64,000 nt of DNA from positions 868,001 to 932,000 of the forward strand of contig NZ_CP019312.1 in the NCBI RefSeq assembly GCF_001969365.1, in the 5' to 3' direction. The stretch is from Tateyamaria omphalii (GTDB lineage Bacteria; Pseudomonadota; Alphaproteobacteria; Rhodobacterales; Rhodobacteraceae). Positions 1 to 64,000 of the stretch are shown piece after piece; positions within the stretch are counted from its first letter, which is position 1; every line of letters starts with the position of its first letter. The position numbers and the translations under genes were made by a program. The notes beneath the pieces were generated by a model. It made no database searches, was not told the DNA's origin, and was given only the letters and a program-made list of their open reading frames with translations.

Positions 1-285
1 TTTCAGTCGGTGCTGGACAACATTCACATCCTGCCAAAGGAAGTGATTGACCCGGTGGTGAAGTATTACTCGCAACTCAACGCAATTGAGGTTCAGATTG
101 CCGATTCACGCCTCAAGCCTTTTGTCGAAGGCACGGATGAGGCCAGCCGAAAGCGGCGCGAAATTGCGTATTTTCAATATCTACAGATGAAACAGCGCGC
201 GCGCACATATGCAATTGATGCGCTGAAGCATTTGGGCGCGGACCCGGCGATCAGTAGCCCGGGCTCGGCCCGTTCCGACCGGTGA
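1..285 (+). CDS. Hypothetical protein, 3' end only
   Basis: An open frame enters from the left edge in phase 1 and stops at 285, so the true start lies outside the window; an internal GTG at 10 is only a formal start. The visible 94 residues are charged and look helical, with a run rich in K, R and Q (residues about 45-70), and end in a small, Ser/Gly-rich tail. I do not recognise the family. The frame is consistent with coding by codon choice, and a non-coding gap follows before the leftward DUF4174 gene. Confidence 0.6.
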   Translation, partial: FQSVLDNIHILPKEVIDPVVKYYSQLNAIEVQIADSRLKPFVEGTDEASRKRREIAYFQYLQMKQRARTYAIDALKHLGADPAISSPGSARSDR

Positions 286-415
286 TGGGAGTGGTACGTT
301 TGGGTGTATCCGACATATCCGTCTCCTTTCCTGTTGGGTGGCATGTGGCACCCGATTACAGGGTGAATATAGGCTGTCCACCCCTGTTTCACAAGCGCGC
401 TGTGGTGTTTAACGA

Positions 416-444
416 CGAACCGTTAATGCAGTCTCAACGGTTCG
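416..444 (-). terminator. Hairpin at the end of the DUF4174 gene
   Basis: A perfect 9-bp stem (CGAACCGTT at 416-424 and AACGGTTCG at 436-444) with an 11-base loop begins one base beyond the stop codon of the leftward gene. There is no strong T tract after it on the minus strand, so it may be a weak terminator or a 3'-end protecting hairpin. Confidence 0.45.
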
Positions 445-445
445 T

Positions 446-895
446 TCAACTGTCTTGTCCGCGTCGTTCGCGGATTTCGCGCTGCCGGATCGGCATCTTG
501 TCGATGGACCGCGTGATCTCACGCACGTCCCACGGAAAGGGTTTGCGCAGTTTCACGCCACCATCCTTGCCGACAAGGACCAGCATGAAGCCACGGGGGC
601 GGAATTGCAGCCGCAAGTCGCTATCGACCGAGGGATCGGTATCGGTCAACACGACAACGTCCCGTTCGGCCAAGTCCTCGGCACGCGCTTCGAGAAACTC
701 CATCTGCTGCCCGAAGTTTGGATCGTTCGGACTGTCGGCAAACACGATTATGGGTCGTTTTTCCCATACAAGTTCGCTTAAATCCGGGACATTTCCGGTG
801 ACAAAGACGGAAGGCTCCGGCGCGCCATTGCTTTCCGCAGCGACTGCGGAACCGCCGAAAAGTCCAACCAGAACAATAGGTAGTAACTGTTTCAT
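446..895 (-). CDS. DUF4174 family exported protein
   Basis: A 149-residue protein with an N-terminal signal peptide (MKQLLPIVLVGLFGG, cleavage likely near AVAAE). The mature part has the DUF4174 pattern: a short thioredoxin-like core with a strand-rich segment (WEKRPIIVFADS, VVVLTDTDPS, FMLVLVGKDGGVKLRKP) and a final helix. The longer frame to 1042 is rejected because the ATG at 895 follows a clear AGGAG ribosome site and opens a clean signal peptide. The gene is divergent from the sulfotransferase-like gene, with 145 bases between the starts that must hold both promoters. The periplasmic function is unknown. Confidence 0.85.
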   Translation of the reverse strand: MKQLLPIVLVGLFGGSAVAAESNGAPEPSVFVTGNVPDLSELVWEKRPIIVFADSPNDPNFGQQMEFLEARAEDLAERDVVVLTDTDPSVDSDLRLQFRPRGFMLVLVGKDGGVKLRKPFPWDVREITRSIDKMPIRQREIRERRGQDS

Positions 896-1040
896 CTGCT
901 CTCCTGCTGGGATCAATGTAGCTGCTTTTTCCGCAATTGCGACGGCTGCTCGCGTCAATTTTAGCTTTAATCGCTCCGCAAGGCTTGGCGTGCGACCTCT
1001 CAACCATCTGCGTCGGCCCCGTGCTGGGCAGTTGACGCGC

Positions 1041-2003
1041 ATGGCAAGGGATCAAAGCGGCATGAAAGTTATTCTGCACATTGGGGCACACCGGACCGGA
1101 ACGACGTCCTTTCAGGCCTATATTCGACAGAATGCGGACTTCATGCGGTCGCGTCGCATCGGGTTCTGGGGCCCTCTGCGCACGCGCAAGGGTTTGCTCT
1201 CGGGCATCCAGCCTTCCTTTGCCTCGACGCCGAAATCTGCCCGTAGGGCGCGGGGGCGGGTGCATTTGAACCTGCACAAAGCCGAGCGGAACGGCACCAA
1301 AACGCTGCTCGTCTCGGACGAGAACATGATCGGCACGATGCGCCGCAATATGCGCAAGCGGTCGCTCTATGATGATGTGGGCGAAAGGATGTCGCGTTAC
1401 TCTGCGGCCTTTGACGGGCGTATCGACACGGTCGTCATCTCAGTGCGGTCGCTGAACCACTACTGGAACTCGGTTGCCGCTTATTGCGTCGCGCGCGGTC
1501 ACACAATGCTGGAACCTGATCAACGGTTGCGCATCGCGTTTGGGCCACGCACGTGGCGGGATGCTATAGCCGATGTGGCATGCGCGGTACCGGGTGCACG
1601 CATCGTCGTCGTACCCTTCGAACGTACCGCTGGCCGTCCGGATGCGATGTTTCAGGCGCTCACAGGCCTGCATGGTCCACGAACCGCAGCCGAAACCTGG
1701 CTGAACCGATCGCCGAGTGTACCACAACTGCGCGAACTGCTGGCCGAGCGCGGCGACAACCCCAACCTGATACGGGGGGCGTCCGAACGGTGGACTCCAT
1801 TCGACCCCGCCGCAAGCGCTGCCATGCGCGAGGCATATCTGGACGATATTCACTGGCTGACTGCCGGTGCCGAAGGACTAGCAACACTGACAGAGGATTT
1901 GGGCCAGAGAGGAGCGGGGCAAACCCTGCCGCATGGCCCGCTGACAAGAGGACATGGACATGACAACCAAGAAAGACGAATGGCAGACCCTCGCGGAGGG
2001 TGA
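1041..2003 (+). CDS. Sulfotransferase-like protein
   Basis: About 320 residues. The N-terminus reads [21 protein letters not shown], which matches the strand and 5'-phosphosulfate-binding loop (GxxRTGTT) of PAPS-dependent sulfotransferases. A later segment ([17 protein letters not shown]) resembles the 3'-phosphate-binding strand with its conserved Arg and Ser. Start could be 1041 or the ATG at 1062. The frame is open far upstream (from 282), but that part is antisense to DUF4174 and is not protein-like. The 3' end overlaps the start of scpA by about 44 bases, which suggests coupled translation. The acceptor substrate cannot be told from sequence. Confidence 0.75.
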
Positions 2004-4083
2004 GCTGCGCGGCCGCCCGGTCGAGGACCTGACCTGGAAAACGCTGGAAGGGATTGACGTCGCTCCGATCTATACCGCCGACGATTTAGCGGGCGTGGAT
2101 CACCTTGGCACCGTTCCGGGTGAGGCGCCCTTCACCCGCGGGGTGAAGGCCACGATGTATGCAGGCCGTCCCTGGACGATCCGGCAATATGCGGGCTTTT
2201 CCACCGCCGAGGAGTCCAACGCCTTCTACCGTCGTGCCCTTGCGTCCGGGCAGCAGGGCGTGTCGGTTGCCTTCGATCTTGCCACACACCGCGGGTACGA
2301 CAGCGATCATGAACGGGTTGTTGGTGATGTGGGCAAAGCTGGCGTGGCCATCGACAGCGTCGAGGACATGAAGATCCTGTTCGACGGTATCCCGCTCGAC
2401 AAGGTATCTGTGTCCATGACCATGAACGGCGCCGTCATTCCCATCCTCGCCAATTTCATCGTCGCGGGCGAAGAGCAGGGCGTCGACCGCGCGCAATTGT
2501 CCGGAACCATCCAGAACGACATCCTCAAGGAATTCATGGTCCGCAACACGTATATCTATCCGCCGGAACCCTCGATGCGGATCATCGCGGACATCATCGA
2601 ATACACCTCGAATGAAATGCCCAAATTCAACAGCATTTCCATCAGCGGCTACCACATGCAGGAAGCGGGCGCGAACCTGGTGCAGGAGCTGGCGTTCACC
2701 CTCGCTGACGGACGCGAATATGTGCGCGCCGCCATCGCGCGCGGCATGGACGTTGACACATTCGCAGGGCGGCTGTCGTTCTTCTTTGCCATCGGCATGA
2801 ATTTCTTCATGGAAGCGGCCAAGCTGCGCGCCGCGCGTCTGCTCTGGCACCGCATCATGTCCGAGTTCGAGCCGAAAAACCCCAAATCCTCTATGCTGCG
2901 GACCCACTGTCAGACCAGCGGTGTCAGTCTGCAGGAACAGGACCCTTACAACAACGTCGTGCGCACCGCGTTCGAGGCGATGAGCGCGGTACTGGGCGGC
3001 ACGCAATCTCTGCACACCAACAGTTTTGACGAAGCCATCGCGCTGCCCACGCAGTTCTCAAGCCGTATTGCGCGGAACACGCAGCTCATTCTGCAGAACG
3101 AGACGGGCGTGACCAATGTCGTCGATCCGTTGGCCGGGTCCTACTACGTCGAGAAGCTGACCCACGATCTGGCGACGGAAGCCTGGAAGCTGATCGAAGA
3201 GGTCGAGGAAATGGGTGGCATGACCAAGGCCGTTGGCTCCGGCATGCCCAAGCTGCGCATCGAGGAAGCCGCCGCGAGGCGGCAGGCGATGATCGACAAG
3301 GGCGATGAGGTGATTGTCGGCGTTAACAAGTTCCGGCTCGAGAAAGAGGACGAGATCGACATCCTCGACATCGACAATGCCGCTGTCCGCGACAGTCAGA
3401 TCGCGCGGCTGACCCGTATCCGGGCAGACCGGAATGAGGATGCTTGCCAAGCCGCCTTGGACGGGCTGAGCGCGGTTGCCGCGTCAGAAGGCAATCTGTT
3501 GGAGGCTGCGGTCAATGCGGCGCGGGCACGTGCAACCGTGGGAGAGATTAGCATGGCCATGGAAAAAGAGTTCGGTCGCCACCGGGCAGAGGTGAAAACG
3601 CTCGCCGGTGTATATGGTGCTGCCTACGAGGGCGACGCAGGCTTTGCCGCGATCCAGAAGTCCGTCGAGGATTTTGCCGAAGCCGAGGGACGGCGTCCGC
3701 GGATGCTGGTGGTCAAGATGGGTCAGGACGGCCACGACCGGGGTGCCAAGGTGATCGCGACAGCCTTTGCCGATATCGGATTTGACGTGGATGTGGGACC
3801 CCTGTTCCAGACCCCGGCGGAGGCCGCGCAGGATGCCATCGACAACGATGTGCACGTGATCGGAATTTCGTCGCAAGCTGCGGGCCACAAGACGTTGGCG
3901 CCGCAACTTGTGCACGCGCTTAAGGAGGCGGATGCCGAGGATATCATCGTGATCTGTGGCGGGGTGATCCCGCAGCAGGACTATCAGTTCCTCTATGATG
4001 CCGGTGTCAAGGCGATCTTCGGACCTGGCACCAATATTCCTGATGCTGCGCAAGAGATCCTCTCGATCCTGCGCGCTGCCTGA
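1960..4083 (+). CDS. scpA: Methylmalonyl-CoA mutase
   Basis: A B12-dependent enzyme of 707 residues that interconverts methylmalonyl-CoA and succinyl-CoA, used in propionyl-CoA breakdown and, in many Rhodobacteraceae, the ethylmalonyl-CoA pathway. The N-terminal barrel (to about residue 520) has conserved blocks such as [21 protein letters not shown] and RTHCQTSG. The C-terminal cobalamin domain has the base-off motif [12 protein letters not shown] (DxHxxG) and a closing GPGT loop. It is the single-polypeptide homodimer type. ATG 1960 is preferred over ATG 1954 because the AAGAGG site is then properly spaced. It overlaps the sulfotransferase-like gene. Confidence 0.97.
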
Positions 4084-4090
4084 ACACCCA

Positions 4091-4117
4091 ATTGGCTGCG
4101 CGCACAGCGCGGCCAAT
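4091..4117 (+). terminator. Hairpin after scpA
   Basis: ATTGGCTGCGC and GCGCGGCCAAT form an 11-bp stem (one T-G wobble) around a five-base loop, 7 bases after the scpA stop. No T tract follows, so termination efficiency is uncertain. Confidence 0.45.
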
Positions 4118-4298
4118 GACCTGTTCGGTCTTAGGAAAATACGCGCCTGGCGGTGCCATGTGTCTTTTTTGGGTGCCGCGCACAGTTGCGCGATGGCTCA
4201 CTTTTGGCGTGTTGACCCTTCAACTTGTGACGATGCGCTGCAATAGTAAGCAGCGGGGGCGCCCGCGTGCCACTGGTCCACAACTTCTTGGAAAGCCG

Positions 4299-4907
4299 AT
4301 GCTATTTGATCATCTCGTCGTCGGAGGCCGAACGCTCGCCTCGGCGCGTGCGCGCATCGAAGAAGCGTTGGGCGTGCCGATGCAGCCGGGCGGTGAACAC
4401 GCCGTGTTTCAGACACACAATGCCTTGATGGCGCTGGAGGATGGCCTGTACCTTGAAGCCATTGCGCCCAACCCTGCGGTGCCTGCGCCAGCGCGGCCGC
4501 GCTGGTACGATCTGGACCGGTTCGAGGGACCGGCGCGGCTGTCAAACTGGGCGTGCGCCGTGACAGATATGGAGACGGCTTTGAGCGAAATGCCCGATGG
4601 GGCCGGCGCACCGGTCTCTGTGCAGCGCGGCAGCCTGTCGTGGCGCATGGCCGTTTCAGAGGATGGAACGACGCCATTCGATAATCTCTGGCCCGCGTTG
4701 ATCGAGTGGCCAAGCGATGTGCATCCAGCGCGCCAACTTGAGCCGACCGGGGTCCGTCTGCGGCGGTTTACACTGTCACACCCGAAAGGCGATCAGCTTG
4801 TATTGGCCCTGGCCGCGCATCTATTTGACGATCGCGTCTCGGTCGAGGTTGGGCCAATCGGCATGAGCGCAACCTTCGACACGCCGCACGGGACCCGAAG
4901 CCTGTGA
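4299..4907 (+). CDS. VOC / glyoxalase-like domain protein
   Basis: A 202-residue soluble protein starting MLFDHLVVGGRTLASARA, the opening of the Glyoxalase_3 type of VOC fold, with a metal-ligand-like His in the first strand and LYLEAIAPNP as the second half-site. The frame is open back to 4092, but the sequence before 4299 does not look like protein and GGAAAG precedes the ATG. It ends in a GTGA overlap with the acetyltransferase gene, so the two are translated together. Substrate unknown. The 215 bases between scpA and this gene show only the hairpin at 4091. Confidence 0.75.
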   Translation: MLFDHLVVGGRTLASARARIEEALGVPMQPGGEHAVFQTHNALMALEDGLYLEAIAPNPAVPAPARPRWYDLDRFEGPARLSNWACAVTDMETALSEMPDGAGAPVSVQRGSLSWRMAVSEDGTTPFDNLWPALIEWPSDVHPARQLEPTGVRLRRFTLSHPKGDQLVLALAAHLFDDRVSVEVGPIGMSATFDTPHGTRSL

Positions 4908-5407
4908 TCCGGGACGCCAACCGCGATGATGCAGGCTGGATTGCGGACATCTGGAACGCCGTGATTGCTCATACCCAGATTACATTTACGACGGCCCCGA
5001 AAACTCTGGACGACATCGAAAATCTGATCGACACGCGCGTGATGCTTGTTCTTCCCCGTCAGGGCGGCTTTGCCACTTATGGACCGTTCCGTGGCGGTCC
5101 GGGTTACGCCGCGACAGTCGAACATACGATCCTGCTCGACCCGACCGCACGCGGACGCGGCAAGGGTCGGGCGCTTTTGACTGCGCTTCAAGCTCGCGCG
5201 CGCAGAGAAGGGTATCACATCATGGTCGCTGGGATCAGCGGCATAAACGATGTGGCCATCGCTTTTCACGCGGCCATGGGTTTTGCAAAGGTCGCCCATA
5301 TGCACCAGGTCGGTCGTAAAGACGGAGTGTGGCTTGACCTGATCCTTATGCAAAAACAGCTGGGTGCGACCGCAGGCGCAGACGCCGCACCCCAAGATAC
5401 GGTATAG
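4904..5407 (+). CDS. GNAT family N-acetyltransferase
   Basis: 167 residues, GTG start overlapping the previous stop. The acetyl-CoA loop is visible as LLDPTARGRGKGRALLTAL (R/Q-x-x-G-x-G/A pattern) at about residues 83-101, followed by IAFHAAMGFAKVAHMHQVG, the usual last strand pair. Overall it resembles the phosphinothricin acetyltransferase-like branch (DANRDDAGWIADIWNAVI start), which acetylates small amines, but a resistance role should not be assumed. Confidence 0.85.
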   Translation: MIRDANRDDAGWIADIWNAVIAHTQITFTTAPKTLDDIENLIDTRVMLVLPRQGGFATYGPFRGGPGYAATVEHTILLDPTARGRGKGRALLTALQARARREGYHIMVAGISGINDVAIAFHAAMGFAKVAHMHQVGRKDGVWLDLILMQKQLGATAGADAAPQDTV

Positions 5408-5416
5408 GTTGCACCC

Positions 5417-6097
5417 ATGTCCCTTTGGGCCCGCATATCCGACGCACTTGCTGCACTGACCGCTGGCGAAAGCCTGACGGACATCTTTGACAAGCTGCGC
5501 GCGCCGCCTGAACGCAGCGTGGCCTTTGCCATCGCGGTCATCGGGCTGGGCGCCAAGATGGCCAAGGCCGACGGTCAGGTCACGCGTGATGAGGTCACCG
5601 CCTTTCGCGAGGTGTTCCATATCGCGGCCAAGGATGAGGCAGGCGCGGCCAAGGTGTTCAACCTCGCCCGTCAGGATGTCGCGGGGTTCGAGGAATACGC
5701 GACCCGTATCCACGCCATGTTCGCAAGTCAGCCCGAGACCTTGAACGACTTGATCGAGGGGCTTTTTCACATCGCCATGGCCGATGGTTTTTATCATCCG
5801 AACGAGGATGCCTTCCTCGAAGAAGTGGCGCATATCTTCAACATTTCCGATGTGGATTTCCGTGCCCTGCGCGCCCGCTTTGTGCCGGATGCCACCCCGG
5901 ATCCCTATTCGGTGATCGGGGTCGATCCGGCGTTGGAACTGAACGACATCCGCGTGGCCTGGCGCAAGCTCGTGCGCGAAAACCACCCTGACGCGATGAT
6001 GGCCCGTGGGGTGCCGGAAGAGGCCGTGCGCCTGGCCGAAAAGCGGATGATCGACATCAACCGCGCCTGGGAAGAAATCTTGAGCACGCGAAGCTGA
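5417..6097 (+). CDS. TerB-type domain plus C-terminal J domain (DjlA-like)
   Basis: 226 residues. Residues about 30-145 form a helical TerB-like unit (GAKMAKADGQVTRDEV, AMADGFYHPNEDAFLEEVA; paired acidic DG motifs that may bind metal). Residues 160-226 form a J domain: DPYSVIGVDPAL, then KLVRENHPDAM with the HPD triad that stimulates DnaK. This is the DjlA domain order without an obvious membrane anchor. The likely role is a DnaK co-chaperone for specific clients. Its stop overlaps the start of the nuclease-like gene (TGATG). Confidence 0.88.
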   Translation: MSLWARISDALAALTAGESLTDIFDKLRAPPERSVAFAIAVIGLGAKMAKADGQVTRDEVTAFREVFHIAAKDEAGAAKVFNLARQDVAGFEEYATRIHAMFASQPETLNDLIEGLFHIAMADGFYHPNEDAFLEEVAHIFNISDVDFRALRARFVPDATPDPYSVIGVDPALELNDIRVAWRKLVRENHPDAMMARGVPEEAVRLAEKRMIDINRAWEEILSTRS

Positions 6098-7098
6098 TGC
6101 GCATCGCCACCTATAATGTCGAGTGGATGAACAGCCTGTTTGATGATGACGGGGCGTTGCTCAATGACGATGAATGGTCGTCGCGCCATGATGTGACGCG
6201 TGCAGCACAGCTCGCTGCCTTGCGAACGGTATTCGGCGCTTTGGATGCCGATGCCGTCATGGTGATCGAAGCCCCGGACACCAGCCGCAGCCGCGACACC
6301 GTGCGCGCGCTTGAAAATTTCGCGCGTTTTGCCGACTTGCGCGCACTTCGTGCGATCATCGGATTTTCAAACGACACGCAGCAGGAAATCGCGCTGCTTT
6401 ACGATCCGGACGTGCTGACCGCCACCCATGCCCCGCAAACGCACCCGGCCGCACCCCGTTTTGATGGCAGCTTCCGCATCGACCTGGATATTGATGCGAC
6501 CGAGGACGAGGTTGTGTTTTCCAAACCACCGCTGGAGTTGTTGATCGAAACGTCAAGCGGCACCATGCTTCGCATGATCGGCGCGCATCTGAAATCCAAG
6601 GCGCCCCACGGCGCGCGCGACCGGGACGAGGTCATGCGCATCTCGATCGCGAACCGCCGCAAACAGCTGGCGCAGGCGATCTGGCTGCGGGCACGCATCG
6701 ACGCTGTTTTGGTGGATGCTGACCCGCTGATCGTGCTGGGGGATCTTAACGACGGTCCGGGGCTGGATGAATACGAACATCTGTTCGGGCGATCATCGGT
6801 TGAGATCATTCTTGGCTCTGGTGCAAAAGCCCTGTTCGACCCCCACGCCCGGCAGGCCCTGCAGCGCCGCTTGGGGGCGACACCGACGACAGCGCGGTTC
6901 TGGATCAGACCCGAGCAGCGCTTTCTCCAAGCGCTGCTCGATTACATCATGGTGTCGCCTGATCTGGCTGCGCTGGCGCCCACCTGGCGCATCTGGCACC
7001 CGCTAGATGATCCGCAATGTTGGGCGGACCCGACGTTGCGGGATGCGCTGGTGACCGCCTCGGATCATTTTCCGGTCAGCTTGGATATCGTGCTATGA
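6097..7098 (+). CDS. Endonuclease/exonuclease/phosphatase family protein
   Basis: 333 residues with the EEP-fold landmarks: MRIATYNVEWMNS (catalytic Asn), MVIEAPDT in place of the usual QE motif, GAHLKSKAP, PLIVLGDLNDGPG (GDxN), and a terminal LDYIMVSPDL...ASDHFPVSLDI (SDH catalytic His). The Ala-Pro after the Glu and the absence of a signal peptide suggest a cytoplasmic phosphoesterase. Substrate (nucleic acid or phospholipid-like ester) is not determinable. It is translated directly from the DjlA-like gene. Confidence 0.85.
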   Translation: MRIATYNVEWMNSLFDDDGALLNDDEWSSRHDVTRAAQLAALRTVFGALDADAVMVIEAPDTSRSRDTVRALENFARFADLRALRAIIGFSNDTQQEIALLYDPDVLTATHAPQTHPAAPRFDGSFRIDLDIDATEDEVVFSKPPLELLIETSSGTMLRMIGAHLKSKAPHGARDRDEVMRISIANRRKQLAQAIWLRARIDAVLVDADPLIVLGDLNDGPGLDEYEHLFGRSSVEIILGSGAKALFDPHARQALQRRLGATPTTARFWIRPEQRFLQALLDYIMVSPDLAALAPTWRIWHPLDDPQCWADPTLRDALVTASDHFPVSLDIVL

Positions 7099-7105
7099 TC
7101 CCCAT

Positions 7106-7480
7106 ATGAATGCCATGAAACCGATTGTTGCAGCGATTTGCATTGCGACCCTCGCAGGGACCGCCGCCGCCCAAGAGCCTGAGGACGAGCGCGGCCTGTC
7201 TCTGATGGAACGCGGCGCGCAGATGCTGATGGAAGGGCTGATGCGCGAGATGGAGCCCGCCATGGACGGGCTGCAAGGCATGGCCGAAGACTTCGGACCG
7301 GCGATGCGCGACTTTGCGGCCCAGATGGGCCCGGCGTTGCGTGGGCTGCTCGAAGAGATCGAGGACTGGAGCGTCTATCACCCGCCCGAGATGCTCGAGA
7401 ACGGCGACATCATCATCCGCCGCAAGGCACCGCAAGAACAGAAAAACGCGCCGGACCCCGATACGGAGATCGAGATTTAG
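7106..7480 (+). CDS. Small exported acidic protein
   Basis: 124 residues: a signal peptide (MNAMKPIVAAICIATLAGTAAAQ), then a Met/Glu/Gly-rich helical stretch (LMERGAQMLMEGLMREMEPAMDGLQ) and a WSVYHPPEMLENGDIIIRRK segment. Similar small proteins occur across Rhodobacteraceae without assigned function. It lies 7 bases after the EEP gene and converges on ppx with overlapping stop codons (7477-7480). Confidence 0.75.
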   Translation: MNAMKPIVAAICIATLAGTAAAQEPEDERGLSLMERGAQMLMEGLMREMEPAMDGLQGMAEDFGPAMRDFAAQMGPALRGLLEEIEDWSVYHPPEMLENGDIIIRRKAPQEQKNAPDPDTEIEI

Positions 7481-9027
7481 CGCCGCCGTTTCTTGACCGT
7501 GACCTGCGCGTCCAGCGAATTCGCCAGTGAATTCAACCGCGCCTCTGCCACCTCACCAAAAAGCGGCATGGCATCGGGTGATAGGTGCAGTTCCAGTTCA
7601 CGTTTCTTTGGGAACCAGCGGAATTCGCCGCGTTCGGCGTCTTTCTCCATCCACAGCATCGCGCCAAAGCGCATGGCTTTGCCAAGTATCTCGGCATCCC
7701 GCTGCGTCTTCTCGTCGATCAGATCGTACAACTCCTCGAAATGCGTGCCCTCGCGCTTGTTGGTGTAGCGGTGCAGCAGGGCAAGCCCAAGGAAGATACG
7801 TTCGGAATGTTTCAACCCGCCCAGATTGGCCCGCGTTGCGTTGTCAAAACAGACTTCGGCGCGGTAGTCGGGATGCGCGCGCCAGCTTACGTCATGCAAG
7901 AGGCACGCGGCCTTGATCAGACGCTTGCGGGCAAGCGGCGCGGATTTGAAGAGCGGTTCGATGAATTGGTACAGCAGTTTGCCAAACCCCGGCATGCGCG
8001 CGTCCTTCGCCTCGGCAAAGCGGCAGGCTTCGATCAGCGGGTCGCGATCACGCAAGCGCTGCGGCATCTGTTCGTAAAGCATCCCCTCGCGAATGCCGTA
8101 GCTGGACACGGCGATGTCCTTGGGCCGGAACGTCTTGACCAGGCGCCACAGCACTTCCGCCGCCAGCGGGACCAGCGCCATCCGGGCAGATGAGATACCG
8201 CAGGCAGCGCGCAGCGCCTCGTGATCGTCGTGTTCGTGGATAAACTTCGTGGTGCGCTGCACCGATTGCGGCGTCATCCGGTATTCATGCAGCACGTGCA
8301 GCGGATATCCGCGTCGGTGCATGTCGACCCGTGCAATCGCGCGCCAGGACCCGCCCACAAGGAACAGGCGATCACGCTGCGCGCCCATTTCCTCGTGCAG
8401 CTGCTCCATCACTGCCTTGATATGCGCGCTGCGCCCTTTTTTACCGCCCTTGACGGTCTGCAGCTTCAAGGGGCCCAGATCAGAGGTGACCCGCCGACCA
8501 ACCTCACCGTCGGAAATCTCGGCCAACTCCATCGAAGAACCGCCAATGTCACAGACAAGGCCGTAGGAACCGGGCCAGCCCAGCAGCACCCCCTGGGCTG
8601 ACAGCCGCGCTTCCTCTCGCCCGTCGATGACGCGGACATTCAGACCGGTTTCACGCAGTACGTCCGAGCGGAATTCGAGACCATCGCTTGCGTCCCTTAC
8701 GGCAGCGGTTGCGACGACAGACAGGTCCGACAGACCCATCCCTTCTGCCAGACGCTGAAAGCGGGTCAGTGCATCCAGCGCGCGCACGCGCCCCTCGGGG
8801 TTCAGGTGGCCTGTGTCGGACAGGCCGGCGCCCAGGGCGCACATGATCTTTTCGTTGTAAAAATAGGCGGGCGAGCGTGCGGCCCCGTCAAACACCACCA
8901 ATCGAACGGAGTTTGACCCCACATCAACCACGCCCACGCGCGACAAGGCGCGTGCCGACGGATCCTCGAACAGCGGCTTGCCAAAAAGGCTACCGTCGCC
9001 AGTCTGTGGCGAAACCGATACGTTCAT
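7477..9027 (-). CDS. ppx: Exopolyphosphatase / GppA family phosphatase
   Basis: 516 residues. The actin-like ATPase fold is clear from VGVVDVGSNSVRLVVFDG near the N-terminus, ATAAVRDASDG, and CDIGGSSMELAEI, followed by an HD-like helical C-terminal half (LLHDVSWRAHPDYRAE) and a basic tail. It hydrolyses polyphosphate or pppGpp. ATG 9027 is chosen over 9075 because the residues before it are not family-like. It lies 131 bases downstream of ppk on the same strand, the common pairing for polyphosphate synthesis and breakdown. Confidence 0.93.
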   Translation of the reverse strand: MNVSVSPQTGDGSLFGKPLFEDPSARALSRVGVVDVGSNSVRLVVFDGAARSPAYFYNEKIMCALGAGLSDTGHLNPEGRVRALDALTRFQRLAEGMGLSDLSVVATAAVRDASDGLEFRSDVLRETGLNVRVIDGREEARLSAQGVLLGWPGSYGLVCDIGGSSMELAEISDGEVGRRVTSDLGPLKLQTVKGGKKGRSAHIKAVMEQLHEEMGAQRDRLFLVGGSWRAIARVDMHRRGYPLHVLHEYRMTPQSVQRTTKFIHEHDDHEALRAACGISSARMALVPLAAEVLWRLVKTFRPKDIAVSSYGIREGMLYEQMPQRLRDRDPLIEACRFAEAKDARMPGFGKLLYQFIEPLFKSAPLARKRLIKAACLLHDVSWRAHPDYRAEVCFDNATRANLGGLKHSERIFLGLALLHRYTNKREGTHFEELYDLIDEKTQRDAEILGKAMRFGAMLWMEKDAERGEFRWFPKKRELELHLSPDAMPLFGEVAEARLNSLANSLDAQVTVKKRRR

Positions 9028-9158
9028 GGGGCCCCCGCAGTGCGCACTTGCACCCTTTGATGGACCAGCGCGCAACGTGGGTCAATCACAGCGTCGGCCC
9101 GGTGGCTCTGTTTCGGCGCGCGCCGAAAGGCGCCCACCCGCCGACCCATTTGCACCAG

Positions 9159-11327
9159 CTAGTCCTCGGTGTGTGTCAGTTTCGGCACATCTGCGGCACC
9201 GGCCGATCCGCGCCCCGACAGCGATGGGTTTTCCATGAAAAAACGGTGGCAACTGAACGCAAATGTACCCTCGGCCAGATTGGGTCGGGAAAACGTCCCT
9301 TCCGGCGACATCACCCAGCTTTGCGCCACATCAGCGAGGTTCGCGGCCATCACCTGGCTGACGATCTGTGCCTTGACGGTGTTGTTCTCGATCTCGACCA
9401 GCGTTTCGACGCGCCGGTTCAGGTTGCGCCCCATCCAGTCCGCCGACGAGATGAACACGCGCGCTTTCTTCGACGGCAGGCCGTGGCCGTTGCCGAAACA
9501 GACGATACGGCTGTGTTCCAGGAACCGCCCGACGATGGATTTGACCCGGATGTTGTCTGACAGACCCTTGATGCCCGGGCGCAGGCCGCAGATGCCACGA
9601 ATGACGAGGCTGATCTTCACTCCCGCCTGGCTCGCGGCATAAAGCGCGTCGATCACCTCGCTGTCGATCAGCGAATTCATCTTGGCCCAGATCTCCGCCG
9701 GTTTGCCCGCGCGGGCATGTTCCGCCTCTGCCGCGATCATGTCGAGCAGGCGGGGCTTCAGCGTGGTGGGTGAGATAGCGAGGTTGTCGAGCCCTTCGGG
9801 TGGGGCGTAGCCGGACAGGTAATTGAATACCTTGGTGGCATCGCGCCCCAACTTGGGATCGCAGGTGAACAGCGATAGGTCAGTATAGATGCGCGCGGTG
9901 ATCGGGTGGTAGTTACCGGTGCCATAGTGCGTGTAGGTCACCAGTTCCTTGCCCTCGCGGCGGACCACGGTGCTGATCTTGGCATGAGTCTTAAGGTCGA
10001 GAAAGCCATAGACCACATGCGCGCCCGCGCGCTCCAACCGCCGGGACTGGCGGATATTGGCGGCCTCGTCGAAGCGCGCCTTGAGTTCCACGAGCGCTGT
10101 GACAGACTTGCCGTCCTCGGCGGCCTCGCACAGTGCTTCGACAATGGGTGAGTTCTTGGAAGTGCGGTAGAGCGTCTGCTTGATCGCCACCACGTTCGGA
10201 TCCCGCGCCGCCTGCTGCAGGAAGCGGACCACCATGTCGAATGTCTCGTAAGGGTGGTGCAGCAGCATGTCCTTTTGACTGATCGCGGCCAGCATATCGC
10301 CATCAAAATCGGTGACCCGTTCCGGCACGCGCGGGGTGAAGGATGGCCAGAGCAGGTCGGGCCGGTCGTCCAGCACCAGTTCGCCCAGATCGGCCATGCC
10401 CAGCATGCCGTCCATCTCGATCACTTCGGCATCGCTGACAGCCAGCTCTTCCATGATGACGGATTTGAGGGCCTTTGGCGCGCCCGCCGAGTGGGTCAGG
10501 CGCACAACCTCGCCCCTGCGGCGGCGTTTCAGGGCAACCTCGAATTCGCGCACAAGGTCTTCGGCCTCTTCCTCGACCTCAAGATCGCTGTCGCGCAGCA
10601 CGCGAAAGCCGAAATGTGCCTTCAGCTTGTAGCCGGGAAACAGGCTGGGGATGTGCAGGATCAGCAACTCTTCCAGCGGCAGGAAACGGTGGCCGGGGCC
10701 GGGCAGCGCGACAAAGCGGTCAATCTGCGCGGGGATCGGCAACAGCGCTTGCAAGGGGCGCTTGTCCTTTGTGCGTTCCAGTTGCAGAGCCAGCGCATTG
10801 CCTGTGTTGGGGATAAAGGGGAAGGGGTGCGCGGGGTCGATGGCCAGCGGCGACAGAACGGCAAAGACGCGGTTCAGGAACACTTCGGACAAGTGTTCGG
10901 TGTCTTCGGCGGTCAGATCCTGGGCGGTCAGGACGCAGATACCTTCGGCTTCCATAGCGGCCTTGAGGTCTGACAGCACCTCGGTCTGTCGCTGGATCAG
11001 GCGGCGGGCGTTTTCGTCAATCAGCACCAGTTGTTCGGCCGGTGTCAGCCCGTCGGCGGCGGGCGTCGTATTGCCCGCGATGGCCAATTCGCGCAGGCCT
11101 GCAACGCGCACGGTATAGAACTCATCCAGGTTGCCCGCGCTGATCGACACAAAGCGCAAACGTTCCAGCAAAGGCACGCGCGGGTTCTCCGCCTCTTCCA
11201 GGACCCGCCAGTTGAAGCCCAGCCAACTGAGTTCACGATTGAAGAAACGGCCCGGACTGTTGGTGTCGAGGTCGGGCAGTGGTGTGGGCTCTGGAAAGTC
11301 GGAGCCAAGAAAGTCAGCATTTGTCAT
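9159..11327 (-). CDS. ppk: Polyphosphate kinase 1
   Basis: 722 residues, normal PPK1 length. N-terminal [19 protein letters not shown], the central [17 protein letters not shown] and [13 protein letters not shown] segments, and the autophosphorylated-His region ([13 protein letters not shown]) are all present, as is the second phospholipase-D-like half ([31 protein letters not shown]). It makes polyphosphate from ATP. The start is ATG 11327; the upstream extension to 11486 has no family match. It follows hda with a 52-base gap, so it probably shares its transcript. Confidence 0.96.
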
Positions 11328-11379
11328 GCGCGGCTTATGTCTGTGGGGTGTAAACGTTGAGTGACAACTATCCGCCGGA

Positions 11380-12051
11380 TCACCGGGGATTGTCCAGACA
11401 TGCCACCGCAAGTGCCCGTGTAATGGGCTTTTTCTGCGCAAGACTGCGCGCATCAATGGCAGCGACGACCGTGCGCGCGGCGGCAAAACTGCGTTCCATA
11501 TGCGTGACCAGATAGGGGATCACGTCCGGGCGTGGGGTCAGTTGCCGGTCGGCAAAGAGCTTGGCCAGAACAGCGGCAAGCAAGCTGTCATCCGGCGCAT
11601 CCAGGGCTGCGTGCCCTGCTGCATCCACGCGGCTTTGAAGATCGGGCAGGCTCAGGCGCCATAGGTTCGGGGCGTTTTCCCCGGTCATGAGCAAGGGGTG
11701 GCCCGCGGTCTGCAACGCGTTGTGGATATGAAACAGCGCAGTCTGGCAGGCGCTGTTCCGCGCGATCCGGTCGACATCCTCGACTGCGAGTGGGGCGTCG
11801 AACAATGCGTCGGGTGACGTCGTGTTCAACGTATCTGCGGCAACGATCCGGGCGCCACTGTCTGCTGCCCAGACATGGGCCAGATGGGTCTTGCCCGCGC
11901 CCGAAGGGCCGGTCAGGGCCAGCTTGCCGTTGGGCCAGGACCGCCAGGCATCGACCATCGACAAGGCAACGGCATTCGAGGGTGCGACAAGGAAATCATC
12001 CCGCCCCAGTGCAACGCGCACCGGAAGGTCAAAGCCAAGCTGCTGGGCCAT
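11380..12051 (-). CDS. hda: DnaA-like regulatory ATPase Hda
   Basis: 223 residues beginning [26 protein letters not shown], then Walker [12 protein letters not shown], a degenerate Walker B (LAVEDVD), and an arginine-containing lid ([16 protein letters not shown]). It lacks the DnaA DNA-binding domain, as Hda does. Hda with the clamp stimulates ATP hydrolysis by DnaA to limit replication initiation. The short alphaproteobacterial form fits. The start lies 2 bases after the AI-2E transporter stop, so the genes are co-translated. Confidence 0.9.
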
Positions 12052-12053
12052 GA

Positions 12054-13160
12054 TCAGTCCTCGGCCTCGGATTGGCCTTGAGGTTCGGGCGCCGACGTCT
12101 CCTCCTTTTCGGAGACGCCAGTATACAGGCGGCTGCTCTGGTACTGTTCGATCACGAACCGCACGATCACCCCGAGGGCGGCCGCCATCGGGACAGCCAC
12201 CAACATGCCGACAAATCCAAAGAGCGCGCCAAAGACCGACAGCGCGAGGATCAGCCAGACAGGGTGCAGGCCAACGCTGTTGCCCACCAGTTTGGGGGTC
12301 AGAAAATTCCCCTCGGCAATCTGGCCGATCTGAAAGACGACAGCGACGGCCACGATCCACCACCATTCTCCCCAGAACTGGAACAGCGCCAGCCCGATGG
12401 CCAGCAAGCCGCCCACGATGGCGCCCACATAGGGGATAAAGGTCAAAAGGCCCGCCACGAACCCGACGACCAGACCGAATTGCAGGCCGATCAGCATCAG
12501 CGCGATGGCGTAATAGGTCCCGAGGATCAGGCATACCGTGCCCATGCCGCGGATGAACCCGGCGAGGGTCTTGTCCACGTCCTTGGCCAGGCGACGGATC
12601 ACGGGTGCGTGGTCGCGGGGCAGCAACTCGTCAACCCGCGCGATCATCCTGTCCCAATCCAGCAGCAGATAGACCGCGACGACCGGCACGATCACAAAAA
12701 GTACGATGATGTTGATAAGGCTCGCAGCCGAGGTCAGCGCCGTCTCAAGAAGCTGCCCGCCGCGTTCAGAGATGGTCTGACCCAGCGAATTGATCGTCTG
12801 CCGGACGGTCGATCCTTCATCCAGAAGGCTCGGGAACCGCTCGGTCAGAAAGGTGCCAAGGTCGCGCGCGAATTGGGGCGTGGCGCCGAACAGCTGGACG
12901 GCCTGTTCCACAAGTGTCGGAATGACCAACAGCGCCACGAGGACGAAAACGATGATGGCGCTGATGGTGATGATGCCAGTGGCCAGCCCGCGGCTGCACC
13001 CATGCGCCTCCAGCCAATCGGCGACCGGGTCCAGAAAATAGGCGATGGCCGCACCCAGAAAGAACGGCAGAAGTTGGTCGCCCAAGGCATAGAGCAGCAG
13101 GAAAAAGACCGCCGCCGCGATCCCCCAATACTTGAACTGTTCGCGGACGGGCAGGGCCAT
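12054..13160 (-). CDS. AI-2E family transporter (PerM-like)
   Basis: 368 residues with about eight membrane segments: two near the N-terminus (IAAAVFFLLLYALG, LPFFLGAAIAYFLDPV), a soluble coiled middle, then a hydrophobic block with GTYYAIALMLIGLQFGLVVGFVAGLLTFIPYVGAIVGG, the signature of this family. Members are Na+ or proton-linked exporters; most are not known to carry AI-2. ATG 13160 is preferred to 13232. It heads the leftward AI-2E - hda - ppk - ppx block. The 232 bases before proS contain the divergent promoters. Confidence 0.9.
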   Translation of the reverse strand: MALPVREQFKYWGIAAAVFFLLLYALGDQLLPFFLGAAIAYFLDPVADWLEAHGCSRGLATGIITISAIIVFVLVALLVIPTLVEQAVQLFGATPQFARDLGTFLTERFPSLLDEGSTVRQTINSLGQTISERGGQLLETALTSAASLINIIVLFVIVPVVAVYLLLDWDRMIARVDELLPRDHAPVIRRLAKDVDKTLAGFIRGMGTVCLILGTYYAIALMLIGLQFGLVVGFVAGLLTFIPYVGAIVGGLLAIGLALFQFWGEWWWIVAVAVVFQIGQIAEGNFLTPKLVGNSVGLHPVWLILALSVFGALFGFVGMLVAVPMAAALGVIVRFVIEQYQSSRLYTGVSEKEETSAPEPQGQSEAED

Positions 13161-13392
13161 GGATGTTCCGTTGCTTGCGTTGCGCCTAGAGATGCGGGGT
13201 TTTGGCGGCGGCTTCAAGGGTCTTGGTGTCACGCCGTGATTTCAATGATCGTCAAGGCGCACGCCTTTTTGTGTGCGGGCTCTGCCCCGTCACAGCCGCG
13301 ACTCCTTGGGATTTGTTCGAAACAGGGAAGGGGAGATTGCGGGCGTCTGGGCTTTGTCCTAATCAGGGCGAAATGTTGTGAGGGAGCGCATG

Positions 13393-14730
13393 ATGCGTTT
13401 GAGCCGTTATTTCCTGCCCGTTCTGAAAGAGAACCCCAGCGAGGCGCAAATCGTCAGCCACCGCCTGATGCTGCGCGCGGGCATGATCAAGCAAGCGAGC
13501 GCGGGTATCTACTCTTGGCTGCCGCTGGGCTTCAAGGTGTTGCGCAAGCTGGAAAACATCGTGCACGAAGAGCAGGTGCGCGCGGGTCACATCCCCATGC
13601 TGATGCCCACGCTGCAATCGGCGGACCTGTGGCGTGAAAGCGGGCGCTATGATGATTACGGACAGGAAATGTTGCGCATCAAGGACCGGCATGACCGCGA
13701 CATGCTGTTCGGCCCCACGAACGAAGAGCTGATCACCGACATCTTCCGCAGCCATGTGGGCAGCTACAAGGACCTGCCGCTGACGCTCTACCATATCCAG
13801 TGGAAATTCCGGGACGAGATCCGCCCGCGCTTTGGCGTGATGCGGGGGCGCGAGTTTTTCATGAAAGACGGCTACAATTTCGACCTGACGAAAGAGGATG
13901 CGTTGCACGCCTACAACCGTCACCTCGTCAGCTACCTGCGCACCTATGAACGGATGGGTCTGCAGGCCATTCCCATGCGCGCGGATGGCGGACCAATCGG
14001 TGGGGACTATACCCACGAATTCCTTGTGCTGGCCGACACGGGCGAAAGCGAGGTGTTCTATGACAGCGCCGTCACCGATCTCACCTTCGGCGACCGCGAG
14101 ATCGACTATGACAGTTTAGAGCAATGCCAGGCGGTGCTGGAAGAGTTCACCTCGAAATACGCTCGCACGGACGAGACCCATGACGAGACCGTGTTCAACG
14201 AAATTCCCGAAGACCGCCGCCGCGTGGCGCGCGGGATCGAGGTGGGCCAGATTTTCTATTTCGGGACCAAATATTCCGAGGCGATGAATGCGGTCGTCCA
14301 AGGACCCGATGGCAAGCAGGTTCCTGTTCACATGGGCTCGCACGGGATCGGCGTCAGCCGCCTGATGGGCGCCATCATCGAAGCGAGCCACGACGACAAG
14401 GGCATTGTATGGCCCGAGGGCGTCACGCCCTATCACTGCGGGATCGTGAACCTGAAACAGGGCGATGAAGAGGCGAACGCCGCCTGCGACGCGCTTTATG
14501 CCAGCCTGACAGCCCTTGGGCTCGAGCCGCTCTATGACGACCGCAACGAACGGGCAGGGGGTAAGTTCGCTACGATGGACCTGATCGGTTTGCCGTGGCG
14601 CATCACGGTCGGTCCGCGCGGGCTCAAGAACGGTGTGGTCGAACTGACGTCGCGCCGCACGGGCGAAAGCGAGGAACTGCCGCCCGAGGCCGCAGTGCAG
14701 AAAGTGGCGGAGATCTACGCGGGGGTGTGA
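13393..14730 (+). CDS. proS: Prolyl-tRNA synthetase (short bacterial type)
   Basis: 445 residues. Class II motifs are present: [19 protein letters not shown] (motif 1 region), [27 protein letters not shown] (motif 2) and [14 protein letters not shown] (motif 3), followed by the anticodon-binding domain. The editing insertion of about 180 residues seen in E. coli ProS is absent, as is usual in alphaproteobacteria. ATG 13393 is best spaced from AGGGAG (13381-13386); ATG 13390 and GTG 13378 are alternatives. Confidence 0.96.
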
Positions 14731-14737
14731 TAACCTG

Positions 14738-15748
14738 ATGCAAATGAAGGCGTTTCTCCGATCAGTCCTCTGCACGGCACTTTTGGCCGCGGCACCCGCC
14801 TCCAATACGAACGGCGATACGCCCGAGGCGGTGGATTTACGGCTGGAAAGGGCTTTCGCCGAGTGGCTTAAAGACGCCAATACAACCGGAATGCTCGGTG
14901 TGGGCGTTGCTGGCCCGGACGGAACCTGGCAGGCGCATCGCTTCCATGGGCGCGATGACACTGGCGCAACAGTGGCCGAGTTGGCGAGCGTCTCAAAATC
15001 CGTCACTGCCGTGTGCCTGATGCATCTGGTCGAAGATGGACAGGCCGATTGGTCCAACAGCCTGCACAATTTTCTTGAACCTGCCCCGGATGTCACCCTG
15101 GCCGAGTTGGTGACGCACACATCGGGCATAGGTCCGGATGTGACGCAAATCGCCATGCTGGGCTGGCTGGGGCAGAACGCCGGGGGGCAAGGGCATTTCA
15201 GCCGGCAGGTGCTTGACCTTGTCAATGCGCGGCCTGCGCAAAACGGCCAGCGCGGCCAATACGCCTACAACAACGAAAACTACGCCCTTCTGGGGCTGGT
15301 GATCGAAACCATCACCGGCCAGCCCTTCTTTGAGGCCTGCCAGGACCGCCTCGACCTGCCGGACAGCATCCAAGCCGGCGCGGACAGCGGCGTGTTCCAG
15401 CCCTTGGGCGGCCTCGTATCCGATGTGGATGGCTACCTGCGGTTCATGCAGACGCATTTCGGACCGGACAGCCGGATTGCCGCCGACCCCTTTGCCTTGC
15501 CCCACGCCGCGATGGGCGGGGGAGCGTATTACGGCATGGGCATGGTGTTTCGACCGTTTCGCGACAGCTTCAACTTCTGGCATTTCGGCGCATTGTGCTT
15601 TCCCAAACGGCTGAACACTGGCTCCTTCGCCGTCATGTGGGAAGGCAAGGTCACGGCGCTCGCCATGTATGATGCGTGCATAGACGAGCGGGCGATGTTC
15701 GATCTGGATGCCGGGCTGAGTGCTGCAGTCTACGGGGATCGGCCGTGA
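14738..15748 (+). CDS. Exported serine hydrolase, beta-lactamase / class C fold
   Basis: 336 residues with an N-terminal signal (FLRSVLCTALLAAAPAS). The penicillin-recognising triad is readable: SVSK (SxxK) within ELASVSKSVTAVCL, YNN within QYAYNNENYALLG, and a late HFG in the position of KTG. TELVTHTSG-like text (LAELVTHTSGIG) is typical of this esterase/DD-peptidase group. Periplasmic esterase or peptidase activity is likelier than antibiotic resistance. It lies 7 bases after proS and ends in a GTGA overlap with DUF2937. Confidence 0.85.
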   Translation: MQMKAFLRSVLCTALLAAAPASNTNGDTPEAVDLRLERAFAEWLKDANTTGMLGVGVAGPDGTWQAHRFHGRDDTGATVAELASVSKSVTAVCLMHLVEDGQADWSNSLHNFLEPAPDVTLAELVTHTSGIGPDVTQIAMLGWLGQNAGGQGHFSRQVLDLVNARPAQNGQRGQYAYNNENYALLGLVIETITGQPFFEACQDRLDLPDSIQAGADSGVFQPLGGLVSDVDGYLRFMQTHFGPDSRIAADPFALPHAAMGGGAYYGMGMVFRPFRDSFNFWHFGALCFPKRLNTGSFAVMWEGKVTALAMYDACIDERAMFDLDAGLSAAVYGDRP

Positions 15749-16251
15749 TCCTGCGGGTCCTGGTGCTTGCGGGCGGGCTGTTGGGCGGTGCGACAGCGTC
15801 GCAATTCCCCGAATTCGCACAGCAATACCAGCAACGGCTCGGCGGCGCGGTGGATGCGCTGGCCGAGGTGGTGGCCGATTTCGATACGTCGGCGCGGGCC
15901 GCGGGGCTCAGCCGTGATGCGGCGCTGGCCCAGATGCAGGGCACCGAGTTTCTGGACCGCAGGCGGGCGGACATGACCCGCACCTTTGACCGCTACGACC
16001 GGCTGCGCGCGGATCTTGCGGCGCTTCAGGATGCCGGGCCCTTCATGCGCGCCTATCACGCCGCCCGGTCCACGGACGGTGAGGTGGCAAATGCGGCGTT
16101 GACCGCGTTCAAACCCGCCCTGCCGCTCACCTTTGCGGGTGCCGCATTTGCCGGCGCAGGGTTTCTCGCTGGCCTCCTGGCGATGTCGGCCACGCTCAAA
16201 CTTCTGCTCTGGCCCTTTGCGGGGCGGCGGCGGACCGCCCGCGGGACTTGA
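15745..16251 (+). CDS. DUF2937 family membrane protein
   Basis: 168 residues, GTG start overlapping the previous stop. One hydrophobic segment lies at the N-terminus (ILRVLVLAGGLLGGAT) and two merge near the C-terminus (PLTFAGAAFAGAGFLAGLLAMSATLKLLLWPFAG), with a charged helical middle containing RRRADMTRTFDRYDRLRADLAAL. This is the DUF2937 layout; the function is unknown. It sits between the serine hydrolase and lolC. Confidence 0.8.
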   Translation: MILRVLVLAGGLLGGATASQFPEFAQQYQQRLGGAVDALAEVVADFDTSARAAGLSRDAALAQMQGTEFLDRRRADMTRTFDRYDRLRADLAALQDAGPFMRAYHAARSTDGEVANAALTAFKPALPLTFAGAAFAGAGFLAGLLAMSATLKLLLWPFAGRRRTARGT

Positions 16252-16302
16252 CCTTGGCCCCGGACCCGGCCACATCTCGCACAGCCCGAGCAGGAGCCGT
16301 AA

Positions 16303-17589
16303 ATGGCCAAACAGACCGCCCCCTTTGCCCCCTTTGAGTGGATGATTGCCTGGCGCTATCTGCGTGCCCGCCGGGCCGAGGGCGGCGTCAGCACCATGAC
16401 CTGGATCAGCCTGATCGGCATCACTCTTGCCGTGTTTGCGCTGATCGCGACCCTTGCCGTGCGCTCGGGCTTTCGCGCCGAATTCGTGGACACGATTCTG
16501 GGCGCCAACGCCCACGTCACCGTCTACAACATCGGCGAAGTGACCGAGACGGGGCGCATCGACCGCACCATTGCCAACTATGATGCGCTGGCGGACAGCT
16601 TGGCCGACGTGCCAGGTGTCGTGCGCACGGCACCGCTTGTGCGGGGGCAGGTCATGGCCAACCTGCGCAGCCGGAACGCGGGCGTTCAGGTGTTCGGGAT
16701 GAGCGCCGAGAACCTCGCCGGTCTGCCGCGCATCGCCGATCCAGAAACAGCGCAGGGCGACATTGCCCGGTTTGAACAGGGCATCGCCATCGGTTCCGGC
16801 GTGGCACAGGAACTGGGCGCGCAGGTGGGCGACCGGATCAAGCTGATCTCGCCCAACGGGGTGCGCACCGCTTTTGGCACAAGCCCGCGGATCAACGCCT
16901 ACGAAGTGACATATATCTTCTCTGCCGGGCGCTACGACATCGACCGCGTGCGCGTCTACCTGCCGCTGACCGAAGCGCAGAGCTTTTTCAATCGCGAGGG
17001 GGTCGTGGACGAAATCGAGGTGATGGTTGACAGCCCCGAAAACATCGACCGCTACCTGCCGGGCCTGCTGCAAACCGCAGGTGAGCGGGCACAGGTCTGG
17101 ACGTGGAAGGACGCCTCAGGCGGCTTTCTCCGCGCGCTCGAGGTCGAGGACAACATCATGTTCGTCATCCTGTCGATCCTGGTGCTGGTGGCTGCAATGA
17201 ACATCGTCTCGGGACTGATCATGCTGGTCAAGAACAAGGGGCGCGACATCGGCATCCTGCGGACGATGGGCCTGACCGAAGGGTCGGTGCTGCGCGTCTT
17301 CTTCATTTGCGGGTCGTTCACCGGGATCATCGGCACGGCAATGGGCGTCATCCTCGGGTGCCTCTTTGCGATCTACATCGACCCGCTCTTTGCCTTGGTA
17401 AACCAGATCATGGGCGGCGGCGTGTGGGATCCGTCGATCCGCGGCATCTATGCCCTGCCAGCCGAACTGCACCTGCGCGACGTGCTAAGCGCTGTCACCC
17501 TGTCGCTTGGCCTGTCCTTCGTCGTGACGATCTTTCCGGCACGTCGCGCGGCCCGGATGAACCCGGTCGAGGCGCTGCGCTATGAGTGA
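16303..17589 (+). CDS. lolC: Lipoprotein-releasing ABC transporter permease (LolC/E family)
   Basis: 428 residues. Four membrane segments: one after [37 protein letters not shown] and three in the C-terminal half ([57 protein letters not shown]), with a large periplasmic domain between. The [14 protein letters not shown] coupling helix is clear. Alphaproteobacteria commonly have one LolC/E-type permease acting as a homodimer with LolD to release lipoproteins to LolA. It overlaps lolD by 8 bases. It is relevant to the lipoprotein genes elsewhere in the window. Confidence 0.95.
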
Positions 17590-18268
17590 CGCGGTCCTGT
17601 CGCTTGCGGGGATCACCAAGTCCTACAACACCGGCCTGCCGGGGCAGGTGGATGTGCTGCGCGGCGTCGACCTTGATGTCCAGCGGGGCGAGGTCGTCGC
17701 CCTTGTTGCCCCTTCCGGTGCCGGCAAATCGACGCTCTTGCACATCGCGGGGCTGCTGGACACGCCGGATGCGGGCAGCGTCACGCTGCATGGTCAGAAC
17801 CTGACGGGTCAGTCCGACCGGCGCCGTACGCTCGCGCGCCGGGCCGAGGTCGGGTTCATTTACCAATTCCACCATCTGCTGCCAGAGTTCTCCGCCCTCG
17901 AAAATATCGCCCTGCCACAACTGGCCGCCGGGACCACACGGACGGACGCCGACGCGCGCGCGCTGGCTCTTCTGGAAAAGGTCGGCGTGGGCCACCGCGC
18001 GTCCCACCGCCCCGCCGAACTGTCGGGGGGAGAGCAACAACGCGTCGCGTTCTGCCGGGCGCTCGCCAATGGTCCTGCGCTTCTCCTCGCGGATGAACCC
18101 ACCGGCAATCTTGATCCGGCCACATCAGACCAGGTCTTTGATGCGCTGATGGCGCTGGTCCGCGACACCGGCCTGTCGGCGCTGATCGCGACCCACAACC
18201 TAGACCTGGCCAAACGCATGGACCGCACCGTACGCCTGGACACCGGACACCTGGCAAAGGTGCCATAG
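17582..18268 (+). CDS. lolD: Lipoprotein-releasing ABC transporter ATPase LolD
   Basis: 228 residues with Walker [11 protein letters not shown]-loop [15 protein letters not shown], signature [16 protein letters not shown], Walker [15 protein letters not shown] and the switch His in ATHNLDLA. The EFSALEN stretch after the Q-loop is typical of LolD/MacB ATPases. It powers LolC. It ends the proS-lolD block, followed by about 105 bases before the next gene. Confidence 0.95.
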
Positions 18269-18373
18269 GCGGCCTGTTCAAAGTGACGCAAACGTAAACG
18301 TCTGCTTGACGGTTGCGGTTCGGTTTGCTCTGTCTGGTTTCCGCAGTAATGGCTGCGGGGGTTAAAGACGACC

Positions 18374-19360
18374 ATGACGGCGATCACACAGGCCGAAATC
18401 GAACGCACGGTGCAAGCGGCCCTGATGGCCCATGGCGCCGATGCGTTCCCAGCGGCAGAGGTGGCGCGCGCCGTCGCGCAGGCCGAGGCGTTGGGGAACC
18501 GGATCTGCGGTCTTTATTATCTCGAAAGCTACTGCCAGCAACTCACGACTGGTCGGGTCAAGGGCGACGTGGTGCCCGTCGTGTCCGCGCCGCGCCCGGC
18601 GGCGGTCTATGTGGATGCGCAGATGGGCTTTGCCCAGCCTGCTTTTGCGTATGGGCTGGCACCCGCTCTGGACGCGGCGCGCCAATACGGGATCGCAAGC
18701 CTTGCCGTGGGTCATGCGCATACGTGCACGGCCCTTGGATACTTCACCGAACAGATCGCGCGCGCCGGTTTGATCGGGCTGGGCATGACCAACGCCTCGC
18801 CCATCGTGGCCCCCCCGGGCGGCAAAACGCGGATGATCGGCACGAACCCGATCGCCTTCTCGGTGCCGGACGGGCACGGCGGGTTGGCGATGCAATTCGA
18901 CCAGTCCACCACCACGGTGGCTCTGGGCAAGATCACCATGGCCAAAGCCGCGGGCGAAACGATCCCCGAAGGCTGGGCCGTCGATGCTGATGGCAACCCC
19001 ACCACGGACCCGACGGCCGCGCTTGCCGGGTCATTGGTGTCAACAGGCGGGGCCAAAGGGTGGGGTTTCGGCCTCATGGCCGAACTGCTGACTGCGGGCC
19101 TCACGGGCGGTGTCCTCAGCCGCGACGTGAAACCGCTCAAGGCACCCGAAGGGCCACCGCACGATCTGGGACAATACTATATCCTGATTGACCCAAGCGC
19201 GTCCGGCGCTTTCATGGAAAGGCTCGAACAGTTCAAGGAATACCTCTCGGAAGACCCGTCAGGCCGTATGCCCGGCCAGACCCGCACACCCGCCGACCCG
19301 GTTGATGTTGACCCCGCCGCCTGGGCACAGGCGCAAGCGCTGGCCGGGATCGCGGGCTAG
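18374..19360 (+). CDS. Ldh family NAD(P)-dependent oxidoreductase
   Basis: 328 residues of the malate/L-sulfolactate/ureidoglycolate/delta1-piperideine-2-carboxylate reductase family. Landmarks are the conserved QYGIASLAVGHAHTCTALGYF segment, GLIGLGMTNASPIVAPPGGKTRMIGTNPIAF, and FDQSTTTVALGKI. These enzymes use a non-Rossmann NAD(P) fold. The exact 2-oxo or imino substrate is not determinable. The stop overlaps the stop of the convergent YdcZ gene. Confidence 0.88.
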   Translation: MTAITQAEIERTVQAALMAHGADAFPAAEVARAVAQAEALGNRICGLYYLESYCQQLTTGRVKGDVVPVVSAPRPAAVYVDAQMGFAQPAFAYGLAPALDAARQYGIASLAVGHAHTCTALGYFTEQIARAGLIGLGMTNASPIVAPPGGKTRMIGTNPIAFSVPDGHGGLAMQFDQSTTTVALGKITMAKAAGETIPEGWAVDADGNPTTDPTAALAGSLVSTGGAKGWGFGLMAELLTAGLTGGVLSRDVKPLKAPEGPPHDLGQYYILIDPSASGAFMERLEQFKEYLSEDPSGRMPGQTRTPADPVDVDPAAWAQAQALAGIAG

Positions 19361-19791
19361 GCCAGCTGCGTCAGCCAAACGCCAGCGGCCATCAGGGCAA
19401 TCCCGCCCATTCGTGTCACACTCAGCGCCGTCGCCTGCGCACCGAACAGGCCGAAATGGTCAATCGCCGCGGCAGAGATGAGCTGGCCCAGCAGCACAAA
19501 GAACACCGCGTTGCCCACCCCGAAATGCGGCGCGATATATGTGATACTCAGGACGTAGAACGCGATCAGAACACCGGCGAGCAGCAAGTGCTTGGGGGCA
19601 GACGCGACCTTGGATACGCCCTGCGCGCCGGTCAGGACAAAGACGGTGGCCGCCGTACCAAATGCGATGATGAACAGCACCGTGGCGGCCGCCGCCGGGC
19701 TGCCCACGCGCGTGCCAAGGGCCGCGTTCAAGGCGGCAAGGATCGGAATACCGATCCCGGCCAGAAGCATGATCAGGGCATATTGGGCCAT
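19357..19791 (-). CDS. DMT superfamily transporter, YdcZ/DUF606 type
   Basis: 144 residues with about five membrane segments (YALIMLLAGIGIPILAALNAALG, AATVLFIIAFGTAATVFVLTG, LLAGVLIAFYVLSITYIAP, AVFFVLLGQLISAAAIDHFG, RMGGIALMAAGVWLTQLA). The LNAALG motif and length match the short DUF606 transporters. AGGAG precedes ATG 19791. It lies just upstream of no same-strand partner except the preceding lipoprotein gene (23-base gap), so the two may be co-transcribed. Substrate unknown. Confidence 0.85.
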   Translation of the reverse strand: MAQYALIMLLAGIGIPILAALNAALGTRVGSPAAAATVLFIIAFGTAATVFVLTGAQGVSKVASAPKHLLLAGVLIAFYVLSITYIAPHFGVGNAVFFVLLGQLISAAAIDHFGLFGAQATALSVTRMGGIALMAAGVWLTQLA

Positions 19792-19814
19792 GTGGCTCCT
19801 CCGGTTGTGATGGA

Positions 19815-20495
19815 TCAGGCGCAGATGCCGTCCACCTGCACCCCGTCCCACGGCAAAAGCACATCGCTTTGGCGGGACTGGGGCAGGGGGGCCACAGGCA
19901 TGGACTGCGAAATCAGGGCGTGCAGACGCTGCGTCCGGTCGCCTTGCGGATCAAGGGCACGGCAGCACACGAACTCCTCGACGATGGAGCCCTGCTGCTC
20001 GAAGCCAAAGTCCAGAAACCGCCGCTCGTCCGACACGTCGAACAGGTACGGATCGTCGCTGAACCGATGCTCGCGCGCGGCTCTCAACGGTGAATAGCCT
20101 GTCACGTCCCGGTTCTGCCATTGCCAGACATGGGTCAACTCATGGGCGAACAGCATTGCAGCGATCAGGTTGATCTCGCCCGGGTAGTCCGGGACGTAGT
20201 CGTCCAGATACCAGTCCCTGTCAAAAAGCACCGTCTGCCACAGGGCCACGGCAGCAGGCTTGGCCGTCACGATGTCGGTAGTGGGCGGCGGCAGGATCTT
20301 CTCGCGGCAGGTCGTGCGGGGCCGCGCCTTGCGTTTGAACGTGACAGCCCGCGTCGGCGCACCGTCCACCAGCCGCACGCGGTTGTGGTTCAACTGATCC
20401 CCGTGGATCGCGCTGGCAAAGGCACGCTCGGCGTCCGTCATGGGACGACCGCAACCGGCCAGCAGCGTCAGGATCAAAAGGGCGCGCAGGATCAT
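19815..20495 (-). CDS. Lipoprotein with HExxH zinc-protease-like motif
   Basis: 226 residues. A lipobox (LTLLAGC, Cys15) marks it for lipidation. HELTH at residues 118-122 within AAMLFAHELTHVWQWQN is a zinc-metalloprotease-type motif of the kind seen in DUF4157-like proteins; a downstream acidic ligand may be one of the Glu residues in IVEEFV. Four further Cys residues occur. Proteolytic activity is only inferred. It is upstream of the YdcZ gene on the same strand. Confidence 0.75.
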   Translation of the reverse strand: MILRALLILTLLAGCGRPMTDAERAFASAIHGDQLNHNRVRLVDGAPTRAVTFKRKARPRTTCREKILPPPTTDIVTAKPAAVALWQTVLFDRDWYLDDYVPDYPGEINLIAAMLFAHELTHVWQWQNRDVTGYSPLRAAREHRFSDDPYLFDVSDERRFLDFGFEQQGSIVEEFVCCRALDPQGDRTQRLHALISQSMPVAPLPQSRQSDVLLPWDGVQVDGICA

Positions 20496-20638
20496 ATGCG
20501 CAGTAGGGGCCAGATCGAGACGGGGATCAAGACACGAAACCGCGTTTATACTCGCGCAGGTGTCGCGGCCCCGTGATCAGAGGTGATGGCGCGGGGGGTG
20601 TTTGTGTCAGCGGCGCGTCCCCACGTTTTTATCATCAT

Positions 20639-20657
20639 CGCGGGGACACTCCCCGCG
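20639..20657. other. 8-bp hairpin upstream of the 26-codon ORF
   Basis: CGCGGGGA and TCCCCGCG flank a three-base loop, in the 220-base gap between the lipoprotein gene and the small ORF at 20716. No T tract. It could lie in the leader of the small ORF; nothing else is recognisable in this gap. Confidence 0.4.
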
Positions 20658-20715
20658 GAGCGCACCGCAGGCCACCGCTCACGGGTTCCCGGCCTGCCTG
20701 GAAAGGAGAGAAGAG

Positions 20716-20796
20716 ATGGCAAAAGTCATTGTGCCGACCATGTTCGGCTTCGCCAGCCTGATGAGCCTGTGGGCCATCGTTGGCGCCACGATTTGA
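20716..20796 (+). CDS. 26-residue hydrophobic peptide (candidate small membrane protein)
   Basis: The ATG is preceded by a near-perfect ribosome site (AAAGGAGAG at 20702-20710, 5 bases away). The peptide starts MAKVIVPTMFGFASL and continues as one hydrophobic segment to the stop, long enough to cross a membrane once. It has no recognised family. The strength of the ribosome site and a charged first turn before the hydrophobic run argue for translation; the short length leaves real doubt. Confidence 0.45.
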   Translation: MAKVIVPTMFGFASLMSLWAIVGATI

Positions 20797-20922
20797 TGGT
20801 TTCACCGCCGGTCAACTGGACGTCCCGGAGGTGATGCGCGCGGCGGAGGGTCGTTTTGTGTGTCCCCCTTAATGAGTATGGCCCCCGCCGCCTTTAACAT
20901 GCCCCGAAGATGCTTCGATTTG

Positions 20923-20941
20923 GTAAACGCTCGTTAACCAT
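20923..20941 (+). promoter_or_regulatory. CtrA-like binding site
   Basis: GTAA-N7-TTAACCAT matches the alphaproteobacterial CtrA consensus TTAA-N7-TTAACCAT except for the first base. The same bases form a near palindrome (GGTAAACG / CGTTAACC). It lies about 20-40 bases before the hairpin RNA candidate, suitable for controlling it. Confidence 0.5.
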
Positions 20942-20944
20942 TTG

Positions 20945-21028
20945 CGCGGCATATGAGGCAGAACCCGGGCCACGTTGGCCTGGTTCATTTAGCGAGTACC
21001 GGCGGAGGCGAAAGCCTCCGCCTTTTTT
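20945..21028 (+). ncRNA. Candidate small RNA with two hairpins
   Basis: No protein-like frame is seen here. Hairpin one is GAACC..GGCCA / TGGCC..GGTTC (20961-20986, two-base and one-base bulges, CGT loop). Hairpin two is the strong terminator at 21001-21028. A linker of 14 bases separates them. An isolated terminator with no gene upstream in the same direction except the 26-codon ORF, plus the CtrA-like box before it, suggests a short transcript. The 5' end is a guess; the alternative is the 3' end of the small-ORF mRNA. Confidence 0.4.
21001..21028 (+). terminator. Strong intrinsic terminator
   Basis: GGCGGAGGC, GAAA tetraloop, GCCTCCGCC, then six T residues: a textbook rho-independent terminator for rightward transcription. 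Confidence 0.9.
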
Positions 21029-21032
21029 CCCA

Positions 21033-21236
21033 GCGCACGGCGAAGCCGTGCGCGTCGCCCGGCAGCATATCACGAAGTGATGTGCGAAAGGGTTCGTTGC
21101 AATTCTCGCAACACACTGCTCCGATCCCAGTTTGAACTGCGCGCAATAGGGCGGAATCAAGGCCACAGGCCGACGCCCCATCGCCGGGTCAGCGGCTCTG
21201 CCGCATCATTCGGCAGCGCATTGCATAGCAATGCGC
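21033..21236. repeat. Array of short palindromic hairpins
   Basis: Six hairpins follow one another in about 200 bases: GCGCACGGC/GCCGTGCGC with GAA loop (21033-21053), CATATCAC/GTGATGTG with GAA loop (21066-21084), GTTGC/GCAAC (21096-21112), a nested GGGCG..GGCC/GGCC..CGCCC (21149-21178), CTGCCG/CGGCAG (21198-21216), and GCGCATTGC/GCAATGCGC with ATA loop (21216-21236). The nested one shares its core with 41770-41801. The rest of the gene-free stretch 20797-21409 holds the CtrA-like box, the RNA candidate and, from 21237 to 21409, nothing I can identify. Confidence 0.7.
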
Positions 21237-21409
21237 GAGAGAAACGCCCCCCGGCACGGCGATAGGGTTGGTGTATGCGCGCCGTTCAGATCGAAGATGT
21301 ACGTGGCGACCATAAAGCTCTGCCGCGGCAAGGTCGGATCACCGCACCACGGCCCGTCGATGGGGCGGCTTCGAGCATTCTTAAATTCCAAGTCGGCGAG
21401 ATATACGTC

Positions 21410-21961
21410 TCAACTCATTCGCTTGTCGTTCAACTCGTCCAATATCTCTTTGACGGGAACCTTGTACGCCGCATTTGGGCCCATGCTATTCGCGTAGCCT
21501 AGTTTTTCCGCAGCCTTATGCAGAAAAGACAAATTGACCTGACCTTGTCTCAACGCTGCTACAACCTCGTCATCGGTCATATCATCAATGCGGCAGGCGA
21601 TTTCTTCCATGAACGTGTCACTGTTTCGTATCGCAAGCAAGGTCGGCAATATGCGATCAGAGTCGCGGCGCTGGGTCAGCCATTCAAGCTGTTCGATTGA
21701 GCGCATGCCATCCATGAATTTGCAAAATCGCAAGCGCGCAGCGATGAGATAGCGGGGGCTACCGTCCGGAATGTTCAGGCTTTCGATGGATGCGTGAATG
21801 TGTCGATCAAGATTGCGCAGATCATGTTTGAAGCGCTTGAACGACATAAAGAGCCGGTACCGATGTGTGATGTACTGGATCAAAATCGTTGCCAGCGTAC
21901 CGAAGGCGGCGCCGACCAGCGCGGGCCTTAGATCGGAGGCGATGCCAAGTGACTCAAACAT
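21410..21961 (-). CDS. Unknown protein with N-terminal membrane anchor
   Basis: 183 residues starting MFESLGIASDLRPALVGAAFGTLATILIQYI, one membrane segment, followed by a basic stretch (HRYRLFMSFKRFKHDLR) and a helical cytoplasmic domain with acidic motifs (RIDDMTDDEVVAAL). No family recognised. The ATG at 21961 sits inside the end of parE (ATGTTTGA, 8-base overlap), so it is translated with parE. Sampled rows are near 47% GC, lower than parE, which suggests acquisition. It lies beside the hairpin array. Confidence 0.7.
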   Translation of the reverse strand: MFESLGIASDLRPALVGAAFGTLATILIQYITHRYRLFMSFKRFKHDLRNLDRHIHASIESLNIPDGSPRYLIAARLRFCKFMDGMRSIEQLEWLTQRRDSDRILPTLLAIRNSDTFMEEIACRIDDMTDDEVVAALRQGQVNLSFLHKAAEKLGYANSMGPNAAYKVPVKEILDELNDKRMS

Positions 21962-23909
21962 CCAACTCCTCCACAAACCTCGCATTCTCCTGAATATACT
22001 GAAACCGCATCTCCGGCTTCTTGCCCATCAAACGCTCAACCAGATCCCCGGTCTCTCCCGGTTCATCCTCGTCAATCGACACACGGATCAATTTCCGCGT
22101 GGCCGGGTTCATGGTGGTGTCCTTCAGATCCTTCGCGTCCATCTCGCCCAGACCCTTGAAGCGGGACACGTCGATCTTGCCCTTACCGCCCAATCCGCGC
22201 TCCATCAGGTCGTTCTTTTCGACCTCATCCAGGCAATAGACGCGCCGCGCGCCCTGCGTCAGCCGGAACAGGGGTGGGCAGGCCAGATACAGGTGCCCCG
22301 CATCAATCATGGGCCGCATCTGGGTATAGAAAAACGTCATCAGCAGCGCGGCGATATGCGCGCCGTCCACATCCGCGTCCGTCATGATAATGACCTTGTC
22401 ATAGCGCAAGTCATCGAGGTTGAACTTGGTGCCCAACCCAACGCCAAGCGCCTGGGTCAGATCCGAAATCTCTGCATTCGAGCCCAGCTTGGACGAGGCC
22501 GCCCCCAACACGTTCAGGATCTTTCCGCGCAGGGGCAACAGCGCCTGCGTCTTGCGGTCCCGCGCCATTTTGGCAGACCCACCCGCACTGTCGCCCTCGA
22601 CAATGAACAATTCGGTCCCGTCGCGGGTTGAAGAAGAGCAGTCCACCAATTTGCCGGGAAGCCTGAGTTTCTTAGTGGCGGATTTGCGTTGTGTTTCCTT
22701 CTCGGCCCTTCTGCGCAGCCGTTCCTCGGCGCGCAGGACAAGAAAGTCCAGGATCGCCCCGGCGGACTTGGTGTCCGCGGCCAACCAATTGTCAAAATGG
22801 TCGCGGACAGAGTTTTCGACCATCCGCTGCGCCTCGACCGTGGCCAGACGGTCCTTGGTCTGGCCCACGAATTCCGGCTCACGGATGAAACACGACACCA
22901 GCGCGCCGGCGCCGGTGGTCAGGTCCTCGCGCGTGATCGTGCTGGCCTTCTTGTTGTTGACCAACTCGCCATAGGCCTTGATCCCCTTCAGGATCGCGGC
23001 CCAGAACCCGGCTTCGTGCGTGCCGCCTTCCGGCGTGGGCACGGTGTTACAGTAACTCTGGATGAACCCGTCGCGCGACGGGGTCCAGTTGATCGCCCAT
23101 TCGACTTTGCCCGGCACCTGGAATTTCTCGAACGACACAGACCCGGCAAAAGGGGCGTCGGCATAGGTGGTCGCGCCGCCCATCGCCTCGGTCAGATAGT
23201 CGGCCAGCCCGCCGGGAAAGTGGAAGGTCGCCTCGCGCGGCGTCTCGCCGTCGTCGATGGCGGTTTTCCAGCGGATTTCCACGCCCGAAAACAGATAGGC
23301 CTTCGATCGCGCCATCTTGAACAGCCGCGCGGGTTTCAGCTTGAGCGACCCAAAGATGTCCGGGTCCGGGTGAAAGGTGACGGATGTGCCGCGTCGGTTG
23401 GGGGCGGCCCCGATCTTTTCCAGCTTTGTCTGCGGCACGCCACGGGCAAACTCCATGGCAAAAAGCTCGCGGTTGCGGGCCACCTCGACCCGCAGATGGT
23501 CGGACAGCGCGTTGACCACGGAGGAGCCGACACCGTGCAGACCGCCCGACGTCTCGTAGCTGTCGCCGGAAAATTTCCCGCCCGCGTTCAGCGTGCAAAA
23601 GATGATCTCAAGCGCGCTCTTTGCGGGATCCTTGGGGTGCGGATCGGTCGGGATGCCCCGCCCATTGTCGCGCACCGACACATGGCCGTTCTCGTGCAGT
23701 TCCACCTCGATCCACGTGGCGTGCCCGGCCACCGCCTCGTCCATGGAGTTGTCGATGATCTCTGCCACCATGTGGTGCAGCGCGCGGTCATCCTTGCCCC
23801 CGATGTACATGCCGGGGCGCAGGCGCACGTGCTCCATATCCTCAAGCACCTGGATCGAAGATGCGTCATAATCCGAAGACTTGGGTGTCCCGCTCAATAG
23901 ATCGGTCAT
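21954..23909 (-). CDS. parE: DNA topoisomerase IV subunit B
   Basis: 651 residues. The GHKL ATPase part has VRLRPGMYIGG, EIIDNSMDEAVAGHA, DNGRGIP and GGLHGVGSSVVNALS. The TOPRIM part has ELFIVEGDSAGGSAKMARDR and IIMTDADVDGAHI. The C-terminus (FKGLGEMDAKDLKDTTMNPATRKL) is standard. Length and ending mark it as ParE rather than GyrB. With ParC it decatenates chromosomes. ATG 23909 is chosen; the codons before it are not family-like. Confidence 0.96.
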   Translation of the reverse strand: MTDLLSGTPKSSDYDASSIQVLEDMEHVRLRPGMYIGGKDDRALHHMVAEIIDNSMDEAVAGHATWIEVELHENGHVSVRDNGRGIPTDPHPKDPAKSALEIIFCTLNAGGKFSGDSYETSGGLHGVGSSVVNALSDHLRVEVARNRELFAMEFARGVPQTKLEKIGAAPNRRGTSVTFHPDPDIFGSLKLKPARLFKMARSKAYLFSGVEIRWKTAIDDGETPREATFHFPGGLADYLTEAMGGATTYADAPFAGSVSFEKFQVPGKVEWAINWTPSRDGFIQSYCNTVPTPEGGTHEAGFWAAILKGIKAYGELVNNKKASTITREDLTTGAGALVSCFIREPEFVGQTKDRLATVEAQRMVENSVRDHFDNWLAADTKSAGAILDFLVLRAEERLRRRAEKETQRKSATKKLRLPGKLVDCSSSTRDGTELFIVEGDSAGGSAKMARDRKTQALLPLRGKILNVLGAASSKLGSNAEISDLTQALGVGLGTKFNLDDLRYDKVIIMTDADVDGAHIAALLMTFFYTQMRPMIDAGHLYLACPPLFRLTQGARRVYCLDEVEKNDLMERGLGGKGKIDVSRFKGLGEMDAKDLKDTTMNPATRKLIRVSIDEDEPGETGDLVERLMGKKPEMRFQYIQENARFVEELDV

Positions 23910-23973
23910 GGCTGCTGCTCTTTGTTGGTTGCGCGCCACTATGCCAGAGCGGTTCAGACGGGGGAAGAGCGGA

Positions 23974-24657
23974 TCAGGCAGGCCAGTGCGTTCCGAGATG
24001 GCCTGCCAGTTGTTGCGCCGTCACCATCTCCTGATAGCGGTCCATCTGGTGGTCGAACCGCAGGAACCGTCGCTGACCTTCGCCGGCATGAACCTCACCC
24101 AGATGCTGAAAGCTCGACGGCAGGTCACAGACCTTGTCGTCATTGCGGTTCAGGCAAAGGCATTTGGAGGCGGGCGCCGGCTGCACGACCCCGCGCGTCA
24201 CCCGCGGCGCGGCAAAGGCGATGCCCGGCACATTGTGGGTGCGCACCAGAATCTGCGTGGCGGCGGCGCCCAGCGAATGGCCCACGATGTATTTGGGGCG
24301 GTAGCGTTTTTGCTGCATCCAGTCGGCAATCACCTTGGCATGGCGCATGAACCCCTGGTGCCAGATCACGTCATGCGCGCCCCATTTGTCGGTCAATTCG
24401 TCGTTCAGCCGGTACTTCTTGCCGCCAAAATTCAGAACCCGCAGGTTGAACTTCATGTAATCAGCCACCGAGTTCGACCCGGGGATCAGCAGGATGTTCT
24501 GCTTCAGGAACACGGCCTGCACGTGGTTCTTGTTCAGCTTGTCCTTCACACTCGCATCCAGCGATGTCCTGGGCGGGCGGCGCTTGAACAGAAGGTAGGC
24601 CGCTTCGACCATCTTGGCCGCGCGTGCGATTTCGTATCTATGGGTCACTGAAAACAT
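23974..24657 (-). CDS. Lipase (class 3)-like alpha/beta hydrolase
   Basis: 227 residues. The nucleophile elbow GHSLG is in YIVGHSLGAAATQIL, preceded by a strand (AVFLKQNILLIPGSNSVADY) that matches class 3 lipase-like proteins, and followed by an acid and His region (NDDKVCDLPSS...HLGEVHAG). No signal peptide. ATG 24657 is preferred to GTG 24678. It is isolated by 60-odd bases from both parE and the next hydrolase, on the same strand. Substrate unknown. Confidence 0.78.
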   Translation of the reverse strand: MFSVTHRYEIARAAKMVEAAYLLFKRRPPRTSLDASVKDKLNKNHVQAVFLKQNILLIPGSNSVADYMKFNLRVLNFGGKKYRLNDELTDKWGAHDVIWHQGFMRHAKVIADWMQQKRYRPKYIVGHSLGAAATQILVRTHNVPGIAFAAPRVTRGVVQPAPASKCLCLNRNDDKVCDLPSSFQHLGEVHAGEGQRRFLRFDHQMDRYQEMVTAQQLAGHLGTHWPA

Positions 24658-24720
24658 CCGTCGCTGAAAAATATTCACACGACTATGGCGCGAACGCGGT
24701 GGTCTGTGAAGCCTGTTGGG

Positions 24721-25587
24721 CTAGGCCAGCCAGTCCCGCACGATCCCCGCAACCTCATCCGGTTTCTGATGCAAGAGCCAATGATCGGCCCCGTCCACAT
24801 GCGCCCGGGTCAGCGCAGGCGCAAAGTCTTCCAACCCTTCTGTCGACACGGGCAGCAACGCGGTGTCGCCACCGGCCCAGATCAGCAGATGCGGGCAGCG
24901 GACCTGCAACCGGTCCAGTGGCAGCTTGGGCATCGCCACCGGCACACCCGGATCCGCAACGATGAGGGGGGAGGCGCGATACCAGTTGATCATGCCCTTC
25001 AAGCCCGATTGGCGCCACACGGCCTTGTAGGCCTCCAAACGGTCCCCATGCAGCCATGACATATCCATCTTGGCCGAAAACAGCCTCAGCAACCTGTCAA
25101 AGTCGTCGGCAGCCAAGGCATCCTCTGACCCCGGACTGCGCAGAAAATTGATGTATTGCGACGCCTCGGATTGCGCGCCACCGGCGGCCATGGCCCGTTG
25201 AAAGGGCACAGGGTGCACGCCATTTGCAATGATCAGATGGGACACCAGATCAGGGCGGAACATGGCGAGACCGTAAGCCACGGACGCGCCCCAGTCATGG
25301 CCCATCACGATGACCGGCCCCGCATCACCGATCAGGTCTGCCATGTCACCCACCAGCTTCGATGTGGCATAGGCCCCCACATCGTCCGGGGCATAGCTTG
25401 CGCCGTAGCCGCGCTGATCCGGGGCCACACAGTGATACGTGTCGGCCAGACGCGTCGCGACCTCGTCCCAGGCGCCGCCGTATTCCGGGAAACCATGCAG
25501 CATCAACAGCGTGGGCCGCGTGGGATCACCCCAACTGCGGATCGTGAACGCGTGCCCGCCCAAGGTACGGGTGCTGACCTGCATCAT
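24721..25587 (-). CDS. Alpha/beta hydrolase (epoxide hydrolase-like)
   Basis: 288 residues. The oxyanion region is LMLHGFPEYGGAWDEVA, the nucleophile is Asp in VMGHDWGASVAYGLA (typical of epoxide hydrolases and haloalkane dehalogenases), and HVDGADHWLLHQKP supplies the His. The Asp nucleophile and HGFPE motif favour epoxide hydrolase. Start ATG 25587 overlaps the stop of the preceding esterase gene (ATGA), so the two hydrolases form an operon. Confidence 0.85.
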   Translation of the reverse strand: MMQVSTRTLGGHAFTIRSWGDPTRPTLLMLHGFPEYGGAWDEVATRLADTYHCVAPDQRGYGASYAPDDVGAYATSKLVGDMADLIGDAGPVIVMGHDWGASVAYGLAMFRPDLVSHLIIANGVHPVPFQRAMAAGGAQSEASQYINFLRSPGSEDALAADDFDRLLRLFSAKMDMSWLHGDRLEAYKAVWRQSGLKGMINWYRASPLIVADPGVPVAMPKLPLDRLQVRCPHLLIWAGGDTALLPVSTEGLEDFAPALTRAHVDGADHWLLHQKPDEVAGIVRDWLA

Positions 25588-26873
25588 TGGCCCTTGGGCA
25601 AGGTCTCGAACCGCAGGCCCTTGGCGGTGCGTGGCGCAAAGCCGCGCCAATAGGTGTGATCCTCGGTCGGTGTACCTGCATCATCCACGGCAACGATCCC
25701 GTCGGCGGCATTCGGCACCAGTTCAAGGTACTCGGCCTTCTCGCCTTCGCCCTTCAGGTGCATCCCGAAAAAGGCTGTCGCGAAGTGCTGGGCAATGTTG
25801 TTCATGCGCGTCGTGTCCCACACCGCATCGGCATAGTGTTCGAACGGTACGAACTCGAGCCCTTCAACCGGTTCCCAGCTTTCCTTGGGCGCAGGCATCG
25901 GTGCGGCGGCATTGTGGTTGGCATAGTCAAAGGTCAGCAAGTGCCGGTCCGTTCCGGCCGCTGCTGTGAAAAAGGCGCGCATCGCGTCATAGACCGATAC
26001 GTCGTCGTCGCTGCCCGCCATCAACAGCGTCGGCACCCGCAGATCGGCCACGCCGCTTGCATCCCAGAAGCCTGCGTTGTTGCCCCACGGACCAATGGCA
26101 ATGATTGCCTTGACCCGCGGGTCCATCAACGCCTCGTGACTTTCGGACTGCTCCAGGTGGACTTCGAGCAACCCGTTCGGGGCCCCCCAGCTGAACTCGG
26201 TCGAGGCCTGCGTCACACCGGCCCCACCAAAGATAAGCGCGCCATACCCGCCCATCGAATAGCCGACGACGCCCGTGTTGTCGGCGTCAATGATGTCGCC
26301 AATGGGCCCGCCCAGCCCGGCCATGTGATCCAGAACAAAGGCCTGGTCCAACGGACGGTTGTAGAGGGTCGAGCCAAAGGCCGCCTGATCCGAATACAGG
26401 CTGTCGGTGTGGTCGATGGACACGGTGACATAGCCTTTGGAGGCCAGGTTCTCGCCAAGATGGCTCATCAGGAAGCGATTGCCGGGATAGCCGTGGCTGA
26501 TGATGACCAGCGGATAGCGCGTGCCGGTCGCGGGTGCGGCATCACGGGCAGCGCGGCCAGTCAGTGTCACCTCGGTCGCACCATCCCGCAACATGGCAGT
26601 GTATGTCCCACCCTGTTCCGTACCTTCCGCCGCCGGATACCACACCTCAAGCGTCAGGGGCCGGTCATATCTGGGAATGACGCCTTCTGACACGTTCAGC
26701 ACATCGACCCGGTCGGGCATGGTAACCTCGAGCGTCTGCACGCCGATGGGCAAGGGGCCATAGGGCGCTAATTCAGGGGCGTCTGGTCGGACCTGGTCGA
26801 TCGGATTGCCTGACGCGGCAGCGCCTGACAACGTCGCAACAAGGGCCAGACCAGTGGCGCGGGGGATGGTCAT
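25584..26873 (-). CDS. Exported alpha/beta hydrolase (PAF-acetylhydrolase/dienelactone-hydrolase-like)
   Basis: 429 residues with a signal peptide (MTIPRATGLALVATLSGAAASG). LEVWYPA, PLVIISHGYPGNR, the elbow GYSMGGYGAL and a late DYANHN give an esterase with a Ser nucleophile, resembling chlorophyllase/PAF-AH relatives. Periplasmic ester hydrolysis is likely. AAGGAA precedes ATG 26873. The 187-base upstream gap is AT-rich around 26900-26940 and probably contains its promoter. Confidence 0.82.
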   Translation of the reverse strand: MTIPRATGLALVATLSGAAASGNPIDQVRPDAPELAPYGPLPIGVQTLEVTMPDRVDVLNVSEGVIPRYDRPLTLEVWYPAAEGTEQGGTYTAMLRDGATEVTLTGRAARDAAPATGTRYPLVIISHGYPGNRFLMSHLGENLASKGYVTVSIDHTDSLYSDQAAFGSTLYNRPLDQAFVLDHMAGLGGPIGDIIDADNTGVVGYSMGGYGALIFGGAGVTQASTEFSWGAPNGLLEVHLEQSESHEALMDPRVKAIIAIGPWGNNAGFWDASGVADLRVPTLLMAGSDDDVSVYDAMRAFFTAAAGTDRHLLTFDYANHNAAAPMPAPKESWEPVEGLEFVPFEHYADAVWDTTRMNNIAQHFATAFFGMHLKGEGEKAEYLELVPNAADGIVAVDDAGTPTEDHTYWRGFAPRTAKGLRFETLPKGQ

Positions 26874-27060
26874 TGGAAATTCCTTTGGCAAGATTCAACC
26901 TATGGTAACATATCAAATAACTATATTGCCACTTTGACAGAGCTATTTTCGAGTGCAAGCAATGTCTTGCGCTGTGGACTTGCGCTGTGAGGCAGCGCTG
27001 CTTCGCGCAGATGCCGAAACGGGGTTGAGGCTGCATCCGGCTGCGCCTAAATCTGGACAT

Positions 27061-27696
27061 ATGCGTTTTTACCGCTCCCTCGCCCTTGCAATGGCCATCG
27101 CCTTGCCCGCCACGATGCTGGCCGCGCATCCGCATGTCTTCGTGGACACGAAGCTGCGTGTCGTCGTGGGCGATGACGGCAGCTTTCAGGGGGTCGAGGT
27201 TCGGTGGACCTATGACGACTTCTATTCCCTGCTCCTGCTGACGGATTACGGCCTCGACAATGACGGCGACGGTCAGTTGACTGACAGCGAACTCAAGCGG
27301 CTCGACGGGTTTGACCTGCAATGGATTCCGGGGTTCGAGGGCGACAGCTATGCGCTGCGCAACGGAACGCCGGTCCGGCTGGGCAAGCCGCAAGGACGCG
27401 GCGTGTCGGTTGACGCGGGACGCATCACAACCGTGCATTTTCGCCCGGCAAGTGGCACGGCGGACGGGCTTGTGATCAAGGCATACGATCCGACCTTCTA
27501 TACGGCGTATGATCTGATCGGCCCCGTCGCGGTCGACGGTCCCTGCGATGCGGCAATTCAACGGGCTGACCTTGATGCTGCCTACACCTTGGTCGAGGAG
27601 TTGCTTTACGCCACACCTACATCACAGGTCGAAGAGGCTTACCCGGAAGTGGGCGAGGCCTTCGCCGATACGGTTACGCTTTCATGCTCTGGCTAA
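27061..27696 (+). CDS. DUF1007 family exported protein
   Basis: 211 residues: signal peptide ([20 protein letters not shown]) followed at once by [15 protein letters not shown], the DUF1007 hallmark, and an EF-hand-like loop [12 protein letters not shown] that may bind metal. These proteins are usually encoded next to NicO-type transporters, as here, where it overlaps the transporter gene by 13 bases. A role as periplasmic metal-handling partner is inferred. Confidence 0.88.
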
Positions 27697-28574
27697 GGAT
27701 CGGCACCGCGCTTTTTGTCAGCGGCGCGCTTTTGTGGCTCTTCGGCTTTGGCGGCATGTCGGATATCGGCCAGTGGGCCACAGCCCAGCAGCGTGAAACG
27801 CAGAACGCCCTTGCCGGTGGGCTCCGTGCGGTCCGCGCGGGCGAACCGGGCGCGTGGCTTGCGCTCATGGTCCTGTGCGCGGCCTACGGCTTTTTTCATG
27901 CGGCGGGTCCGGGGCATGGCAAATTGGTGATCGGCGGCTACGGGGCCGCCGAACAGGTCACGGCCCGACGGCTGTCGGTGCTGGCGGTGGCGTCCTCCTT
28001 GGCGCAGGCGCTGACGGCGGTCGTCCTCGTGGCGCTTGGCGCATTTGTGCTGGGCTGGGGGCGCACCGAAATGACAAACACGGCGGACCGGATTCTCGCC
28101 CCCGCCAGCTATATCGCAATCGCCCTCGTCGGGCTTTGGTTGGTGGTGCGCGGCCTGCGCCGCACACGCGGCGCTGCGTCCCACGCGCACCACATCGACG
28201 AACACGGTCAGTGCAGCACTTGCGGTCACGCCCATGCGCCCAGTCCCGCACAGGCGGCGGCGGTGACGTCCTGGCAGGATGCGGCGGCCATCATCGGGTC
28301 CATCGCGATCCGGCCCTGCACGGGCGCGGTGTTTCTGCTGATCCTTTGTTTCGGCCTCGGCATCCCGTGGGCGGGCATCGCCGGGGCCTTCGTCATGGGG
28401 CTGGGCACCGCCAGCGTGACGGTTCTGGTCGCGATCACTGCGGTCGGTGCGCGCCAGTCGGTCCTTGCGGGCTGGTCAGGCACCGGGGCCGTCCGGGCCA
28501 TGGGCCTGATCGAGGTGGCCGCAGGCGCCCTGATCGCCCTGATCGCCACCGCGCTTGTCCTGCCGCTTCTCTGA
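27684..28574 (+). CDS. NicO/RcnA-like nickel-cobalt family transporter
   Basis: 296 residues with about six membrane segments. [14 protein letters not shown] is the conserved family motif; a cytoplasmic His/Cys-rich loop ([19 protein letters not shown]) is a metal-binding patch. [18 protein letters not shown] marks the second half. It likely exports or imports Ni2+/Co2+ or a related metal together with the DUF1007 protein that precedes and overlaps it. Confidence 0.88.
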
Positions 28575-28657
28575 ACAGGGCGCCCCCGGGGCGGTATCCT
28601 GTCACCCGTCTAACGCAGGGTCTTTCCTTGCACAAAAAGCAGGCGTAAGGGTGGGGT

Positions 28658-30046
28658 ATGTCCACCCAGCAGATGTCATATCTGGCCCACGCACGTGCGG
28701 TCCTTGTCCTCGGTCTGCCGCTCATCGGCGGGCATCTGGGGCAGGTCGCCATCGGCGTCACGGACACGGTGATGCTGGGCTGGTACGGGGTCGAAGAGCT
28801 GGCGGCCCTCGGTGTTGCAGGCAGCCTGTTCTTTGTCCTGTTCCTGATGGGGTCCGGCTTTGCCTGGGCGGTCATGCCCATGGTCGCCTCCTTCCACGCG
28901 GAAGGGGATGAAACGAACCTGCGGCGCGCCACACGCATGGGACTGTGGCTAAGCCTCGGCTTTGCCGTGTTGGCCCTGCCGGTTCTGCTGATGTCGGAAC
29001 GGGTGCTGCTCGCCCTGGGGCAGACAGAGCAGGTGGCGGCGCTCGGGTCTGAATATCTCGCCATCGCAGGCTGGGGGATTGTTCCGGCCCTGCTGGTGAT
29101 GACGATCAAAAGCTACCTCGCCGCGCTGGAGCGGACCCAAATCGTTCTCTGGATCACGCTCGTTGCGGCTGTTGCCAATGCCCTTGCGAATTACGCGTTC
29201 ATCTTCGGCAACTGGGGTGCCCCGACCTGGGGGATTGCGGGGGCCGCAATTGCGTCGCTGTTGACCCAGTTCGTGATGCTGGCGGGTGTCGTGGCATATG
29301 CCCTGATCGCGCTGCCCGAACACCAGTTGTTCAAACGGTTCTGGCGCCCCGATTGGGAGATGCTGGGCCGGGTGTTCCGCCTGGGCTGGCCCATCGGGCT
29401 CACGAACCTCAGCGAAGTGGGACTGTTCGCCGCCTCCGCCTTCATGATGGGCTGGCTGGGAACGATCCCGCTGGCCGCGCACAACATCGCGCTGCAATTG
29501 GCCTCGATCACTTTCATGGTGCATCTCGGGCTCAGCAACGTGGCGACGATCCGGGCGGGCAACGCATACGGGCGCGGCGACCTTGATCATATGCTGCGCG
29601 GCGCGCGCACCGTGATCGTGATGAGCCTCGCCATGGCGCTCGCCACGATCCTCCTGTTCATCGCATTGCCCGAACCGCTGATTTCGCTGTTCATGGAGCG
29701 CGACGAACCGGCCCGCGACCAGATCCTCGAGATCGGGATCGTCCTGCTGGCGCTGGCCGCGCTCTTCCAACTCGTCGATGGGGCCCAGGTGATCGCACTG
29801 GGGCTCTTGCGCGGAGTGCAGGATACGACGGTGCCCATGGTGCTGGCGGCGGTGTCCTACTGGCTGGTGGGCATGCCCGCATCCTATGTGCTGGGCTTTG
29901 TGCTGGGTTGGGGCGGGCCGGGGGTCTGGCTGGGCCTCGTCCTGGGATTGGCCTGCGCAGGGGTTGCGCTCATGTGGCGGTTCTGGGCGGTGTCAGTGCC
30001 CGCCCTTCGCCACCCAAGCGACGGCGCGGTGCTTCCCACCCCATGA
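28658..30046 (+). CDS. MATE family efflux transporter
   Basis: 462 residues with twelve predicted membrane segments and the MATE layout: LVLGLPLIGGHLGQVAIGVTDTVMLG at the N-terminus and the parallel RLGWPIGLTNLSEVGLFAASAFMMG opening the second half. The pump probably uses a Na+ or proton gradient to expel cationic compounds. It is alone, 83 bases after NicO, and converges on the RTX gene. Confidence 0.93.
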   Translation: MSTQQMSYLAHARAVLVLGLPLIGGHLGQVAIGVTDTVMLGWYGVEELAALGVAGSLFFVLFLMGSGFAWAVMPMVASFHAEGDETNLRRATRMGLWLSLGFAVLALPVLLMSERVLLALGQTEQVAALGSEYLAIAGWGIVPALLVMTIKSYLAALERTQIVLWITLVAAVANALANYAFIFGNWGAPTWGIAGAAIASLLTQFVMLAGVVAYALIALPEHQLFKRFWRPDWEMLGRVFRLGWPIGLTNLSEVGLFAASAFMMGWLGTIPLAAHNIALQLASITFMVHLGLSNVATIRAGNAYGRGDLDHMLRGARTVIVMSLAMALATILLFIALPEPLISLFMERDEPARDQILEIGIVLLALAALFQLVDGAQVIALGLLRGVQDTTVPMVLAAVSYWLVGMPASYVLGFVLGWGGPGVWLGLVLGLACAGVALMWRFWAVSVPALRHPSDGAVLPTP

Positions 30047-30076
30047 CAGGGTGAGACGCGCAGTAAAAGCGGATGA

Positions 30077-31777
30077 TCAGAGGATGAAATCCGCGGCCTC
30101 GACCGCATTCACCCACATCAGTTCGATCATCTCGTCCACGGTCCCGTCGCCATCGGCGTCGATCTGGACATAATCACCGTCAAACAGGACCTCGGCCTTG
30201 TTGCCCGAAAACGTGGTGCGGTTCACAAAGGTCAGACCGCCGAAATCGGTCAGATCAATCTTGTCGATGATTGAGGTAAAGCCCTTGATCACGTCCATCG
30301 TCGCCGCCGACGAGCCGCTGTCACCCTGCTTGAAGACAAAAACGTCCCGCGCCTCAATGTCCTCATAGTCCAGGATCTCGTCCGCGCCGCGCCCGCCGGA
30401 CACACGGTCCTCACCGTTGCCGCCCGACACGGTGTCGGCGCCGTCACCGCCCAGAACAATGTCACGCCCGTCACCGCCATGGACATCGTCCAGCCCCTTG
30501 CCACCTTTCACGGTGTCATTGCCTGCGTCACCGCGCACCAGATCATTGCCGATACCTCCGGCCAGGCTGTCACCATTGTCACCGCCGCGTACGGTGTCAT
30601 CACCGTCTCCACCGGTGACAACATCGCGCCCGTCCTGACCGTTCAGGGAATCGTCGCCCAGATCGCCCGCAATCGTATCGTCGCCAGCCCCGCCATAAAC
30701 CTCGTCATTGCCCTTGCCGCTCTGGATTCGGTCCCGGCCGTCGTCGCCATAGGCGTAATCGTCGCCCGTGCTCAGGAAAATGCGGTCATTGCCCAGACCG
30801 CCATCGGCACGGTCATTGCCTGCGCCACCATAAATGACGTCATTGCCGTCGCCGCCCCAGGTGTGGTCGTCACCACCATCGCCCCAAAGCGTGTCGTTCC
30901 CGGTGCCGCCGCTCAGCGTGTCGTTGTCATCGCCGCCGCGCAAGCGGTCCCGGCCGCCATCCCCGTACAGCCTGTCCTCACCGGCGCCGCCCAGCAGGTG
31001 ATCGACGCCGGTGCCGCCGCCCAGCGTGTCATCGCCGCTGCCACCGTCCAGCTTGTCGCTGCCCTCATCGCCGTTCAGATGATCATTGCCGGTCTGGCCA
31101 AACAGACGGTCATTGCCCTCGCCACCACCGGATCGGTCGTTGCCGCACCCTGCATAGACCCAATCGTCGCCGACGCCGGCCCAGATGCGGTCATCGCCAC
31201 CTCCCGCTTCGAAAATCTCGCTTTCGGCATCGACCAGATCAAAGCTGTAATGTCCTGAATGCAGCGTCTCTCCTTCGTCGGTGCCGTACACCCGGTTCTC
31301 ACCGTTGACGAAGTAGTTCATCCAACCGGCGACATCCTCGACGGTTTCATTGGCATTGCCATCCTCGTTTTGAAACCGTCCGTCCACGATGGCAAAGCCC
31401 ACGTGGTAAATGGCGTCGGCGACGGTGTCGATAAAGTTGCGGCCTTGAAAGATATAGGCGCCGCCATCCCCTTGCACGAGGTGAAAACCGGTCTCCAGGT
31501 TGCCCTCGTCATCGCCATGCCCTTCGATAAAGGCTGCATAAAGCGCAGGATTGGCGCGGATGTGGGCGGACAGTACGGCCAGATCGTCAGGGCTCAGCTT
31601 GCCGTCTTGATTGACGCCCGTGGCCGCCATGGCCTGCGTTATGACATCATTCATCTGGCGCGCGGCGTCGGCGCCGGCCTTGATCTCGGATGGAATGACA
31701 TTGGCAAGCAGCCCGGGATCGACCTCGGTCAGCTCTGCTATGGTTTCAAGGGACAAGGGGGGTGTAATGGCTGGCAT
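30077..31777 (-). CDS. RTX calcium-binding protein with 31 nonapeptide repeats
   Basis: 566 residues, no N-terminal signal, as expected for type I secretion. An EF-hand-like loop (GVNQDGKLSPDD) lies near residue 55. Residues about 191-469 are 31 consecutive GGxGxDxLx-type repeats. The C-terminal 95 residues (DVIKGFTSIIDKIDLTDFGG, then DADGDGTVDEMIEL) resemble the serralysin M10 C-terminal region that carries the secretion signal. No catalytic domain is seen, so an extracellular matrix or Ca2+-binding role is likelier than protease. AGGAG precedes ATG 31777. No type I exporter genes are in the window. Confidence 0.9.
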   Translation of the reverse strand: MPAITPPLSLETIAELTEVDPGLLANVIPSEIKAGADAARQMNDVITQAMAATGVNQDGKLSPDDLAVLSAHIRANPALYAAFIEGHGDDEGNLETGFHLVQGDGGAYIFQGRNFIDTVADAIYHVGFAIVDGRFQNEDGNANETVEDVAGWMNYFVNGENRVYGTDEGETLHSGHYSFDLVDAESEIFEAGGGDDRIWAGVGDDWVYAGCGNDRSGGGEGNDRLFGQTGNDHLNGDEGSDKLDGGSGDDTLGGGTGVDHLLGGAGEDRLYGDGGRDRLRGGDDNDTLSGGTGNDTLWGDGGDDHTWGGDGNDVIYGGAGNDRADGGLGNDRIFLSTGDDYAYGDDGRDRIQSGKGNDEVYGGAGDDTIAGDLGDDSLNGQDGRDVVTGGDGDDTVRGGDNGDSLAGGIGNDLVRGDAGNDTVKGGKGLDDVHGGDGRDIVLGGDGADTVSGGNGEDRVSGGRGADEILDYEDIEARDVFVFKQGDSGSSAATMDVIKGFTSIIDKIDLTDFGGLTFVNRTTFSGNKAEVLFDGDYVQIDADGDGTVDEMIELMWVNAVEAADFIL

Positions 31778-31869
31778 AACGCTGGCTCCTCTGTTCGTAC
31801 ACATGTCGCCCATGGCACAGGCCAGCTTTTTGCCGAAGCACGGTTAATATGCCCTTCGCGCGTCGGCGG

Positions 31870-31895
31870 AGTTTTGTCGAAAAGTAGACAAAACT
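31870..31895. promoter_or_regulatory. Operator-like inverted repeat upstream of the RTX gene
   Basis: AGTTTTGTC and GACAAAACT are perfect 9-base inverted arms with an 8-base spacer, about 95-120 bases before the RTX start. The arms are AT-rich, unlike the GC-rich terminators in the window, which favours a repressor or activator site. The binding protein is unknown. Confidence 0.4.
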
Positions 31896-31945
31896 GCACA
31901 TAACTTAGGTTGAGAATCGCCATACCGAAACGGATGGGCGCTGGA

Positions 31946-32362
31946 TCAGGACGCGGAATTGCCGCCCTTGATCAGACGGTCTGCCTTCTTGCGCACCAAT
32001 ACGGACCGCAGGTCGTGCATGGCCAGCAGCAGCGCGTCAGTCACGTTCTCCAACTGATCATCCGTCGCCCGACTCTGCGCCCACTGGGTGGTCAGGTTCA
32101 GGTAGTCCACCGCTCGGTGAATGTCGTCGATGTCGCGATGGGCCAGCACTTCGGCGCGCTCATCCATCCAGGTCTCGATCCGCGCCAGATCTTCGGCCGA
32201 CAGGGCGCGGTCACCATGCGGCTTGATCTCGCCATTGCGGATGTTGACGACCGCGATCTGGTCCATCTCGATCCGGCGCTGCCGGTTCTCGGTGTCGATC
32301 CGGAACACGGCGGCGCCGTTCTCGCGCACACGGAAGTAATAGTCAGGAAGCTCCGCGCCCAT
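31946..32362 (-). CDS. Conserved hypothetical protein
   Basis: 138 residues, soluble and charged. The first 50 residues are strand-rich (DYYFRVRENGAAVFRIDTENRQRRIEMDQIAVVNIRNGEI), the rest is helical, ending in a basic KKADRLIK tail. I recall similar proteins in Rhodobacteraceae without function. It lies 13 bases after the aminotransferase gene on the same strand and is probably co-transcribed with it. Confidence 0.72.
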   Translation of the reverse strand: MGAELPDYYFRVRENGAAVFRIDTENRQRRIEMDQIAVVNIRNGEIKPHGDRALSAEDLARIETWMDERAEVLAHRDIDDIHRAVDYLNLTTQWAQSRATDDQLENVTDALLLAMHDLRSVLVRKKADRLIKGGNSAS

Positions 32363-32375
32363 ATGCCCGCCCTCG

Positions 32376-33593
<1,218 letters not shown>

Positions 33594-33670
33594 CTAGGGC
33601 GATATCCAGACCCTCATAGGCGGCAGCCTCCGCGCAATCAAGCGCCAGCACCGACAAGGAGAAGACCCCC

Positions 33671-34069
33671 ATGGACGATGTGCAAGACTGGTACAGTGCA
33701 GAAGCGGCAACATTCGGCGACCGTGTCGCAGGCGCGCGCGAACAGGCGGGCATGACGCAAAAGCAGCTGGCCAAGCGCCTGGGCGTGCGTCTGGCCACCC
33801 TGCGGTCATGGGAGGACGACCTGAGCGAGCCGCGCGCCAACCGCCTGTCGATGATGGCCGGCCTGCTCAACGTGTCGATGATGTGGCTTATCAACGGTGA
33901 GGGCGAGGGGCTCGATGCGCCCATCGAGGAAGAACCGCTGACATCTGACATGCGCGAGTTGCTGACCGAAGTGCGCGACATGCGCTCGGACATGCTGGCG
34001 CGGGCCGAGCAGTTGGGACGGCTGGAAAAGAAACTGCGCGCCGCGATGCAGGCCCCCGTAGATGTCTGA
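33671..34069 (+). CDS. XRE-type helix-turn-helix regulator
   Basis: 132 residues. The HTH occupies about residues 15-72 (FGDRVAGAREQAGMTQKQLAKRLGVRLATLRSWEDDLSEPRANRLSMMAGLLNVS); the rest is an acidic, partly coiled-coil tail (MRELLTEVRDMRSDMLARAEQLGRLEKKL). It may sense a signal through that tail. The stop overlaps the sdhE start (ATGTCTGA), an unusual coupling of a regulator to a flavinylation factor. Confidence 0.87.
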   Translation: MDDVQDWYSAEAATFGDRVAGAREQAGMTQKQLAKRLGVRLATLRSWEDDLSEPRANRLSMMAGLLNVSMMWLINGEGEGLDAPIEEEPLTSDMRELLTEVRDMRSDMLARAEQLGRLEKKLRAAMQAPVDV

Positions 34070-34328
34070 GGAACTGCGCGAACACCGGCTCAAGCGGTTG
34101 CACATGCGGTCGATGCGCCGCGGGATCAAGGAAATGGACCTGATCCTGTCGACATATGCTGGGCGGCATCTGGCCGATATGACCGATGCCGAACTTGATG
34201 TGTACGACGCGATGCTGAACGAAAACGATCAGGATCTCTATCGCTGGGTGACCGGGCAAGAGGCGCCGCCCGCGCATATCGAGGCGCTGGTCGAGGATGT
34301 CTCGCGCACGTTTCAGCCAGAAAAATAA
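34062..34328 (+). CDS. sdhE: Succinate dehydrogenase FAD assembly factor SdhE
   Basis: 88 residues, normal length. The conserved RRGIKEMDLIL (RGxxE) motif that contacts the flavoprotein is present, followed by the helical bundle (LYRWVTGQEAPP). It promotes covalent FAD attachment to SdhA. It is translated together with the XRE regulator. Confidence 0.93.
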   Translation: MSEELREHRLKRLHMRSMRRGIKEMDLILSTYAGRHLADMTDAELDVYDAMLNENDQDLYRWVTGQEAPPAHIEALVEDVSRTFQPEK

Positions 34329-34406
34329 GGGTTTTTCTGCATTTAACTGAATATTTCCGAATCATGCGCATCTTTTGATCCGAGCAGATCAGGTCGGAGA
34401 AGACGG

Positions 34407-34928
34407 ATGAGCATTCAGGACCCAATTGGCCAGGTCCCGGGCATGGCCGAACGAAACGCAGCGAACGCCAGCTTCATGGTCGGATATCTTGAGGCGCTGT
34501 CGCTGGTCGAGCGACTGCACAGGCTTCTGCTTGACGTGATCAAGGATGAATTCGAACGCGTCGGCGTGCTTGAGATCAACGCGGTCCAGGCGCTCCTCCT
34601 GTTCAACATCGGCGACAATGAGGTGACGGCGGGCGAGCTGAAAAGCCGCGGCTATTACCAGGGCTCGAATGTCAGCTACAACCTAAAGAAGCTGGTCGAC
34701 ATGGGCTACATGCACCACCAGCGGTGCGAGATTGACCGCCGTTCGGTCCGGGTCAAGCTGACCGAAAAGGGGCGCAAGATCCGCGACGTGGTGAACGAAC
34801 TGTTCCTGCGGCACGCGGACGGGCTGCAATCCAAGGGCGTGCTTGGCCCCGAAGGGATCATCGACATCACCGCATCGCTCAAACGGATGGAGCGGTACTG
34901 GACCGACCAGATCCGCTATATCTACTGA
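34407..34928 (+). CDS. MarR-family winged-helix regulator, LdtR-like
   Basis: 173 residues. ALSLVERLHRLLLDVIKDEFERVGVLEINAVQALLLFNIGDNEVTAGELKSRGYYQGSNVSYNLKKLVDMGYM is highly reminiscent of the LdtR group of alphaproteobacterial MarR proteins, whose founding member controls an L,D-transpeptidase and stress tolerance. The wing is RCEIDRRSVRVKLTEKG. Its targets here are unknown. Spaced 78 bases from sdhE, with an AT-rich promoter-like gap. Confidence 0.85.
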   Translation: MSIQDPIGQVPGMAERNAANASFMVGYLEALSLVERLHRLLLDVIKDEFERVGVLEINAVQALLLFNIGDNEVTAGELKSRGYYQGSNVSYNLKKLVDMGYMHHQRCEIDRRSVRVKLTEKGRKIRDVVNELFLRHADGLQSKGVLGPEGIIDITASLKRMERYWTDQIRYIY

Positions 34929-34931
34929 CGG

Positions 34932-35684
34932 CTATTCTGCCCGCCGGTCCGGACCGGGCGGGTAGGGCAGGGGGCCCTTGCCCAGAATAAGCGTCTCCAA
35001 CTCCCGCTCCAGCTTGCGCGCCATGGCGGCGGCATAGTCTTCGAACCCCAGTGCGGTTTCGACAAAGCTGTCTTCGCCGACGATCACGTTGTTCTGGAAA
35101 TACGCGGACAGGCTCGAAATCTCCGCCTGCCGCGCGTCACCGAAACTTGGCGCATCCGCACCGATAACCAATGCGTTGATGGTGATGCCCGTGGCCTCCA
35201 CCTCCGGTTTCACATCGACAGGCCGGATGCCCAGGTTCGATTTCCCGTCCCCCGACAGATCCAGCGTCAGCTTCCAGCACTCGGACCGCCTGGCCAGATG
35301 CGCGACGCCCTCGCGCATGGCCAGACCCAGCGCCGTGCCGGGGCTCGCCTGACGCCGTTCGGTGGCGCGCAAATGGCCGATGACCGCGTCCAGCGCAGGC
35401 GCACCGTCGATGGCCGTCCACGGCAGGATGACCGCCGGATCTTCCGGCCCGCTCCATTCATAGACCAGCAGGTGCACCGGGGCCGACGGCATCTGCAACA
35501 GCGCCTGCCGGACCTTGCCGCTGTCCAGCGCCGCGGCCAGCCCCTCCATCTGCAATTGATACTCCAGCGCATCGACCGACCCCGACACATCCAGGCCCAG
35601 GGCCAGCGCCTGACGGCACGCTCCCTGTGCACCGGCCCCGATCATCGCCGCACAGGTGGCCATGACCAGCGTTGCTGCCTTCAT
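34932..35684 (-). CDS. DUF1194 von Willebrand A-like exported protein (copy 1)
   Basis: 250 residues with a signal peptide (MKAATLVMATCAAMIGAGAQGA). ALALGLDVSGSVDALEYQLQMEGLAAAL carries the MIDAS-like DxSxS of a von Willebrand A fold; SGDGKSNLG supplies a further conserved Asp. The family is common in Rhodobacteraceae, role unknown. It overlaps the next paralog by ATGA. The two proteins align along their length, a tandem duplication. Confidence 0.87.
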   Translation of the reverse strand: MKAATLVMATCAAMIGAGAQGACRQALALGLDVSGSVDALEYQLQMEGLAAALDSGKVRQALLQMPSAPVHLLVYEWSGPEDPAVILPWTAIDGAPALDAVIGHLRATERRQASPGTALGLAMREGVAHLARRSECWKLTLDLSGDGKSNLGIRPVDVKPEVEATGITINALVIGADAPSFGDARQAEISSLSAYFQNNVIVGEDSFVETALGFEDYAAAMARKLERELETLILGKGPLPYPPGPDRRAE

Positions 35685-36379
35685 CCGCCGCGCCGCCCGG
35701 TGTCGAGCGCGCCGATGACGGGCGGGGTCAACTCCCGCTCCAGCTTGCGGCGCATCGCCCGCTCGTAATCCTCGAACCCCTGCGCGACTTCCAGAAATGC
35801 ACCGGGCCCGCGCAACACCTCGCGCTTGTAAAACTCAATGAGCATGGTTTCGGACGTGAACTCGGCCGCGTTCACGACCAATCCGTTCACCGTCACCTCG
35901 TCAAAGGGAAACTCGCGGTAGGCCAATTGCGGCCCGAAGCCTTCGTTGTTCTGCCCGTCCCCGGCCATGTCGATGGTCCGGTAGAGGCAGTCGGGCGCCC
36001 GCGCCAACATCTCGGCCCCAAAGCCCAACGCATAGCCCATGGCGGTCGGGAACTCGTTGTGCGACCGCGTGCTTGCCGCCACAATCTCCGCCGCATCCAG
36101 CAGGGCCGCGGGGCCGTCGATCAGGGTCCAGTCCAGCACAACCTCCTGATTGTAGCGGCCCGACCATTCGTAAACGGCCAGCGCCACAGGGGCGTCCGTG
36201 GCAAAAAACGCGGCCCGCACCTCGGGCGCCGTCAGCGCCGCCACCAACCCGCCACGCTGCAACTGATCCTCTGTCGCATCCACGGAGGACGACACGTCCA
36301 GCGCCAAAAGCAACGCCAGCCTGCACGCCGCGGCGGGCGACGCCGCAACGCACAAGGCCAAACAGGCCGCGGTCCTCAC
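35681..36379 (-). CDS. DUF1194 von Willebrand A-like exported protein (copy 2)
   Basis: 232 residues from GTG 36379, which opens a clean signal peptide (MRTAACLALCVAASPAAA); an upstream TTG at 36400 is possible. LLALDVSSSVDATEDQLQRGGLVAAL is the MIDAS-type motif and MAGDGQNNEGFG the second. Its C-terminal GFEDYERAMRRKLERELTPP closely matches copy 1 (GFEDYAAAMARKLERELE). The upstream VOC gene ends 15-20 bases earlier, and the junction contains a short direct repeat (GGCATTGGT / GGCCATTGGT), so starts here are worth checking. Confidence 0.82.
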   Translation of the reverse strand: MRTAACLALCVAASPAAACRLALLLALDVSSSVDATEDQLQRGGLVAALTAPEVRAAFFATDAPVALAVYEWSGRYNQEVVLDWTLIDGPAALLDAAEIVAASTRSHNEFPTAMGYALGFGAEMLARAPDCLYRTIDMAGDGQNNEGFGPQLAYREFPFDEVTVNGLVVNAAEFTSETMLIEFYKREVLRGPGAFLEVAQGFEDYERAMRRKLERELTPPVIGALDTGRRGG

Positions 36380-36393
36380 CAATGGCCCGTGTT

Positions 36394-36822
36394 TTACCAA
36401 TGCCCTGTGTTTTCCATGCTCGCCCAGGGCTCGGCCGGGGCCAGCGCATCACCGGCCTGCAACAGTTCGATCGAGATATTGTCAGGCGACCGGACAAAGG
36501 CCATGTGTCCATCGCGCGGCGGGCGGTTGATGGTCACACCATTGTCCATAAGGTGCTGACACATCTCGTAAATATTATCGACACGGTAGGCGAGGTGGCC
36601 AAAATGGCGGCTGTCGCTGGGCAGCGCGTCATCGCCATCCCAGTTATAGGTCAGCTCGACCGGGCACTCCGGCTGATCCGGCGGCGCCATAAAGATCAGC
36701 GAAAACCGCCCGCCCTCGCTGTCGTGGCGGCGCGTCTCTTCCATCCCCAAAAGCTTGAAAAACGCCATCGAGGCGTCCAGGTCCTTTACCCGAACCATTG
36801 TGTGCAAATAGGTCAAAGCCAT
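36394..36822 (-). CDS. VOC family protein, lactoylglutathione lyase-like
   Basis: 142 residues. YLHTMVRVKDLDASMAFFKLLGM gives the first metal His; VELTYNWD and HFGHLAYRVDNIYEMC are placed as in glyoxalase I, and ISIELLQAG provides the last Glu. All four expected metal-ligand positions seem filled. It probably isomerises the glutathione hemithioacetal of methylglyoxal, though the wider family is diverse. It precedes the DUF1194 pair on the same strand. Confidence 0.85.
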   Translation of the reverse strand: MALTYLHTMVRVKDLDASMAFFKLLGMEETRRHDSEGGRFSLIFMAPPDQPECPVELTYNWDGDDALPSDSRHFGHLAYRVDNIYEMCQHLMDNGVTINRPPRDGHMAFVRSPDNISIELLQAGDALAPAEPWASMENTGHW

Positions 36823-36892
36823 GTGGAGGTCTCCGTCAAACTGTGAATGTTGACGCTAACCTAGCATAGCCCCCCGTGGGAACCACCGCCTC

Positions 36893-38275
36893 TCAGAACT
36901 TTGATTGAATGCCCAGCGTGATGGTCGTTTCGTCGGTCTCGAACCTGTTCACATTGGACGTTCTGCGCCCCGTACGCAGGCGAATTGTCGGGGCGAAGCC
37001 GGCAAAATCATAATCTTTGAAGAACAGCGACACATCACCATAAAGGCTCTCATCCTGTCGCCCGCCCTGGACCGTGCGCACCAGACGGTACTCCTCGTAA
37101 TCCGTATAGCCAACAGTCAGCCCGGTCGAGATTTCCATCGGTCCCAACTGTTTTCCAAATGTGTAGCTCGCCCGCACGCTCGCGGTCTGGTACGCGGCAT
37201 TCACGAAATCGCCCTGGATGTCCTGCACGGTCAGCCCCAGGCTGAACCTGTCGCCGCGCTCCAGCTTGTGGCTGTAGGTGGCCCCCAGCGTCAGCACATC
37301 CAGATCGCGCAGGTTGCTGGCCGTCGAAAACCGCCTCTCGACACCGCTGCGCAACGTCAGGCGGCTCGCATCACCCACCTTCAGGCTCCGGCTCAGTGAC
37401 AGCTTGGCAAAGTCATGAGACCGCTCGTCCCCCGACCAGCTTGCGCCGATGGCACCGCCCACCGTCACAAAGTTACCGGGCTTGCCAAGCGCGAACAGGT
37501 GGTCCACCCCCGTCTCGGCATAGGTGGATCCGAAATCGCTGTTGCGCAGGTCCGGCACACGCGCCTGCGCCTCGTCACTCAGGTCAACGCGCCGCGTATA
37601 CAGGCGCCCTGTGGCCGTCGTGCGGCTCTTTTCGCCCTGGGCCAGCCGGTATTGCAACTGTACGTCCAGGGTGCCGACGATCCCGTCCAGCGCGCGCGAG
37701 CTGGGCCGGAACACGCCCAGCGTCGGCACGTCGTTGATCACCTCAAGCACATTGTCGGTGCCGTTGTTGACGTTGTCGGACGGGGCAACAGAAAAGTTGA
37801 TGTTGAACCGCAGCGGATTGGCCGCCCGGACGCGGCCATAGTCCTGGGCCAGCGCCTTTTCCTGCGCGTCCGTATCGGCATGGGTCGCCGCCAGGCGCAG
37901 CCAGCCTTGCGACAGGGTGGGGCGCTCTTGCTGAAATGCCACGCTGGCGGCGGTGCGTGCCGCGCCAAACTTTTCCGTGGGTGTTTCGCTGTATTTGTAA
38001 GACAGCCGGGCCGCCGCGCGCGCCAGTTTGGGGTCGTTGAGCCGCGAATGCGCTGCGGCCAGCACGCCGTAGGCATAGGCATCTTCAGGGTCTGCGCGCA
38101 CCAGCACCATGGCCACATCACGCGCCAGATCGAACCGCCCCGCATAAAGCGCCTGACGCGCCAGAACGCGCGCCTGCTCTATGTTGAAGGTTTGGCTGTC
38201 ATCAGACTGCTGTGGGTCTGTGGACCCCGCCGACGCCCACAGGGTCAGCAGGGCACCAATAAGCGCGCGTTTCAT
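36893..38275 (-). CDS. Slam-like outer-membrane protein (TPR plus beta-barrel, DUF560 type)
   Basis: 460 residues: signal peptide (MKRALIGALLTLWASAGS), a TPR-like helical domain (about residues 30-140, e.g. RQALYAGRFDLARDVAMVLVRADPEDAYAYGVLAAAHSRL), then a C-terminal barrel of alternating strands ending in Phe (ITLGIQSKF), as expected for an outer-membrane protein. This is the layout of surface lipoprotein assembly modifiers, which move lipoproteins to the cell surface. It starts 6 bases after the lipoprotein gene that is its likely client. The family match is by architecture and remembered motifs, not by search. Confidence 0.75.
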   Translation of the reverse strand: MKRALIGALLTLWASAGSTDPQQSDDSQTFNIEQARVLARQALYAGRFDLARDVAMVLVRADPEDAYAYGVLAAAHSRLNDPKLARAAARLSYKYSETPTEKFGAARTAASVAFQQERPTLSQGWLRLAATHADTDAQEKALAQDYGRVRAANPLRFNINFSVAPSDNVNNGTDNVLEVINDVPTLGVFRPSSRALDGIVGTLDVQLQYRLAQGEKSRTTATGRLYTRRVDLSDEAQARVPDLRNSDFGSTYAETGVDHLFALGKPGNFVTVGGAIGASWSGDERSHDFAKLSLSRSLKVGDASRLTLRSGVERRFSTASNLRDLDVLTLGATYSHKLERGDRFSLGLTVQDIQGDFVNAAYQTASVRASYTFGKQLGPMEISTGLTVGYTDYEEYRLVRTVQGGRQDESLYGDVSLFFKDYDFAGFAPTIRLRTGRRTSNVNRFETDETTITLGIQSKF

Positions 38276-38281
38276 CCGCCC

Positions 38282-39283
38282 TTACGGCTGCAGCGCGTTG
38301 ACGCAGACCGGGTCGGTGTCCGCGGCGGTGCACAGATCCAGAACAAACACACCGCGCTCGATTTCATTGTCAAAGCCTTCGAGGACCTGGTCCACCTGGG
38401 TGCCGCCCGCCATGAACTCGCCCGCGCTGCCACCAATGACGCCCGCGAAATCACCAATATCCGTTCGTTCGGTCGAGCCCGGGAATGACGGATCCCTCGT
38501 ATCCACTTCGATGTTTCCGCTGAACGTGCCGTCGCCAGTCAGGGTGCCGTCCACCAGCACGATGTCCTGCATGTCGAAATTTCCGACACGCGTCACGGCC
38601 GTCCGGTCATAGATTTCACCCTCGACCGACATGTCGTTCAGATCGACATTCACAAACATCAACCCGCGCACATATCCCGCCTGGTTCGGCGTGTTGACAT
38701 CCGGATCAATGCCCGGTGTCGGGAAAATATCGGTGCGTGGGCCGTCCACGTTCAGACCGGCGGCGTAGTTGCCATAGTAGGTCACGTCGAACCGGCTCTC
38801 GGGTGCGGTCGGTGCCACATAGTCGCCGGTCCTGTCAAAATAGACACCGCCGAAAAACGTGTTGAACTGGGGACCGGTCAAAACCACACCGGCCTGCACA
38901 CCGTCACGGCTGGCGACAAAGGCGGTGGCATGGCGGCCCAGGGGGTCGTTCTGCCCGGTAAATGTCTCGTAGCCATCGACAAAGCTGGTGGCAACATGCC
39001 GGTACTCGTTGACCAGTGGCACGCCGTCCTGGGTCAGGCCCGTCACGGTCAGCGTGTTCGTGGTGGCGTCAAAGCTGATGCTTTCCAGATCACTCGCGAT
39101 GGCTTCCGGCACTGCCAGCGGGTCCGTTGGCGCGGTTGGGTCCGTCGGATCGGTCGGCTGCGCGGGCACCTCTCCGCCGCCGGCATCGCCGCCCGTCGCA
39201 TCACCTGTTGTGGTAAAGGGGTTACCGTCCCCGCACGCCGCCAAAAGCGCGGCAAGCGCAAGCACTGCTGCTGTCCGTGTCAT
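38282..39283 (-). CDS. Surface-type lipoprotein, likely Slam client
   Basis: 333 residues with a lipobox (LAALLAAC, Cys17), a Pro/Thr/Asp linker (PTDPTDPTAPTDP), then a strand-rich body. The C-terminal part (VDGTLTGDGTFSGNIEVD, then GDFAGVIGGSAGEFMAGGTQ) looks like the eight-stranded barrel of TbpB/factor-H-binding-type lipoproteins, with the typical GxFxGxxGxxAxE-like ending. AAAGG precedes ATG 39283. The ligand is unknown. Together with the gene downstream it forms a two-gene operon. Confidence 0.75.
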   Translation of the reverse strand: MTRTAAVLALAALLAACGDGNPFTTTGDATGGDAGGGEVPAQPTDPTDPTAPTDPLAVPEAIASDLESISFDATTNTLTVTGLTQDGVPLVNEYRHVATSFVDGYETFTGQNDPLGRHATAFVASRDGVQAGVVLTGPQFNTFFGGVYFDRTGDYVAPTAPESRFDVTYYGNYAAGLNVDGPRTDIFPTPGIDPDVNTPNQAGYVRGLMFVNVDLNDMSVEGEIYDRTAVTRVGNFDMQDIVLVDGTLTGDGTFSGNIEVDTRDPSFPGSTERTDIGDFAGVIGGSAGEFMAGGTQVDQVLEGFDNEIERGVFVLDLCTAADTDPVCVNALQP

Positions 39284-39492
39284 GCCTGAAAAACCTTTGC
39301 GGTCTATTTTGCTGCCTCTTTTGCGGCAAGATTCTGCCGTAACCCCCCAAAAGTCAACGCTTTCGTATGGGGGGCGATTCGCGCCAGCCAAGAACCGTTG
39401 CCAAAAAACGACCCTTATATTGCGGTTCTCATGTCGCCATCCCCAAGATAAGGTGTAAGCCCGACAGATTCTGTGGATAAAGGACGCGCCCC

Positions 39493-40407
39493 ATGCCGCT
39501 CAGCCCCGAACAACAGTCCGAAATCGACGCATTGCGCAGCCAGTCCACCCAAACGCTGCGCGCCACCGTCCCGGGGATGGAGGCGCATCTGTACAAGGCG
39601 CAACCTGTCCTCGACCACGGCTTTGTCCGCGTCATCGACTACATGGGCGACGACGCGGCCATCTGCCAGGCCGCGCGGGTCAGCTATGGCAAGGGCACCA
39701 AATCGGTCCAGAATGACGAGGGGCTGATCCGCTACCTCATGCGCCACTGGCACTCGACCCCGTTCGAGATGTGCGAGATCAAACTGCACGTCAAACTCCC
39801 CGTCTTCGTCGCCCGCCAGTGGATCCGCCACCGTACGGCCAACGTGAACGAATACTCCGCCCGCTACTCGATCCTTGATCGCGAGTTCTACATCCCCGCA
39901 CCCGACGCGCTCGCCGCCCAATCGGTCGTCAACAACCAGGGCAGGGGCGAGGCGCTGCAAGGGGACGAGGCGCAACGCGTCCTCAACTACCTGCGCGACG
40001 ACGCCATGCGCAGCTACGACCATTACGAAGAGATGATCAGCCAGGACGGCCAACAGGGCCTCGCCCGAGAACTGGCCCGCATGAACCTGCCCGCCAACAT
40101 CTACACCCAATGGTACTGGAAGGTGGACCTGCACAACCTGTTTCATTTTTTGCGATTGCGGGCAGATGCGCACGCGCAATACGAAATCCGGGTCTACGCG
40201 GATGCGATCTGCGACATGGTCAAGGATTGGGTGCCCGCGGCGTATAAGGCGTTCGAGGATTACCGGATGGGTGGGGCGACATTATCTGCGACGGCGGTTG
40301 CGTGTGTGCAGCGGATGTTGAAGGGGGAAGAGGTGACGCAGGAGAACTCCGGCATGTCCAAGGGGGAATGGCGGGAGTTTATGGGGGTTTTGAACGGCAC
40401 CACTTAA
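39493..40407 (+). CDS. thyX: FAD-dependent thymidylate synthase ThyX
   Basis: 304 residues. The family signature [15 protein letters not shown] (RHRx7S) is intact, and [29 protein letters not shown] precedes it. It methylates dUMP using methylene-tetrahydrofolate and FADH2. The last third ([21 protein letters not shown]) is typical of alphaproteobacterial ThyX. The start follows AAAGGA at some distance. The gene lies beside the accessory island. Confidence 0.95.
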
Positions 40408-40486
40408 GAGCAGCGAGCAAAACGCTCCAAAAGACCTTGGCAAACTCATGCGGGTGCGGCATAAGACGCTGCGCTATTCGGTCAAA

Positions 40487-41008
40487 TCATGGACGGTACG
40501 CGACTTTGGCTTTTCTCAGTAGGTGTTGCGCAACAACTAACAGTTCGAGCGCAGTTTGCTCGTCGGACACCCATCCAAACTCGTGCGTTACCGGGTTTCT
40601 GATTCCCAACATCGCTCCAGCAAAGATGTGGCTGTATCCTTCCTGCTCGTCCCTTTCTGCATCGTTTGTCCTGTCGCTCCAAACCAGCTTGGGTTCTTTG
40701 TTGTTGAATGCAACACGCATTCCTGAGGTGCCAGATTGTCCAGACCCAGATTTTGTCCGAACAAAATTGTCGACTGCTTTGAACGCATTATGCACAGCGA
40801 GGTTGTAGTGACCTGAGGCAAATAGGTCTCTCGAAACCTCAACGATTTCTGGTTCAACGACCGTCCGCGCAAACACGACCGTTCCAGCCTCATCTTTCGC
40901 CGAGAAATCCTCAATCAACAACGTTTTAGGCGCCGGCAGCGCAAGCACATTTCGCGAAAAACCGCTTTCAACAAGGAACTCTTGAAATCGCCGCACTCTT
41001 TCAAACAT
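40487..41008 (-). CDS. Ymh/TIGR02391-like protein with HEPN-type R-x4-H motif
   Basis: 173 residues. The C-terminal two-thirds are helical: SGHYNLAVHNAFKAVDNFVR, a short loop region, and IFAGAMLGIRNPVTHEFG, with R137-N-P-V-T-H142, the R-N-x3-H form of the HEPN RNase active site; then EQTALELLVVAQHLLRKA. The layout recalls the Ymh (TIGR02391) family often found in defence islands. RNA cleavage is inferred. Its ATG lies inside the end of the preceding gene (ATGTTTGA). Sampled rows are about 43-48% GC, well below the neighbours. Confidence 0.72.
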   Translation of the reverse strand: MFERVRRFQEFLVESGFSRNVLALPAPKTLLIEDFSAKDEAGTVVFARTVVEPEIVEVSRDLFASGHYNLAVHNAFKAVDNFVRTKSGSGQSGTSGMRVAFNNKEPKLVWSDRTNDAERDEQEGYSHIFAGAMLGIRNPVTHEFGWVSDEQTALELLVVAQHLLRKAKVAYRP

Positions 41009-41672
41009 CGTGTAGATGTTTCCTCATTGAAGCAAAAATCGTCTCAATTTGGTCTGTTGATGCATCCGCGCTGATGTGGATTTGAACATTCACGTTAAGA
41101 GGAAAGCCTTGCAGGCTGGAATTCGCGTCACTGTTCCTTTTAGGAGCGCCGCTCGGAGGGGTCGATTTGGACGAGACTTTTCGAGTGGGCGAACTTTGAG
41201 TGGAAGCCTTAGTTGAAGACCCAGTTTTGCTAGGCGATGCTGGTCTTGATCCGCCCTCCCCAGGCTGCTCTGACGAGATAAGGAGGTACGTCGCGGCTTT
41301 GTTTCTTGCTGATCCCTCTCCCAAATTCTGTTGAATAAACCAGTTCGTAACTACATCTCGCTGCGCCTCACCAACGGGTGCAATGGCCACAAGGCTCTCA
41401 GGGTAAATTTCACTCACGAGCTCTTTCACTGCGTTCGCGTATTCGTCATCTTGCCTCCAGCGAAGCGCAAGTGCCGTGGCGGCGCCTTCTTCGTCAAGAA
41501 TTTGGGCTCTTTTTAGCTCTGCTACATATTGCCTAGAAGCCGCGGGTTGGACACCAAGTGATGCTCCGATCATGCTCGCATCAAATTTTGTCTTTGGCGA
41601 TTTCTTTATGAGGTTTCTGATACCCCACCATACGGTGGTCGGGATCTGCGGAAAGGTGTTCTGATCTGCCAT
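41001..41672 (-). CDS. DUF5343-like DNA-binding/partner protein
   Basis: 223 residues in three parts. Residues 7-136 resemble DUF5343: winged-helix-like WWGIRNLIKKSPKTKFDASMIGASLGVQPAASRQYVAELKRAQILDEEG, then LVSEIYPESL. Residues 137-188 are a Ser/Thr/Lys/Pro-rich linker. Residues 190-223 (LNVNVQIHISADASTDQIETIF) form a conserved-looking tail that I recall from similar defence-associated proteins. AGGATC precedes ATG 41672. It is the first gene of the two-gene lower-GC operon. Confidence 0.68.
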   Translation of the reverse strand: MADQNTFPQIPTTVWWGIRNLIKKSPKTKFDASMIGASLGVQPAASRQYVAELKRAQILDEEGAATALALRWRQDDEYANAVKELVSEIYPESLVAIAPVGEAQRDVVTNWFIQQNLGEGSARNKAATYLLISSEQPGEGGSRPASPSKTGSSTKASTQSSPTRKVSSKSTPPSGAPKRNSDANSSLQGFPLNVNVQIHISADASTDQIETIFASMRKHLHDV

Positions 41673-41769
41673 GAGATCCTCGCGAGTGTGATGTACAGTG
41701 AGCCTTCAGTGAAGTGAGTTCGTATTGATTTGTCAATAATTTTCACGTTTCGTTCCTGTGCTCTAAAGC

Positions 41770-41801
41770 GGCACGGAATCAAGGCCAAAGGCCGCCGTGC
41801 C
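41770..41801. repeat. Nested hairpin repeat, second copy
   Basis: Outer stem GGCACGG/CCGTGCC (7 bp) encloses AATCAA, an inner GGCC-AAA-GGCC hairpin and one G. The core (CGGAATCAAGGCC, then A, A or C, A, then GGCCG) is shared with 21152-21172 with a single difference, while the outer stems differ but still pair. Confidence 0.7.
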
Positions 41802-41812
41802 AGCGCCGACCT

Positions 41813-41872
41813 CGGGGCTCCGCCCGTGATGGCCTCAAACGATCCCCCGGATCGTTTGTCACTGCGTGAACC
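41813..41872. repeat. 60-base hairpin repeat, copy A
   Basis: Begins CGGGGCTCCGCCCGT and contains a perfect 10-bp hairpin CAAACGATCC-CCC-GGATCGTTTG (41836-41858), followed by a CTGCG..ACC tail. It aligns with copy B 214 bases to the right. Confidence 0.7.
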
Positions 41873-42026
41873 GGCAATCACCCCACCCGGGCTGACGCTA
41901 CACACCCACCAGCGCACCGCCCCACCAAACTCACTACCATGACACCCATAAACCGCGCCGCAGCCCCGTCGCTGCGCCAACCCGCGGCCCGGCGCTGTCC
42001 CGGCTCCGCGCTTTGAACATGCGCCC

Positions 42027-42086
42027 CGGGGCTCCGCCCGTTCGCATCTCAAACCGTCCCCCGGACGGTTTGCCGCTGCGCGGACC
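42027..42086. repeat. 60-base hairpin repeat, copy B
   Basis: Same start and same tail as copy A, with hairpin CAAACCGTCC-CCC-GGACGGTTTG (42050-42072). Against copy A two base pairs of the stem have changed on both sides, so pairing is kept. Confidence 0.7.
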
Positions 42087-42323
42087 TATGCTCACCCCCG
42101 CCATCTTGCTACCTGTTCAAAATGGAATCTCCCGCACCATGCACCAGACCGGTGCACGCCCGGTGCACAGGTTGTGCACACATTGTGCATGCCCAGAAAC
42201 GCAAAATCTGGGGCGCGGCCATTTGATCGACACATCATATTCGAAACAAATTGTGAACGGATCGTACGGTGAGGCCTGCTGAATTCTATCCACAGGTCGT
42301 CATAAAACTGTTACGTTGAAAAC

Positions 42324-42602
42324 ATGCTCCGAACCGCTGCGATATTGACCCTTCTGGCCACGCCACTTTCGGCCAATCCCATCGCCGAAATCCTCTGCGC
42401 GCCCAGCAAGCAGATGCAGCAAAAGCTGGAACAGCAGTTCCGCTCGGCCCGCGCCGCCTCGGGCATGCGCAGCCCCGAACAGATGATGGAAGTGTGGACG
42501 GACCAGCGCGGCGATTGGGCCATGGTGGTGCGCTATGCCAGCGGCACCTCATGCATCGTCGCGATGGGAGAGCATTGGGAAGAAACGAAAAATCCGACCT
42601 AG
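42324..42602 (+). CDS. Small exported hypothetical protein
   Basis: 92 residues: signal peptide (MLRTAAILTLLATPLSA), then a helical segment (MQQKLEQQFRSARAASGMRSPEQMMEVW) and a strand pair (DWAMVVRYASGTSCIVAMGEHWE) with two Cys residues in the mature protein. The pattern resembles small periplasmic proteins common in Rhodobacteraceae. Stop overlaps the convergent gene at 42599. Confidence 0.7.
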   Translation: MLRTAAILTLLATPLSANPIAEILCAPSKQMQQKLEQQFRSARAASGMRSPEQMMEVWTDQRGDWAMVVRYASGTSCIVAMGEHWEETKNPT

Positions 42603-42880
42603 CGGGTGGCGCGCTCGCGCAGGTGCGCGACCAGGACGCCGTTGTCGTCTTCCCACGTTTTCCAGGCCCGATACCCTTCGATCTGCGCCTGTGGCCCGGT
42701 CAGATCGCCCGCAAAATGCGCCTTGACCGCGTGGTAGTGCCCCATGCACCGCGCCCATTCGGACGGGGATGGAAACTGCGTTTCGGCAGACACTTCGCAC
42801 GCGTAATACAGGGCCAACAGTCGCATCAGTTCGGTCATCAGGGCACCATCCCGTCGAAAAACTGTTTCCAGCGTAGCCAT
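42599..42880 (-). CDS. Small hypothetical protein
   Basis: 93 residues, helical, with Cys and His residues (LALYYACEVSAET, ARCMGHYHAVKAHF) and a WKTWEDDNGVLVAHL end. No signal peptide is evident. Start could also be ATG 42838. Family not recognised. It converges on the exported protein gene with overlapping stops, which supports both frames being real but leaves no room for a terminator. Confidence 0.55.
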   Translation of the reverse strand: MATLETVFRRDGALMTELMRLLALYYACEVSAETQFPSPSEWARCMGHYHAVKAHFAGDLTGPQAQIEGYRAWKTWEDDNGVLVAHLRERATR

Positions 42881-43031
42881 AATTCCCCAAAATTTGAGTA
42901 AATCATGCGTGCGGTGGCCCGGTTATGCAAAAATTCTGGACTTGCGCCCCAACCGCGGGCATCGTGCAAAAACGACATTATGGGCATTTTCCCCATAGAT
43001 GTCGTGGTGTGTTGAGAGAACGAGGGAAGAT

Positions 43032-43319
43032 ATGCCATTCACAAAAGTGATTACAGCAGCAGCGGTCTTTGCGCTTCTTGGCAGCGGCGCCGTGCTCGCA
43101 CAAAGCCATAACGGTCCGAAAATCTACGCCTACCACAGCCAGCACAACTACTGTCCCGCCGGGCTGCAGCCTGTGACGATGGACGGCGTGATCTGCTGCG
43201 GGGTTCCCAACCAGCACATCACTTACCAACGGGCACTGGCGCATCCAGTCAAGAAACGTGTCAGACACGTGCGTCAAACCAGCTGTCCCGTCGGGACAAA
43301 GGGCTGCACGTTCGATTGA
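43032..43319 (+). CDS. Small Cys-rich exported hypothetical protein
   Basis: 95 residues: signal peptide (MPFTKVITAAAVFALLGSGAVLAQ), then a mature part with five Cys (NYCPAG, VICCG, TSCPVG, GCTFD) and aromatic residues near the first Cys (KIYAYHSQHNYC). Disulfide-stabilised periplasmic protein is likely. GAGGGAAG lies just before ATG 43032. A terminator hairpin follows at 43340. Family not recognised. Confidence 0.72.
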   Translation: MPFTKVITAAAVFALLGSGAVLAQSHNGPKIYAYHSQHNYCPAGLQPVTMDGVICCGVPNQHITYQRALAHPVKKRVRHVRQTSCPVGTKGCTFD

Positions 43320-43339
43320 TCACATCGAACGTTGGTCAA

Positions 43340-43378
43340 GCGGCGCAGGATAACATGTCATGCGCCGCTTTGTCGTTT
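43340..43378 (+). terminator. Intrinsic terminator after the Cys-rich gene
   Basis: GCGGCGCA (43340-43347) and TGCGCCGC (43361-43368) form an 8-bp stem with a 13-base loop, followed by TTTGTCGTTT. Confidence 0.75.
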
Positions 43379-43386
43379 GGGGGGCG

Positions 43387-43593
43387 CTAAAGCAGTTTCA
43401 GATCGCCTGCCATCTGGCGCCCATCGCGCCCTTCAAGCAGTTCGAAACTCACTTTCTGATTGTCGGCCAAGCCGGTCAATCCTGACCGCTCCACCGCTGA
43501 AATATGAACAAAAACGTCCTTGCCGCCCTCATCCGGGGCGATAAACCCGTAGCCTTTCGTGGTGTTGAACCACTTCACGGTGCCAGTTGGCAT
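43387..43593 (-). CDS. cspA: Cold-shock domain protein
   Basis: 68 residues, entirely a cold-shock fold: GTVKWFNTTKGYGFIAPDEGGKDVFVHISAVE contains RNP1-like KGYGFI and RNP2-like DVFVHI, the single-strand RNA-binding motifs. It acts as an RNA chaperone. AAAGGAGG precedes ATG 43593 by about nine bases. The 185-base gap to the ArsC-like gene leaves room for a long leader of the kind cold-shock mRNAs have, but I see no proven structure. Confidence 0.95.
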   Translation of the reverse strand: MPTGTVKWFNTTKGYGFIAPDEGGKDVFVHISAVERSGLTGLADNQKVSFELLEGRDGRQMAGDLKLL

Positions 43594-43778
43594 GATCCCG
43601 TGCCTCCTTTACCTTGCAGTCTCCCCCGCGTCGGACCGTCGGGCAGGGGCCTTGGACGACCCAGTCAAAACGACTGCGCCGCTCCCTCAGAGATTGCCCT
43701 CAGGGCGGGAAAATCAAGGTTGGGCCTCGCATTCCGCGCGAGATGCCGCTTAATTCTACGCAAATGTGAGGGATGGAT

Positions 43779-44096
43779 ATGGAAATATACGGATTGAAAA
43801 CCTGCGACACCTGCCGCAAGGCCATCAAGGCGTTGCCGCGGGCGAAATTTGTCGATGTCCGGGCAGAAGGCGTGCCTGATGACGTGATGGATCAGGCACT
43901 TGCCGCATTCGGTGACACGCTGGTCAACACGCGCTCGACCACGTGGCGCGGCTTGTCAGAAGAGGAGCGGAAGATCGCGCCTAAATCGCTGCTGGCCGCG
44001 CATCCGACACTCATGAAACGCCCGCTGATCGTGGACAGTTGCGCCATGCACCTGGGCTGGACCAAAGATGTACAAGCGGCCCTTGGAGTGGCCTAA
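43779..44096 (+). CDS. ArsC/Spx family reductase-like protein (YffB type)
   Basis: 105 residues. MEIYGLKTCDTCRKAIKAL carries the CxxC-like redox motif of the ArsC/Spx fold; RSTTWRGLSEEERKIAP and LIKRP-like MKRPLIVD are the family's later blocks. It is the YffB type, which binds glutathione and is not a proven arsenate reductase. ATG 43779 is better spaced from GAGGG than ATG 43773. Its stop overlaps the convergent DoxX stop. Confidence 0.88.
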   Translation: MEIYGLKTCDTCRKAIKALPRAKFVDVRAEGVPDDVMDQALAAFGDTLVNTRSTTWRGLSEEERKIAPKSLLAAHPTLMKRPLIVDSCAMHLGWTKDVQAALGVA

Positions 44097-44656
44097 GCGG
44101 CGGCCGGGGCAGGTTTTGGGGCAAGGGCCCGATCAAACGAAATCGGCCCGGCCCCTTTGATCACCAAAAGCAGCAGCAGAAACACCCAAAGCGCACGCTG
44201 GTCCATGATCAGGCTGTTGGATGGCGCATCGAACCACGCCCCCAGCACCAGCCCGTCGCCCCATTTGTCGTGGCCGTTCAGGTCAGTCAGCGATTGCACC
44301 ACGATAAACCCGATCATACCCAGTGACGCAAGCCGGGTGAGGAGGCCGATGATGATGAGCAGCGGCAGCACGAATTCAGCCACAGTACCGGCGGTCACGA
44401 CAGCCCAATGAAAGAGACTTAGCTGTGTGACGTCATACCCCACATTCTCCATTACCTTGGGAAAAATCTGCGCATAAGCACCCAGTGACGGTTGGAAAAT
44501 GCCAAAGACCCCATCACCCAGCTTGGTCATCCCTGATACCCAAAAGTACACGGCCAGCACTGCGGCGAACAGGAAACGGGCCAGGGTGGGCAACAGCCAC
44601 TCCACATGCTCGAGCGGGCCAAAGATCGCGGCATGGAGACGGGAAAGGGCAGTCAT
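44093..44656 (-). CDS. DoxX family membrane protein of the bufferin operon
   Basis: 187 residues with four membrane segments (ARFLFAAVLAVYFWVSGMTKL, AVVTAGTVAEFVLPLLIIIGLLTRLAS, LGMIGFIVVQSLTDL, LWVFLLLLLVIKGAGPISF). The GTVAEFVLPLLIIIGLLTR segment is the DoxX hallmark. It lies 4 bases after bufC and is the last gene of the operon. DoxX proteins often accompany bufferin clusters; a redox or quinone-linked role is inferred. Confidence 0.85.
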   Translation of the reverse strand: MTALSRLHAAIFGPLEHVEWLLPTLARFLFAAVLAVYFWVSGMTKLGDGVFGIFQPSLGAYAQIFPKVMENVGYDVTQLSLFHWAVVTAGTVAEFVLPLLIIIGLLTRLASLGMIGFIVVQSLTDLNGHDKWGDGLVLGAWFDAPSNSLIMDQRALWVFLLLLLVIKGAGPISFDRALAPKPAPAAA

Positions 44657-44660
44657 GGGG

Positions 44661-45419
44661 TCATTCCTCTGGAGTGGTGATGTCGGTTAGGGCGCCCTGC
44701 TGGATAAGCAGGCTCAGCAATGGCCCAAGGTCGAATTCGGGGTCGATCGTAGTGGCGGCGTCCACTGCCGCTTCGAGCGTTTGGTCATCTGAAATGGCCT
44801 GTAGCCACGCCGCTTGCGCCGATGTCAGGGGATGCGGCGCGGGATCGAATTGGGCGCGCGTGACAAGGACAGGCTGCGCTATCCCGTGCGGCTTTGGCGC
44901 GTCCGGCTCAGTGTTGTAGCGCCAGATGTCGAAAATCGGCCATCGGGACGGGACAAACTGCGCGGCAGGGGCGAGGCGCAGCCGGGTCTGCATCAGCACA
45001 TCCGCTGGCACCGCGCCCAAGCGGCTCGCATCAAACGGTGCGCTATCCGCGGCGTGGTACGACCTGCGCAGTGCCAGTTCCAGGCGCGCCACGTCAGGCA
45101 GATACCCGATATGCGCCAGCGGTTTGAACCCGTCCAGAAACGCGGGCAGCGCTTCACCATAGTGCATCATCATGGGCGAGTTGGGCGGATGCGCACGGGC
45201 AAAAAGCCGGGCAAGTTGATCGAAATTTTGGTCTCCCAACAGCTTGCACAATACCGGAAAGCCGGTGCGCAGCGCGTTGATCAAGGCGACAGTGACGTTG
45301 TTGCGATAGACGGCAAAGCGTCGGGTCGTCTGCTGGCCCGCGGGGTCCGTCAGCCCCTCGGGCACCGCACGCTCCGGATCAAGGAGCGCGGCGCGAAATG
45401 CGGCTTGTGTCGTGGTCAT
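44661..45419 (-). CDS. bufC: DUF2063 bufferin biosynthesis partner BufC
   Basis: 252 residues. TQAAFRAALLDPERAVPEGL, RRFAVYRNNVTVALINALRTGFPVLCKLLGDQNFDQLARLFARAHPPNSPMMMHYGEALPAFL is the classic DUF2063 N-terminal domain, which acts as the peptide-recognition partner for the MNIO enzyme. It begins 4 bases after bufB. ATG 45419 is chosen over the upstream start of the frame. Confidence 0.9.
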   Translation of the reverse strand: MTTTQAAFRAALLDPERAVPEGLTDPAGQQTTRRFAVYRNNVTVALINALRTGFPVLCKLLGDQNFDQLARLFARAHPPNSPMMMHYGEALPAFLDGFKPLAHIGYLPDVARLELALRRSYHAADSAPFDASRLGAVPADVLMQTRLRLAPAAQFVPSRWPIFDIWRYNTEPDAPKPHGIAQPVLVTRAQFDPAPHPLTSAQAAWLQAISDDQTLEAAVDAATTIDPEFDLGPLLSLLIQQGALTDITTPEE

Positions 45420-45423
45420 CACA

Positions 45424-46284
45424 TCACCCGGCAGGGGCTGTGGCCAAGGCGCGGGCCGCGCGGTCAGCTTCGGCACGCAGTGTCGGCCAATCGGGCACGT
45501 CATTGTCCCATTCGACCAGCACGGGCTCAGGTCCCGTGCCGCTCAGAGCATGATCCAACAGGGCCCAAACGGGTTCTGCCGCTTCGCGTCCATGGCTGTC
45601 GATCAGCAGCGGCGCGCCGCTGTCGTCTTCATCCTCGTCATGGCCGCCGACATGGATTTCTCCAACGGCAGCAAGAGGATAGGCATCTAGATACGATTGC
45701 GGTGTATAGCCCAGGTTGGTCGCCGAAATGAACACGTTGTTCACGTCCAAAAGCAGGCCGCAGCCGGTGCGTTGCACCAACTCGGCCAGAAAGTCCGTTT
45801 CTGACCACGTGCTTTCGGCAAAGGCCAGATAGCTTGACGGGTTCTCAAGCAGCATCCGGCGGCCCAAGGTTTCCTGCACTTCGTCGATGTGGTCGGCGAC
45901 GCAAGATAGCGTCGCGTCGGTGTAGGGCAGGGGCAGCAGGTCATCGAGGAACTCGGCCCCGTGGGTGGACCAAGCGAGGTGTTCGGAGAAGCTGGCGGGC
46001 TCAAGCCAGCCCACAAGGTGCTTCAGGCGTGCAAGATGATCGGGATCAAGGCGGCCCTCGCCACCGATCGACAGTCCGACACCGTGCACGGATATGGCAA
46101 AATCCTCGCGCAGGGCGCGCAGTTGCGCATGCGGTCGCCCGCCGTCGCCCATGTAGTTTTCCGCGTGGACTTCCAGCCACTTGACAGGGCCAGGGCCCGC
46201 ACGCAGATCGGTGAAATGCTGGGCCTTGTATCCCACGCCGGGGGCTGCGGGCAGGCGGGGCGGTGTCAATGTCGCATCCAGCAT
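45424..46284 (-). CDS. bufB: DUF692 multinuclear iron enzyme BufB
   Basis: 286 residues, TIM-barrel family of multinuclear non-heme iron oxidases (MNIO). Metal-ligand regions are readable: [67 protein letters not shown] and LIDSHGREA, then [10 protein letters not shown]. Family enzymes modify Cys residues in RiPP precursors. It is preceded by the precursor gene bufA with an intervening hairpin. Confidence 0.93.
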
Positions 46285-46320
46285 GTCGAAACCTTCGGGC
46301 GGCGGGGGATCAGGCGAAAA

Positions 46321-46344
46321 CGTCGGACCCGGACAGGTCCGACG
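46321..46344 (-). terminator. Weak terminator / attenuator between bufA and bufB
   Basis: CGTCGGACC and GGTCCGACG form a perfect 9-bp stem with a six-base loop; on the minus strand it is followed by TTTTCG. It sits in the 77-base gap between the precursor and enzyme genes and probably lets only part of transcription through, giving more precursor than enzyme. Confidence 0.65.
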
Positions 46345-46361
46345 CAGGCGTGTGGCGTGCC

Positions 46362-46670
46362 TCAGGCAGAGGGCAGGTCGCGGTTCAGCTCTTCGAGCGA
46401 GCCTTGCCGTGCGGTGCCGTCTGCCATCGCGGGCAGGTCGATCTTGGCGCAGGTGCCGGCGTCAACCAGCGTCCAGGCGTTGCCTTGGTAGTCCACGGTC
46501 GATGTGCCCGCGCATGTGGTGCCCGGGCCGGCGGCGCAGTCATTTTCACCGGCGAGCGAGATGCCATAGCATTTCTCTTTGCCAGCGGCCTCGGCTGTCG
46601 TCGCGGACTGTGCAGTCATTGCGGCCGCAACGGCGCCGACAATTGCAACGGTTTTCATGGTCTTCGACAT
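46362..46670 (-). CDS. bufA: Bufferin precursor (DUF2282), BufA
   Basis: 102 residues. Signal peptide about 1-29 ([20 protein letters not shown], ending TTAEAAG), then the bufferin core with four Cys: C34 ([11 protein letters not shown]), C45 (ENDCAAG), C53 (TTCAGTS) and C74 (DAGTCAK). This matches the DUF2282 pattern of precursors whose central Cys become thiooxazoles and bind copper. GGGAAG precedes ATG 46670. It is the first gene of the bufABC-DoxX operon, downstream of the thrS terminator. Confidence 0.93.
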
Positions 46671-46794
46671 CTTCAACTTCCCTTTCGGATATCGGTTTCT
46701 GTGCGTTCGTGAGCCATACATAAGACGGCTTCGCGACAACTTACCACTCACGAGGCGGTGTGTCACAGACCCGTTATCAGATGTCAGAAGAAGG

Positions 46795-46818
46795 GCCGGA
46801 ATCCGCGGGGATTCCGGC
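46795..46818 (-). terminator. Intrinsic terminator after thrS
   Basis: GCCGGAATCC and GGATTCCGGC pair over 10 bp with a four-base loop, followed on the minus strand by the pyrimidine run CCTTCTTCT. It separates thrS from the bufferin operon. Confidence 0.7.
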
Positions 46819-46862
46819 ACATTGTTGCAGGTCGTATCGCCTTATGTTGCAAAAACCGGCGC

Positions 46863-48821
46863 TTAGCGGCGGTCCGGCGGTGTCGCTTCGACCCCAAGTT
46901 GCGCCGCGACATCGGCCAACGCTTGCACGCTGGTCTGCTTCTCGCCAAGGCGCCGGACGGACACGGTTTTTTCCTCAACCTCGCGCGCACCGACGGCCAG
47001 GATGACAGGGACCTTGCCGACCGAATGCTCGCGGACCTTGTAGTTGATCTTTTCATTCCGCATGTCGGCCTCGACCCGGACACCAGCGGCGCGCAGGGTC
47101 TCGACGACCTCGCCGACATACGCATCCGCTTCCGAGGTGATGGAGGCCACAACAACTTGGCGCGGCGCCAGCCAGAACGGCAGCTTGCCCGCGTGTTCCT
47201 CGATCAGAATGCCGATGAAGCGCTCGAACGACCCAAGGCAAGCGCGGTGCAGCATGACGGGCCGGTGCTTGGCCCCGTCCGCGCCGATGTAAGTCGCATC
47301 CAGCCGTTCGGGCAGCACGAAATCCACCTGGAACGTGCCGCACTGCCAGTCACGCCCAATGGCATCGGTCAGCACAAATTCCAGCTTCGGGCCATAGAAG
47401 GCCCCCTCACCGGGGTTCAGCTCCGGTTCGACCCCAGCGGCACGCGTGGCGGTCAGCAGCGCCTCTTCGGCCTTGTCCCAAACCTCATCCGATCCGGCGC
47501 GCGTCTCTGGCCGGTCCGAGAACTTGACCGAGAAGCTGGCAAACCCCAGGTCCTCGTAAATCTCGGTCAGGAAGGCGATAAAGCGCGCGCATTCGCTGCC
47601 GATCTGATCCTCTTCGGCAAAGATGTGACCGTCGTCCTGCGCAAAGCCGCGCACGCGCATGATCCCGTGCAAGGCGCCCGACGGCTCGTACCGCGCGCAA
47701 GACCCGAACTCGGCCATGCGCAGGGGCAGGTCACGGTAGGATTTCAGCCCGTGCTTGAAGATTTCCACGTGGCAGGGGCAGTTCATCGGCTTGAGCGCAT
47801 TGACCGCCTTTTCCTTGGCGTGCTCCTCCTCGACCTCGACGATGAACATGTTTTCCTGGTACTTTTCCCAGTGCCCGGACTTTTCCCACAAGTTGCGGTT
47901 CACGACCTGCGGCGTGTTCACCTCAACGTAGCCGCCTGCATGTTGCTTGCGGCGCATGTAGTCCTGCAACTCGGTGTAGATGGTCCAGCCATTGGGGTGC
48001 CAGAACACCTGGCCCGGCGCCTCTTCCTGCATGTGGAACAGGTTCATCTCGCGGCCCAGCTTCCGGTGGTCGCGTTTTGCAGCCTCTTCCAGCATGTTCA
48101 GATGCGCGCGCAGCTTTTCCTTGCCGGTAAAGGCCACGCCGTAGATGCGTTGCAGCATGGCGCGGTTGGAATCGCCGCGCCAATAGGCGCCCGCGATGGA
48201 CATCAGCTTGAACGCGTCACCCGGCACCTGTCCGGTGTGCTGCAAATGCGGTCCACGGCACAGGTCCTGCCAGTCGCCATGCCAATACATCCGCAGCGGC
48301 TCGTCGCCCGGAATGCTCTCGATCAGTTCGACCTTGTAGGGTTCGCCCCGGTCCTCGTAATACTTGATCGCCACATCGCGGTCCCACACCTCGGTCCGGA
48401 CGGGATCGCGCTTGTTGATGATTTCCTTCATCTTCTTTTCGATCAGGCCGAGGTCTTCGGGGGTGAATGGCTCAGCCCGGTCAAAGTCGTAATACCAGCC
48501 GTTGTCGATCACCGGGCCGATGGTGACCTTGGTGTCGGGCCAGATCTCCTGCACGGCGCGGGCCATGATGTGAGCGAGGTCATGGCGCACCAGCTCGTTG
48601 GCCTGCGCCTCGTCCTGCATGGTGTGGATCGCAATCTGCGCATCGCCATCGATGGGCCATTGCAGGTCCCAGTGCTGGCCGTCCACGGTGGCGCTGATCG
48701 CCTTCTTGGACAGGCTCTTGGAAATGCTCTCTGCCACGGCAGCAGGGGTCACGCCAGCGTTGTAATCGCGTGCATTGCCGTCGGGAAAAGTAAGGGAAAT
48801 CTGGTGCTGATCTTTGGCCAT
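46863..48821 (-). CDS. thrS: Threonyl-tRNA synthetase
   Basis: 652 residues with TGS domain at the N-terminus ([14 protein letters not shown]), the editing domain with [34 protein letters not shown], class II motif 2 ([30 protein letters not shown]), motif 3 ([22 protein letters not shown]) and the anticodon-binding domain. Charges tRNA-Thr and edits mis-charged Ser. ATG 48821; ends with VEATPPDRR. Ordinary housekeeping gene. Confidence 0.97.
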
Positions 48822-48908
48822 ATCGGCATCCTCGTCAGTTTGGCGCCCACGGAACGCCCGGTTGCTAGGGTATGTGTATCGGCGATGTGACAGGGCAGGG
48901 GCCTTGCG

Positions 48909-50072
48909 TCAAGCGATCTGTGGCGTCGGGCTGCGTTTGATCGACAGGGTGAGGTGCAAAAGCGCCAACGCCGATCCGATCCCGGCCGCCAGACCCACAT
49001 AGATGATGCCAAAGCTGTCGATGACCCACGCGCCGACGGCAGATCCGAATGCAGCACCCACATAGATCGCCGCCGCATTCAGCGCCAGCACCACCGGTGC
49101 CTGCGGCCCGGCCAGGCCGATCAGCCGCATCTGTTGCCCGGCCATGAACGCCCACCCGGACGTGGCCCACAAAAGGGCAATCAGCATCAACACCAGATCA
49201 GGCTGCGGCAGCACGGAAAAGAGCGGCATGACCGTCATCTGCAACAGACACAGCAGGATCAGCGTGCGCGCCCAGCCGATCCGGTCGGCCAGAATCCCGC
49301 CCGCGATGTTGCCAATCACAGCTCCCACACCAAAGATGGCCAGCACCAGCGTCACCCCATCGCGGCCATATCCCATCGTCTGGCTCAGCAGCGGTGCGAT
49401 ATAGGTGTAGAGGACGTAAATCGCCCCAAGAAACGTCCCGGTGAACAGCACCGCCAGCATCATCCGCCCGTTGCGCAGCACGCCGCCAAGGTCGCGCAGG
49501 GACACGGGCTGAAAGCTCAGCCCCTTGGGGACAAAGGTCCAGATGAGGGCGAGGGCGGGCAAGGCGAGCGCGACAACCACCCAGAACGCCCACCGCCAGC
49601 CAAAGGTGTAGGCGATCCAGCTGCCCGCAGGCACGCCCACGACCTGCGCAAGTGTCAGGCCAAAGAACACAGCCGCCAGCACGCGGGCCCGCATCTCGAC
49701 CGGATAAAGCGCTGCGGCCACTGCGGCCGCGACCGGCGTGAACATCCCTGCACCGGCGGCCGCCATCACACGGGCGATGCTGAGCACCACCATGTTGGGC
49801 GCCAGTGCCGAAAGCAACGCCGCAACGAGAAACAGGGACAAGCCGAACGCCATCACGCGCCGTCGTCCCACCGCGCCTGTCAGGGAGACCAGTACCGGCG
49901 ACAGCAAGGCGTATCCAAGGGCGTAGGCTGTCATCAGCGTGCCAGCCGAGGCCGGCGTGATCCCGAAATCCGCGCCCAGCGGTTCCAGCAGGCCCACAAT
50001 CACGAACCCGCCAACCCCGATCAGGAAGTTGCAGGCAGACAGGATGGGGATCAGCAAACGGGGCGGGGTCAT
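48909..50072 (-). CDS. MFS transporter (drug/efflux type)
   Basis: About 387 residues with twelve membrane segments. LGADFGITPASAGTLMTAYALGYALLSPVLVSLTGAVGRRRVMAFGL is motif A-like (G-x-x-x-D/R-x-x-G-R-R) of the AraJ/drug efflux group. A short loop between segments 6 and 7. ATG 50072 and ATG 50090 are both possible. It is not linked to thrS functionally. Substrate unknown. Confidence 0.87.
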   Translation of the reverse strand: MTPPRLLIPILSACNFLIGVGGFVIVGLLEPLGADFGITPASAGTLMTAYALGYALLSPVLVSLTGAVGRRRVMAFGLSLFLVAALLSALAPNMVVLSIARVMAAAGAGMFTPVAAAVAAALYPVEMRARVLAAVFFGLTLAQVVGVPAGSWIAYTFGWRWAFWVVVALALPALALIWTFVPKGLSFQPVSLRDLGGVLRNGRMMLAVLFTGTFLGAIYVLYTYIAPLLSQTMGYGRDGVTLVLAIFGVGAVIGNIAGGILADRIGWARTLILLCLLQMTVMPLFSVLPQPDLVLMLIALLWATSGWAFMAGQQMRLIGLAGPQAPVVLALNAAAIYVGAAFGSAVGAWVIDSFGIIYVGLAAGIGSALALLHLTLSIKRSPTPQIA

Positions 50073-50243
50073 AGCCCGGTTATGGTGCATATTGAGGCAG
50101 CTTCAATGCAGCATACAAAGGCATGCCGAAAAAACGACAAAAACCAGACGGAAACCGACCTTTTGCACTGGACGTGCGCTGACGAATCTTTAATTACAAA
50201 TGTGTTCACTATCGGAAACTTCTGATCGCGAGAGGAACGCGCA

Positions 50244-50456
50244 GTGCCCAAGTACAACAAGACGTTTGAACTGTCCGTTGAAGACCTGGACCTGATCGAG
50301 GATGCGCTGCGCGCGTCCAAGAACGCAGCTATCAATGACGATCTTGCGTCGAAAGCCGCAAACGACAACGTCCGTCAGATCCACGATCTGCTGGGGCGGC
50401 TGCACAATCAAAAGACGTTCTACCGCCCCGCCAAAGGGCCCTATGTCGGCGGATAA
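50244..50456 (+). CDS. Small conserved hypothetical protein
   Basis: 70 residues, charged: KTFELSVEDLDLIEDALRASKNAAINDD then NDNVRQIHDLLGRLHNQKTFYRP. Two helices with a conserved-looking tail; no domain recognised. GTG start at 50244 with AGAGGAA upstream. A two-hairpin terminator follows. Similar small proteins occur in Rhodobacteraceae. Confidence 0.7.
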   Translation: MPKYNKTFELSVEDLDLIEDALRASKNAAINDDLASKAANDNVRQIHDLLGRLHNQKTFYRPAKGPYVGG

Positions 50457-50465
50457 GGCGTTTCG

Positions 50466-50513
50466 CTGAAAAGTGGTTTGCACTTCTCAGCTTGTCGACA
50501 TGCGGCAAGTTTT
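50466..50513 (+). terminator. Double hairpin and terminator after the 70-residue gene
   Basis: CTGAAAAGTG/CACTTCTCAG (50466-50490, one mismatch) is followed by CTTGTCG/CGGCAAG (50491-50509) and TTTT. The second hairpin overlaps the stop codon region of the opposite-strand acetyltransferase gene. Confidence 0.7.
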
Positions 50514-50964
50514 ACTCCAGCCGTAGGCTAAATCGCGGGCCTGACCCACTGCGGCGCAGGAACCCGCTACGCTCGTAGAACCGCATTGCCTTGTGATTGT
50601 CGGGATGCGTCCCAACGGTCATAAACCCGCAGACCTGCGATCTGCACTCGTCCCGACAGCCTTGCAGCAGCGCCGCGCCAACACCGTTTCCGCGCGCATC
50701 CCGGGCGACAAAAAGGTGGTGCATGTCCATGCCGCGCACGCCGAATTGCAGCTGCGCCATGGGCAACAGCGCCGCATAGCCCACCAGCTGCGACCCACCA
50801 TCAGCGACGAGAACCGTCATCCAAGGGCGCTCGCCCAACGCATCGCGGGCCAGTATGTCCGCGCCGATGTTGGGCACGTCGTCGTGGCAGGCGGCCAGCC
50901 CCTTGATCATGGTTACGACTTGCGGCACGTCCGCTTCGGTCATCTTTCGTATCTTGATGGGCAT
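50512..50964 (-). CDS. GNAT family N-acetyltransferase
   Basis: 150 residues. MHHLFVARDARGNGVGAALLQGCRDE carries the R-x-x-G-x-G acetyl-CoA loop, and NHKAMRFYERSGFLR is the closing YE(R/K)xGF element. MPIKIRKMTEADVPQVVTMIKGL is the standard N-terminus. AGGAGA and GGAG precede the ATG. The substrate is unknown. The leader has a strong hairpin (see 50982-51029). Confidence 0.87.
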   Translation of the reverse strand: MPIKIRKMTEADVPQVVTMIKGLAACHDDVPNIGADILARDALGERPWMTVLVADGGSQLVGYAALLPMAQLQFGVRGMDMHHLFVARDARGNGVGAALLQGCRDECRSQVCGFMTVGTHPDNHKAMRFYERSGFLRRSGSGPRFSLRLE

Positions 50965-50981
50965 CTCCGCCGTCTCCTCTT

Positions 50982-51029
50982 GAACGCGCCGCGTTCGGGA
51001 AGGCAGGGAAACAGCCGCTCGAACGCGGC
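50982..51029 (-). promoter_or_regulatory. Leader hairpins before the acetyltransferase gene
   Basis: GCCGCGTTCG (50988-50997) pairs perfectly with CGAACGCGGC (51020-51029) across a 22-base loop. The same bases can alternatively pair locally as GAACGC/GCGTTC (50982-50996), so two structures exclude each other just upstream of the ribosome site. Whether this regulates anything is unproven. Confidence 0.4.
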
Positions 51030-51161
51030 TTTGGGTGGTCTAAGCAGGCACACCAAAAGCACGCAGGGAATGCGTGCCATAGTAATAGAGATGCGCCATG
51101 CCGTTTCTCATGCCTGCACTCAAACCGGCAAACCCGCGCCCGTCAAGGGCGCGGGCCGGCG

Positions 51162-51578
51162 TCAAGCCGCAAAAAGAGCCCAACCCATCAACAGGCAACA
51201 CACCCAGCCGCCGGTAAAGATCAGCGGGCGGCCCGGAAATCGGGCAGTGGCGGTGATGTAGCCAACCGCATGGGCGATCCGAAGCACCAGAAACGCGACG
51301 CTGGCCCATAGAGTCAGAGCCGAAAACCCGTCCACCCGGTCCACGAGCAGCACGAGAATTGCAAAGGGTACCGACTGCTCCAGCAGGTTCAGATGCGCCC
51401 GATACGCACGACGCACCCAAGGGCGTTGCAGAGTGGGATCTGGTGGAATCACAAAACCATCAGGCGCGTCGGCGGGAATCGATCCTTGAGGGGCCGTGTT
51501 CACCCCGATGATATAAGGAATCCAAAGGGACGCACCCATCAAGGCCAGCAGCCCAAGAATAACAAGTTCAGTTGCCAT
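51162..51578 (-). CDS. MAPEG family membrane protein
   Basis: 138 residues with four membrane segments (LVILGLLALMGASLWIPYIIG, EQSVPFAILVLLVDRV, LTLWASVAFLVLRIAHAVGYI, LIFTGGWVCCLLMGWALFAA) and the family ARFPGRPL and RAHLNLLE loop. Eicosanoid/glutathione-metabolism MAPEG proteins in bacteria are mostly uncharacterised. It ends near the ArsR-SRPBCC gene with 3-base spacing, same strand. The 197 bases between it and the acetyltransferase hold only the hairpins noted. Confidence 0.87.
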   Translation of the reverse strand: MATELVILGLLALMGASLWIPYIIGVNTAPQGSIPADAPDGFVIPPDPTLQRPWVRRAYRAHLNLLEQSVPFAILVLLVDRVDGFSALTLWASVAFLVLRIAHAVGYITATARFPGRPLIFTGGWVCCLLMGWALFAA

Positions 51579-51581
51579 GTC

Positions 51582-52355
51582 TCACGCCTCCGCCCGGTCC
51601 ATCGGACCGATATGCGCGTCTTCACCGGTCTCAAGCCAGGTCTTCAGGCCCGCCGCCCAGCGGACCCAGCCATCTGCCACGCCCTCGCCCGGTACGGCCG
51701 GCTCGCCAAGTTCGTAATGTTCGATGGTCAGACGAATGAAGTCACCTTCCGGCTTCAGCAGGTAAATCACGCGGCTGGCCGGGATATCGGCGGTCGGGTC
51801 CCAATGCGGCTCGAACGTCCATTCCTGACGGCTTTTGGGGTCCGACGACAGCAATCGGTTGGTCAGCATGGGTGAGCCGTCGGGAAAGTGCATTGTGATC
51901 GCATCACCATTGCGCGTCGCCTTGCTGCAGATGAAGTGGTAATGCGGCACCGCATCTTCATCCAGCAGCACATTCCACAGCCGGTCCTGCGTGGTTTTGA
52001 TATACGTCTCCATCACGAAATCGGGTTTTGACATCTCGGGGTCTCCTTCGTCTTCAAGCTGAGCTTTGAGGTTCAATACCGCTCGTGCCGCAGGTTTGAC
52101 CCGGTACGGGTCGATCCAGCGGTCAATCGCTTCCTGCAGGGGCAGGGCGTTGAGGTAGTGGTGCTTGAAGCGCCCCACCTTTTTCGTGGTGATCAGCCCG
52201 GCTTCTTCCAAGACACCCAGATGCTTCATGACGCCGAAGCGGGTCATGTCGAGCAAACCCTGCAACTCTTGCAGGGTCTGACCGTCGCAGTCGCGCAAGC
52301 TGTCCAGCAGTTTGCGGCGGGCGGGGTCTGACAAGGCTTTGAACAGATCATCCAT
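51582..52355 (-). CDS. ArsR-type HTH fused to SRPBCC (AHSA1) domain
   Basis: 257 residues. Residues 1-85 form an ArsR winged helix (LFKALSDPARRKLLDSLRDCDGQTLQELQGLLDMTRFGVMKHLGVLEEAGLITTKKVGRFKHHYLN). After a linker, residues about 115-250 form an AHSA1/SRPBCC domain (VMETYIKTTQDRLWNVLLDEDAVPHYHF, then WDPTADIPASRVIYLLKPEGDFIRLTIEHYEL, a hydrophobic ligand cavity fold). A one-component sensor is inferred. It is divergent from the hydrolase/MFS cluster and there is an operator-like palindrome between. Confidence 0.9.
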   Translation of the reverse strand: MDDLFKALSDPARRKLLDSLRDCDGQTLQELQGLLDMTRFGVMKHLGVLEEAGLITTKKVGRFKHHYLNALPLQEAIDRWIDPYRVKPAARAVLNLKAQLEDEGDPEMSKPDFVMETYIKTTQDRLWNVLLDEDAVPHYHFICSKATRNGDAITMHFPDGSPMLTNRLLSSDPKSRQEWTFEPHWDPTADIPASRVIYLLKPEGDFIRLTIEHYELGEPAVPGEGVADGWVRWAAGLKTWLETGEDAHIGPMDRAEA

Positions 52356-52368
52356 GTGTTCTCTATAT

Positions 52369-52384
52369 GTGAATAATTAGTCAC
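52369..52384. promoter_or_regulatory. Operator-like palindrome
   Basis: GTGAATAATTAGTCAC is a 16-base near-perfect palindrome (7 of 8 base pairs match), 13 bases before the ArsR-SRPBCC start and about 95 before the hydrolase start. Palindromes of this length and AT-rich centre are typical ArsR targets, so self-regulation is plausible. Confidence 0.5.
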
Positions 52385-52477
52385 GTGATAATATGGTAAC
52401 GTATAAAAATCGCCGAGGTCGGGATGGACAGTTATCACTGCCACGGGGATGATCCGCCAAAACGCAGGAGGGCGGAA

Positions 52478-53230
52478 ATGAGCGGACCGGATTTTCTCGA
52501 CACACCACAGGGACGGCGGCTGGCCTATCACCGGACTGACGGGGTGGGGCCGTGCGTCGTGTTCCTCGGCGGGCTAAAATCCGACATGGAAGGGACAAAG
52601 GCGATCCACCTCGAAGCGTGGTGCCGCGCTCAGGGTCGCGCGTTCCTGCGCTTCGATTATTCCGGTCATGGGCAAAGCTCCGGCACATTCGAAGAAGGGT
52701 GCATTGGCGACTGGGCCGAGGATACGGCCCATGCCCTGAACACGCTCACAACCGGCAAGCTGATCGTCGTGGGCAGTTCCATGGGGGGCTGGCAATCGCT
52801 TCTTTATGCTCGCGCTTATCCCGACCGATTGGCGGGCCTTGTCACCATCGCCGCAGCTCCCGACTTTACCGAGGACGGCTATTTGGCCAGCTTTACGGAC
52901 GCGCAAAAGGCCGAGCTTGAGGCCAACGGCCAAATCGCCATGCCCTCAGATTACATGGAGCCCTACATTATCACCAAGCGCCTGATCGAAGACGGGCGCA
53001 ACAACCTGGTCCTGCGCGATCCACTATCGCTGCCATTCCCGGTCCGTTGCCTGCAAGGCACTGCGGACACTGCCGTCACGACCGAAACCGCCATGCGTCT
53101 GCTGAACCACGCCGACAGCCGCGACATGCGGCTCACCCTCGTCAAGGATGCTGACCACCGCTTTTCCGACGACACCTGCCTGAGCTTGATCGAACAGGCG
53201 GTGGAGGAGGTGAGCGCCCTGCCAAGGTGA
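52478..53230 (+). CDS. Alpha/beta hydrolase
   Basis: 250 residues. VVFLGGLKSDMEGTKA is the oxyanion region, LIVVGSSMGGWQSLLYA the nucleophile (GSSMGG), and KDADHRFSDD the catalytic His. It belongs to the serine esterase/peptidase group of small bacterial hydrolases. AGGAGGG precedes ATG 52478. It heads a run of four rightward genes. Confidence 0.85.
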   Translation: MSGPDFLDTPQGRRLAYHRTDGVGPCVVFLGGLKSDMEGTKAIHLEAWCRAQGRAFLRFDYSGHGQSSGTFEEGCIGDWAEDTAHALNTLTTGKLIVVGSSMGGWQSLLYARAYPDRLAGLVTIAAAPDFTEDGYLASFTDAQKAELEANGQIAMPSDYMEPYIITKRLIEDGRNNLVLRDPLSLPFPVRCLQGTADTAVTTETAMRLLNHADSRDMRLTLVKDADHRFSDDTCLSLIEQAVEEVSALPR

Positions 53231-53301
53231 CGTTGCGTTTTATTGGCGCTGACGATGAATTTGGACAAGGTGGCGCGCACGGGACCATGGGAGGGGACGA
53301 T

Positions 53302-54648
53302 ATGGCGCTGTCGCGCGGGCAAAAGGCGGGCTGGGGCCTGGCCGACATGGGCATCGTAGTCTTTGTCGTGGTCAAGCAACTGCTTGTTCTGGCCTTTCTC
53401 ACCTCGGTTCTCGGGGTGCCTGTGGGCATCGCTGGGATGATCACCACCGGCATCCTCGCCTTCGACATCATCACCGACCCTCTGGTCGGCTACCTGTCAG
53501 ACAACACGCAAACCCGCTGGGGCCGCCGCGCACCCTGGATGATCATCGGCGCTGTGGTGATGACGGCTGGAACCGTCGCAATGTTCATGTCACCCAGCGT
53601 CGGCACTTCCGGCGCGCTTTGGGTGGCTGCGTTCTTTGTCGTTGCAACCATCGGCTTTACCATGGTGGTGATCCCCTACGGCGCCACGGCGGGCGAGATG
53701 ACTCAGGACCCCCGCGAACGCTCTGCCATGACAGGCTGGCGCATGGCCTTTGCCTCCATCGGCATCCTGATCGGCGGCGCACTCATCCCCGGCCTGGCCC
53801 AAGGCAACGGCTATGACGGCGCCATGATGATCGCGGCCCCGCTGATGGTGCTGCCGATCTGGGCGTCGGTCTGGTTCACGCGCAAGGCCCCCCGGATCAC
53901 GCACCGCAGCGAGGTCGGCCTGCTGGCGTCCCTCCGCCTCGTTCTGTCGAACCCCGCCTTCGCGACGCTTGTGGTGCTCTACGGCGTGATGACACTGGCC
54001 GTCGCCACAATCACCGCCGGACTGCCGTTCGCCGCACTGTATCTGGTGCAAGACACGGGTGACACGATGCTGAGCGCCGCAGCCCAAGCGCTGTCGATGC
54101 TGTCCCTCCTCTTTGCCGCCTTCGTGGTGGGTGCGATCCTCAGCCAGGCCATCTGGGTACTGGTCTCGGGCCGTCTGGGTAAACTGTTCGCCCTTGTCCT
54201 TGGCCTTGCCCTCTACATCGCGCTTCTGACAACGCTCTACACCTTCCTGCCCAGCACCAGTGCGACGGTTATGGCGGGCATGTTCGTTCTGGCGGGCATG
54301 ACCAACGGCGCATATCAACAGATCCCGTGGGCCATGTTCCCCGACCTCATGGACGTGACGCGGCGCGAAACGGGTGCCGCGATCGAGGGCGCCTTCTCCG
54401 CCATCTGGATCTTTGGCCAAAAGGTCGCCAACGCCATCGCACCGCTGTTCCTGGGGCTTGTGCTGTCTGCTTATGGCTGGCAGGAAACGACCGAAGGGGT
54501 GACGGATCAAACCGACGCCGCCGTTGGTGCCCTGAGGGTGTCTATCACGCTGCTGCCTGCGCTGATCATGGCCCTGTCCATCTTCGGCCTTCTGCTTATC
54601 TACCGCCCCCGCGCCCGCGCGCTGCTCGGAGCCGACCATGCCCTTTGA
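53302..54648 (+). CDS. GPH-type MFS symporter
   Basis: 448 residues with twelve membrane segments. GLADMGIVVFVVVKQLLVLAFLTSVLG, then DIITDPLVGYLSDNTQTRWGRRAPWMIIG is the GPH (glycoside-pentoside-hexuronide:cation symporter) signature with the LSDxxxTRxGRRxP loop. The substrate may be a small organic solute. ATG 53302 (GGGAGGGG upstream). The following hydrolase gene starts inside it (11-base overlap). Confidence 0.88.
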   Translation: MALSRGQKAGWGLADMGIVVFVVVKQLLVLAFLTSVLGVPVGIAGMITTGILAFDIITDPLVGYLSDNTQTRWGRRAPWMIIGAVVMTAGTVAMFMSPSVGTSGALWVAAFFVVATIGFTMVVIPYGATAGEMTQDPRERSAMTGWRMAFASIGILIGGALIPGLAQGNGYDGAMMIAAPLMVLPIWASVWFTRKAPRITHRSEVGLLASLRLVLSNPAFATLVVLYGVMTLAVATITAGLPFAALYLVQDTGDTMLSAAAQALSMLSLLFAAFVVGAILSQAIWVLVSGRLGKLFALVLGLALYIALLTTLYTFLPSTSATVMAGMFVLAGMTNGAYQQIPWAMFPDLMDVTRRETGAAIEGAFSAIWIFGQKVANAIAPLFLGLVLSAYGWQETTEGVTDQTDAAVGALRVSITLLPALIMALSIFGLLLIYRPRARALLGADHAL

Positions 54649-55519
54649 CCCTGCATCTATCGGCCCGGACATCGACGCCTACTTTGCCGAAGCCGAAGCC
54701 CGCTTCCCCGACATCAAACCCGGCACCGAAAAGCGGGTCATCTGGGCGTCCGACCCCGGCGCACGCACCGACTGGGTCGTCGTCTACATCCACGGCTTTT
54801 CCGCCACATCCGAAGAAATTCGCCCCGTCCCCGACCGCATCGCAACGGCCTTGGGCGCCAACCTCGTCTTCACCCGGCTGGCCGGGCATGGCCGCCACCC
54901 CGATGTCATGGCCGAAGCAACAGCCGACGCCTGGACCGAAGATGTTAGCGAAGCGTTGACGGCGGCACGCGCAGTGGGCGACAAGATCATCGTCATCAGC
55001 ACCTCGACAGGTGGCACTATCGTGACCGCGCTGTCCCAGAACGCGCAGGTGATGCAGGGCGTCGCAGGCTTCATCTTCGTGGCTCCAAACTACGGCATCA
55101 ATAACCCTCTGGCACCGCTTCTCAAATGGCCGCTGGCCCGGCATTGGCTGCCCTGGATCGGTGGCAAACGCCGCACCTTCGTCGCACGCAGCGACCGGCA
55201 CGCGGCCTTCTGGACGTTGGACTACCCCAGCGTCGCGGTCATGCCGATGGTGCCCTTGATCGACCGGGTCCACGCGCTTGATCATGCCAAGCAAACTGTC
55301 CAGGCGCTCTTCTGGTATGCGGAAAATGACAACATCGTCCTCTCGGACCGGACCAAGGCCATCGCGGCCAAATGGGGCGCGCCAACCAAAACGGTCCACC
55401 CGGTGATGACGGCACAAGACGACATCGAAAGCCATGTTGTCGTGGGCGACATTCTGTCTCCGGGGCAGACGGAAACGGCGGTCGAGGGCATGCTCGACTG
55501 GATCGAGGGGATCATGTGA
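54638..55519 (+). CDS. Alpha/beta hydrolase
   Basis: 293 residues. WVVVYIHGFSATSEEIRPVPDRIA is the N-terminal element, KIIVISTSTGGTIVTALS carries the nucleophile (STSTGG), and a late AQDDIESHVVVGD could provide the His. Not a perfect GxSxG (S-T-S-T-G), so activity is less certain. It overlaps the MFS gene and shares one base with the next gene. Confidence 0.8.
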   Translation: MPFDPASIGPDIDAYFAEAEARFPDIKPGTEKRVIWASDPGARTDWVVVYIHGFSATSEEIRPVPDRIATALGANLVFTRLAGHGRHPDVMAEATADAWTEDVSEALTAARAVGDKIIVISTSTGGTIVTALSQNAQVMQGVAGFIFVAPNYGINNPLAPLLKWPLARHWLPWIGGKRRTFVARSDRHAAFWTLDYPSVAVMPMVPLIDRVHALDHAKQTVQALFWYAENDNIVLSDRTKAIAAKWGAPTKTVHPVMTAQDDIESHVVVGDILSPGQTETAVEGMLDWIEGIM

Positions 55520-56151
55520 TGCGACGCCCCGGCAGCATGTGGAGCCTCGAAAACCTAGGCCGCGTGCGCCTGTCCAAACACTTCTATATGCGCGACTTCC
55601 TCTATTCCGAAATCGGGAACTACCACCAGATCCAGAACCTGCCGCGCGATCCGGATCTCGCCATCGCCAACGGCACACAGCTCTGCACCCAACTGCTCGA
55701 CCCGCTGGAAGACACGTTCGGACGGCTTGCCATCCGCTCCGGCTACCGCTCGCCCGAACTCAACCAATACGGCAACGACAACAAGCTGAACTGCGCCCGC
55801 AACGACAATCCCATCGAATGCCACATCTGGGATTGGGCCGATGGGGACCGCGCTATCGCGGGCACATCACTGGCGATACCATGGTTCACGGACCAATACG
55901 AACTGGGTCGCGACTGGCGGGACCTCGCGTGGTGGATCCACGATCACCTGCCGTATTCCGGCATGTGGTTCTTCCCCAAGCTCTGCGCCTTAAACCTCGA
56001 TTGGCGCCCGCAGCCGCAACGCATGATCGGCAGCTACATCGCGCCCAAGGGACTGCTTCTGCGCAGGGGGAAAGAACCCAACGAACCGTTAGAACTGCGC
56101 CAAGCAAGATACAAAGATTTCCCACCCTTCCGGGGAATCGCCTACCCCTGA
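55519..56151 (+). CDS. Peptidase M15-like protein
   Basis: 210 residues. SKHFYMRDFLYSEI and IRSGYRSPELNQYG recall D-Ala-D-Ala peptidase M15 family members (the SGYRSPxxN motif), and CHIWDWADGD is placed where the zinc His/Asp triplet usually lies, but the exact HxxxxxxD is not obvious here. No signal peptide is seen. The ATG shares a base with the previous stop (TGATG). A cell-wall-related function is only suggested. Confidence 0.6.
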   Translation: MRRPGSMWSLENLGRVRLSKHFYMRDFLYSEIGNYHQIQNLPRDPDLAIANGTQLCTQLLDPLEDTFGRLAIRSGYRSPELNQYGNDNKLNCARNDNPIECHIWDWADGDRAIAGTSLAIPWFTDQYELGRDWRDLAWWIHDHLPYSGMWFFPKLCALNLDWRPQPQRMIGSYIAPKGLLLRRGKEPNEPLELRQARYKDFPPFRGIAYP

Positions 56152-56274
56152 TGCGGTGGTTGCGATCCGTACACTGTCAACAGCTATACGTCCCCACAAT
56201 ATCTGGTTTGTTGGTTGACGCAGCCCAGCAAAATAAGGGATTTTGCACCGCAACAGAACCTGGGGGAACGGGCA

Positions 56275-57342
56275 ATGAAACGATTCTTGGGGGCGGCGGC
56301 ACTGGTACTGGCGGCATCTGCGACCACCGTAGCGGCCCAGGCCTGCGGCGGGTTTTATACGGTCAAGCGCGGTGACAGCCTGTCTCTGATCGCTGACCGG
56401 CAGTACAAGAACGCCGCCACATGGACCGAAGTGCATCGCAACAACCTGTCGGTCATCGGCGAGAACCCCAACGCCCTGCGCGTGGGGATGCAACTGCGCT
56501 TGGGCTGCATCGACGGCCTGCCTGTCGGTTTGCCCGGTGGCGCCGGGTTGGCGACACCAACGATCCAAACCGCAGCCACCCCGACGCGCCGCAGACTTGA
56601 ACAGTCGATCAACATCGTCACCGCTGGCGACTTCGCCCCCTTTACCGACCAGACGCTTGAAAATGAGGGCCTGATCACCGACGTGGTGCGCACCGCCATG
56701 CAAAGCTCGCAATCGGCGAACAACTACCGCGTACATTGGGTCAACGACTGGTCCTCGCATCTCGACCCGCTGATGAGCAACGCCATGATGGACATGGCCT
56801 TTCCCTGGTACAAACCCGATTGCGCAGGTTCGCCCGACAATTACCGCTGCACGAATTTCCACTTCTCCGACCCCATGTTCGAGATGCTGATCCTGCTGTT
56901 CGTGGACAAGACGCGGCCCATCCCCTTTGCCCAGGACAGTGATATTGAGGGGCGCACGCTGTGCCGTCCCGCAGGCTACTTCACCCACGACCTGGACCGC
57001 GCCGACCGGCGCTGGATCAGCGATGCCAAGATCACGCTGAAACAGCCGCAAACGGTCAAGGGCTGCTTTGACATGCTGGTCGCGGGCGAGGTGGACGCCG
57101 TCGCCATGAACGAGTTCACGGGCCGCGCCGCGATCAAGGATCTGGGGCTGAAGGATCAGGTCGAGGTGGTGCAAGGCCGTCCCATCTCGATCGAAGGCTT
57201 GCACGTGCTGGTCCACAAGGATCACCCGCAGGCCGACGCGCTCTTGTCCACGATCAACGGCGGGCTCGACGCGATCAAGCTGTCGGGCGAATACCAGCAG
57301 ATCATCGACCGGCACATGTCCAAGATCTGGGCCGCGTTCTGA
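56275..57342 (+). CDS. LysM plus periplasmic substrate-binding-like fusion (copy 1)
   Basis: 355 residues. Signal peptide (MKRFLGAAALVLAASATTVAAQ), a LysM domain (FYTVKRGDSLSLIADRQYKNAATWTEVHRNNLSVIGENPNALRVGMQLRL, residues about 28-80), a linker, then an SBP_bac_3-type domain (INIVTAGDFAPFTDQTLENEGLITDVVRTAM, then DMAFPWYKPDCAGSPDN, HFSDPMFEMLILLFV). GLHVLVHKDHPQADALLSTINGGL is the closing hinge. LysM would bind peptidoglycan and tether the binder. Its stop overlaps the next copy. Confidence 0.88.
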   Translation: MKRFLGAAALVLAASATTVAAQACGGFYTVKRGDSLSLIADRQYKNAATWTEVHRNNLSVIGENPNALRVGMQLRLGCIDGLPVGLPGGAGLATPTIQTAATPTRRRLEQSINIVTAGDFAPFTDQTLENEGLITDVVRTAMQSSQSANNYRVHWVNDWSSHLDPLMSNAMMDMAFPWYKPDCAGSPDNYRCTNFHFSDPMFEMLILLFVDKTRPIPFAQDSDIEGRTLCRPAGYFTHDLDRADRRWISDAKITLKQPQTVKGCFDMLVAGEVDAVAMNEFTGRAAIKDLGLKDQVEVVQGRPISIEGLHVLVHKDHPQADALLSTINGGLDAIKLSGEYQQIIDRHMSKIWAAF

Positions 57343-58394
57343 TGTCGCTGAGTAGGCTTGCGGTCGCTTCCGCCCTGTCGCTCGGCTTGGGCTCGGCGGC
57401 CATGGCCTGCGCGCCGTCCGTGGTGGTGGCCCCCGGCGACACGCTCTTTTCCATTGCCGAAGAGCAACTTGGCGACCTGTCGCGCTGGTCGCTCATCTTC
57501 TACAACAACCCAGATATTCAGGGCGGCAGCCTGCTCGACCTGCCGGCGGGCGCCGTGCTGTCGATCCCTTGCCCGAATTTGGCAACCCAACCCGAAGCGC
57601 CAGCGCCCGCAGTGCAGGCGGACCCGAAGCCGCTCCAGCAAAGGGCTGAAGCCGAGATCAAACTCGTCACCGCCTCGAACTACGCCCCGTTCACCGATCT
57701 GGACTGGCCCGGGCAGGGGATGCTCACCGAACTGGTCAACGCGGCGTTCGAGGCGACGCCGAACCCGCTGACATACTCCATCGAATGGGAAAATGACTGG
57801 TCCAAGCACCTCTTCCCCATGCTCGACAGCAAAGAGTTCGACATGGGTTTCCCCTGGTTCAAACCGGACTGCGCGGGCAACCCGTCGAACGAGCGCTGCG
57901 CGCATTTCCATTTCTCCGACCCGCTGGTCGATCTGGTGATCCTGCTTTTCGCCCGCAGCGACGATCCGCTGACATTCGAGCAGGACAGCGACCTGCACGG
58001 CAAGACGCTGTGCCGTCCGGCGGGGTATTTCACCCATGATCTGGACCGTGCTGACCGTCGCTGGCTGACCGATGGGCTGGTGACGCTGAAACAACCCGCC
58101 ACGCCGGACGACTGTTTCAACATGCTGGTCGCGGGTGACGTGGACGCGGTCGCGCTGAACGAGTTCCTGGGCGTGCAGAAGATGTTCGAACTGGACCTGA
58201 CGGATCAGGTCGCACCACTCTCCCGGCCCGTGTCCATCGAAGGGCTTCATGTGCTCATCTCGAAAAAGCATTGGCGGGGGACCGCGCATCTCTACCGCTT
58301 CAACGCAGGTCTTGCGCGACTTAAGCAATCGGATCGCTATAACGAGATTGTCAGCCGCCACCTGGCGCTGTTCTGGGATCAAATCAAAAGCTGA
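57342..58394 (+). CDS. LysM plus periplasmic substrate-binding-like fusion (copy 2)
   Basis: 350 residues, clear paralog of the upstream gene: signal peptide (MSLSRLAVASALSLGLGSAAMA), LysM (VVVAPGDTLFSIAEEQLGDLSRWSLIFYNNPDIQGGSLLDLPAGAVLSI), then the binding domain (IKLVTASNYAPFTDLDWPGQGMLTELVNAAFE, DMGFPWFKPDCAGNPSNERC, FHFSDPLVDLVILLFA). Shared blocks include LCRPAGYFTHDLDRADRRW and SIEGLHVL. The start shares one base with the previous stop. Ligands unknown; no permease genes are linked. Confidence 0.88.
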   Translation: MSLSRLAVASALSLGLGSAAMACAPSVVVAPGDTLFSIAEEQLGDLSRWSLIFYNNPDIQGGSLLDLPAGAVLSIPCPNLATQPEAPAPAVQADPKPLQQRAEAEIKLVTASNYAPFTDLDWPGQGMLTELVNAAFEATPNPLTYSIEWENDWSKHLFPMLDSKEFDMGFPWFKPDCAGNPSNERCAHFHFSDPLVDLVILLFARSDDPLTFEQDSDLHGKTLCRPAGYFTHDLDRADRRWLTDGLVTLKQPATPDDCFNMLVAGDVDAVALNEFLGVQKMFELDLTDQVAPLSRPVSIEGLHVLISKKHWRGTAHLYRFNAGLARLKQSDRYNEIVSRHLALFWDQIKS

Positions 58395-58431
58395 GACCCG
58401 ACAGGGCTTGTCGCTCTCGCCGTGCCGGGCC

Positions 58432-58450
58432 ATGGTTAACAAAAAGTAAA
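58432..58450 (-). promoter_or_regulatory. CtrA-like binding site (second)
   Basis: On the minus strand TTTA-N7-TTAACCAT, one mismatch from TTAA-N7-TTAACCAT, 48 bases upstream of the rightward hydrolase gene. Weaker than the site at 20923. Confidence 0.35.
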
Positions 58451-58498
58451 CGACAAAAAACGGCAGGCAGCGAATGACGAGACTGACAGGGCAGGGGC

Positions 58499-59209
58499 AT
58501 GGCTGAACCCCTTGTTTTTCTTCCCGGAATGATGTGCGACGCGCGGCTCTTTGGCCCGCAGATCGCCGAACTGTCCTCCGAGTTTTCGGTGATGGTCGCA
58601 CCCGTCACCCGCGGCGAACGCATCGAAGAGATCGCAAGCGGGTTGCTCGATGAATTGCCGCAACGCTTCGCCCTCGCAGGCCTGTCGATGGGCGGGATCG
58701 TCGCGATGGAACTTTTGCGCCGCGCGCCCGACAGGGTCACGCGGCTGGCGCTGATGGACACGAACCCGCTGGCTGAAACACCCCAAGTGGCCGCCGCGCG
58801 CGAACCGCAGATCGTCAAGGTGCGCACGGGCCAGATGCGCGAGGTGATGCGGGACGAGATGAAACCGAACTACCTGGCTCCGGGTCCATATGTGAATGAA
58901 ATCCTAGATCTGGTCATGGACATGGCGGACGCTCTGGGCCCCGATGTGTTCGTGCGCCAGTCCCGCGCGCTGCAACGTCGACGGGACCAGCAGGGCACCC
59001 TGCGCAAGTGCAAAGTACCAACACTTGTCATGTGCGGTGCGCATGATGCGCTGTGCCCGGTCAAACGCCACACGTTCATGGCCGAACTGATTCCCGGCGC
59101 CGAACTCAAGGTGCTCGATGATGCCGGGCACCTGCCCACGCTCGAAGCCCCGGCAGAGACGACGCAGGCCCTGAGGGACTGGCTGAAACAGCCTTTGATC
59201 CTGCGATAA
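58499..59209 (+). CDS. Alpha/beta hydrolase
   Basis: 236 residues. PLVFLPGMMCDARLFGPQ is the N-terminal oxyanion strand, FALAGLSMGGIVAMELLRR carries the nucleophile elbow (GLSMGG), MCGAHDALCPV the acid and DDAGHLPTLEAP the His. Resembles MhpC/EstV-type esterases. No signal peptide. It begins after a promoter gap containing the CtrA-like site. Confidence 0.87.
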   Translation: MAEPLVFLPGMMCDARLFGPQIAELSSEFSVMVAPVTRGERIEEIASGLLDELPQRFALAGLSMGGIVAMELLRRAPDRVTRLALMDTNPLAETPQVAAAREPQIVKVRTGQMREVMRDEMKPNYLAPGPYVNEILDLVMDMADALGPDVFVRQSRALQRRRDQQGTLRKCKVPTLVMCGAHDALCPVKRHTFMAELIPGAELKVLDDAGHLPTLEAPAETTQALRDWLKQPLILR

Positions 59210-59248
59210 GGCGCGTTTGTCCCCGCGGGGAAAAAATGTGCCGCCCCT

Positions 59249-61363
59249 TTAGTCTGCCGGTTCTGCTTGCGTCCTCGGGGGCGTGTTGAACAGTTTGAAT
59301 TCAACATCCTCCCACAGGCGGGTCCACACCTCGTAATCAGTGAAATAGCCAAGGTGGCCGGCCGCATTGACGTCATGGTTCTTGCGCACACCCGTGTCCA
59401 AGTCGATGCGCGTGCCGACGTAGTCGTCGATCCGGTAGATGTTGTGCCATACCAGACCATCCGGCATTTTGTCGGTCGACACTTTGAATGCCTGCGGAAA
59501 ATAGTGGCGATAGACCTGCGTGACGGGCGAACCCATGGTGATCAGCGTGATGGGCGGATTGTCGTACTTTTCAAGCAGGTCATGTACGCGCCCGCTTTGC
59601 AGCATCTGGGTGGCGATCACCGTCCCCTGCGAATGCGAGATGACGGTGATGCGGGACGGCGTCATCGCTTGGAGCGTGTAGTGCAGCACTTTGGTGAACC
59701 GCCGGTTTATGTCGTTGCGCAGGATGAAATTGGCGCGGTACTTGCCCGGTTTCACACGGCAGATGCAGCGCTCCTGAACAGCGTAGGACACGATATCGCG
59801 GACCACGCCCAATGCCCCGGCCACCAACGACGGGAAATTGTATATCAACACGCCAAGGCCCAGAGCGATGGCGCCGATGGCGCCGTTGCGCGCCTCATTA
59901 AAAGCCACGAGGTCCATCGCGTAACGAGCATAGGTGCCTTCCGCCATGACGGCCAGGTCGAACTGCTGGTCCAGAAACAGCGCAACGGCCAATGCAAAGA
60001 CGGCAACCACAAACAGCTTCAGGAAAAAGGACAGGAAGGGGTGCAGGATGACCCGGCTGATCCACGGCGATGGATCGGGTTTGCGCAGCCACCAATGGCT
60101 GAACCGCCGCAAGATGACCAACGCAAAGCCCGCGAGCAGAAAGATCCCCATCGCGTAGATCGACAGGCCCAGCGTGTCTTGCGCGTCGCCGAACTGACGG
60201 TCGAAAATACCGTGAAGGAAGCCTTCGGGCAGGTGCGCCTTGTGTATGGGTGTGTCGGCGGGGTGACCGCGGACGGTGCTGAGCCGCGCCACCAGGCTTG
60301 TGAACAACAGCCAGAAGGATGATGTGAATGTCATCCAGAACATGATCATGGCGCCCACGATGGCAGGGTAGAGCGTGTCGGATTGTTCGTTTGCTGGTCT
60401 GCTCAATGACCGGGGCAGCACCCAACTGCTGACAAGAACGGCAAAGCCAAGGCTGATGGTCAGAAACCAAGACGCCTCAAGCGCTTTGACTGTGTAGGTT
60501 ACAAAACATTCGAGCGTTCCGTTCGGGTCCGCGCGCAAACGAAACGCGTCCAGGTCTTCCGGGGGCGGCGCGCACAGCGGGGTGTTGGTGCCCCAGAGCA
60601 GCGACATAACCGAAGCGTGCGCGGTTTCGATCCCATCCGCTACCCACGCCATCGCCGGCCATTGATAGCCGAGCCAGATAAGAACGATCAGCGCCCCGAA
60701 CGCCGCCAGCCCAAGGGTGAAGATCTGGATCAGATAACTCATCCGCGCCACCGCCCAGATCAACGCGGAGATGGCCAGCGCGATCAGACCCTGCGCCAGC
60801 AAGGTGGCCGCCGTCGGGATATGCACGCCAATCTGCAGCCCTGTCGTGTCGATCAGCAAGAGCATTGCGCCGATCAACAGGATCGCGTTCAGGGGTGCCA
60901 CCAGCCCATAAAACGCCCATGTGAACCCGTGAAACAGTGCGATTGAAGATTTCGTACGGGTATTTTCAACATTGTCCATGCCGATGTAACCAAGGCCCAG
61001 GATCACGCTAAGCAGGTCGAATGCGGTGCGGAAAAACCCCTGCGGCGCGGGCGATTTGTCGGCCCAGAACACCTCGGCAAAGACGGTTTCGTTGTCGCTG
61101 TCATCGCTTTGGGCAGGCCGCACCCGGCGCAGGTTCACCGGAAACAGCCTGGCGTTGCGCGGGGTGCCGTCGAATTCCCGTTCCGGAAGCTCGATCAGGT
61201 CCCGGTAGACATCGACAGGTCCGTTGGTCCTGCGGGCTCTGGGATCGTCCTTGCTGTTGCCATCCACCAGATCGGTTGTCGCGGCACCTACAATGGCATC
61301 GACCGTGTCACCAGGCTTCTGTTCACCAATGCCATGTACCGCGAGGATCAGGTGCCTGCCCAT
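59249..61363 (-). CDS. Large hydrolase interrupted by membrane segments
   Basis: 704 residues. The N-terminus (HLILAVHGIGEQKPGD) looks like the first strand and oxyanion loop of an alpha/beta hydrolase; the C-terminal part supplies the elbow (RITVISHSQGTVIATQMLQ) and ITLITMGSPVTQVYRHYFP, while about seven to nine hydrophobic segments lie between (residues about 150-500). So the hydrolase halves appear separated by a membrane domain. ATG 61363 has GAGG at proper distance; TTG 61375 is an alternative. Substrate unknown; lipid or membrane-linked activity is inferred. Confidence 0.75.
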   Translation of the reverse strand: MGRHLILAVHGIGEQKPGDTVDAIVGAATTDLVDGNSKDDPRARRTNGPVDVYRDLIELPEREFDGTPRNARLFPVNLRRVRPAQSDDSDNETVFAEVFWADKSPAPQGFFRTAFDLLSVILGLGYIGMDNVENTRTKSSIALFHGFTWAFYGLVAPLNAILLIGAMLLLIDTTGLQIGVHIPTAATLLAQGLIALAISALIWAVARMSYLIQIFTLGLAAFGALIVLIWLGYQWPAMAWVADGIETAHASVMSLLWGTNTPLCAPPPEDLDAFRLRADPNGTLECFVTYTVKALEASWFLTISLGFAVLVSSWVLPRSLSRPANEQSDTLYPAIVGAMIMFWMTFTSSFWLLFTSLVARLSTVRGHPADTPIHKAHLPEGFLHGIFDRQFGDAQDTLGLSIYAMGIFLLAGFALVILRRFSHWWLRKPDPSPWISRVILHPFLSFFLKLFVVAVFALAVALFLDQQFDLAVMAEGTYARYAMDLVAFNEARNGAIGAIALGLGVLIYNFPSLVAGALGVVRDIVSYAVQERCICRVKPGKYRANFILRNDINRRFTKVLHYTLQAMTPSRITVISHSQGTVIATQMLQSGRVHDLLEKYDNPPITLITMGSPVTQVYRHYFPQAFKVSTDKMPDGLVWHNIYRIDDYVGTRIDLDTGVRKNHDVNAAGHLGYFTDYEVWTRLWEDVEFKLFNTPPRTQAEPAD

Positions 61364-61445
61364 ATCGCGCCTCAAAAAAATTAACTAATAGCGGGAATGT
61401 TGGCGCACGCCAGGGCGCTGCGTCAAGGCAATGATGCGCTTTTGG

Positions 61446-62027
61446 CTACGTGCTTGAGGGGTAGAGTGAGGTGCGTTCCGCCTCGGTCACAACGTGGATG
61501 TCCCGCACCGGCTGTCCGTCGGAGGTGAAAAACGGTGTCTGCTTCCATCGCCCGGTCAGCAACCTCGGCAGTGCCCGCCCGACAAACCCGGCGAGGAACT
61601 TCAGCCCGCCTTCATGCCCCCGTTTGCCGTTCGGCTTGCGAACAAAGGCACGCGCCTTGATCGGGCCGAGAGGGCTGTCATCCGCCAACCGGTCTGTGCG
61701 GAAAGATGCGAAAGCGATCTTTGGCTTACGTGCCGTGTTGAACAAGATTGCACCGCAGCAGCGGGCCTGCCAGCGCAAGAGCCCCTGGTCGGACAGCGAA
61801 AAGACCGCCAGTTGATCTTCGCCCGCATCAAAGCGCACGCGGTCCGGCACCGTTTGGTAAAGCTGCACGCCGCCCGGTGCCGGGTCGGGCTGACCGGCAT
61901 AGAGTTCCGTGGCGCGGCAATCATGGCAGTAGCATTCAATGCGAGTGCCATTCGTGGGGGATACGCCCAGAAGCGTCCCCCGAAGTTTTCCGCAGTCGCA
62001 GGCGAAGGGAAGATCCACGCCTGCCAT
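61446..62027 (-). CDS. DUF6151 / GFA-like zinc protein
   Basis: 193 residues. FACDCGKLRG, IECYCHDCRA and ARCCGAILFN supply Cys pairs as in GFA/CENP-V zinc-binding folds; the family is DUF6151. It lies 3 bases after phaZ on the same strand, so likely co-transcribed. A link to PHA metabolism is only contextual. Confidence 0.82.
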   Translation of the reverse strand: MAGVDLPFACDCGKLRGTLLGVSPTNGTRIECYCHDCRATELYAGQPDPAPGGVQLYQTVPDRVRFDAGEDQLAVFSLSDQGLLRWQARCCGAILFNTARKPKIAFASFRTDRLADDSPLGPIKARAFVRKPNGKRGHEGGLKFLAGFVGRALPRLLTGRWKQTPFFTSDGQPVRDIHVVTEAERTSLYPSST

Positions 62028-62030
62028 AGC

Positions 62031-63305
62031 TTACGCGGCCTTGTTCTTGTTTGCGGCTTTCTTGCCTGGCTGCGGGGGGGAGTTGGCGTCGATGAACTCC
62101 AGCACAAGCGGCCGGATGTTGTTGCGCCAACTCTTGCCCGCGAAGATGCCGTAGTGACCGGCGCCCGGCTCGACATGGCTCGCCTTTTTGTCGTCCGGCA
62201 GGCCGGTGCACAGGTCAAGCGCCGCAACGCACTGCCCTGGGGCAGAGATGTCGTCATTCGCCCCCTCGACCGTCTTGACCGCGACGGTCGTGATCTTGCC
62301 GATGTCGATCTGCTTGCCGTTCACGGTAAAGACGTTCTTGGCAATCTCTCCGCGCTTGAAGATGCGCTCGACAGTCGAAAGGTAGAACTCGGCCGTCATG
62401 TCCATCACGGCAAGATACTCGTCATAGAAGCGGTTGTGTTTGTCGTGATCGCTGGCCTCGCCACGGGCCGCGCGGCTGATCTGGTCGGTGAACGCTTTTG
62501 AGTGCTTTTCCGCATTCATCGACATAAACGACGCCAGCTGCAAAAGGCCCGGATAGACCATGCGCCCGACGCCCGGATATTTGAAGCCGACGCGCTGGAT
62601 CATCATTTCCTCAAGCTGACCCATCGTGACGCGGCGGCCAAAATCGGTCACGTCCGTGGGGGTTGCATCGGGGTCGATTGGCCCGCCGATCAGGGTGAGC
62701 GAGGCTGGCTGCGCCTTGGGGTCTTCCTCCGCCAGATAGGCGGTGGCCGCCAGTGTCAGCGGCGCGGGTTGGCAGACGGCGATCACATGTGTGTCGGGGC
62801 CCATTTCCCGCATAAAGTCCACGAGGTAGAGTGTGTAATCCTCCACATCGAATTTGCCCGCGCTGACAGGAATGTCTCGCGCGTTGTGCCAGTCGGTGAT
62901 GTAGACCTCGCAATTGACCAGCAGCGATTTGACGGTCGAGCGGAGCAGGGTGGCGTAATGGCCCGACATCGGTGCGACCAGCAGGATTTTGCGGGGCTGC
63001 GTCTTGCGCCCAGAGACATTGAAGTGGATCAGGTCGCCGAACGACTTTTCAACGACCTTTTCGATACTGACCAGATGGTCGCGGCCGTCTTCGCAGGTGA
63101 AGGTGCGGATGCCCCAGTCGGGCTTGGCCACCATGCGTTCAAAGGTACGTTCCGTCACCTCACCCCAGGCCGACATGACCTGCAGGGCGGGGTTGGGCAG
63201 GGCGGCAAAGGCAGGGTAGGCGCCAATGGCACGCGCGGTTGCGCCCAGCCACTGGTTGGTGTTCCGGACGGTCTCCATGAGATCGTAGTTCATCATGTAG
63301 CGCAT
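62031..63305 (-). CDS. phaZ: Intracellular poly(3-hydroxybutyrate) depolymerase
   Basis: 424 residues. MRYMMNYDLMETVRNTNQWLGATARAIGAYPAF and WGEVTERTFERM open the family; ILLVAPMSGHYATLLRSTVKSLL and VIAVCQPAPLTLAATAYLA hold the lipase-like box with the active Cys (CQPA). HYGIFAGKSWRNNIRP supplies the His. Intracellular PhaZ degrades stored polymer granules. AAGGAGAG precedes ATG 63305. It is divergent from phaC with 149 bases between the two starts. Confidence 0.95.
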   Translation of the reverse strand: MRYMMNYDLMETVRNTNQWLGATARAIGAYPAFAALPNPALQVMSAWGEVTERTFERMVAKPDWGIRTFTCEDGRDHLVSIEKVVEKSFGDLIHFNVSGRKTQPRKILLVAPMSGHYATLLRSTVKSLLVNCEVYITDWHNARDIPVSAGKFDVEDYTLYLVDFMREMGPDTHVIAVCQPAPLTLAATAYLAEEDPKAQPASLTLIGGPIDPDATPTDVTDFGRRVTMGQLEEMMIQRVGFKYPGVGRMVYPGLLQLASFMSMNAEKHSKAFTDQISRAARGEASDHDKHNRFYDEYLAVMDMTAEFYLSTVERIFKRGEIAKNVFTVNGKQIDIGKITTVAVKTVEGANDDISAPGQCVAALDLCTGLPDDKKASHVEPGAGHYGIFAGKSWRNNIRPLVLEFIDANSPPQPGKKAANKNKAA

Positions 63306-63416
63306 GGCGCTCTCCTTCACTCTAGGGGCGGGTAAGCACTCCCGCATCGGACGGTTTGTCGCTTTGCCCCCTGAAACATGCGACCATACATAGGCGGCGG
63401 CTGTGCGACAGGCACA

Positions 63417-63431
63417 GATGCTGCATGTGCG
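63417..63431. promoter_or_regulatory. Candidate PhaR-type site between phaZ and phaC
   Basis: GATGCTGCATGTGCG in the intergenic region is TGC-rich (overlapping TGCTGCA and TGCATGTGC), the kind of sequence bound by PhaR in Rhodobacterales. This is a weak pattern match; no full inverted motif is present. Confidence 0.3.
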
Positions 63432-63454
63432 AAGACTACGGGGAAGACCTTAAC

Positions 63455-64000
63455 ATGACAACCAACGACACAACCGATGGTGCTGTCACAGGCGAAAACC
63501 TCGACAAATTGAACACTAATCTCCGAAAAGTTGAGGAGCTGACGCAGCGACTCACGCAGGTTTTGACGCACCGCAGCACGCACAACGCGGCCCTGGACGG
63601 CCCGAATCAGGAGCTGTTCCAGAAGGCCGCTACCGCCTATTGGTCCGAAGCGTTCCGTGACCCCGCCAAGGTGCTTGAGCATCAGTTGCAGTTCTGGTCC
63701 AAATCCGTGACCCATTTCGTCGAAGCGCAGCAGGCACTGGCACAGGGCAAGCTGCAGGCGCCCGCAGATCCCGGCCCGAAAGATCGCCGTTTTGCCAACC
63801 CGCTCTGGGACACGCACCCCTATTTCAACTATGTCAAGCAGCAGTACCTGATCAACGCAGATGCCATCGCGCAGGCGGTCGAGGACGTGTCGGAGCTGGC
63901 ACCGGTCGAAAAGCAGCGCCTGGCCTATTTCTCGCGCCAGATCGTGGACATGATGGCGCCCACCAATTTTCTAGCCACCAACCCGGATGCTCTGGAAAAG
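63455..64000 (+). CDS. phaC: Class I PHA synthase, 5' part
   Basis: 182 codons from ATG 63455 run to the right edge without a stop. DRRFANPLWDTHPYFNYVKQQYLINADAIAQAV and FSRQIVDMMAPTNFLATNPDALEK are hallmark class I PhaC segments. The N-terminal helical part is typical. The catalytic Cys, Asp and His lie beyond the window. It polymerises 3-hydroxyacyl-CoA. It was found by reading the frame directly because the gene is truncated here. Confidence 0.95.
   Translation, partial: MTTNDTTDGAVTGENLDKLNTNLRKVEELTQRLTQVLTHRSTHNAALDGPNQELFQKAATAYWSEAFRDPAKVLEHQLQFWSKSVTHFVEAQQALAQGKLQAPADPGPKDRRFANPLWDTHPYFNYVKQQYLINADAIAQAVEDVSELAPVEKQRLAYFSRQIVDMMAPTNFLATNPDALEK

Follow-up and report, generated by a model that had tools for sequence, protein, structure and literature searches.

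Bufferin operons of the Buf1 or 'gig' type, as described for Caulobacter, Cupriavidus and Legionella, are made up of four families: a DUF2282 precursor, a DUF692/MNIO enzyme, a DUF2063 protein and a DoxX protein (available parts of PMC12452194 section 14, PMC3511200 and PMC5413113). According to section 14 of PMC12452194, modification in Buf1 is limited to the two central Cys residues, and the outer two are joined by a disulphide. The available portion of PMC13097082 gives the cost of thiooxazole formation in a related precursor as 4 H per modified Cys and proposes captophorins as a class of thiooxazole peptides comprising bufferins, oxazolin, fontiphorin and others. Outside the bufferins, the excerpts available of three further sources describe hairpins between genes: the mccA-mccB terminator of microcin C raises the mccA transcript above the enzyme transcripts (PMC6495379), a hairpin in the Rhodobacter puf operon follows a gene whose product the cell needs in surplus and was shown to protect against decay (PMC6238624), and malE-malF and other E. 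coli operons carry protective 3' hairpins (PMC5927463).

The bufferin operon of Tateyamaria omphalii

The window, a 64,000-nucleotide stretch of the T. omphalii contig NZ_CP019312.1, holds the same four families on its minus strand within 44093-46670, as the initial annotation had claimed:

44093..44656, minus strand: doxX, the fourth gene, a DoxX-family membrane protein of 187 aa (PF07681, 35.0 bits, cut-off 23.6)
44661..45419, minus strand: bufC, a DUF2063 partner protein of 252 aa (PF09836, 94.8 bits, cut-off 27.2)
45424..46284, minus strand: bufB, an MNIO (DUF692) bufferin maturase of 286 aa (PF05114, 335.1 bits; NF050167, 359.8 bits)
46362..46670, minus strand: bufA, a Buf1 (DUF2282) bufferin precursor of 102 aa with Cys 34, 45, 53 and 74 (PF10048, 86.1 bits, cut-off 22.4)

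All four families scored above their Pfam cut-offs and BufB passed the NCBIfam profile NF050167 'MNIO family bufferin maturase' (cut-off 310), which supports the initial reading of a complete bufferin operon. BufB also aligned with the DUF692 structure 3BWW at E 9.7e-39, and structures 8HCI and MbnB 7DZ9 were likewise matched. Scores stayed under the cut-off for BufC against NF050145 HvfC (52 bits, cut-off 142) and for the DoxX protein against the HvfX model (25.7 bits, cut-off 80), and PDB searches for a C-terminal RRE in BufC, run with the single sequence or a 14-sequence profile, gave no match. The bufA product is the genome's sole DUF2282 match. Gaps of 4 bases, as initially annotated, were found at the bufB-bufC and bufC-doxX joints; the bufA-bufB joint measures 77 bases and holds a hairpin. 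Of 80 named relatives, 78 have the order bufABC-doxX in one direction, the remaining two being short contigs, and thrS lies within the upstream flank in 78 of the 80 named loci. Judged by its sequence, the operon is a complete, single-copy, ordinary Buf1 bufferin operon of a roseobacter. DoxX, which had been singled out as one of the less studied parts, turns out not to be an oddity, being listed among the core bufferin operon genes in section 14 of PMC12452194.

The four-Cys pattern (x10, x5-9, x18-24) was present in all 98 BufA sequences examined, a set that includes the window's own sequence and duplicates and leaves out L026, which is cut. By eye, the BufA N-terminus has a charged n-region, a hydrophobic core and an A-x-A-like site without a lipobox, and appears to be of Sec type; together with Cys 34/45/53/74, this supports the earlier reading of an exported Cys peptide. 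By analogy with the characterised Caulobacter bufferin, BufA would be synthesised with a Sec signal peptide, BufB and BufC would convert the central Cys 45 and 53 into thiooxazoles, the outer Cys 34 and 74 would form a disulphide, and the peptide would be exported and bind copper in the periplasm. Since the cost is 4 H per modified Cys, modification is central only and the outer pair is a disulphide, we expect this BufA at -8 (Cys45 plus Cys53) and, owing to the 34-74 disulphide, another -2. The mass prediction made earlier, -4 Da per modified Cys pair, misstated this cost, which applies to each single modified Cys. The locus resembles the captophorins of PMC13097082, in its available portion, in its pair of MNIO and DUF2063 (PME1) proteins and its Cys-rich precursor. 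Unlike captophorins with EGKCG repeats, the precursor predicted here is DUF2282-type.

The hairpin between bufA and bufB

Unlike the published Buf1 operon descriptions, as far as their available parts extend, the T. omphalii operon separates bufA from bufB by a spacer with a hairpin:

46317..46320, minus strand: TTTT immediately 3' to the core of the hairpin, a weak intrinsic-terminator tail
46320..46345, minus strand: bufA-bufB intercistronic stem-loop with a 9-bp perfect core at 46321-46344, or 11 bp with G-U pairs

The hairpin is the new finding at this locus. The terms hairpin, stem-loop, attenuat- and terminator have 0 occurrences in the main text of PMC12452194, and a literature search found bufferin and hairpin together in no paper among the matches listed. 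The 9-bp hairpin and TTTT that had been noted between the precursor and enzyme genes were both recovered, with 9 perfect pairs, or 11 when one basal and one apical G-U are counted. The uninterrupted stem is GC-rich, as in intrinsic terminators, and its energy of -19.4 kcal/mol was equalled in 1 of 200 shuffles of the spacer. The region as a whole shows no unusual total folding energy (z -0.72, matched by 40 of 200 shuffles), and a coarse terminator scan of the window did not list the hairpin because it demands 5 T in 8. Judged on the window alone, the hairpin is only moderately surprising; on comparative grounds, through its relatives, it becomes convincing.

Among 94 distinct bufA-bufB spacers, from relatives that are not independent samples, the strict test, which asks for an uninterrupted stem that no more than 1 in 200 dinucleotide shuffles attains, was passed by 73 and failed by 21; in one spacer, L038, inspection by eye shows no good stem. 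At -18 kcal/mol or below, stems occurred in 73/94 spacers versus 0/846 coding windows. Co-directional gaps, taken from a coarse gene caller that missed bufC in the window, had such stems in 7 of 51 cases, bufA-bufB itself among the seven (other gaps, 6/50). The extrapolated bufB start falls on no start codon at 21 of 99 loci, which makes the spacer ends approximate there; the strict-test rate was similar with a start codon (57/73) and without (16/21). The stem starts a median of 16 nt past the bufA stop and ends a median of 27 nt ahead of bufB, and between genera a strong stem occupies the same location with unrelated letters. Among 10 close relatives, pairing is retained in 97% of pair cells (slid controls, 25-50%) and 3 of 10 pairs show two-sided, compensatory changes; the paired-cell share and the two-sided-change count were each reached in 1 of 500 shuffles, and further pair types were not more numerous than in shuffles (207/500). 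Across the clade, as read from these spacers, the stem is kept in place while its letters change, with covariation among the close relatives. When a flexible single-hairpin fold was used, just 54 of the 94 spacers outdid every one of 20 shuffles, and the window's own spacer was one of those that did not. We rejected folding energy as a discriminator on this result and on the window region, which folds no better than shuffles; the hairpin signal resides in uninterrupted stems, not in total folding energy.

Class-wide, where hairpin labels denote the strict uninterrupted-stem test and not the flexible fold, 17 of 88 operons passed. Gaps were shorter than 40 nt in 45 of the 88, of which 24 were too short to test and none of the other 21 passed, and therefore the operon can work without the hairpin; these gap classes shift somewhat with the choice of bufB start (L109, -4 vs 62; L129, 32 vs 404). 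By the flexible single-hairpin measure, 15 of 42 class-wide spacers of at least 40 nt beat their shuffles.

The T-run behaves differently from the stem. Of 82 hairpins, counting the window's own, 27 have TTT no more than 2 nt from the stem and 13 have TTTT, and 37 of the 82 tails have two or fewer T of 8, same-genus relatives that retain the stem among them. In the relatives, the T share is 0.349 in the 8 nt past the stem versus 0.143 in the remaining spacer, and the bufA-bufB tails have 2.79 T of 8 versus 4.00 for the thrS 3' hairpins. On this comparison, with the T-run less conserved than the stem, what the relatives share is a 3'-end hairpin rather than an intrinsic attenuator in the strict sense.

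Possible roles of the hairpin

We consider it likely that this is a bufferin operon in which the hairpin forms the 3' end of an mRNA carrying bufA alone, which would put the precursor, as the stoichiometric product, in excess of the enzymes, as catalysts. The bufA mRNA would exceed the enzyme mRNA through leaky termination and/or decay protection, and part of transcription would read past the hairpin into bufB. Such read-through is needed because only ~27-35 nt separate the stem and the bufB start and no bufB promoter of its own fits; alternatively, bufB may be transcribed from a promoter within bufA. The TTTT tail in this genome suggests that weak intrinsic termination contributes; across the clade, where stems persist and tails frequently do not, it is no less likely that the hairpin shields bufA mRNA against decay from its 3' end. 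Of the partial-termination attenuator initially proposed, the hairpin itself is supported and a role in precursor over-production remains the most likely one; termination is just one of two possible routes, given a conserved stem but a T-run in a minority of relatives. Pure attenuation and a decay barrier are two routes inside this preferred explanation.

As a pure intrinsic attenuator, the hairpin and T-run would end most transcription, with minority read-through and no role in mRNA stability. The TTTT behind the window's stem, the T enrichment past the relatives' stems and tails weaker than those behind the thrS hairpins, as leaky termination would require, are all consistent with it, as is the precedent of microcin C, where a hairpin also separates a RiPP precursor gene from the first enzyme gene (PMC6495379, available part). 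Microcin C, however, is an unrelated RiPP, and the roseobacter relatives are often without a T-run. With TTT and TTTT as infrequent as they are and many tails poor in T, attenuation by itself is possible but doubtful.

As a decay barrier without termination, the hairpin would stop 3'-5' trimming of a bufABC-doxX mRNA cut downstream and so leave a stable bufA mRNA. A stem conserved beyond its T-run, with letters that turn over while pairing is retained, suits this route, and C outnumbers G in the spacer past the hairpin (864 to 564) and, less strongly, in the stretch ahead of it (483 to 370). Rhodobacter and this roseobacter are members of one order. Stabilising structures are described for Rhodobacter puf mRNA (PMC6238624, available part); as in puf and malE-malF, the hairpin here is intercistronic and comes after the gene of a product required in excess, although decay protection was shown there and is what we infer here. 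The T enrichment directly past the stem is left unexplained by a decay barrier, which, taken alone, is likewise possible but doubtful. Rho-dependent ends trimmed to the hairpin would be indistinguishable from decay-barrier ends.

It is quite unlikely that the hairpin has no function in the operon and is there either as one copy of a dispersed palindrome or as a general consequence of GC-rich sequence between genes. GC-rich DNA folds easily, flexible folding separates real and shuffled spacers poorly, and some genera have repetitive-looking palindromes by eye; against this, strong stems with unrelated letters recur at the same place across genera, stems of this strength are infrequent in the other co-directional gaps, and the core pattern occurs at just 3 places in the genome, which does not support a dispersed repeat there. 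Masking of the bufB ribosome-binding site or a metal-sensing riboswitch, to which nothing specific points beyond a stem upstream of bufB, is very improbable and was rejected: the spacing to bufB leaves the ribosome-binding region free, Rfam gave no match in 44000-47100 at E up to 1, and by eye no loop sequence is common to several genera.

Upstream elements and implications

Two elements lie upstream of bufA:

46748..46766, minus strand: conserved dyad GTGACACACCGCCTCGTGA (CACN6GTGA), likely an operator or promoter element
46795..46818, minus strand: terminator-like hairpin after thrS with a 10-pair stem, which would separate bufA and thrS

The dyad was found in 79 of 98 bufA upstream regions (shuffle mean, 1.7). 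In this genome it has one exact match, at bufA, and one match with 1 mismatch elsewhere; by coordinates, a search of 7 relatives gave 7 matches, 5 upstream of bufA and 2 elsewhere, with none in one relative. No wider dyad regulon was found in these eight genomes. The scan that lists the thrS 3' hairpin has 3 such sites versus 3.7 in shuffles and is weak on its own. Unlike the Caulobacter-type Buf1 operon, the locus gives no indication of SigF/NrsF control: NrsF had 0 matches in the genome, with a positive Caulobacter control, and the published SigF motif GTAACC-N16-CGAA with up to 2 mismatches is absent from 46671-46862 upstream of bufA (47 matches in the window, 37 expected). A two-part, SigF-independent control in roseobacters, in which a bufA-dyad regulator is joined by a translation- or copper-responsive hairpin that switches the precursor:enzyme ratio under metal stress, can be imagined but is unlikely. 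The dyad of that arrangement is essentially confined to the region upstream of bufA.

That a marine clade keeps a hairpin at one position through changes in its sequence is a sign of selection on the transcript ratio; the hairpin probably sets the amount of peptide per enzyme. As a simple element between bufA and bufB it is testable, and for heterologous expression, equal amounts of bufA and bufBC are probably not what the operon intends. Should the dyad upstream of bufA prove to be a dedicated operator, the regulator of roseobacter bufferins would become findable.

Composition and surroundings of the bufferin operon

The genes and sites considered here are as follows:

46863-48821, minus strand: thrS, upstream of bufA
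46748-46766, minus strand: dyad GTGACACACCGCCTCGTGA, some 80 nt ahead of bufA, with a core conserved across roseobacters
46362-46670, minus strand: bufA (DUF2282 precursor), Pfam match above cut-off
46320-46345, minus strand: hairpin in the bufA-bufB spacer
45424-46284, minus strand: bufB (DUF692), Pfam match above cut-off and match to the NCBIfam bufferin maturase model
44661-45419, minus strand: bufC (DUF2063), Pfam match above cut-off
44093-44656, minus strand: doxX, Pfam match above cut-off
43773-44096, plus strand: ArsC/Spx-like gene, convergent with doxX, the ends overlapping by 4 bases

All four operon products exceeded their Pfam cut-offs, and BufB scored 359.8 bits against the NCBIfam maturase model (cut-off 310). 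BufB also aligned with the DUF692 structure 3BWW (E 9.7e-39) and, less strongly, with 8HCI and MbnB structures. The coordinates and the four BufA cysteines of the initial annotation were correct, as were its 4-base gaps with the exception of bufA-bufB, where 77 bases separate the genes and where it had placed the hairpin. The operon is a true, ordinary bufferin operon, and as such already known: passages of PMC12452194 count Buf1 and Buf2 precursors in the thousands, describe the bufABC order as strict and include DoxX among the core genes. Parts of PMC3511200 and PMC8224329 describe a SigF-controlled four-gene cluster of Caulobacter that reacts to chromium and cadmium as well as to copper. 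By analogy with these three papers, we infer that the window's operon may have a copper role.

The window's genome holds a single DUF2282 match, and 19 of 20 genus genomes (this one counted) carry the domain. The sole exception, the smallest listed (G005, 3.1 Mb), possibly lost it through genome reduction. We compared 19 genus loci, including the window's own, with the best 80 of at least 573 named loci by BufB match, which represent the near end of the BufB family. bufA preceded bufB in 99/99 loci. Among the 80 named loci, 78 had bufABC-doxX in order on one strand (the other two, without doxX, are short contigs), 78 had thrS within the upstream flank and 71 had a convergent ArsC-like homologue downstream. 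The pairing of the ArsC/Spx-family gene with doxX may be functional or just old synteny. A cold-shock domain gene (43387-43593, minus strand) lies two genes downstream of the operon; in one relative (L026), read by eye, a cold-shock-like gene likewise follows the ArsC-like gene. A small ORF (42999-43319, plus strand) encodes a signal-peptide-like stretch followed by five Cys, with no Pfam match.

Alignment of the upstream regions revealed a common dyad near GTGAnACACgggCtCGTGAnT. CACN6GTGA occurred in 79/98 upstream regions (the window's own and duplicates counted) against a shuffle mean of 1.7, and within the window's genome the fuller pattern matched exactly solely ahead of bufA. The dyad is probably the operator of a regulator. 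No wider dyad regulon was found in seven relatives, NrsF was not found in the window's genome and the Caulobacter SigF motif was absent upstream of bufA.

A hairpin in the bufA-bufB spacer

We analyzed the 94 distinct spacers left of the 99 once four exact duplicates and a spacer with N (L077) had been removed; the relatives are non-independent samples. The bufB starts were extrapolated from alignments and lacked a start codon in 21/99 loci, so that the spacer ends of those loci are approximate. The best uninterrupted stem-loop had a median of -20.7 kcal/mol, compared with -6.0 in 846 windows of equal length from bufA and bufB coding sequence, a signal that depends on the uninterrupted-stem measure. 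In 73/94 spacers and 0/846 coding windows, -18 kcal/mol was attained. Upon 200 dinucleotide shuffles of each spacer, the real stem was never matched in 65/94, matched at most once (our strict test) in 73/94 and at most ten times in 82/94. Strict pass rates were similar with (57/73) and without (16/21) a bufB start codon. The window's own stem was matched by 1 of 200 shuffles, and 14/19 genus loci passed at that level. As further controls, gaps were drawn from the window itself plus twelve stretches of 20 kb, using a coarse, home-made gene caller: -18 was attained in 7/51 co-directional gaps of 40-130 bases (bufA-bufB itself among the 7), 5/9 convergent gaps and 0/8 divergent gaps. These rates imply that the bufA-bufB spacer resembles a gene 3′ end, unlike an ordinary operon joint.

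Spacer letters differ almost wholly from genus to genus. Ten close relatives were picked from the 19 genus loci for alignable stems, so the kept pairing is shown for that subset: 97% of cells across 10 pairs were paired, and three pairs had two-sided changes, each value being equalled by 1/500 shuffles. Sliding the arms as a control lowered pairing to 25-50%; the count of further pair types was unremarkable (207/500 shuffles). We conclude that the hairpin is real and clade-wide. As far as searched, no earlier description of it was found in the literature on bufferin operons.

Distribution across the class

In an even draw of 241 genomes of the class, which we take to be Alphaproteobacteria (the window's genome included), 93 carried DUF2282. 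We read 107 of the 108 listed DUF2282 places outside the window's genome, leaving out one in G056. In 88, a same-strand bufB came after bufA; four had other arrangements. For the remaining 15 (e.g., L104, L107, L114 and L126), the stretch read contained bufA but no bufB; these are either orphan precursors or short contigs. The 88 gaps measured <16 nt in 24, 16-39 nt in 21 and ≥40 nt in 43. Seventeen of the 88 operons passed the strict test, for which the 24 shortest gaps are too short; two of the 17 come from the same family as the window, and the rows include several near-copies. By gap, 0/21 passed at 16-39 nt, 14/37 at 40-139 nt (one gap holding N omitted) and 3/5 above. On a BufB tree made by a quick method (105 rows, 77 labelled), hairpin and tight states require 9 changes, of which well-supported branches force at least 4. 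Taken together, the counts and the tree indicate that roseobacters commonly carry the hairpin, that it occurs elsewhere too, and that many lineages have the operon without it.

Position of the hairpin and bufA mRNA

Among 82 hairpins of -12 or better, the stem began a median of 16 nt past the bufA stop and ended a median of 27 nt ahead of bufB. This placement favors a 3′ end at the hairpin. The stem leaves the bufB ribosome site free, and there is no room downstream of it for a separate promoter; hence, unless a promoter lies inside bufA, transcription passes the hairpin at least in part. The hairpin may be a site of leaky termination, by analogy with microcin C, a case described in part of PMC6495379. 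T enrichment directly 3′ of the stem (0.349 versus 0.143) favors this, and the window's tail contains TTTT; however, TTT lay within 2 nt of the stem in just 27/82 hairpins (TTTT in 13/82), and 37/82 tails had at most two T in eight. Mean T counts were 4.00 for thrS 3′ hairpins (present in 83/92 loci examined) versus 2.79 for bufA-bufB hairpins. Alternatively, the hairpin may shield bufA mRNA from decay, as sections of PMC6238624 and PMC5927463 describe for puf and malE, respectively. The tail is ambiguous evidence on mechanism: since T is enriched yet T-runs occur in a minority of hairpins, we prefer neither leaky termination nor decay protection.

One Roseobacter locus (L038) carries the complete operon, but its 87-nt bufA-bufB spacer lacks a good stem, which makes it a natural contrast case for testing the hairpin. 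Leaky termination and decay protection would have the same outcome, namely more bufA mRNA than bufBC mRNA.
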